Part shown: positions 1 through 21,206 of the stretch, one piece after another
Layout of the letters: each line of letters begins with the position of its first letter
Position numbering within the stretch: the stretch's first letter is position 1
DNA from: a virus
Strand: one strand, 5' to 3'
DNA length: 21,206 nucleotides
IMG/VR virus record: IMGVR_UViG_3300047564_004090
Span: 1-21,206 of that record
Made by a program: the position numbers and the translations under genes
The notes under the pieces: generated by a model
Seen by the model: only the letters and a program-made list of their open reading frames with translations
Told to the model about the DNA's origin: nothing
Database searches by the model: none

Positions 1-39
1 CCCCGGGAGGACCCGTGAACCCTTGCGCTGCAACGGATC

Positions 40-603
40 TCAGCGATTGCGACGCCGTGCAGCCTCGCCTAGCTTGCGCTCGACGCCTTTGGCAAACTGC
101 TCGTTGATCCGAACAGCCGTGGCATCACGGATCTCTTGGCCGAACTCCGACTGGCCGCCGAAGATGCGGCCAATCGATGGGCCGTAGACAAAGTCAATGG
201 GCATGGCCTTGTTGCCACGTCGCTTGAATGGCCGACCAGCAAGGCGGCCGGACTTGATGATGAATCCACGCGCAACACGCTTCCGTTGCCCTCGGATGGC
301 TGCCACGGTCAGTCCCTTGCCGTTGTCGCGTCCTGCGTACTGGATCGCGGAAGGTGGACGATTGGAGAAGACGATGCGAGCTTCTTGGTTGTCGTTGACC
401 AGGAACGGGCCAGCGATGTCTTGCTTCACCCTGCCCGACGTGATGGTGTAGCGGGTGCGGATGCGCTTGGCTGCTTCTGTCGTGGCAGCACGCGAGGCGT
501 AACGCATACCAAAGGCCAATGCCTTGCGCACACCTTTGGGATCAAGGAAGGCCCGCATCTGGGTCAGACCTTCAATGCCATCGATCGACAGACTGACGTT
601 CAT
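40..603 (-). CDS. Phage minor tail protein Z-like protein
   Basis: A 187-residue basic protein that resembles the prophage minor tail protein Z / HK97 gp10-like group, which takes part in tail completion. The N-terminal third has the typical pattern of a short leader, a helix around residues 25-45 (ALAFGMRYASRAATTEAAKR) and then a segment with ITSGRVKQDI. The middle is rich in Arg and Lys, and the C-terminal helix (about 155-187) is amphipathic and basic. It starts with ATG in a 4-base ATGA overlap with the upstream gene that ends at 600, so the two are probably translated together. It is the last gene before the left edge, so more structural genes probably lie beyond it. The family call comes from sequence resemblance alone; membership of the phage tail module is more certain than the exact subfamily. 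Confidence 0.7.
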   Translation of the reverse strand: MNVSLSIDGIEGLTQMRAFLDPKGVRKALAFGMRYASRAATTEAAKRIRTRYTITSGRVKQDIAGPFLVNDNQEARIVFSNRPPSAIQYAGRDNGKGLTVAAIRGQRKRVARGFIIKSGRLAGRPFKRRGNKAMPIDFVYGPSIGRIFGGQSEFGQEIRDATAVRINEQFAKGVERKLGEAARRRNR

Positions 604-758
604 TGCGGCACCGGTCTGATGTGGAGGATGGTGGCGCCTGGGTTGAGCTGACGGTAGAGCCAGCCTGCAGCGTATGCCGATGGTGCCAGTAGACGGATGT
701 CCCTGGTGCGCTGGGGGTCCACCTGCACGGTGATCCAGTACGGCTGCGGCATGGCCAT
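600..758 (-). CDS. Small conserved-looking protein, tail cluster
   Basis: A 52-residue protein beginning MAMPQPYWITV. The frame is open further upstream, but that extension is Pro/Arg/His-rich shadow sequence. The believable protein begins at the ATG at 758, or at a second ATG at 752. It looks like one small mixed alpha/beta unit: a strand (WITVQVD), a helix with AYAAGWLYRQL, and a final strand (ILHIRPV). Its TGA overlaps the ATG of the tail-Z-like gene (ATGA), so it is probably translationally coupled and part of the same transcript. No Shine-Dalgarno is visible, as for most minus-strand genes here. Function is not recognised; position suggests a small tail or head-tail accessory protein. 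Confidence 0.6.
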   Translation of the reverse strand: MAMPQPYWITVQVDPQRTRDIRLLAPSAYAAGWLYRQLNPGATILHIRPVPQ

Positions 759-778
759 GGCTCGACTGGTGCCTGCAG

Positions 779-940
779 TCAGTCTGTGGAGGAGGTCTGC
801 TGCTGCTTGAGGATGTTGGCGATGGCCTGTCCGGTGAAGCGACGGGCAGTGCGTACCTCGAGCAGCAGCGACAGGGTGTAGGGGTGAGCGGTTGGGTGCT
901 CTTGCTGGAGGGTGAGCAGCACGGCGCACCAGTCCGGCAT
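779..940 (-). CDS. Small hypothetical protein (53 aa), tail cluster
   Basis: A 53-residue protein starting MPDWCAVLLTLQ and ending KQQQTSSTD. It fills an otherwise empty gap between two small minus-strand genes: 5 bases separate it from the gene upstream and 20 bases from the start of the gene downstream. The composition is protein-like and predicts two or three helices, a hydrophobic first one (CAVLLTLQ) and a second rich in Leu with TLSLLLEV. The ATG at 940 is the only sensible start. No motif was recognised. The tidy fit into the gene string is the main support. Confidence 0.55.
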   Translation of the reverse strand: MPDWCAVLLTLQQEHPTAHPYTLSLLLEVRTARRFTGQAIANILKQQQTSSTD

Positions 941-945
941 GGTGC

Positions 946-1074
946 TCACAGCTTCAGGCAGGCACGTTCGGTGGGGGCGTGCTTGCCGCAGAGGTTTTCT
1001 GCGGTGGTCTCAGCAGGGCCGGCGATCGCCATGGCAGCCATGACAACGGCGGCGATGAGCAGGTTGAACTTCAT
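946..1074 (-). CDS. Small exported protein (42 aa)
   Basis: A 42-residue protein starting MKFNLLIAAVVMAAMAIAG. It has a textbook secretion signal: a Lys at position 2, a hydrophobic core of about 14 residues, and small residues (AIAGPA) suited to signal peptidase cleavage. That would leave a mature peptide of roughly 22 residues with two Cys. The longer open frame upstream is Arg/Pro/Cys-rich and is a shadow of the nuclease gene. The start at 1074 overlaps the upstream stop as ATGA, which supports it. A lipoprotein is unlikely because no lipobox Cys follows the core. Possibly a small periplasmic phage factor, for example for lysis or exclusion, but nothing identifies it. Confidence 0.55.
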   Translation of the reverse strand: MKFNLLIAAVVMAAMAIAGPAETTAENLCGKHAPTERACLKL

Positions 1075-1400
1075 GGGTTGTGGGTGGAGAGGATGGAGCG
1101 CATCTGCTCGACGGTGCAGATGGCGAACTGCTGGGCGGGATCGGTGCTGCCCTTGCGCTTTACGACGAGGAAGTGCAGGGCTTTGGCAGCGTTCTGCTGC
1201 TGCTGCGCAGTAGCAGCAAGCCAAGCGCCAAGAGAAAGGGTGCGGTGGTTTTTGCACTGGATCGCGGCAGTAGGCGTCCAGAGGTCACCGCGATCGATCG
1301 TGGCGCCGGGTGGGATGCGTTCGCAGGGGATGGCTTGGGCCAGGTAGTCGGCGATGAGCCGCTCGAATGCTGTGCCCTTGGCCTTCTGCGGGTTCGCCAT
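1071..1400 (-). CDS. Small PD-(D/E)XK-like nuclease
   Basis: A 109-residue basic protein starting MANPQKAKGTAFERLIADYL. The N-terminal helix carries an acidic residue (Glu13), followed by DRGDLW (Asp36, Asp39) and then AIQCKNH (Gln48, Lys50). This spacing matches the compact PD-(D/E)XK core of phage Holliday-junction-resolvase or endonuclease-like proteins, with Gln in place of the usual Glu of the ExK pair. The ATG at 1400 overlaps the upstream stop as TGATG, and the gene ends in an ATGA overlap with the next. A longer frame upstream is shadow sequence. In the tail cluster such a protein could trim branched DNA before packaging. Fold assignment is by motif only. Confidence 0.55.
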   Translation of the reverse strand: MANPQKAKGTAFERLIADYLAQAIPCERIPPGATIDRGDLWTPTAAIQCKNHRTLSLGAWLAATAQQQQNAAKALHFLVVKRKGSTDPAQQFAICTVEQMRSILSTHNP

Positions 1401-1729
1401 CAGAAGGTGGGAGCCTTGATGGTCCAGAAGGAGGCGCCGATCTTGGCAGTGGCCAGGCCAGCCGCGATGTCGGCCTCTTGGATGGCCTTGATGCTGGTCT
1501 TGGCCTGTGGGCTGTAGACGGTGGTGGTGCGGCCGGTGTTGAAGGAGAAGGACCAATCCTCGTGGGAGAAGGACGAGTCAATGTCACCGGACTGCACAAG
1601 GTCGGACAGGGAGTCGATGGCGCCCTGCAGCTCGGCCTCAAGCAGCTTGATCTGAGCCTTGATGGTGATGACCCGATCCAGGAGGGTGTCGGTGGGATGC
1701 GACTGCACAGCCGCAGCGGTTGTGGTCAT
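1400..1729 (-). CDS. Hypothetical coiled-coil protein, first gene of tail cluster
   Basis: A 109-residue protein starting MTTTAAAVQSHPTDTLLDRV. Residues about 15-45 form a heptad-like helix (IKAQIKLLEAELQGAIDSL) that probably makes a coiled coil. The middle is aromatic and polar (SFSHEDWSFSFNTG) and the C-terminal half is rich in Ala, Ile and Thr. I do not recognise the family; the shape would suit an oligomeric phage structural or chaperone-like protein. It is the first gene of the minus cluster that runs to the tail protein, about 70 bases downstream of the likely promoter at 1807-1834. Its stop overlaps the start of the nuclease gene. Confidence 0.6.
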   Translation of the reverse strand: MTTTAAAVQSHPTDTLLDRVITIKAQIKLLEAELQGAIDSLSDLVQSGDIDSSFSHEDWSFSFNTGRTTTVYSPQAKTSIKAIQEADIAAGLATAKIGASFWTIKAPTF

Positions 1730-1753
1730 GGGGTGGAGGGAACGGAATGGGGT

Positions 1754-1800
1754 GGATGCAATGGCCTACCCGCAGTCATGCATGACTGGGCACTGCATCC
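1754..1800 (-). repeat. Nested palindrome in the leader of the tail cluster
   Basis: A perfect 16-bp palindrome (CAGTCATGCATGACTG, 1773-1788) lies inside an outer inverted repeat GGATGCA (1754-1760) / TGCATCC (1794-1800). The whole unit sits immediately downstream of the predicted -10 box at 1807-1812, so a transcript starting near 1800 would begin with this stem. It may act as an operator for a second regulator or as a 5' stabilising hairpin. No T-run follows on either strand, so a terminator is less likely. Confidence 0.5.
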
Positions 1801-1806
1801 AAGGGG

Positions 1807-1834
1807 ATCTTAGCGGCTGGTTACGACTGCGCAA
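1807..1834 (-). promoter_or_regulatory. Promoter with repressor-like sites, tail cluster
   Basis: Read on the minus strand: TTGCGC (1834-1829), a 16-base spacer, then TAAGAT (1812-1807). This fits a sigma-70-type promoter for the genes from 1729 downward. The -35 lies in a half-site TTACGACTGCGCAAC (1821-1835), and a second, inverted half-site GTTGCGTAGTCGCAA follows at 1847-1861. The same half-sites occur at other promoters in the window. A 27-bp block here (1807-1833) is identical to 3232-3258. The gap 1730-1918 holds only these elements. Confidence 0.5.
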
Positions 1835-1918
1835 CAGGGTGAGCGGGTTGCGTAGTCGCAATACGTCATGCCATGAGGAAGGGCTGAGCGTGTGGTGGCG
1901 CCCAGCCCGGTGGAGAGA

Positions 1919-2764
1919 TCAGCTGACGTAGATGGCCCACTCAGGGAGTCGGGCCTGAATCTGACGCAGCATGCGCGGCACCGTGGTGAGCTGAGTGGGC
2001 TCATCGATGGCGTCGGTTACGGCAGCGAGCAGTTCACCCACGTTGCGGCCATCGTCGTCCAGGTCGTCGGCATCGAGGAAATCACGGCAGGCGTCAAGAT
2101 CAACGCGAAGACAGCACGGCGAGGTGGAACGAGGTGAGGGCACCATCTGGCCGAGGTTGTGAACATCGGCGGCGAACTGGAGCAGGGCGCTCATTTCGCG
2201 GGTGGTGACCGGGCAACGGCCGAAGACACGCCACTGGACGGCATCACGTGGCATCACGTGGGTGAGTCTGTGACGGATGGCAGCACGACAGATGCGTTCA
2301 ATGGCGCGCTGCTTGCGTACTGGGTTGCTGAGGATGGCGAGGCGCTGCTGTTCGGTCCAGGTGCGTGCTGGCCGAAGGGCGGGCTTGGGGCGGAGGTTGG
2401 TGGTGTTGATGCGTGGAGGCTGCTGCTGGTGGCCTGCAGCGGCCTCGAGAAACCAGCCGTCCATCCATACGGCGAACTCAGGCGAGAGCCAGCGGGCGAG
2501 GTCTACGGCGAGACGTGGATGCACCCAAGTGCCACGAAGGTGGTTGGGGCCGGAGGTGGTGGTGAGTACGAGCTGATCGGCAGGGACGCCGAGGGAATCG
2601 CCCAGGGCGGCGAGGTAGGAGGTGGTGCGTTCGAGTCGCTGGTAGTCGGAGTAAAGCTTGCCGTTTGCCTGGCACATGGCCGTGGCGCTGGCATAGCCGT
2701 CGCTGTCGCGGCGGCAGATAGGTGCGTCGTTCCACGTGCGGACGACGAGGCCTAAGGCGTTCAT
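1919..2764 (-). CDS. KilA-N domain protein (phage regulator/antirepressor-like)
   Basis: A 281-residue protein. Residues about 1-105 match the KilA-N DNA-binding fold: DGYASATAMCQANGKLYSDYQRL, then a Leu-rich helix, then GTWVHPRLAVDLARWLSPEFAVWMDGWF, the signature of the family. KilA-N proteins are common in phages as antirepressor-like or DNA-binding regulators. The rest (about 110-281) is unassigned; it is Arg-rich around 130-180 and has acidic DADDLDDDGRN near 235. An in-frame extension of 31 residues exists upstream, but it is read through a palindrome and looks unreal; the ATG at 2764 starts right at the fold. No Shine-Dalgarno is visible. A 470-base structured leader separates it from the promoter at 3232-3259. 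Confidence 0.85.
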   Translation of the reverse strand: MNALGLVVRTWNDAPICRRDSDGYASATAMCQANGKLYSDYQRLERTTSYLAALGDSLGVPADQLVLTTTSGPNHLRGTWVHPRLAVDLARWLSPEFAVWMDGWFLEAAAGHQQQPPRINTTNLRPKPALRPARTWTEQQRLAILSNPVRKQRAIERICRAAIRHRLTHVMPRDAVQWRVFGRCPVTTREMSALLQFAADVHNLGQMVPSPRSTSPCCLRVDLDACRDFLDADDLDDDGRNVGELLAAVTDAIDEPTQLTTVPRMLRQIQARLPEWAIYVS

Positions 2765-2844
2765 GGTTGGTTCCGGTTTCTGAATGCCCGACACTGCTGC
2801 CGGACCCTCACAGCATAAGCACATTGTCCGGCGACCTGTCAACA

Positions 2845-2978
2845 GCAAGGGGTCCATCGGATTTCCGATAGACCCCTTGCCGTTGTCTCGATTTGAGTCT
2901 CACTTGGGGTCTATGGAGATTCCCATAGACGTACGTGGTGATACAAAACAAAGGGTCTATGGGATTTCCCATAGACCC
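2845..2978. repeat. Three related palindromes (GGGTCTATGGG family)
   Basis: Three hairpins share one core. The first has 16-bp arms at 2845-2860 and 2865-2880 with one mismatch and an ATTT loop. The second has GTCTATGG (2909-2916) pairing with CCATAGAC (2923-2930). The third has GGGTCTATGGG (2953-2963) and CCCATAGACCC (2968-2978), perfect, with the loop ATTT. The arms differ between copies but stay complementary in most positions. They occupy the leader just upstream of the KilA-N gene. They could be protein-binding sites, RNA hairpins or REP-like repeats. Confidence 0.75.
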
Positions 2979-2990
2979 CTTGCCTTCAGT

Positions 2991-3197
2991 GAAACTGGGC
3001 CTCCAGTACGGTTTCAGGTGCCCGCAGAACCAACAAGCACCACCGCGTCCATCCTTGCGGGTAGGACCGACCCAGCTTTGTGAAATTAGCCGTCAAGCTC
3101 GCCTCAGTGAGATGAAACCGGGCCTCCGATACGGTTTCAGGCGCCCGCCCAAGCAACAGGCACCACCGCGTCCATCCTTACGGGTAGGACCGACCCG
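2991..3197. repeat. 84-bp direct repeat, two copies
   Basis: Copies at 2991-3074 and 3114-3197 align without gaps at 74 of 84 positions, offset by 123 bp. Each begins with a small inverted repeat (GAAACCG/CGGTTTC in the second copy) and ends with a segment that can fold (CGGGT...ACCCG). Between them is about 40 bp of unrelated sequence. No frame through both copies has a plausible start, so I treat them as non-coding. With the palindromes before and the promoter after, they account for the gene-free stretch 2765-3269. Confidence 0.7.
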
Positions 3198-3231
3198 GCG
3201 GCAGGACTGTAGGCCCCGCCTCCTTTCTTGC

Positions 3232-3259
3232 ATCTTAGCGGCTGGTTACGACTGCGCAG
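3232..3259 (-). promoter_or_regulatory. Promoter for KilA-N gene, duplicate of 1807-1834
   Basis: On the minus strand: CTGCGC (3259-3254), a 16-base spacer, then TAAGAT (3237-3232). Bases 3232-3258 are identical to 1807-1833, including the half-site TTACGACTGCGCAGC (3246-3260). The position is just past the end of the nuclease gene and upstream of the KilA-N gene. If used, it would give a leader of roughly 460 bases that carries the direct repeats and palindromes. Confidence 0.45.
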
Positions 3260-3269
3260 CCGAAACCCG

Positions 3270-3944
3270 TCACACCAGCCGATGGACCGCCTGGTAGCGG
3301 GTCCACACCGCAGCCCATGCCAGGAGGCACTCACGGCGGCTGTAGAGGGCGCTGAAGGTGGTCTGACCGGGCTTGGCCCAGATGGTCTGGCCGTAGTCGT
3401 AGTGGTTGCCGTGCGTGGCCTCCAAGGCCATGTAGCCGCCCAACTGGGCACGGGTGCAATAGGTGTGACTGTCGGCCGTGCCGAGGGTCTTGAGGTCGGC
3501 CAGGACGCGGCGGTTGGCAGCGACATAGGCCAGGTCGAAGGTGCCAGCGATGCAGCGCGTCAGGCAGCAGGTGGGTCGCTCGGACGCGATCACCGTGACC
3601 TGGTTCCAGTGATCGTGAGCCAGCAACGGCCTAATCCAATCGCTGTAGTCGCCACTGCGCAGTGACAGCAGCTCATCGCCAAGAGTCTGAAACTCAGGCG
3701 ATCTATCGCCTGAGTTTAGGGAAGGCGCGAATTGCAGGGTCAGGAACAGTTCCAGTGCGCGGTGGGTGGTGTTGCCTCGAGGAGCCCAGATCGCAGCTGT
3801 GGACATGATTCTGTCCATGGCGAAGTCGGACTTCTGGATGCGGAGGACACCAGTGACTGAGGTGGGGAATGGCCGGTCGTGGAGCCAGTACTTGTGTCCC
3901 GGATCGCGACGGATGAGACCGGGGATGGGTGAGAGCCAGGTCAT
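3270..3944 (-). CDS. RecB/Cas4-like PD-(D/E)XK nuclease
   Basis: A 224-residue protein with the motif order of RecB-family PD-(D/E)XK nucleases. There is an N-terminal His in GNTTHRALE (His61, with Glu65 one turn later), Glu122, then GTFDL (Asp137), LADLKT (Asp150, Lys152) and finally CTRAQLGGYM (Gln167). These are the metal-binding and catalytic positions of the family, which degrades or trims DNA ends in recombination. No iron-sulphur Cys set as in Cas4 is evident. In phages such nucleases usually pair with a single-strand annealing or ssDNA-binding partner; the unknown gene at 5021-5629 is the nearest candidate. The ATG at 3944 directly abuts the iteron-like region, so its expression may be tied to that DNA. 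Confidence 0.75.
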   Translation of the reverse strand: MTWLSPIPGLIRRDPGHKYWLHDRPFPTSVTGVLRIQKSDFAMDRIMSTAAIWAPRGNTTHRALELFLTLQFAPSLNSGDRSPEFQTLGDELLSLRSGDYSDWIRPLLAHDHWNQVTVIASERPTCCLTRCIAGTFDLAYVAANRRVLADLKTLGTADSHTYCTRAQLGGYMALEATHGNHYDYGQTIWAKPGQTTFSALYSRRECLLAWAAVWTRYQAVHRLV

Positions 3945-3954
3945 GGGTCAAAGC

Positions 3955-4249
3955 GCAGAACTGCTGAACTTTTGCTGAACGGTCGGTTCAGCACTTTTGA
4001 GAGGGGTAAAAGCTAGTAGTAGTAAGGAGAGAGAGTAGTAGAGAGAGTGTTTTGCTGAACTGCTGAACGATTTCATGATTCCAGTCGTTATGTTCGCCCC
4101 GATACCATTTGAGCCGATGGAATACACATACCCCCTTGGGATCGTTCAGCAGTTCAGCAAAACGGCCATTTTTCGCCGAGATCGACTGGTATGACTGGAA
4201 AAAATTTGCTGAACATGACGTTCTGCAGTTGTTCTGCAAATGTTCTGCA
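3955..4249. other. Iteron-like cluster in AT-rich DNA, candidate replication origin
   Basis: About a dozen GCTGAAC/GCAGAAC heptamers lie here in both orientations. Forward: 3955, 3963, 3974, 4054, 4062 and 4208. Reverse (GTTCAGC or GTTCTGC): 3986, 4144, 4152, 4220, 4231 and 4242. Spacings are 8 or 11 bp; the last three are exactly 11 bp apart and so lie on the same face of the helix. The stretch is clearly more AT-rich than its surroundings and holds a purine tract (about 4019-4048). This is the look of an iteron-type origin or a cooperative operator. Open frames across it are low-complexity and are not called as genes. Confidence 0.5.
4049..4163. repeat. Perfect 23-bp inverted repeat within the iteron region
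   Basis: Bases 4049-4071 and 4141-4163 are exact reverse complements over 23 bp, separated by 69 bp. Each arm contains two of the heptamers 8 bp apart. The pair could extrude as a cruciform or present two matched protein-binding arrays facing each other. Confidence 0.8.
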
Positions 4250-4299
4250 GTTTTGGCGGCCGTCAGGGTGGGGGTGAGATGGGGTGAGACAGGAATGTA

Positions 4300-4881
4300 T
4301 GAGCCCAGTGGGGAGAGCCAAAGCTCTCCGCGCTGAGATCATCAGCCCTTGCCAATCCACACCGGAGCAAGCCCATACGTGCCTAAGCAGGCCGTGACCA
4401 ACCCATCCGAACCTTGCCGTGTCCACCCTTTGTGAGGGTGGCAGGGAAGGCCCGAGAGCCCTCCGTGCCACCGTCAGCGGCCCGCACCCTGCCCGGCCTA
4501 GGCAGGCCGTATTGCGCCATTCCGTGCCATGTCTGTCCCATAGAGGACAGCAGGGAGGGAATCCCCTCCGTGCTGCCGTCTGCAGCCCATGCCGCGCCCC
4601 GCCGCACCTTGGCTTGCCGCACCCCACATCGCCGTGCCACGCCACGCCAGGCCGGACCAGGCGGCGCCACATCTGTCCCTTGAGAGGACAGCAGGGAGGG
4701 TTGCCCCTCCGTGCTGCCGTCTGCAGCCCATGCCCTACCACTCCCGACCAATCCGCGCTCTAGCGCACCAAGCCGAAACGAGCCTTGCCGCCCCATGACT
4801 TGCCGGTCCCAGCCCTGTCTGTCCAGTTGAGAGGACAGCAGGGAGGGTTGCCCCTCCGTGCTGCCGTCTGCAGCCCATGGC
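4300..4881. repeat. Array of about five diverged hairpin repeats
   Basis: Units of about 65 bp recur every 110-145 bp at roughly 4300-4355, 4420-4488, 4528-4592, 4669-4733 and 4815-4881. The last three are nearly identical (a GAGGACAGCAGGGAGGG block, then CCCCTCCGTGCTGCCGTC, then TGCAGCCCATG). Each folds into a stem: GGAGAGC/GCTCTCC in the first, GGCA...TGCC in the second, and CAGCAgGGAGGG/CCCTCCgTGCTG in the others. Stem bases change between copies while pairing is kept, which points to selection on structure. Between units the DNA is made of degenerate CCRTGCC-like runs. No believable protein is encoded; this explains most of the gap 3945-5020. Confidence 0.7.
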
Positions 4882-4905
4882 TTGCCGTGCCGCGCCGCGC
4901 CATGT

Positions 4906-4980
4906 CATGCCAAGCCTTGCCATGCCAAGCCTTGCCATGCCAAGCCTTGCCATGCCACGCCTCGCCATGCCACGCCTCGC
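4906..4980. repeat. 15-bp tandem repeat, five units
   Basis: Three consecutive units of CATGCCAAGCCTTGC (4906-4920, 4921-4935, 4936-4950) are followed by two of CATGCCACGCCTCGC (4951-4965, 4966-4980). The unit length is a multiple of three, so frames stay open and give repetitive peptides, but there is no gene context. Two internally identical sub-blocks suggest recent slippage duplication. Confidence 0.85.
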
Positions 4981-5020
4981 CATGCCGCACTGGGACTTAC
5001 ACCAGAGGATGCCCAGCGCA

Positions 5021-5629
5021 TCAGGCGGCCACCGCGACAGGGAGCACTTCCGCCTCGAATCGGCCGTGCTTGGGTCGCCAGTCGCCGAGGCCCACCAGCT
5101 TGCCGGCATCGGTTGCGATCTCTTCCACGTCGCGCATGTTGAGCACGTCGGGGTCGTACTGGGCCATCGCGGTGAGGCTCCAGTTGCGGAAGATCGGGCG
5201 GGTGCGCATGACCTTGGCCATGCCGACCTTGACGCCGATGGTGTGGGTGTAGCTGCCGGTGGCAAACAGTGCCGCCAGGGTGTCGTCATTGATGACGGCA
5301 GGCTTGCCGTCGAACTCAAGGGAGGCGTGTTCGGTGAAGAAGAGCCCGCACTTGGCTTGAGGGCCACGCTTGGACTTCTTGGCGCCGCCGATCATCGTGC
5401 TTTCGATCACGTAGTCCGGGATCACCAGGTCGCCGTCAATGCGGTAGAGGCCGGCAAGCCATTCAAGGCGTGCCAGTTCATCAAAGTCCGCGTCAGTCTT
5501 CTTGCGCTTGCTGCTGACTGCCTTCATCGCCTTCGCGTAGGTATTTCGCGGATCGGCGGTCTGACCGTTGTGGCACAACAGTGGGCTCACGCCCTGAAAC
5601 CGGATCTGAACAGAAGGAAGGTTGGACAT
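5021..5629 (-). CDS. Conserved phage protein, possible ssDNA-binding/annealing partner
   Basis: A 202-residue protein starting MSNLPSVQIRFQGVSPLLCHNG. I recognise a widespread phage family with the same landmarks: PLLCHNG near the N-terminus, a charged helix with AKAMKAVSSKRKKTD, then LEWLAGLY, then VMRTRPIFRNW, and a C-terminal GLGDWRPKHGRFEAEVL. I know of no established function. The Gly-rich C-terminus and beta-rich prediction are reminiscent of RAMP/Cas7-like nucleic-acid-binding folds, but that is only a guess. It sits with HNH and RecB-like nuclease genes, so a recombination or DNA-binding role is plausible. The ATG at 5629 was chosen because the 40 residues upstream in frame are Pro/Ser/Phe-rich and unlike the family. 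It overlaps the end of the HNH gene by 137 bases. Confidence 0.7.
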   Translation of the reverse strand: MSNLPSVQIRFQGVSPLLCHNGQTADPRNTYAKAMKAVSSKRKKTDADFDELARLEWLAGLYRIDGDLVIPDYVIESTMIGGAKKSKRGPQAKCGLFFTEHASLEFDGKPAVINDDTLAALFATGSYTHTIGVKVGMAKVMRTRPIFRNWSLTAMAQYDPDVLNMRDVEEIATDAGKLVGLGDWRPKHGRFEAEVLPVAVAA

Positions 5630-5984
5630 GTTGCTTTGGGGTTGCTGATGGAATGGAAAGGGAAGGCGGGGGAAGGTGAACCGGATCGACTTGCTTCTTG
5701 GGGTCCAACTTGAACCGCTGGCGCCGGACTGAATTGGTGATGCCGTCATGGCATTCAGAGCAGAGCGTCAGGAGGTCTGACATGAGCTCGTTGCCGAATG
5801 ACGGGTACGTGTAGTTCGGTGGGCCGGCGTTCTTGTGGTGAACCTGGAGAGGTGGCCAGCCAAGAGCGTCCAGCTGGGCGGCTGTGATGCCGCAGCCTTG
5901 GCATTGGTGGTTGTCGATCTCAAGCCGTTGCTGTCTGCGTTGCCGCCATTCGCGAGACAGGTAGTAGGAGTTGGACGTGCTCAA
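5493..5984 (-). CDS. HNH endonuclease
   Basis: About 163 residues with a complete HNH core. It has YYLSREWRQRRQQRL, CQGC (Cys28, Cys31), LQVHHKN (His49-His50), a spacer with an Asn, and LCSECHD (Cys75, Cys78, His79). The two CxxC pairs form the structural zinc site and the His residues form the catalytic beta-beta-alpha-metal site. Such enzymes nick or cut DNA, often in packaging or homing. The TTG at 5984 is preferred because it overlaps the previous stop as TTGA and starts right before the domain; a GTG at 6041 would add 19 residues. The last 70 residues are Pro/Ser/Arg-rich, unlike a domain, and overlap the next gene by 137 bases, which may reflect loss of an original stop. Confidence 0.75.
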   Translation of the reverse strand: MSTSNSYYLSREWRQRRQQRLEIDNHQCQGCGITAAQLDALGWPPLQVHHKNAGPPNYTYPSFGNELMSDLLTLCSECHDGITNSVRRQRFKLDPKKQVDPVHLPPPSLSIPSATPKQHVQPSFCSDPVSGREPTVVPQRSDRRSAKYLREGDEGSQQQAQED

Positions 5985-6187
5985 TGGAGAACGCGACGGC
6001 TGCGCTGCGCCAGTGCTTGATCTGCTGCAGTGGCATCCCACAGCAGGGGAGGGCGCCGAGTGCCCAGGCCCGCCACGCGGTAGTGGACGCCAGGGCGCAG
6101 CACGCCTTCGGCACGCAGGCGGGCAAGGGTGGACTCGCTGAGGCGCAGCTGTGCTGCGGCCTCCTTGGTCGTGAGGGTAAAAGCCAT
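5981..6187 (-). CDS. Excisionase-like HTH DNA-binding protein
   Basis: A 68-residue protein starting MAFTLTTKEAAAQLRLSESTLARLRAEG. It has the winged-helix pattern of MerR/excisionase-type HTH_17 proteins: a first helix with TKEAAAQL, recognition helix SESTLARLRAEGVL, then a strand (GVHYRVAG) and a final helix (TAADQALAQR). In temperate phages such proteins act as directionality factors for excision or as small transcription regulators. It is the first gene after the promoter at 6277-6307 and is coupled to the HNH gene. The phage's recombinase lies far away at 19766, so a role in excision is possible but not shown. Confidence 0.75.
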   Translation of the reverse strand: MAFTLTTKEAAAQLRLSESTLARLRAEGVLRPGVHYRVAGLGTRRPPLLWDATAADQALAQRSRRVLH

Positions 6188-6242
6188 GATGGTTCCAGCC
6201 TTAGGGCTGGGCGAGCGAGGCTGGCCCGAGGGCCAGGAGCGG

Positions 6243-6260
6243 GGAGGGTTGCAGCCCTCC
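6243..6260 (-). repeat. Leader hairpin related to the 4300-4881 array
   Basis: GGAGGG (6243-6248) pairs with CCCTCC (6255-6260) around a TTGCAG loop. The sequence GGGAGGGTTGC is the same as the heart of the hairpins at 4690 and 4835. It lies in the leader between the promoter at 6277-6307 and the excisionase-like gene. It may be a stray copy of the same repeat family or a leader hairpin. Confidence 0.5.
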
Positions 6261-6276
6261 TTGTTCCGCCATACAC

Positions 6277-6307
6277 ACTATAACGGCTGCGCAGTCACAA
6301 CTGTCAA
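6277..6307 (-). promoter_or_regulatory. Promoter with half-site in the spacer, excisionase cluster
   Basis: Minus strand: TTGACA (6307-6302), a perfect -35 box, then 18-19 bases, then TTATAG/TATAGT (6283-6277). The half-site GCTGCGCAGTCACAA (6286-6300) fills the spacer, an ideal place for a repressor. The -35 overlaps the last codons of the replication gene. About 85 bases of leader, with a GGAGGG hairpin at 6243-6260, precede the excisionase-like gene. Confidence 0.6.
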
Positions 6308-8697
6308 GCCTCAGGCTCTTTGTTCGCAACCCAGACCATCGACCCCTTCCTCTTGCCGGCCTTCATGGCGCCATGGCCATAGACCTCGACCAGCTGGCGC
6401 AGGAAGCGCAGGGCGATGGTTGAGTCGATCTTCTGGCGACCGAAGACCCGCCAGGTCATCACGTCGCGGGGTGTGACCTCCTGCCGGCCGGATTCACGCA
6501 CGAGGCGCAGGAACCGGGCGACAGGGGCGCGCAGCTCACTGGAGCCCAGTTCGGTAGAGATGGCATCGAACTGGGCGCGGTACCAATCGGACAGCAGCAG
6601 GCCGTAGCCGACCATGGCGGGCGACACCTCAATGAACCAGGCGCCGCTGCTCGGATCGCATTCGCACATGGTCGACAGTGGGCAGCCGGCCATGTGGGCG
6701 GATTCCGCCAGCTCGATCATCTGCAGGATGCCCATGAGGCGGCAGGAGTAGCCGCGCAGCTTGCCGAGGAAGGCCGCACGTGCGGGAGTGGAGCCGATCG
6801 CGTCCTGCGCCCAGGTCTCCCAGGTGGGTGCGGCGAGCTCCATCACCACCTCGTGAGGTAGGCGCACCTCAAAGCCGATGGCATTGGGGTCGTCGTCGGA
6901 TTGCAGCGACTGGGGCACGCCATCAAGCGAGGCGACCAGGGAGGACAGGTAGGAGTAGATGGAGAGGCCGTTGGGGTTGTACGACCAAACGCGCTGCGGT
7001 GGGCGGCACCAGAGAAAGCGTGCCCATAGGCCATCACCGGCAGCGGCGGCATCGTCGCCTTGGGCCTCGATCATGTTGAGCAGCCGCTCGGGTTGCACGT
7101 TGCCGAAGAGGGAGACGGCAGAGCGTGTCGCCATGGAGCTGGCGGCCACCTTGCGATCGATCAGGGCAGCACCACCACCCCAGAGGCTGAGCCAGCCTGC
7201 TCGGGCGCCGGCGGACTGGCGGGCATCGAGGCGTTCAAACCAGCCGGCCAGTTCATCCTGCTGGGACCAGATGCCGTAGGTGCGAGGCTCGGCGCAGATC
7301 TGCGCGAGGCGTTCGTAGGTGGCATCACTGACCAGCCAGCGACGTGGTGGCGGGATGTCCGGGTCCTTCTCGCCATCGCGGCGCAGCTGGCGGAGTTCCT
7401 CGAGGTGAGCCTTGAGGCCAGCTTGCTGGCGAGCAACGAGTGGTTCAGCGATGGCACCCAGGATGGGTGACTTCATCGCCGATGGCGGGAGGATGTTGCC
7501 GGCCCAGATGACGAATGGCTCAGACCAGCCGGGGTTGACCACCACCTTGGCCCTGGTGCCGACGACGGAGGCCGCAGCGGTGAGAAGAGGGCCGAGGAAG
7601 GCGGACGGATCCGCTGACATGGATTCCGCCTTGCTGATCAGGGCATGCGCGAGCCGTGGCGGAAGGATCAGCGCCAGGTTGATGGATGCGTCGAGATTGG
7701 CCAGCTGCTGCTGGAGCCGCTCACGGGCATTCTCGATCTCTTCCGTGAGGGTGTCGGTGGTGCCGGTGTCGGGTGCCTGCTGCTGGCCCTGGGGCTCATC
7801 GTCGAGCAGGTCATCCGGTGGGTTCCACTCGAACTCAGGCGCTGCCGGCGCGAGGTAGCCGTCTTGTGAGGCGAACCAATGGAGCGTGCCGGTGGTGATG
7901 CCGCGGCCTTTGAAGCTGGGCCACTTGGCGCGGCACTCGTCTTCATTGAAGTTGCTGCAGCCCTGCGACCAGCTGACCCAGGCATCGAGCAGCCCTGGAT
8001 CGGCGGAATGGAGTGCCATGCCGATCGACAGCCAGCTGCTGTAGTCATCGCGGGGCTGGATGTGCTGGAGCAACTCCAAGGCACGCTGCGCGTCGCCTGC
8101 TGATGGCTCGTAGTCGGTGTCGGGTGATTCGGTCGGCGGCTTGATCAGTGGCTCCAGCAGCCAGTCGGGTGCGTCGGCAACTTGAAGATCAGAAGGCGAT
8201 CGATTGGGGATCCAGTGATAGCCGGCTGTGTCCGGGTGGGCGCCGGCGATGACGGACTGATGGCCTGCCCAGCGGAGCTCAAGGACGGTGCGGCCATCGC
8301 GCTGCCAGAAGCGGCGACCACGAAGGTGCGGCCAGTATTCAAAGGGCACGCGGAACGCGAGCTGCCGGCGGTTGGGGCGACCAGAGGACCAGGCGGGTGT
8401 CGGCGGCAGATCGGACTGCGGACGGCCGAAAACCTCGCGGAAGGTGGCGGTGCTGCCGGTGCCATCGAAGTCGACCGCGAGCACACCGGAGATGGGACCA
8501 AGTACCAGGCCGAGCGCATGGACGTGGGGCGAGGCGGCAGTGCCGGCGATCTCGTCGAGGGTGGCGGCATGCGACACCCAGTCATCCAATGGATGCCCGG
8601 TGGTGGGATCTACGGGTCGCTTGCGGTCATCGCACGGGATGAGCCGCCAATCGGAATCGATCGCCTCAAGTGAGGCGAGAAGGGCGGTAGAGAGCAT
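6304..8697 (-). CDS. Primase-polymerase / DUF3987 replication protein
   Basis: A 797-residue protein with three parts. Residues about 5-185 are a primase-polymerase (archaeo-eukaryotic primase) domain: VLAVDFDG (catalytic Asp76 and Asp78), QLAFRVP, and HQSVIAGAHP...GYHW. Residues about 200-285 match the PriCT-2 linker (DYSSWLSIGMALH, AKWPSF, GTLHWFA). Residues about 330-640 match DUF3987, a helicase-like ATPase fold. The P-loop is unusual: GNILPPSAMKSP keeps Lys409-Ser410 but lacks the usual Gly residues; the acidic pair is Asp481-Glu482. Such fusions prime and unwind phage or plasmid DNA. The ATG at 8697 is preferred over a GTG directly before it. A half-site lies 63 bases upstream. Confidence 0.85.
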   Translation of the reverse strand: MLSTALLASLEAIDSDWRLIPCDDRKRPVDPTTGHPLDDWVSHAATLDEIAGTAASPHVHALGLVLGPISGVLAVDFDGTGSTATFREVFGRPQSDLPPTPAWSSGRPNRRQLAFRVPFEYWPHLRGRRFWQRDGRTVLELRWAGHQSVIAGAHPDTAGYHWIPNRSPSDLQVADAPDWLLEPLIKPPTESPDTDYEPSAGDAQRALELLQHIQPRDDYSSWLSIGMALHSADPGLLDAWVSWSQGCSNFNEDECRAKWPSFKGRGITTGTLHWFASQDGYLAPAAPEFEWNPPDDLLDDEPQGQQQAPDTGTTDTLTEEIENARERLQQQLANLDASINLALILPPRLAHALISKAESMSADPSAFLGPLLTAAASVVGTRAKVVVNPGWSEPFVIWAGNILPPSAMKSPILGAIAEPLVARQQAGLKAHLEELRQLRRDGEKDPDIPPPRRWLVSDATYERLAQICAEPRTYGIWSQQDELAGWFERLDARQSAGARAGWLSLWGGGAALIDRKVAASSMATRSAVSLFGNVQPERLLNMIEAQGDDAAAAGDGLWARFLWCRPPQRVWSYNPNGLSIYSYLSSLVASLDGVPQSLQSDDDPNAIGFEVRLPHEVVMELAAPTWETWAQDAIGSTPARAAFLGKLRGYSCRLMGILQMIELAESAHMAGCPLSTMCECDPSSGAWFIEVSPAMVGYGLLLSDWYRAQFDAISTELGSSELRAPVARFLRLVRESGRQEVTPRDVMTWRVFGRQKIDSTIALRFLRQLVEVYGHGAMKAGKRKGSMVWVANKEPEA

Positions 8698-8736
8698 CAC
8701 GTGGCGTGGTGGGGCGTGGTGGGCTGAACCGAGGGA

Positions 8737-8940
8737 TCAGCCATGCCCCTGCACGTCATGCTGCGCAGTCACAGCAGAGTGGAGTGCACCACCGGCGGCA
8801 TCGATGGCGATGAGGGCATCGAGGGCCTGACGGAGGGCAGCAGAGCGGGATAGGGAACCGTGTCGCCGCTTGGCGTCCAGCCAGTCGAGGTGCCGACTGA
8901 AGAGAGTGAAGGAGACGGGACCGGGGCCGGATGCAGTCAT
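8737..8940 (-). CDS. Ribbon-helix-helix (CopG/Arc-like) regulator
   Basis: A 67-residue protein starting MTASGPGPVSFTLF. It has the ribbon-helix-helix layout: a short strand VSFTLFS, helix A RHLDWLDAKRRHG, a turn SLSRS, and helix B AALRQALDALIAID. Such proteins bind palindromic DNA as dimers of dimers. The start is the ATG at 8940; a GTG at 8961 would lie inside the operator. It is the first minus gene of the divergent promoter at 8949-8991, so it very likely regulates that promoter, itself included. The C-terminal tail (about 53-67) is coding DNA that also contains a half-site (8760-8774). It is the best candidate for the protein binding the repeated GYTGCGYRGTCRYAR sites; an antitoxin is an alternative, but no toxin gene is adjacent. 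Confidence 0.7.
   Translation of the reverse strand: MTASGPGPVSFTLFSRHLDWLDAKRRHGSLSRSAALRQALDALIAIDAAGGALHSAVTAQHDVQGHG
8760..8774. promoter_or_regulatory. Operator-like half-site upstream of the replication gene
   Basis: GCTGCGCAGTCACAG matches the half-site of the divergent promoter at all but the second base. It lies inside the last codons of the ribbon-helix-helix gene and 63 bases before the start of the replication gene. I see no good promoter around it, so it may be a secondary operator or simply shared sequence. Confidence 0.4.
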
Positions 8941-8948
8941 GTGAGATT

Positions 8949-8991
8949 GTTGCGCAGTCACAGCCTATGGGATAGGTTGTGACCACGCAAC
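8949..8991. promoter_or_regulatory. Symmetric divergent promoter/operator
   Basis: Two half-sites, GTTGCGCAGTCACAG (8949-8963) and TTGTGACCACGCAAC (8977-8991), face each other around the palindromic centre CCTAT-GGG-ATAGG. On each strand TTGCGC or TTGCGT lies 16 bases from an ATAGG-type hexamer, so the palindrome can hold two overlapping divergent promoters. One would serve the ribbon-helix-helix gene (minus) and the other the operon from 9052 (plus). This is a classic layout for a regulator that controls its own divergent switch. Confidence 0.6.
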
Positions 8992-9051
8992 CCAGCCGGC
9001 GGCCTCGGTCGACCTGCTGCAGGGCTGCGCCTGGCCTCTGCCTCTCTCTTT

Positions 9052-9474
9052 ATGGAGCCCCCAACCCGCTGCACAGCGGAGGAGATCAGTGTGGTGCTTG
9101 CTGCTGCTGCGCAGCCACAGTCCGCTGTGATCCTGGATCAACCGATTGACCCGGTGAGTGGACCGCTGGAGTTCACCACCTCAGCGCTATGGCGTGTGCG
9201 GCTATGGCGTGATGCCACGCAGGGTCTGCACCACACGCAGGAAGCGGTGAGCCCTGATGGCCGCACCTGGCAATGGGGCTGTCAGCGCAACTGGACGACT
9301 GACGGCAACATCATCGAACCGCTCGACATGCTCACGCCAGAGCAGCGGCATCAGCTGGATGTACGGCTGCAGTCGGCTGTCGCATGGCCTGAACCGGAGC
9401 TGATCGCCTCGGCGGTGCTGCCGCTGCAGGAGCGGGTGAAGGCAAAGGCCAAGCCGATGCGGAGGGCGCGATGA
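9052..9474 (+). CDS. Hypothetical protein, first gene of plus operon
   Basis: A 140-residue protein starting MEPPTRCTAEEISVVLAAAAQ. The centre is rich in Trp (WRVRLWRD, RTWQWGCQRNW), likely a small beta-sheet, and is followed by a helix LTPEQRHQLDVRLQSAV and a basic tail (KAKAKPMRRAR). I do not recognise the family. It is the first gene after the divergent promoter, and its stop overlaps the next start by four bases, so it leads a string of nine coupled genes. No Shine-Dalgarno is visible; a pyrimidine stretch precedes the ATG. Confidence 0.6.
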   Translation: MEPPTRCTAEEISVVLAAAAQPQSAVILDQPIDPVSGPLEFTTSALWRVRLWRDATQGLHHTQEAVSPDGRTWQWGCQRNWTTDGNIIEPLDMLTPEQRHQLDVRLQSAVAWPEPELIASAVLPLQERVKAKAKPMRRAR

Positions 9475-10064
9475 CCCGTACCCCATGGACCAAGGAAGAG
9501 ACACAGCTGCTGGAGGAGCTGCTGGGCGACATGCCGCGGCTGCTGGTGTTTGAGCAGTACCGGCAGATCGCTGGTCAACGCGGCTGGGTGGAACGCAGTG
9601 ATGCGTCATTGGATACCAAGGCGGAACGACTGGGCAAGACGTTCCTGCCGGTTGGTGCCTGGCTCACCACTGGAGGTGTGGCCGAGACGTTGGGCATCTC
9701 AACCGGCAGCGTGACGAAATGGCTTATGCGGCATCAGGACCTGAAGCGACTGATGATCGGCCGGCGGTGTTACATCCGCCGGGAGGACCTGAAGAAGTGG
9801 GCCCGGAAGCATCCTGAGATGTTCGGTGGCATTGAACATTGGCGACTGCTGCAGCTGTTCGAGAGTGAGCATCTGGTGGACCTGCTCAGCCAGTACCAGC
9901 ATCGGCCGAATGTGGTGCCGGTGCGGTGCGTCGAGACCGGTCAGGTCTACGCCTCTCAGAGTGCTGCAGCAAGAGCGCTGCACCTGGACTACTCATCGGT
10001 GTCACTGGCCAGACGTGAAGGCCGCAAGAGCTGTGGCCGCTGGACGTTCGAGGTGGCGTCATGA
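9471..10064 (+). CDS. Multi-domain DNA-binding protein (SANT-like, HTH, NUMOD1-like)
   Basis: A 197-residue protein with three apparent parts. Residues 1-40 look like a Myb/SANT-type helix set (TPWTKEETQLLEELL), residues about 62-120 are an excisionase/MerR-like helix-turn-helix (LTTGGVAETLGISTGSVTKWLMR, then a basic wing and KKWARKHP), and residues about 148-195 resemble the NUMOD1 modular repeat (PVRCVETGQVYASQSAAARALHL, ending GRWTFEV). NUMOD1 usually accompanies homing nucleases as a DNA-binding module; here no nuclease domain is fused. It is therefore probably a sequence-specific DNA-binding protein, perhaps an early phage regulator or a derelict homing nuclease. The ATG overlaps the previous stop. 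Confidence 0.65.
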   Translation: MTRTPWTKEETQLLEELLGDMPRLLVFEQYRQIAGQRGWVERSDASLDTKAERLGKTFLPVGAWLTTGGVAETLGISTGSVTKWLMRHQDLKRLMIGRRCYIRREDLKKWARKHPEMFGGIEHWRLLQLFESEHLVDLLSQYQHRPNVVPVRCVETGQVYASQSAAARALHLDYSSVSLARREGRKSCGRWTFEVAS

Positions 10065-10318
10065 ACATCAGCGCCCTGGTGGATGAACTGCGGGAGTATG
10101 AGCAGCGGCTTGAGCAGCGTGAGCAGGAGCTGGCGGCTGCGATGGAAGAGATCAGCCAGCAGGAGGAAGTGCAGCTGGCATTCCTGCTGGGTCAACAGGA
10201 GGAACGGTTGCGGGTGCTGCGGATGATTGACCTGCAGCTGGAGACGTTGGCTCGAGGTGGGCTGAATGCGTTGAGCCTGCGGACGCTGCGTGATGCGTTA
10301 CGGGAGGAAGGGCAATGA
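10061..10318 (+). CDS. Small coiled-coil protein
   Basis: An 85-residue, highly charged protein starting MNISALVDELREYEQRLEQREQELA. Nearly the whole length predicts one long helix with heptad spacing of Leu/Ile and many Glu/Gln, so it is probably a dimeric coiled coil. The last 20 residues (GLNALSLRTLRDALREEGQ) may form a second short helix. It is coupled on both sides by ATGA overlaps. It may be a scaffold or partner of the neighbouring DNA-binding protein; no function is recognised. Confidence 0.6.
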   Translation: MNISALVDELREYEQRLEQREQELAAAMEEISQQEEVQLAFLLGQQEERLRVLRMIDLQLETLARGGLNALSLRTLRDALREEGQ

Positions 10319-10566
10319 GCCAAGTGATCTATCAGTGTGGATCCAGCGGAAATGTGAAATGGAAGATTGAACGCCAGCCGGGTGAGATCTCCGATCCATT
10401 GGTGGTGAGATTCCACAAGTGGAACTATCGCCGCAACCTGTTGATCAAGTATGCGCGGTGGACCCGTAAGGGCTGGGATAACAAGCGATGGGTACCACAG
10501 TCGCCGATGGTGCCGCAGACAATCCTGGACCATGTCGAGGCACACATGCAGGGGTTACGGCCATGA
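10315..10566 (+). CDS. Hypothetical basic protein
   Basis: An 83-residue basic protein starting MSQVIYQCGSSGNVKWKIERQ. The N-terminal part is strand-rich; the centre is full of Trp, Arg and Lys (HKWNYRRNLLIKYARWTRKGWDNKRW), and the C-terminal end is a short helix (TILDHVEAHM). The charge and aromatic content suggest nucleic-acid contact, but I know no family for it. It is coupled to both neighbours by four-base overlaps. Confidence 0.6.
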   Translation: MSQVIYQCGSSGNVKWKIERQPGEISDPLVVRFHKWNYRRNLLIKYARWTRKGWDNKRWVPQSPMVPQTILDHVEAHMQGLRP

Positions 10567-10742
10567 CCGACCGCAACCGCTGGATTATCAGCCGTCAGCC
10601 AACTGCTGCTGATGGTGATCTGCATGGCTTGGTGCGATGGGGCATCCATCAACCGGGGCTGTTGATGGCATGGCAAGCAGTGCGACCCGGGGAACCGTGG
10701 GCGCATTCAGCAGCCTGGAAGCAGCAGGAGGTGGAGGGATGA
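10563..10742 (+). CDS. Small hypothetical protein (59 aa)
   Basis: A 59-residue protein starting MTDRNRWIISRQPTAADGDLHG. It has a Trp-rich pattern (VRWGIHQPGLLMAWQAVRPGEPWAHSAAW). The open frame reaches further upstream, but the ATG at 10563 makes an ATGA overlap with the preceding stop, as at every junction in this operon. The stop again overlaps the helicase start at 10739. Function unknown. Its compact size and position just before the helicase suggest a small partner or DNA-mimic-type protein, which is only a guess. Confidence 0.6.
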   Translation: MTDRNRWIISRQPTAADGDLHGLVRWGIHQPGLLMAWQAVRPGEPWAHSAAWKQQEVEG

Positions 10743-12118
10743 CTGCTGCCACCATCGCCCGCTATCGGGAGTTCATTGCCTCCAAAGGTGCCGCTGCAGC
10801 ATCTGATGGGTTTGCCATGACCGGCCAGTGGGATCTGTTCCCACACCAGCTAGCAACACTTAAGTTCGCCTGCGAGAAAGGTCGATCTGCTGCATTCCTC
10901 GACACTGGCCTGGGCAAGTCCCGCATCGAGGCATGCGCGGCTGAGGAGTTCCGCATTGCATCAGGCAAGCCGTCGCTGATCCTGACACCATTGGCTGTTG
11001 CCAGGCAGATGCAACGCGAATGTGCGGCCGCTGGTGTTGAGGCCAAGGTGGTGCGTGAGCCAGAGGATGTATGGGCTGGCGTCAACATCGCCAACTACGA
11101 ACGGCTGCCGAAGCTGGACCCCACGTTGTTTGGCGGGGTGGTGCTGGACGAGAGCAGCATCCTCAAGAGCTTCTCAGGCCCCACCAAGCGGCTGCTGTGC
11201 GATGCCTTCGCTGGTACGCCGTATCGGCTGGCGGCCACGGCCACACCAGCCCCGAACGATCACATGGAGCTCGGCAACCATTCCGAGTTCCTTGGGCTGC
11301 TGGGCAGCATGGAGATGCTGTGCCGGTGGTTCGTCAACGACACCGCTACCGCCAGCCAGGAGTGGCGGCTGAAGGGCCACGCGCAGCAGGACTTCTGGCA
11401 GTGGGTCGCGTCATGGTCCCGGGCAGCCACGTTGCCCTCAGACCTGGGCGGTGATGACGATGGCTTTGTGCTGCCGCCATTGCGGTACCACCTGCATACC
11501 GTCAGCGCTGACATCACGACCGAGGTGCCTGACGGGATGCTGTTTCGCATCCCAGATGGGTCTGCCACCACGATCCATAAGGAGAAGCGGCTGACGCTGG
11601 CTGAGCGGGTGGCTGCTGCCGCTGAGGTGGCCAACAAGGCCACAGGTGCGGTGATCGTGTGGTGCGAAACCAACGATGAATCCACCGCTCTGGCGCGCGC
11701 CATCCCGGAGGCGATCGAGGTGCATGGTTCCATGCCACCTGATGCCAAGGTTGCGGCGCTGGATGCCTTCACCTTTGGCGAGGCCCGGGTGATCGTGAGC
11801 AAACCCAAGCTGGCCGGGTTGGGATTGAACTGGCAGCACGCCAGCACGGTGGTGTTCGCCAGCGTCAGCCACAGCTATGAACAGCACTACCAAGCCGTCA
11901 GACGTGCATGGCGGTTTGGCCAGAGCAATCCAGTGGATTGCCATGTCGTGATTAGCGACACGGAATCCTCGATCTGGTCCAATGTGCAACGCAAGCAAGC
12001 TGATCACCTGCGGATGAAGCAGGCAATGGCCAAGGCAATGGTTGGATTCCAGACCGCTGCAAGCAAAAAGATCTACACGCGATCTGCTGATGTATCGCTT
12101 CCATCTTTCCTCACATGA
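10739..12118 (+). CDS. SNF2-like superfamily 2 helicase/translocase
   Basis: A 459-residue protein with the two RecA-like domains of superfamily 2. Domain 1 has FPHQLATLKFACEKGRSA (Q-motif area), Walker A DTGLGKSR (55-62), LILTPLAV, a Walker B VVLDESS (DES, 137-139) and TATP (167-170). Domain 2 has VIVWCETNDES, then KLAGLGLNWQHASTVVFASVS and the motif VI stretch YQAVRRAWRFGQ with its Arg fingers. It uses ATP to move along or remodel DNA. An earlier in-frame ATG exists, but 10739 sits at the ATGA overlap. Its stop overlaps the methyltransferase start, a pairing seen in phages and in some defence or modification systems. Confidence 0.85.
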   Translation: MTAATIARYREFIASKGAAAASDGFAMTGQWDLFPHQLATLKFACEKGRSAAFLDTGLGKSRIEACAAEEFRIASGKPSLILTPLAVARQMQRECAAAGVEAKVVREPEDVWAGVNIANYERLPKLDPTLFGGVVLDESSILKSFSGPTKRLLCDAFAGTPYRLAATATPAPNDHMELGNHSEFLGLLGSMEMLCRWFVNDTATASQEWRLKGHAQQDFWQWVASWSRAATLPSDLGGDDDGFVLPPLRYHLHTVSADITTEVPDGMLFRIPDGSATTIHKEKRLTLAERVAAAAEVANKATGAVIVWCETNDESTALARAIPEAIEVHGSMPPDAKVAALDAFTFGEARVIVSKPKLAGLGLNWQHASTVVFASVSHSYEQHYQAVRRAWRFGQSNPVDCHVVISDTESSIWSNVQRKQADHLRMKQAMAKAMVGFQTAASKKIYTRSADVSLPSFLT

Positions 12119-13005
12119 AACTATCCCCCGACTACCAGGGCGCCAGCTGGGCGGTTTACCTCGCTGACTGCATTGAGGTCATGACCGGCCTGCCTGAGGG
12201 CCTGATTGACCTGTCGATCTTTTCGCCACCGTTCTCTGATCTGTTCGTCTATTCAGATTCTGAGCGAGACATGGGCAACTGCGGCAGCCATGCCGAGTTC
12301 ATGGATCACTATGGATTCTTCTGCGCTGCGCTGTATCGAGCGATGAAGCCTGGCCGCATCGTTTGCGTCCATTGCTCAGACCTGCCAGCACGAAAGGGCA
12401 AGGATGGATTCATTGGGTTGCATGATTTCGGTGGTGACCTGATCCGTGCTCATCAGGCTGCTGGATTTGTGTATCACGCCAGATGCACGATCTGGAAGGA
12501 TCCTGTGATTGAGATGCAGCGCACCAAGGCATTGGGGCTGTTGTACAAGCAGCTAAAGAAGGACAGCAGCATGAGCAGGGTGGGCATGCCGGACTACATG
12601 CTGTTCTTCCGAAAGGATGAGCCCAACCCGGATCCGATCACGCATCAGCCGGCTGATCTGCCGGTGTCGCAGTGGCAGGAGCTGGCATCACCGGTCTGGA
12701 TGAACGTGAATCAGACCAAGGTGCTGAATGGCCGAATGGCTCGGGGCCAGCAGGATGAACGCCACATCTGCCCCCTCCAGCTGGATGTGATTGAGCGGTG
12801 CCTGACGCTGTACAGCAACCCCGGCGACCTGGTGCTGGATCCGTTCAATGGAATCGGCAGCACGGGCTACCAGGCAGTGAAGATGGGCCGGCGGTACATC
12901 GGCGTCGAGCTGAAGCCTGAGTACGCCAGGCAGGCTGCCAAGTTCCTGGAGCAGGCAGAGGGTGCAGCGGCAACGCTGTTCTCCATGCCCGAGGTGGCGG
13001 CATGA
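12115..13005 (+). CDS. Beta-class DNA methyltransferase (N6-adenine or N4-cytosine)
   Basis: A 296-residue amino-methyltransferase. The catalytic motif IV SPPF is near the N-terminus (residues 37-40) and the S-adenosylmethionine-binding motif I DPFNGIGSTG is near the C-terminus (about 241-250), followed by GRRYIGVELKPEY. This motif order defines the beta class. SPPF is found in both N4-cytosine and N6-adenine enzymes, so the target base is open. The middle, about 90-220, would hold the target-recognition region. It methylates DNA, perhaps to protect the phage from host restriction. No restriction gene is adjacent. It is translationally coupled to the helicase. Confidence 0.85.
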   Translation: MKLSPDYQGASWAVYLADCIEVMTGLPEGLIDLSIFSPPFSDLFVYSDSERDMGNCGSHAEFMDHYGFFCAALYRAMKPGRIVCVHCSDLPARKGKDGFIGLHDFGGDLIRAHQAAGFVYHARCTIWKDPVIEMQRTKALGLLYKQLKKDSSMSRVGMPDYMLFFRKDEPNPDPITHQPADLPVSQWQELASPVWMNVNQTKVLNGRMARGQQDERHICPLQLDVIERCLTLYSNPGDLVLDPFNGIGSTGYQAVKMGRRYIGVELKPEYARQAAKFLEQAEGAAATLFSMPEVAA

Positions 13006-13217
13006 CCAGTTACAAGATCAGCCCTCTTGCCATGAGCGTGCATCCCACGGGTGAAGATCCGATCCTTGCCGTGGGTGTCTCTCACATACGGCTGGATGAT
13101 GAAGGCGGTGGTCAGTTCTTGGTGTTGACCCAAGACGATCAATCCGTGCGGCTGGAACTGCAGGAGCTGGAAGCCCTGCTGGTTGCCGCCAAGCAGTTGA
13201 TGGAGGCCAAGCCATGA
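13002..13217 (+). CDS. Small hypothetical protein (71 aa)
   Basis: A 71-residue acidic protein starting MTSYKISPLAMSVHPTGEDP. It looks like a small beta-sheet (ILAVGVSHIRL, GQFLVLTQDD) followed by a Leu-rich C-terminal helix (LELQELEALLVAAKQLMEA). No family is recognised. ATGA overlaps tie it to the methyltransferase before it and to the next gene. Confidence 0.6.
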   Translation: MTSYKISPLAMSVHPTGEDPILAVGVSHIRLDDEGGGQFLVLTQDDQSVRLELQELEALLVAAKQLMEAKP

Positions 13218-13450
13218 CCGATACCAAGTTCACCGGGCTGCCCAAGAGCCCTACCGCAGATCGGTTCAGGTTGGGTGATGTGTGGCGACTCAATGGGATT
13301 GATTATCTGGTGAGTCGCGGGATCTTCACCGGTGGTGTGTGCCTCAAGCCGATTGCAGCGCATCGGATGCGAGCAGGAGCACGAACGGTGCATCTACGTG
13401 CCACCAGCATTGGGCAACTGCAGCGAATCAAGTGGGGAGGGCAGCCATGA
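13214..13450 (+). CDS. Small hypothetical basic protein (78 aa)
   Basis: A 78-residue basic protein starting MTDTKFTGLPKSPTADRFRLG. It is strand-rich (RLGDVWRLNGIDYLVSRGIF, ARTVHLRATSIGQLQRIKW) and looks like a small barrel, as in many phage accessory proteins. Function is unknown. It is the last of the ATGA-linked string: its stop at 13450 is followed by about 50 bases without a gene before the next start. Confidence 0.55.
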   Translation: MTDTKFTGLPKSPTADRFRLGDVWRLNGIDYLVSRGIFTGGVCLKPIAAHRMRAGARTVHLRATSIGQLQRIKWGGQP

Positions 13451-13499
13451 AATGTTGACTGCAGCATCACCATTATTCACCCATTCCCGAGGATTACTG

Positions 13500-13706
13500 A
13501 TGACTGGATTACTACATCGCTGCATTGATGTGTACGACGACCGACTGGAACGCACTGGAGCACTGGAAGATCCCGGCCCGCCCTGCTTGGCCGCGGTGCT
13601 CGAGCACCTGGCGGCCGAGATCATCGCTGAGGCCAACCGCTGCCCTGCGCTCACTGCCCATCAGGTGGCCGGTCGGCTGCTGGATGCTGCGAAGGAGGTG
13701 GCGTGA
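13500..13706 (+). CDS. Small hypothetical protein (68 aa)
   Basis: A 68-residue protein starting MTGLLHRCIDVYDDRLERTG. It is nearly all helical, with a Leu/Ala-rich second half (CLAAVLEHLAAEIIAEANRC, HQVAGRLLDAAKEVA). The ATG at 13500 is preferred because GAGG lies 7 bases before it; an in-frame ATG at 13452 would add 16 residues of weaker sequence. It ends in a TGATG overlap with the next gene. No function is recognised. Confidence 0.55.
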   Translation: MTGLLHRCIDVYDDRLERTGALEDPGPPCLAAVLEHLAAEIIAEANRCPALTAHQVAGRLLDAAKEVA

Positions 13707-14137
13707 TGGCGACGCCTGAACACTGGGCCGACGTTGAGCAATGGGGCGGCACGTTGACCGCCTGCCTCATAGAACTCCGCGCCAGGATCGAGGCACTGGA
13801 GGGCAAGTACGAGACGATGCGCCTGGCCACGCTGGACTGGGGCGAAGACATCGACAATCACAGCCGCTGGATTGACGACCAGCTGAAGCGGATCGAGGCC
13901 CTAGAGGCTGCCGCCAACGACCGGCAGCAGGACGAGGACAACGAACGAGCCATGCCGGATGCGCCGCCTGCTGATGGTCTGGTGCAGCGGGTGGCTGACG
14001 TTTTCCTACACAAGCCGTTTACCCCTGACGACCCAGTTGGCGCCCGCGCCGCGATCCGTGAGGTGGCCCGCTGGATGCGGCAGAACGAGATCGGCTACGC
14101 CGCAGCGGCATGGCTAGAGCGGGAGGCCAAGCTGTGA
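13706..14137 (+). CDS. Hypothetical protein of a picocyanobacterial accessory family
   Basis: A 143-residue protein starting MATPEHWADVEQWGGTLTACLIELRARIEALEG. I recognise the opening MATPEHW and the LIELRARIEALE helix as a recurring family in Synechococcus-type accessory regions; its function is not known to me. The first half predicts a coiled coil (two heptad stretches ending in EALE). After a linker near 80-90, the second half (VQRVADVFLHKPFTPDDPVGARAAIREVARWMRQ) forms a separate helical domain. AAGGAGG about 9 bases upstream gives a good ribosome site; a GTG precedes the ATG in frame. It ends in a GTGA overlap with the following gene. Confidence 0.65.
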   Translation: MATPEHWADVEQWGGTLTACLIELRARIEALEGKYETMRLATLDWGEDIDNHSRWIDDQLKRIEALEAAANDRQQDEDNERAMPDAPPADGLVQRVADVFLHKPFTPDDPVGARAAIREVARWMRQNEIGYAAAAWLEREAKL

Positions 14138-14385
14138 GCCCCTACGTCCACCTGCTGGTGTCCGTCGCGCACCATGCCCCGGAGCTGACCATCAGCCGTT
14201 ACTGCATCGGGATCGACATCAACGATCCACTGATGCGCGACTTCGACCTAGACAACTGGGCCGAGCACTGGATGCGCGACAGGCTGCTCAACCTGCTCTG
14301 CGACGACTGGTTGACTGATGGCTGCCATGTCGTGGCATGTGAGCAGATCGCAGGCGCCGTTCAATGGCAGAGGGTGCATGACTGA
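14134..14385 (+). CDS. Hypothetical protein, GTG start
   Basis: An 83-residue protein starting MSPYVHLLVSVAHHAPELTIS with a GTG start. That start makes a GTGA overlap with the previous stop; the alternative ATG at 14110 would lie deep in the upstream gene. The sequence has a strand (YVHLLVSVA), an acidic stretch (GIDINDPLMRDFDLDNW), and a helix with HWMRDRLLNLLCDDW. It is probably a small soluble alpha/beta protein of unknown function. Confidence 0.55.
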   Translation: MSPYVHLLVSVAHHAPELTISRYCIGIDINDPLMRDFDLDNWAEHWMRDRLLNLLCDDWLTDGCHVVACEQIAGAVQWQRVHD

Positions 14386-14527
14386 CCTACACGTCGCAGC
14401 CGACACCTTTGCGGCGCTGATCGTGATGGAAGCGATCGTAAAGCCCGTCGCCATTGCCCTTGGTCGCTGGCTTCTGGCCCGCGTCGATCGAGTCGCCAAG
14501 GTGATCCCTGATTGGCTCTACAAATGA
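14378..14527 (+). CDS. Small protein, possibly membrane-associated
   Basis: A 49-residue protein starting MTDLHVAADTFAALIVMEAI. Residues about 10-32 (TFAALIVMEAIVKPVAIALGRWL) are hydrophobic with one Lys and could form an amphipathic or membrane helix; the tail is basic (RVDRVAKVIPDWLYK). It overlaps the previous gene by eight bases. Function unknown. Confidence 0.5.
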   Translation: MTDLHVAADTFAALIVMEAIVKPVAIALGRWLLARVDRVAKVIPDWLYK

Positions 14528-14557
14528 CCGAACACACTAACCAGGAGGTCTTGAGCG

Positions 14558-14767
14558 ATGGCTGAGCAACCGTTATGGGAGCTGTTAAGAGATCAAGCTA
14601 TGCAAGGACTTAAGAACTGGAAGCCTGCACCGCAGGGGCCAACAGATGAGGAGTTGGTCGCCTTTTTTGAGCAGCATGACTGGAACTACATCAGCCCTGA
14701 GACTTTCTGCGAGATTGCTCGGGCTGTTCTTGATACTTTTGGCAACCACACTCAAGAAGGAGACTAA
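14558..14767 (+). CDS. Small protein with the GPTDEEL/ARAVL module
   Basis: A 69-residue protein starting MAEQPLWELLRDQAMQGLKNWK. It carries the module GPTDEELVAFFEQ...EIARAVLDTFG, which recurs in tandem in the larger protein at 15346-16005. The module looks like a two-helix unit of unknown function common in picocyanobacterial phage-like regions. AGGAGG 10 bases upstream supports the start. It overlaps the next small gene by one base (TAATG). Codon use here (TTA, AGA, AAG) is more AT-rich than in the surrounding operon. Confidence 0.65.
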   Translation: MAEQPLWELLRDQAMQGLKNWKPAPQGPTDEELVAFFEQHDWNYISPETFCEIARAVLDTFGNHTQEGD

Positions 14768-14856
14768 TGGCTAAATCTCATTTACTGCACACAGCACAAG
14801 CTATTGGGGCCAGTGTGATAGTTTCTCTGCATCCACCAAAGAAAGGGCTTGACTGA
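14767..14856 (+). CDS. Very small protein (29 aa)
   Basis: A 29-residue open frame, MAKSHLLHTAQAIGASVIVS then LHPPKKGLD. Its start overlaps the previous stop (TAATG) and its stop overlaps the next start (TGATG). Without it the stretch would be an unexplained 88-base gap in an otherwise tightly packed run. Low complexity is absent, and no motif is recognised. Whether it is made is uncertain; it could also serve only to carry ribosomes to the next gene. Confidence 0.4.
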   Translation: MAKSHLLHTAQAIGASVIVSLHPPKKGLD

Positions 14857-15068
14857 TGTCTATTATTCTTCGACACGCAAAGAGCGACTTCTGCGCTCTA
14901 ATGACTGCGCAAGGTATGGAAGATGCCGGCTGCTGTGTTCTATCCGTTACCTATGTCTCCGACGCTCCGCCGATGCTTAGCTGGGTCGTATTGGGTCGCT
15001 TTCGCCCAGCCGATACAACTATCGAAGAGATCGACAAGTGCATTGAACAGCGACTGTTTCCCTCGTAG
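14856..15068 (+). CDS. Hypothetical protein (70 aa)
   Basis: A 70-residue protein starting MSIILRHAKSDFCALMTAQGME. It predicts alternating strands and helices (CCVLSVTYVSD, MLSWVVLGRF, TTIEEIDKCIEQRLF), i.e. a small alpha/beta fold with three Cys. I do not recognise it. It overlaps both neighbours by a single base (TGATG before it, TAGTG after it), so coupled translation is likely. Confidence 0.5.
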   Translation: MSIILRHAKSDFCALMTAQGMEDAGCCVLSVTYVSDAPPMLSWVVLGRFRPADTTIEEIDKCIEQRLFPS

Positions 15069-15349
15069 TGACAACCACTAACACCGAAATGGCTAACACA
15101 CCCACGACTGACCAATTTCCTGACGCCACGAAAATGGTTCTATCGCCTGCCGCTCAGGCGGTGCTGGATGCGGTAGGCGAAATCTGCCCTGCCCCAGCCG
15201 GTGAGATTGCCGCCGCCGCCCTTCGCGCTGCTTCAGATCGAATGATGAGCCTGATTGGCGACATTTGCCATCCAAAGTACATGGAAGGAATTGAAGCGGC
15301 CTCAGACTTTTTGGATCACATCGCCGCCGAACTGGAGACTGCATCATGA
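15068..15349 (+). CDS. Hypothetical helical protein (93 aa)
   Basis: A 93-residue protein with a GTG start at 15068 that overlaps the previous stop; an ATG at 15089 is the alternative. The first 30 residues are Thr/Pro-rich and disordered-looking. The remainder is helical (AAQAVLDAVGEIC, AAAALRAASDRMMSLIGDI, IEAASDFLDHIAAELETA). The ATGA overlap with the next gene supports the frame. No family is recognised. Confidence 0.5.
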   Translation: MTTTNTEMANTPTTDQFPDATKMVLSPAAQAVLDAVGEICPAPAGEIAAAALRAASDRMMSLIGDICHPKYMEGIEAASDFLDHIAAELETAS

Positions 15350-16005
15350 CAACCCCGCCCGACTTTCGTGCGCTGTGCGCTGAGCTGCTGGAGGCGCTTG
15401 AGATTGAGCTTGACGATCTGCGTTTTAACGACCGACTCTGCAACAGCGCCCGCGCCGCCCTGGAGGCCCAGCCCGAGCCGGTGGGGCCGACGCTTGATGA
15501 CGTTGTGGAGCTGTGCGCCGAACACGAGTTCATGCTTGGTGTTGACGGCGCCAATGAGGAGGAGAGCGCCAAAGGGCTTTTGGAGATCGCCCGCGCCGTC
15601 CTCGCCCGCTGGGGCCGCCCCGCCGCCCTGCCGGTGGGGCCGACGGATGAGGAGCTGTGGAAGGCATGGGAAATGCCCGAGTACGAAGCTCTCAGCAAAG
15701 AGGACACCATCAACCAGATTCGCGCCGTCCTCGCCCGCTGGGGCCGCCCCGCCATCGAGCCCATCCCGGTGAGCGAGCGCCTGCCGGGGCCGGAGGACTG
15801 CGCACCGTGGCCTGACGAGCCAGACGCAACGCCATGGGCCTGGGCCGCCAAAGAAGTAGCCGGCGGATGGGAATGGGCTCAGATCAGCATGTTGGGGATT
15901 GGCACTGAAACCTTCAAGCGAATTATTGCCGGAGGTGGCTGGACCCACTGGCTTCCCCATTACGCCTTTCCAATCCCTTGTAGTGAGGAGAGAAACGATG
16001 ACTGA
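15346..16005 (+). CDS. Modular protein with GPTDEEL/ARAVLARWGRP repeats and DUF551-like C-terminus
   Basis: A 219-residue protein starting MTTPPDFRALCAELLEALE. It holds two to three copies of a helical module: ARAALEAQPEPVGPTLDDV, then ARAVLARWGRP with PVGPTDEELW, then IRAVLARWGRP. The DNA carries an exact 33-bp duplication (15592-15624 and 15721-15753), so the module expanded recently. The C-terminal part (about 140-215) has PIPVSERLPGPEDC, GWEW and GGWTHWLPHYAFPIP, a pattern that resembles DUF551, a small domain found in phages and prophages. Its function is unknown. The overlap with the next gene (15998) is eight bases. Confidence 0.6.
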   Translation: MTTPPDFRALCAELLEALEIELDDLRFNDRLCNSARAALEAQPEPVGPTLDDVVELCAEHEFMLGVDGANEEESAKGLLEIARAVLARWGRPAALPVGPTDEELWKAWEMPEYEALSKEDTINQIRAVLARWGRPAIEPIPVSERLPGPEDCAPWPDEPDATPWAWAAKEVAGGWEWAQISMLGIGTETFKRIIAGGGWTHWLPHYAFPIPCSEERNDD

Positions 16006-16267
16006 TCGAACCTATCTGCGCGAGCGCAACATCTGGCCATGGCTGTTGCTGCGCCTCGTGCTGATCACCCCTGCTGGGCTGTTCGCCGCGGCCCTGGGCA
16101 TCGTTGCCGACACCATTGAGCACGGCCTCGCCTGGCTGGATCACTACCTGCCAGAGGGCACGATTTGCGAGCGGGTGCCGCTGGATCGGCTCACCTCACG
16201 CGAACGGGTGGAACTGCTTGAGCGCGAGAATCGCATCCGCCGGTGGGCCAGGCAGCGGCACATCTGA
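15998..16267 (+). CDS. Small membrane protein
   Basis: An 89-residue protein starting MTDRTYLRERNIWPWLLLRL. Residues about 13-38 (WPWLLLRLVLITPAGLFAAALGIVAD) form one clear membrane helix. The cytoplasmic side is probably the basic N-terminus, and the C-terminal half is a charged helix (LTSRERVELLERENRIRRWARQ). The ATG at 15998 is preceded by GAGGAG at about 8 bases, a good ribosome site. The longer frame upstream is not coding. Function unknown; a holin is possible but there is no endolysin nearby. Confidence 0.55.
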   Translation: MTDRTYLRERNIWPWLLLRLVLITPAGLFAAALGIVADTIEHGLAWLDHYLPEGTICERVPLDRLTSRERVELLERENRIRRWARQRHI

Positions 16268-16701
16268 TGGCATCACCCACATGCAAGGTGCTCTGCCCCC
16301 AGTGCCGCACTGACCGCATCCTCGTCATCACGACCCGCCCCCTCGAGAACGGCAACCTGCTACGTCGCCGCCGTTGCCAAGACTGCGGCCATCGCTGGTA
16401 CACCCATCAGTCGCGGGAGTATCCCCTCCCGCCTGGTGCTGTCACCTGGTCCAACGATCAGCCGACGGTTGATCCCGTCGTCTTCTCCAGGCGGGGCCCC
16501 AAGCCTGGTGGCCGCCGCCTCGGCCCGGTGGCCCGCGGCACAGCCAACGGCGCCGCCGTACTCACCGAGGACGATGTCCGCCGCCTGCGTGAGCTGGCTG
16601 CCAATGGCACCTCGCAGAAGCACATCGCTGCCACCTACGGCATCGCTCCCGCCACCGTCTCCCGCATCGTCACCCGCAAGCTCTGGTCCCATCTCCCATG
16701 A
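16267..16701 (+). CDS. NrdR-like zinc-ribbon plus HTH regulator
   Basis: A 144-residue protein starting MASPTCKVLCPQCRTDRILV. Residues 10-40 form a zinc ribbon: CPQC (Cys10, Cys13) and CQDC (Cys37, Cys40), with LLRRRRCQDCGHRWYTH. This closely follows the zinc ribbon of NrdR, the repressor of ribonucleotide reductase genes, but the ATP-cone domain of NrdR is absent. Residues about 98-140 are instead a helix-turn-helix (LTEDDVRRLRELAANGTS, then QKHIAATYGIAPATVSRIVT), as in resolvase or small repressor HTHs. A linker rich in Gly, Arg and Pro joins them. Its stop overlaps the dcd start (ATGA), so it may control nucleotide metabolism or late genes. The function is inferred. Confidence 0.65.
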   Translation: MASPTCKVLCPQCRTDRILVITTRPLENGNLLRRRRCQDCGHRWYTHQSREYPLPPGAVTWSNDQPTVDPVVFSRRGPKPGGRRLGPVARGTANGAAVLTEDDVRRLRELAANGTSQKHIAATYGIAPATVSRIVTRKLWSHLP

Positions 16702-17285
16702 CCATCCGATCTGATTCCTGGATCCGCGCCCAAGCCAAGGCCGGCATGCTCAGTCCCTTTGAGCCTGAGTTGATCCGCACCGTCGACAACACCAAGGTGC
16801 TCAGCTACGGCTGCTCCTCCTACGGCTACGACCTACGCCTGTCGCCGCAGGAATTCTTCACCTTCCAGCACGTTCCTGGCACGGTGATGGATCCCAAAGC
16901 CTTCAACCCGGCCAACCTCTCGCCAGCGCCGCTGCACCACGACCTCGAGCGCGGCTCCTACTTCATCCTCCCGGCCCACAGCTACGGCCTGGGCGTGACG
17001 GTGGAGCGCATCGCCCTGCCTCGCACCATCACGGCGCTGTTCATCGGCAAGTCGACCTACGCCAGGTGCGGGATCATCGCCAACACCACCCCGGGCGAAG
17101 CCGGCTGGACCGGCCACCTGACCCTGGAGCTCTCCAACTCGTCCAGTGCCGACTGTCGGGTGTATGCCGGTGAAGGCATTGTGCAGGCGCTGTTCTTTGA
17201 GGGTGAACCATGCGAGACGACCTACGCGGGTCGTGCTGGCAAGTACCAGAACCAGCCTGAACGGGTGACGCTGGCCCGGATCTGA
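16698..17285 (+). CDS. dcd: dCTP deaminase
   Basis: A 195-residue protein that matches dCTP deaminase along its length. It starts MTIRSDSWIRAQAKAGMLSPF, has SYGCSSYGYDLRLS, the conserved GKSTYARCGI, then TPGEAGWTGHLTLELSN with the catalytic Glu in TPGEAGW, and ends GKYQNQPERVTLARI. The enzyme turns dCTP into dUTP and ammonia; dUTP is then used to make dTMP. Phages carry it to remake the nucleotide pool during replication. A thymidylate synthase was not seen in the window. The gene is the last of the plus-strand run and is followed directly by a terminator. Confidence 0.93.
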   Translation: MTIRSDSWIRAQAKAGMLSPFEPELIRTVDNTKVLSYGCSSYGYDLRLSPQEFFTFQHVPGTVMDPKAFNPANLSPAPLHHDLERGSYFILPAHSYGLGVTVERIALPRTITALFIGKSTYARCGIIANTTPGEAGWTGHLTLELSNSSSADCRVYAGEGIVQALFFEGEPCETTYAGRAGKYQNQPERVTLARI

Positions 17286-17317
17286 GCCGTACCTACCGTG
17301 AAGCGGTAGAGGGTGGT

Positions 17318-17344
17318 GGGCGGTTGTGGGACCGCCCTTTTTTT
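17318..17344 (+). terminator. Intrinsic terminator after dcd
   Basis: GGGCGGT (17318-17324), loop TGTGGG, ACCGCCC (17331-17337), then seven T (17338-17344). It ends the plus-strand transcript after dcd, 33 bases past the stop. The T-run meets the end of the minus gene at 17343. Confidence 0.9.
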
Positions 17345-17726
17345 ATTGGAACGGATTGCGGATCACGCAATCTTCTCCTTCCTTTGGATTGATGCATGCC
17401 GCATTGGCCGGAAGCATCGGCCGGTAGTCAGATGCAACGGTGCTGCTGCCTTCAAACCACTCTGGACACATCTTCTGCGCCAGGTAGTTGGCGGTTTGCA
17501 TCGCCTGCCTGCCGCCGGTGAGGATCGCACCAAGCTGGTTGGCAAACGATCCACCGGTGGCATTGACGACGGCATTGCGTGCAGCATTCTCACCCTGCCT
17601 GTGGGACTTCCCCGCCTGTCGTGCGGCGCAGTATGCAGCGGCTGCACTCTGGCTCGGATCGTAGCCCCATTGCGCCATCGCGGTGGATGGCATGAGGACA
17701 GCGAGAGCTATGAGGATGCGAAGCAT
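17343..17726 (-). CDS. Exported hypothetical protein
   Basis: A 127-residue protein starting MLRILIALAVLMPSTAMAQ. The signal peptide is clear: Arg3, a hydrophobic core, then an AMA-Q cleavage site at about residue 18. The mature part starts WGYDPSQSAAAAYCAARQAGKS and is rich in Ala, Asn and Gln, with four Cys (AYCAAR, KMCPEWF, AACINP, EDCVIR) that could form two disulphides in the periplasm. The ATG at 17726 has AGGA 7 bases upstream; more upstream in-frame Mets lie in the intergenic region. Function unknown; host-surface or superinfection exclusion roles are possible. Confidence 0.65.
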   Translation of the reverse strand: MLRILIALAVLMPSTAMAQWGYDPSQSAAAAYCAARQAGKSHRQGENAARNAVVNATGGSFANQLGAILTGGRQAMQTANYLAQKMCPEWFEGSSTVASDYRPMLPANAACINPKEGEDCVIRNPFQ

Positions 17727-17764
17727 GTTGGTTCCTATTTCGTATGTCTTCATCATGGCAGTGA

Positions 17765-18001
17765 TCAGGATCCCTCCGTATTGAGTGATGCCTTGCCTTG
17801 GGCCCTGGTGGCCGCCATGCGTTGACGGTTGACCTCTCGTCCTGCCGGCGATCGCTTCCAGCAGAACGAACACAGGGGGGCGGTGCGGCGGCTGCGCACT
17901 AGGCGGCCACAGCCGGGGCACGGCTGTGGGGCGGCCGGGTCGGGCAGACCGCGCAGGCGGGCGCGGTAGCGGCGTGTGCGGATGGTGCTGCGATCAGGCA
18001 T
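17765..18001 (-). CDS. Small zinc-finger protein
   Basis: A 78-residue, very basic protein starting MPDRSTIRTRRYRARLRGLPD. It contains CPGCGRLVRSRRTAPLCSFC, two CxxC pairs spaced for one zinc site, flanked by Arg-rich segments; the tail is KASLNTEGS. The reading frame is open much further upstream, but that part is Arg/Pro/His-rich shadow sequence. The ATG at 18001 gives the compact domain. It probably binds DNA or RNA. Its place between other small minus-strand genes gives no further clue. Confidence 0.6.
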   Translation of the reverse strand: MPDRSTIRTRRYRARLRGLPDPAAPQPCPGCGRLVRSRRTAPLCSFCWKRSPAGREVNRQRMAATRAQGKASLNTEGS

Positions 18002-18123
18002 GCGTGGCGGGGTGATGTGACGGAGTGGCGCACAGGAGCGCCTGTGAGGCGTGGCAGAGGGCGTGACGGTGTGAGACACGGGGCGCGACGTTGAGGCGCC
18101 CTGCAGGGGCGCGTGGGGGCCGC

Positions 18124-18375
18124 TCAGGCGTCCTGCTCCAGGGCCTCGATCTCGGCCAGCAGGTCGGCCTGCTCGGCCTCGTCCTGGTCGTTCCAGCGGC
18201 GCAGCTGCTCCACGCCCTCCCACAGGGCGGTCATGCGCTGGCCGGTGGTGGGGCGGGGGGCCCAGCCGTCCAGCAGGGCGTCCACCCGTGCGCTGGTGGC
18301 GTCGGCCTGATCCAGCAGGGCGTCCACCTCCGCCAGCAGGGCGTCGGTGTCGGTGGTGGTGGTGGCGTGGTTCAT
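18124..18375 (-). CDS. Small coiled-coil protein with internal repeat
   Basis: An 83-residue acidic protein starting MNHATTTTDTDALLAEVDALL. Residues about 10-36 repeat a DALL-type unit three times (DALLAEVDALLDQADATS, ARVDALLDG), followed by a second helix region (TALWEGVEQLRRWNDQDEAEQ, then LLAEIEALEQ). It is almost certainly a helical oligomer. The ATG at 18375 is the last Met before the repeats. Two hairpins with UNCG-type loops lie upstream at 18404-18448. Function unknown. Confidence 0.55.
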   Translation of the reverse strand: MNHATTTTDTDALLAEVDALLDQADATSARVDALLDGWAPRPTTGQRMTALWEGVEQLRRWNDQDEAEQADLLAEIEALEQDA

Positions 18376-18403
18376 GGCGTGCCGTGTGGCGGGGATCAGT
18401 GAT

Positions 18404-18448
18404 GGGGCCCCGCAGGGCCCCGTGGGGCCGGTCACCCGCAGGTGACCG
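18404..18448 (-). repeat. Two hairpins with TGCG loops
   Basis: GGGGCCC (18404-18410) and GGGCCCC (18415-18421) pair around a four-base loop; so do CGGTCACC (18429-18436) and GGTGACCG (18441-18448). Read on the minus strand, both loops are TGCG, i.e. UGCG, a member of the very stable UNCG class. The second overlaps the stop of the gene at 18432. They lie between two minus genes and could protect or attenuate the message. Confidence 0.6.
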
Positions 18449-18629
18449 TGTAGCCGTGCGCCTCGAGCAGCGCGATGGCAGCCGCGATCTCGTCCGCGGG
18501 GAGCGCCGGCTGGAACTCCAGGTCGTCGACCGTGGGTTCCAGCTCGGTGGCGAGCCCGCGGTAGAGCCGCGCATCTGATTCCGCGAGATCGCGGAGGGTG
18601 GAGCGGAGCGTGTCGGTGAGGACGCCCAT
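18432..18629 (-). CDS. Small hypothetical protein (65 aa)
   Basis: A 65-residue acidic protein starting MGVLTDTLRSTLRDLAESDA. It predicts two amphipathic helices and a short C-terminal strand (AAAIALLEAHGYTVTCG); no motif is recognised. It is the first gene of the small minus group 17343-18629. A strong stem (18632-18670) begins two bases upstream of the ATG, so its translation may be controlled by folding. No Shine-Dalgarno is visible outside the stem. Confidence 0.55.
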   Translation of the reverse strand: MGVLTDTLRSTLRDLAESDARLYRGLATELEPTVDDLEFQPALPADEIAAAIALLEAHGYTVTCG

Positions 18630-18631
18630 GT

Positions 18632-18670
18632 GATCTGGTGCGGTGGGACCCCACCACTGTGCACCAGATC
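18632..18670 (-). promoter_or_regulatory. Hairpin directly upstream of a start codon
   Basis: GATCTGGTGC (18632-18641) and GCACCAGATC (18661-18670) are perfect 10-bp arms, with an inner stem GGTGG (18642-18646) / CCACC (18651-18655). On the minus strand this stem ends two bases before the ATG of the gene at 18629 and would cover any ribosome-binding site. It may regulate translation, or be an operator palindrome. Confidence 0.55.
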
Positions 18671-18697
18671 GTCACGTCACGCGCCCAGCCGCAGAGT

Positions 18698-18946
18698 GGT
18701 ACGGGCGTACCAAGTTCGGCCAGATCCTTTGCAGCGCAGTCGATCCGGCCGCCTTGTGCCTGTGACGTAGTGGCACACATAAGCCAGAACTGGCACACTC
18801 GCTGCACACGGGTTGGCCCCCAACTGGCACAAGGGGCGGCTGAGTTAGTAGCAACTTGATACCAAACGACGGCAGGTAGTACACGCACACTGGCACTGAA
18901 ATACACTGCAGCGCAATGGATCTGCCCAAAACAGTACGGGCGTACC
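18698..18946. promoter_or_regulatory. Two RGTACGGGCGTACC palindromes (LexA-box-like)
   Basis: GGTACGGGCGTACC (18698-18711) and AGTACGGGCGTACC (18933-18946) are near-identical palindromes 235 bp apart. They resemble the cyanobacterial LexA box RGTACNNNDGTWCB, with C instead of the D position. The first is about 70 bases upstream of the minus gene at 18629. A partial third copy (AGGCGTACT) lies near 19074. They belong to the gene-free stretch 18630-19103. Confidence 0.4.
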
Positions 18947-19052
18947 TGAGGAAAAAAGAGTTTCCACAGGTGTCACACTGGCCTGCGTTACATCCGTTCA
19001 CAAACAGGGGTGAACGGATGTATCAGCGAGTTAGATCCATTGCGCTGCAGTG
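18904..19052. repeat. Nested inverted repeats (20-bp outer, 13-bp inner)
   Basis: The outer arms CACTGCAGCGCAATGGATCT (18904-18923) and its exact reverse complement (19033-19052) enclose an inner pair TACATCCGTTCAC (18989-19001) / GTGAACGGATGTA (19010-19022). The span 18630-19103 has no gene. A related TTGCGCTGCA...GGATC sequence also appears at 24-41 and, diverged, near 18730. Possible cruciform, att-like or regulatory region. Confidence 0.65.
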
Positions 19053-19103
19053 GATCCCATTGATAAGTGGTTCAGGCGTACTGATCGCCCATGGTGATCA
19101 TCA

Positions 19104-19418
19104 TCAGAACTGTGCGCCCCAGCCCATTGCGGCCAGCTCGTCATTCAGCAGCTGGTCATCGGCCCAGACGTTCGCCAACCAGCGGCCGAACGAGTCGCGC
19201 TTCACGGTCCAGATGATGATCTCCTGCGCACTGCTCAGCCGCTGCTGCACGAAGGCAGTCGAATCGCTGAAGCCCGGCTGCCCCCGCTCTGGGGTGTCGA
19301 CACCCAGCAGCCGCAACCGGTGACGTGCACGCAGGCTGAAGCCAAGGTCCAGTGCTACATCAATGGTGTCTCCATCAACAACGCGAACCAGATCGGCGCG
19401 GTAGTGATAGAGATCCAT
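19104..19418 (-). CDS. Thermonuclease-type (SNase) nuclease
   Basis: A 104-residue protein matching the staphylococcal-nuclease fold. It has VRVVDGDTIDV (calcium-binding Asp17), HRLRLLGVDTPERG (Arg36, Asp41, Glu44, the catalytic set), and DSFGRWLANV (Arg79, the second catalytic Arg). All key residues are present, so it should be active against DNA or RNA with calcium. It has no signal peptide, so it acts inside the cell, as do many phage homologues. It is shorter than the secreted enzyme (about 149 residues), as is usual for phage and bacterial single-domain versions. The membrane-anchored HTH gene lies 16 bases upstream and is probably co-transcribed. Confidence 0.85.
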   Translation of the reverse strand: MDLYHYRADLVRVVDGDTIDVALDLGFSLRARHRLRLLGVDTPERGQPGFSDSTAFVQQRLSSAQEIIIWTVKRDSFGRWLANVWADDQLLNDELAAMGWGAQF

Positions 19419-19434
19419 GACTGGCGAGGACCGG

Positions 19435-19626
19435 TCAGGCCGCGAGCATCCTACTCACCGTAGTGCGACTGCAACCGAGGCGATCGGCGATGCGCTGCTG
19501 GGTCCAGCCGTCGGCCCGCCAGCGACGTGCGCGTTGCTCACGGCTCTCGGTGGCTCTCAGCAGCAGGATGAACGGCAGGGTCAGCAGCACGGCGATCCAG
19601 ACGACGAAGCATGCGGCGGTGGTCAT
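19435..19626 (-). CDS. Membrane-anchored helix-turn-helix microprotein
   Basis: A 63-residue protein starting MTTAACFVVWIAVLLTLPFI. Residues about 5-23 form one transmembrane helix. After a charged linker (RATESREQRARRW) comes a compact HTH (DGWTQQRIADRLGCSRTTVSRMLAA) like the recognition end of resolvases and small repressors. The arrangement would tether a DNA-binding head to the inner face of the membrane, which is unusual at this size. The start at 19626 is the only ATG in the frame. It is upstream of the SNase gene and divergent from the recombinase, whose candidate att site lies between them. Confidence 0.65.
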   Translation of the reverse strand: MTTAACFVVWIAVLLTLPFILLLRATESREQRARRWRADGWTQQRIADRLGCSRTTVSRMLAA

Positions 19627-19714
19627 AAATCCTTCCGGCCAGTGCCGGGCGATGGGGTGATCGGCGGCGGGCCTTGCCTCGCGCTGCCGATGGGGCGAAC
19701 CTAGCAGAAAATGC

Positions 19715-19754
19715 TGGCCAAAGGATCTACAGCTTTCTCTAGTACCTTTGGCAA
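19715..19754. other. Imperfect 40-bp palindrome, candidate recombinase attachment site
   Basis: Two 20-bp halves (19715-19734 and 19735-19754) are inverted repeats at 14 of 20 positions; the core arms GCCAAAGG (19717-19724) and CCTTTGGC (19745-19752) are exact. It lies just upstream of the serine recombinase coding region, which is where such phages usually keep attP. Size and imperfect symmetry fit a serine-integrase att site; an operator for the recombinase is the alternative. Confidence 0.4.
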
Positions 19755-19765
19755 ACAGGTCAGAG

Positions 19766-21013
19766 GTGCCCGTGAAGGTCGGCTACGCCAGGGTTTCGAC
19801 CACCAAGATCGAGCAGGATCTCAGCATCGAGGGCCAAGAGCAGCAGCTGCTTGCCTCTGGTTGCGATCGGGTGATCGTGGAGCGAGCCTCGGCCTATCGA
19901 GGCCGCAGACCCGGCTGGGATGAGCTCTGGGCCATCGTCGCATCGGGTCAGGTCACCGAGGTGCTGGTCGTTGATCAGTCGCGCCTCAGCCGATCTGGTG
20001 ATGACCTGGACTTCCTCAATGCCTGCTCCCTGAAAGGCGTCACCGTGCGTGCCCTCACCGGTGGGGTGATCGAGGCCGAGTCCTACAGCGGCTTCGTGTC
20101 GGCCGGCGTGATCTCAGTGGTCAACCAGGCCCAGTCGAAGCTGATCGGCGCCAAGGTGCGCGATGGCATCGCCCGCCGCCGTGCTGCTGGCCACTACGGA
20201 TCGGGCAAGGTGCCGTTCGGCTACTGCGTCGTCGACGGCCAGGTGCTGCCGCACCCTGAGCACTTCGAGGCGGCACGGGTGATGTGGCTCCAGCTGATGG
20301 AGCTCGAGATGAACGTGAGCGGCTGGGTGAAGGTCACCGGCATGCCATGGACCACCCGGGGCGTGCGCACCTGGATCCAGAACCCGATGCTGCGCGGTGC
20401 TGTCCGCGGCGAATGGGGGAAGGTGGAGCCGGTCATCACATGGGGGGAATGGGAGCGTGCGCAGACGATGCTCAAGGTGCGCTCCACCATCCGTGGCCAG
20501 ACTGCACGCCGTGTGCGTCTGTTCACCGGCTTGGTGGCCTGCGAGCAGTGCGGGAAGAATCTGCACACGCAATGCCGAGAAGGCCGCGCCTGCCGACTGG
20601 CCTGCTTGGCCCGGCATTGCGACTGGTTCGGTCGTGGCATCCGTGTGGAGGTGGTGCGCCGTCTGGTGATTGAAGCGTTGACCCAACGGCACCAGCAGCT
20701 GGCGCAGGCCACCGGCCGCACCGAAGAATTGGAAACCACAGAGCAGCAGCAGCTGCGCGCCGACCTGGCCAACCTCGAGCAGGTGGCCCACCTGCCCGGG
20801 GTGCAGGAACTGATCGATCGTCAGCGTGCCCAGCTGGCGCTGCTCACGGTCCAGCAGGCTGCACCGGACACCAGTGAGCTGAGCGAGCTGTTCAAGGATC
20901 CAGCGACGCTGGAACTAGCGACGGATGAGGAGCTGCGCGTGGTCATGGTCAACATGATCCGCTCGATCGTCTGGCCTGGTGGCAGCGAGTCGGTCGCGAT
21001 CACGCTGCGCTAG
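19766..21013 (+). CDS. Large serine recombinase (phage integrase)
   Basis: A 415-residue site-specific recombinase. The N-terminal catalytic domain starts VKVGYARVSTTKIEQ (nucleophile Ser11), followed by LVVDQSRLSRSGDDL (Arg73, Arg76). Then comes the long linker helix and a recombinase domain (GHYGSGKVPFGY, GVRTWIQNPMLRGAV, WERAQTML), a Cys-rich zinc ribbon (VACEQCGKNLHTQC, CRLACLARHC), and a C-terminal coiled coil (EELETTEQQQLRADLANLEQ). This is the full layout of large serine integrases. It would integrate or excise the phage. No ATG is available: GTG at 19766 or 19772 is likely, while TTG at 19748 would fall within the att-like palindrome. It resembles cyanobacterial element recombinases such as XisF. 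Confidence 0.9.
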   Translation: MPVKVGYARVSTTKIEQDLSIEGQEQQLLASGCDRVIVERASAYRGRRPGWDELWAIVASGQVTEVLVVDQSRLSRSGDDLDFLNACSLKGVTVRALTGGVIEAESYSGFVSAGVISVVNQAQSKLIGAKVRDGIARRRAAGHYGSGKVPFGYCVVDGQVLPHPEHFEAARVMWLQLMELEMNVSGWVKVTGMPWTTRGVRTWIQNPMLRGAVRGEWGKVEPVITWGEWERAQTMLKVRSTIRGQTARRVRLFTGLVACEQCGKNLHTQCREGRACRLACLARHCDWFGRGIRVEVVRRLVIEALTQRHQQLAQATGRTEELETTEQQQLRADLANLEQVAHLPGVQELIDRQRAQLALLTVQQAAPDTSELSELFKDPATLELATDEELRVVMVNMIRSIVWPGGSESVAITLR

Positions 21014-21108
21014 GGCGCGATCAGCAATCCTGCTCAGGGCTTCGCCTAGGGACAGACCCATGGATTGGTGATGCCTCATCGCGCTGCTCCCTGGTGGTAC
21101 CGGCAGTA

Positions 21109-21123
21109 CTGCGACTGCGCAGC
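21109..21123. promoter_or_regulatory. Distal copy of the repeated half-site
   Basis: The sequence CTGCGACTGCGCAGC is close to the half-site at 3246-3260 (reverse complement GCTGCGCAGTCGCAG). It lies in the gene-free right end (21014-21206), so it may mark an operator for a gene beyond the window, or be chance. Confidence 0.35.
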
Positions 21124-21146
21124 AAGATCCAGATGCTACGCGCAGT

Positions 21147-21163
21147 GGGGGGGGGGGGGGGGG
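21147..21163. repeat. Run of 17 G
   Basis: A homopolymer of 17 G followed by TTT. It may be a true slippage-prone tract or, near an assembly end, a sequencing or assembly artefact. The flanking 21014-21206 otherwise shows no gene. Confidence 0.8.
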
Positions 21164-21206
21164 TTTATCAACCCGATGGGCGGGAAGCCGAATGCCACAC
21201 AACCCG

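Follow-up and report, generated by a model that had tools for sequence, protein, structure and literature searches.

A putative iteron origin in a cyanophage family and its coupling to the C-terminal domain of a primase-helicase

An array of twelve GCWGAAC heptamers in a linear virus sequence (IMG/VR record IMGVR_UViG_3300047564_004090; the whole 21.2-kb stretch analysed is called the window) is very probably a cyanophage replication origin, which would be bound, in a SaPI- or P4-like manner, by the C-terminal winged helix of a Prim-Pol/DUF3987 protein encoded on the same stretch; we put the probability of this reading at about 0.82. A candidate replication origin had been proposed here in the first-pass annotation, and the proposal gained ground from a 12-site layout conserved in a diverged relative, from arrays at the same place in further relatives, and from repeat motifs that track the C-terminus of the primase-helicase. 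The origin reading is well supported and places the array in a known type, the iteron origins that primase-helicases recognise through a C-terminal domain. What is new is that cognate arrays are found for Prim-Pol/DUF3987, AAA_25 and VapE initiators within one cyanophage family, and that nearby KilA-N proteins have C-termini which, in sequence comparisons, match the initiator winged helix. Two points should be of interest to specialists: motif and domain are swapped throughout the family, and KilA-N proteins have the same domain.

The array and the initiator in the window

Twelve of the 18 GCWGAAC heptamers of the whole window fall within the array (Table 1), exactly the number, in both orientations, that had been estimated at the outset. 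When the 295-bp array region was shuffled 2000 times, the motif occurred 0.13 times on average and never more than twice, and in the shuffled window the most found in any 300 bp was three. In this respect the window resembles an iteron origin of the SaPI/P4 kind, with short repeats arranged in a set pattern and above chance. Four copies read GCAGAAC and most read TGCTGAAC, a motif that may resemble the P4 iterons. Along the plus strand the spacings are 8, 11, 12, 68, 8, 82, 8, 56, 12, 11 and 11 bp, which bears out the 8- and 11-bp phasing noted earlier, including the three sites joined by 11-bp steps (4220, 4231 and 4242). The 23-bp inverted repeat is indeed perfect, with arms that are 100% complementary and 69 nt between them, and the AT-rich island corresponds to an area of lower G+C (0.52 in 3751-4250 vs about 0.60-0.68 across most of the window) that contains a purine tract. 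A skew change, which the first-pass annotation had named as a mark of an origin at this position, is absent from the window fragment: within the 21.2 kb, the G-C skew has the same sign on both sides of the array.

Table 1. Positions of features in and around the array in the window
Feature	Position	Strand	Remarks
KilA-N protein	1919..2857	-	downstream of exonuclease
KilA-N C-terminal domain	2072..2302	-	aa 186-262; homologous to initiator winged helix by sequence comparison
PD-(D/E)XK-type exonuclease (phrog_298)	3270..3944	-	adjoins array; syntenic marker for finding relatives
Iteron array, putative replication origin	3955..4248	.	12 GCWGAAC, both orientations; count, shuffles, conserved order in L243/L003
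Heptamer starts, first six	3955, 3963, 3974, 3986, 4054, 4062	+, +, +, -, +, +	
Heptamer starts, last six	4144, 4152, 4208, 4220, 4231, 4242	-, -, +, -, -, -	
Exonuclease-proximal iteron cluster	3955..3992	.	+8+11+12-; mirrored in L243
Purine-rich low-complexity tract	about 4002..4048	.	candidate easily melted element
Inverted repeat, left arm	4049..4071	+	two iterons 8 bp apart
Inverted repeat, right arm	4141..4163	-	two iterons 8 bp apart
Distal iteron cluster	4208..4248	.	+12-11-11-
GC-rich repeat stretch	4958-4459		between array and phrog_4652 gene
phrog_4652 protein	5749-5021	-	
HNH protein	6041-5493	-	
Small HTH_17 protein	6187-5981	-	
Putative replication initiator	6304..8700	-	Prim-Pol aa 11-180, PriCT_2 208-277, DUF3987 helicase-like 433-714, C-terminal winged helix
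Initiator C-terminal winged-helix domain	6316..6528	-	about aa 725-795; proposed iteron reader

The array for which relatives were to be searched, beside their nuclease or replication genes, was found with an identical 12-site layout in a viral contig (L243, also L003) whose exonuclease and primase-helicase are 66% and 59% identical to those of the window, and with other motifs elsewhere. In L243 the twelve heptamers lie at the equivalent position in the same order and orientation, at spacings, read towards the exonuclease, of 8, 11, 11, 47, 8, 82, 8, 68, 12, 11 and 8; as the layout is nearly mirror-symmetric, this comparison is valid in both reading directions. The stretch between the paired octamers is 75 nt long in both. 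Since the DNA between the sites has diverged while the sites were kept, it is the sites and their geometry that form the conserved part.

On the minus strand the order is Prim-Pol/PriCT_2/DUF3987 gene, HTH_17, HNH, phrog_4652, GC-rich repeats, array, exonuclease and KilA-N. The HTH_17, HNH and phrog_4652 genes (5021-6187) thus separate the initiator from the array in the window, whereas the L243 array lies close behind its initiator. The GC-rich stretch at 4459-4958 consists of four copies of a CCCTCCGTGCYGCCGTCTGCAGCCCATGCC-type repeat, spaced about 105-147 bp apart, and two 87-bp direct repeats that are 89% alike were observed at 2990-3199, between the exonuclease and KilA-N genes.

The putative initiator combines primase and helicase domains with a predicted C-terminal winged helix. 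Modelled by AlphaFold from three aligned sequences, the C-terminal domain folds as helix-helix-helix-wing with a core pLDDT near 90, and its best fold matches are winged-helix DNA-binding domains, including those of the Fur/PerR type (Z 7-9). As the fold is common, the match of this model shows a DNA-binding type of domain and not a family. Sequence searches of the PDB returned nothing usable for the winged helix; the sole low-E matches of its profile, two Hax3 chains, aligned over a repeat region and were not taken as homologues. P4 alpha is not among the fold matches listed for the winged helix, an absence that carries no evidence. Winged-helix domains of DUF3987/VirE primases were earlier predicted to read origins (PMC5862659), and for Prim-Pol/DUF3987, AAA_25 and VapE primase-helicases, whose origin reading was previously just such a prediction, there are now candidate origins.

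We propose that the initiator would bind the outer and inner heptamer clusters through its C-terminal winged helix. Two helicase assemblies would be positioned by the two groups of sites that face each other, the 23-bp inverted repeat among them, with their rings opposed over the central ~75 bp. DNA opening would then fall to the helicase part of the initiator and priming to the primase part. Parallels for these steps have been published for SaPI Rep, P4 alpha and pRN1 (PMC7581432, PMC4234260). The KilA-N protein, with its homologous C-terminal domain, would compete for the heptamer sites.

Related arrays and the initiator C-terminus

A scan with a two-exonuclease alignment led to 31 viral loci, and a second exonuclease scan to 15 loci in mostly picocyanobacterial genomes, Synechococcus, Cyanobium and Vulcanococcus among them, the relatives being mostly freshwater Synechococcus/Cyanobium phages and prophages. 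These alignments succeeded where single-protein searches (the window exonuclease against viral contigs and the phrog_4652 protein against genomes) gave no relatives. Three tandem copies of TGCTGAAC were also tried as an array finder in viral contigs and were rejected, as most hits were repeats within reading frames, spaced by multiples of three. Loci that reach far enough upstream have the primase-helicase gene first and then, with few exceptions, an array before the exonuclease. The arrays of the relatives thus lie 3' of the primase-helicase gene, directly downstream of it in L243, S-LBS1, L307, L316 and other relatives, compared with the three intervening genes of the window; in L261 and L266 the primase-helicase reading frame takes in the array at its 3' end, and the array is therefore translated.

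The motif differs from group to group (CCGGACAA, GGATTCTT, GGAAACTT, GCCAACA/C, GGGGGACA, CGGGAATT, CGTGAAAA, GGCCATAGC, CGGGCAAT and GTCACATG). In most of these arrays the top 7-mer is present 5-12 times vs about 2.5 in shuffles, and when every motif was counted in every array the resulting matrix was close to block-diagonal, with a weak motif call for L244, L255 and L288. As for a shared non-iteron core, no k-mer stood clearly above shuffles across the family arrays. The window-type winged helix had no match in searches of 349 host-order genomes and of named phages, and the exact GCTGAAC double inverted pair had no match in 399 genomes, indicating that this motif type is rare or undersampled.

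The primase-helicases are mosaics, in which a Prim-Pol/PriCT_2 or other primase is joined to a DUF3987, AAA_25 or VapE helicase and to one of several unrelated C-termini. Across 26 loci, those with similar C-termini tended to share motifs (Mantel r 0.74, p 0.0002), also in a partial test on the rest of the protein (r 0.46, p 0.0002), whereas the partial r between motif and the rest of the protein was -0.02 once the C-terminus was taken into account; the p-values are rough, as the loci are not independent samples. In 70 pairs with a homologous body and an unrelated C-terminus, motif sharing was 0.09 vs 0.07 in unrelated pairs, and it was 0.41 in pairs with a related C-terminus. L245 and L307 have a ...NEST(V/I)RNNLTWLRKR... 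helix and the motif CGGGAATT, and L279, L283 and L288 have a QEGS helix (...QEGSVRNNLTWLRKR...) and the motif CGTGAAAA; the domains of the two groups are otherwise similar and differ where the putative recognition helix starts. A counter-example is given by L258, L268 and L284, which have related C-termini and different motifs. Co-variation of this kind suggests an element-specific pairing of C-terminus and repeat motif, and an action of the Prim-Pol/DUF3987 protein at the array, supposed from the start, is the best-supported reading, as the motif tracks its C-terminal winged helix. The diverged pairs of winged helix and motif come near to a ready-made specificity code.

Arrays were also found apart from the exonuclease. 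The cultured phage S-LBS1, which according to its own paper lacks this exonuclease, carries an array of 14 GGTTRGGCAG sites (34241-34620) immediately 3' of the Prim-Pol/VapE gene. A text search of that paper found the origin of replication unmentioned. The cumulative G-C skew of S-LBS1 has its minimum at 34063, beside the array, which lends weak support to the origin reading, and because a cultured phage belongs to the family the idea is directly testable. In L316 and L322 an array lies behind a VapE-type initiator, with that exonuclease not adjoining, and in L056, an unrelated or distant Prim-Pol/VapE phage, a mirror-image GCTGAAC array lies 3' of that gene. A rule that all Prim-Pol phages have a 3' array had to be rejected, as none was found 3' of the Prim-Pol gene in S-EIVl, phiHSIC, Sf11, 13VT501A and H40/1; the array thus characterises these groups rather than Prim-Pol phages in general. 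In Vibrio phage 13VT501A (L305) a dense AAAATGC array of 9 copies lies upstream of the Prim-Pol gene, at about 4800-5250.

Among named phages, the kin of the window are S-CBS3, a distant relative by its exonuclease, and S-LBS1, a distant relative by its Prim-Pol domain. At 10637-13005 the window encodes an SNF2-type helicase and a DNA methyltransferase that are 80% and 83% identical to those of S-LBS1; the closeness of this pair, with origin modules that differ, points to module exchange. The last 118 bp of the S-LBS1 sequence (L300, MG271909; 34524-34641) are an exact copy of 34270-34387, 254 bp upstream and inside the array, which is either a true duplication or an assembly artefact.

Alternative readings and known origins

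The heptamers might instead form an operator array, at which a repressor, possibly the initiator or the KilA-N protein, controls the exonuclease operon while replication begins elsewhere. Initiators frequently control promoters close by, and the nearest heptamer is ~10 bp from the exonuclease start codon. We regard this as improbable, since the arrays 3' of the initiator in S-LBS1, L316 and L322 have no exonuclease next to them, and since 12 sites in 295 bp, arranged in two mirror-image groups around a constant 75-nt centre, are more than an ordinary operator; the genes flanking the array are also co-directional, and a divergent promoter pair is absent. Less probable still is a linkage artefact, whereby motif and C-terminus move as one block and another protein reads the array. 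As the array usually adjoins the C-terminal coding sequence, at the 3' end of the initiator gene in most relatives, the coupling could in part be simple co-transfer, and C-terminal similarity is itself correlated with body similarity (r 0.90). However, pairs with a homologous body and a different C-terminus do not share the motif, three genes part the initiator and the array in the window and yet motif and domain type agree with L243, and a separate protein, KilA-N, has the same domain type.

A stem-loop origin like that of pRN1, in which the inverted repeat with its 69-nt loop would form an extruded hairpin and the outer heptamers would play a secondary part, seems to us about as improbable as an operator. 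The geometry does resemble that of pRN1, where a ~100-nt stem-loop (21-nt stem, 58-nt loop) is required immediately 3' of the prim-pol gene, and the crenarchaeal pRN1 protein ORF904 also joins Prim-Pol, helicase and winged helix, with the origin just 3' (PMC4234260). Unlike the array of the window, however, the pRN1 origin is a stem-loop without iterons; here an inverted repeat is present in a region of iterons, its arms are made of the iterons themselves, L243 retains only the iteron-bearing parts of the arms, the hairpin would leave out most of the array, and the choice of motif follows the winged helix. Very improbable, finally, is a partition, packaging or recombination site. Repeat arrays also act as centromeres and pac sites, and the S-LBS1 array adjoins terminase genes on the circularised map, but replication genes flank the array in the relatives that have the exonuclease, the motif follows the primase-helicase, and the window's serine recombinase is encoded 15 kb from the array.

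The preferred reading, an iteron origin bound by the initiator, has precedents. SaPI Rep uses its C-terminal domain to recognise the iterons that follow directly behind its own gene, and both SaPI Rep/ori and SCCmec Cch2 resemble the present case in having a self-loading helicase initiator whose C-terminal domain reads downstream iterons (PMC7581432). Unlike in those systems, a Prim-Pol is here fused to DUF3987, AAA_25 or VapE, the hosts of the module are cyanophages, the mirror-image array is larger, and binding is predicted. In P4 alpha a winged helix binds the origin repeats, and primase, helicase and C-terminal winged helix are likewise united in one protein, with repeats at the origin (PMC4234260); the primase of P4 alpha is of the Toprim type, unlike that of the window, which is an archaeo-eukaryotic Prim-Pol.

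KilA-N proteins sharing the initiator domain

Sequence comparison pairs the C-terminus of the window KilA-N protein with the winged helix of L243 (33% over 78 aa, E 7e-9) and, when the two are compared directly, with that of the window's own initiator (E 2e-5), and with no other C-terminal type. In a scan of KilA-N relatives, the C-terminus was of the same type as that of the phage's own initiator in three of the four lineages with both genes visible, the window being one of the three. In the second, L307/L308/L315, the KilA-N proteins are of the L279/L245 type (E 4e-5 to 2e-4 against the phage's own initiator and about 1e-6 against L279), and in the third, L316, the C-terminus is of the VapE type (2e-6). 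Those of L249, L270, L271 and L318 match a family type, with their own initiators outside the contigs, and that of L273 is like L270 in the alignment and has no separate match. Shuffled KilA-N C-termini gave no match in 600. In the fourth lineage, L322/L323/L337, where both genes are present, the KilA-N C-terminus has no initiator match, and the initiator domain is not shared by the KilA-N proteins of the T7-like and Toprim-primase phages L309-L314, L317, L319-L321, L326 and L327. Judged by these comparisons, the domain shared by KilA-N proteins and initiators is real and limited to a subset. A model of the whole window KilA-N protein, made from one sequence, was uninformative (pLDDT 36).

A KilA-N protein that matches the initiator winged helix suggests a competitor at the origin. 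It would probably bind the initiator's sites, most likely limiting or shutting off initiation of its own phage or of incoming related phages. More tentatively, and at slightly less than an even chance, the KilA-N proteins might be decoys derived from the initiators of the family that occupy the origin and so hold replication off, the resulting pressure driving the repeated, complete replacement of motif and winged helix in a replication module that is otherwise conserved. If so, replication would be held off either while the phage is a prophage or when a related phage comes in.

The closest precedent for both mimicry and swapping comes from the Vibrio PLE, where the DNA-binding domain of the initiator RepA co-varies with the origin and replication modules are swapped, and from Odn of phage ICP1, a chimera that borrows the PLE initiator domain, targets the origin and may drive PLE origin replacement (PMC8263062). 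Other protein families are involved there (RepA_N and a nuclease), whereas the possible mimic here is the KilA-N protein of the same phage; Odn joins an initiator domain to a nuclease, and in the window protein the initiator-type domain is present while Pfam found KilA-N and no nuclease domain. BstA, a KilA-N-type protein, suppresses phage DNA replication, self-immunity being conferred by aba, a 63-bp DNA element that contains CCCGCC repeats and lies at the bstA gene (PMC8585504). The window protein has a KilA-N domain and a weak phrog_6287 match; C-terminal homology to an initiator does not figure in the passages of the BstA description considered here (PMC8585504). Should KilA-N proteins use the reading domain of the initiator, this would offer a concrete mechanism by which some of them act on phage replication. 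Three palindromic repeats of the GGGTCTATGGGATTTCCCATAGACCC type were observed at the start of the window KilA-N gene and upstream of it (2846-2984), and the exact palindrome is also found at the KilA-N genes of L270, L307, L308 and L317.
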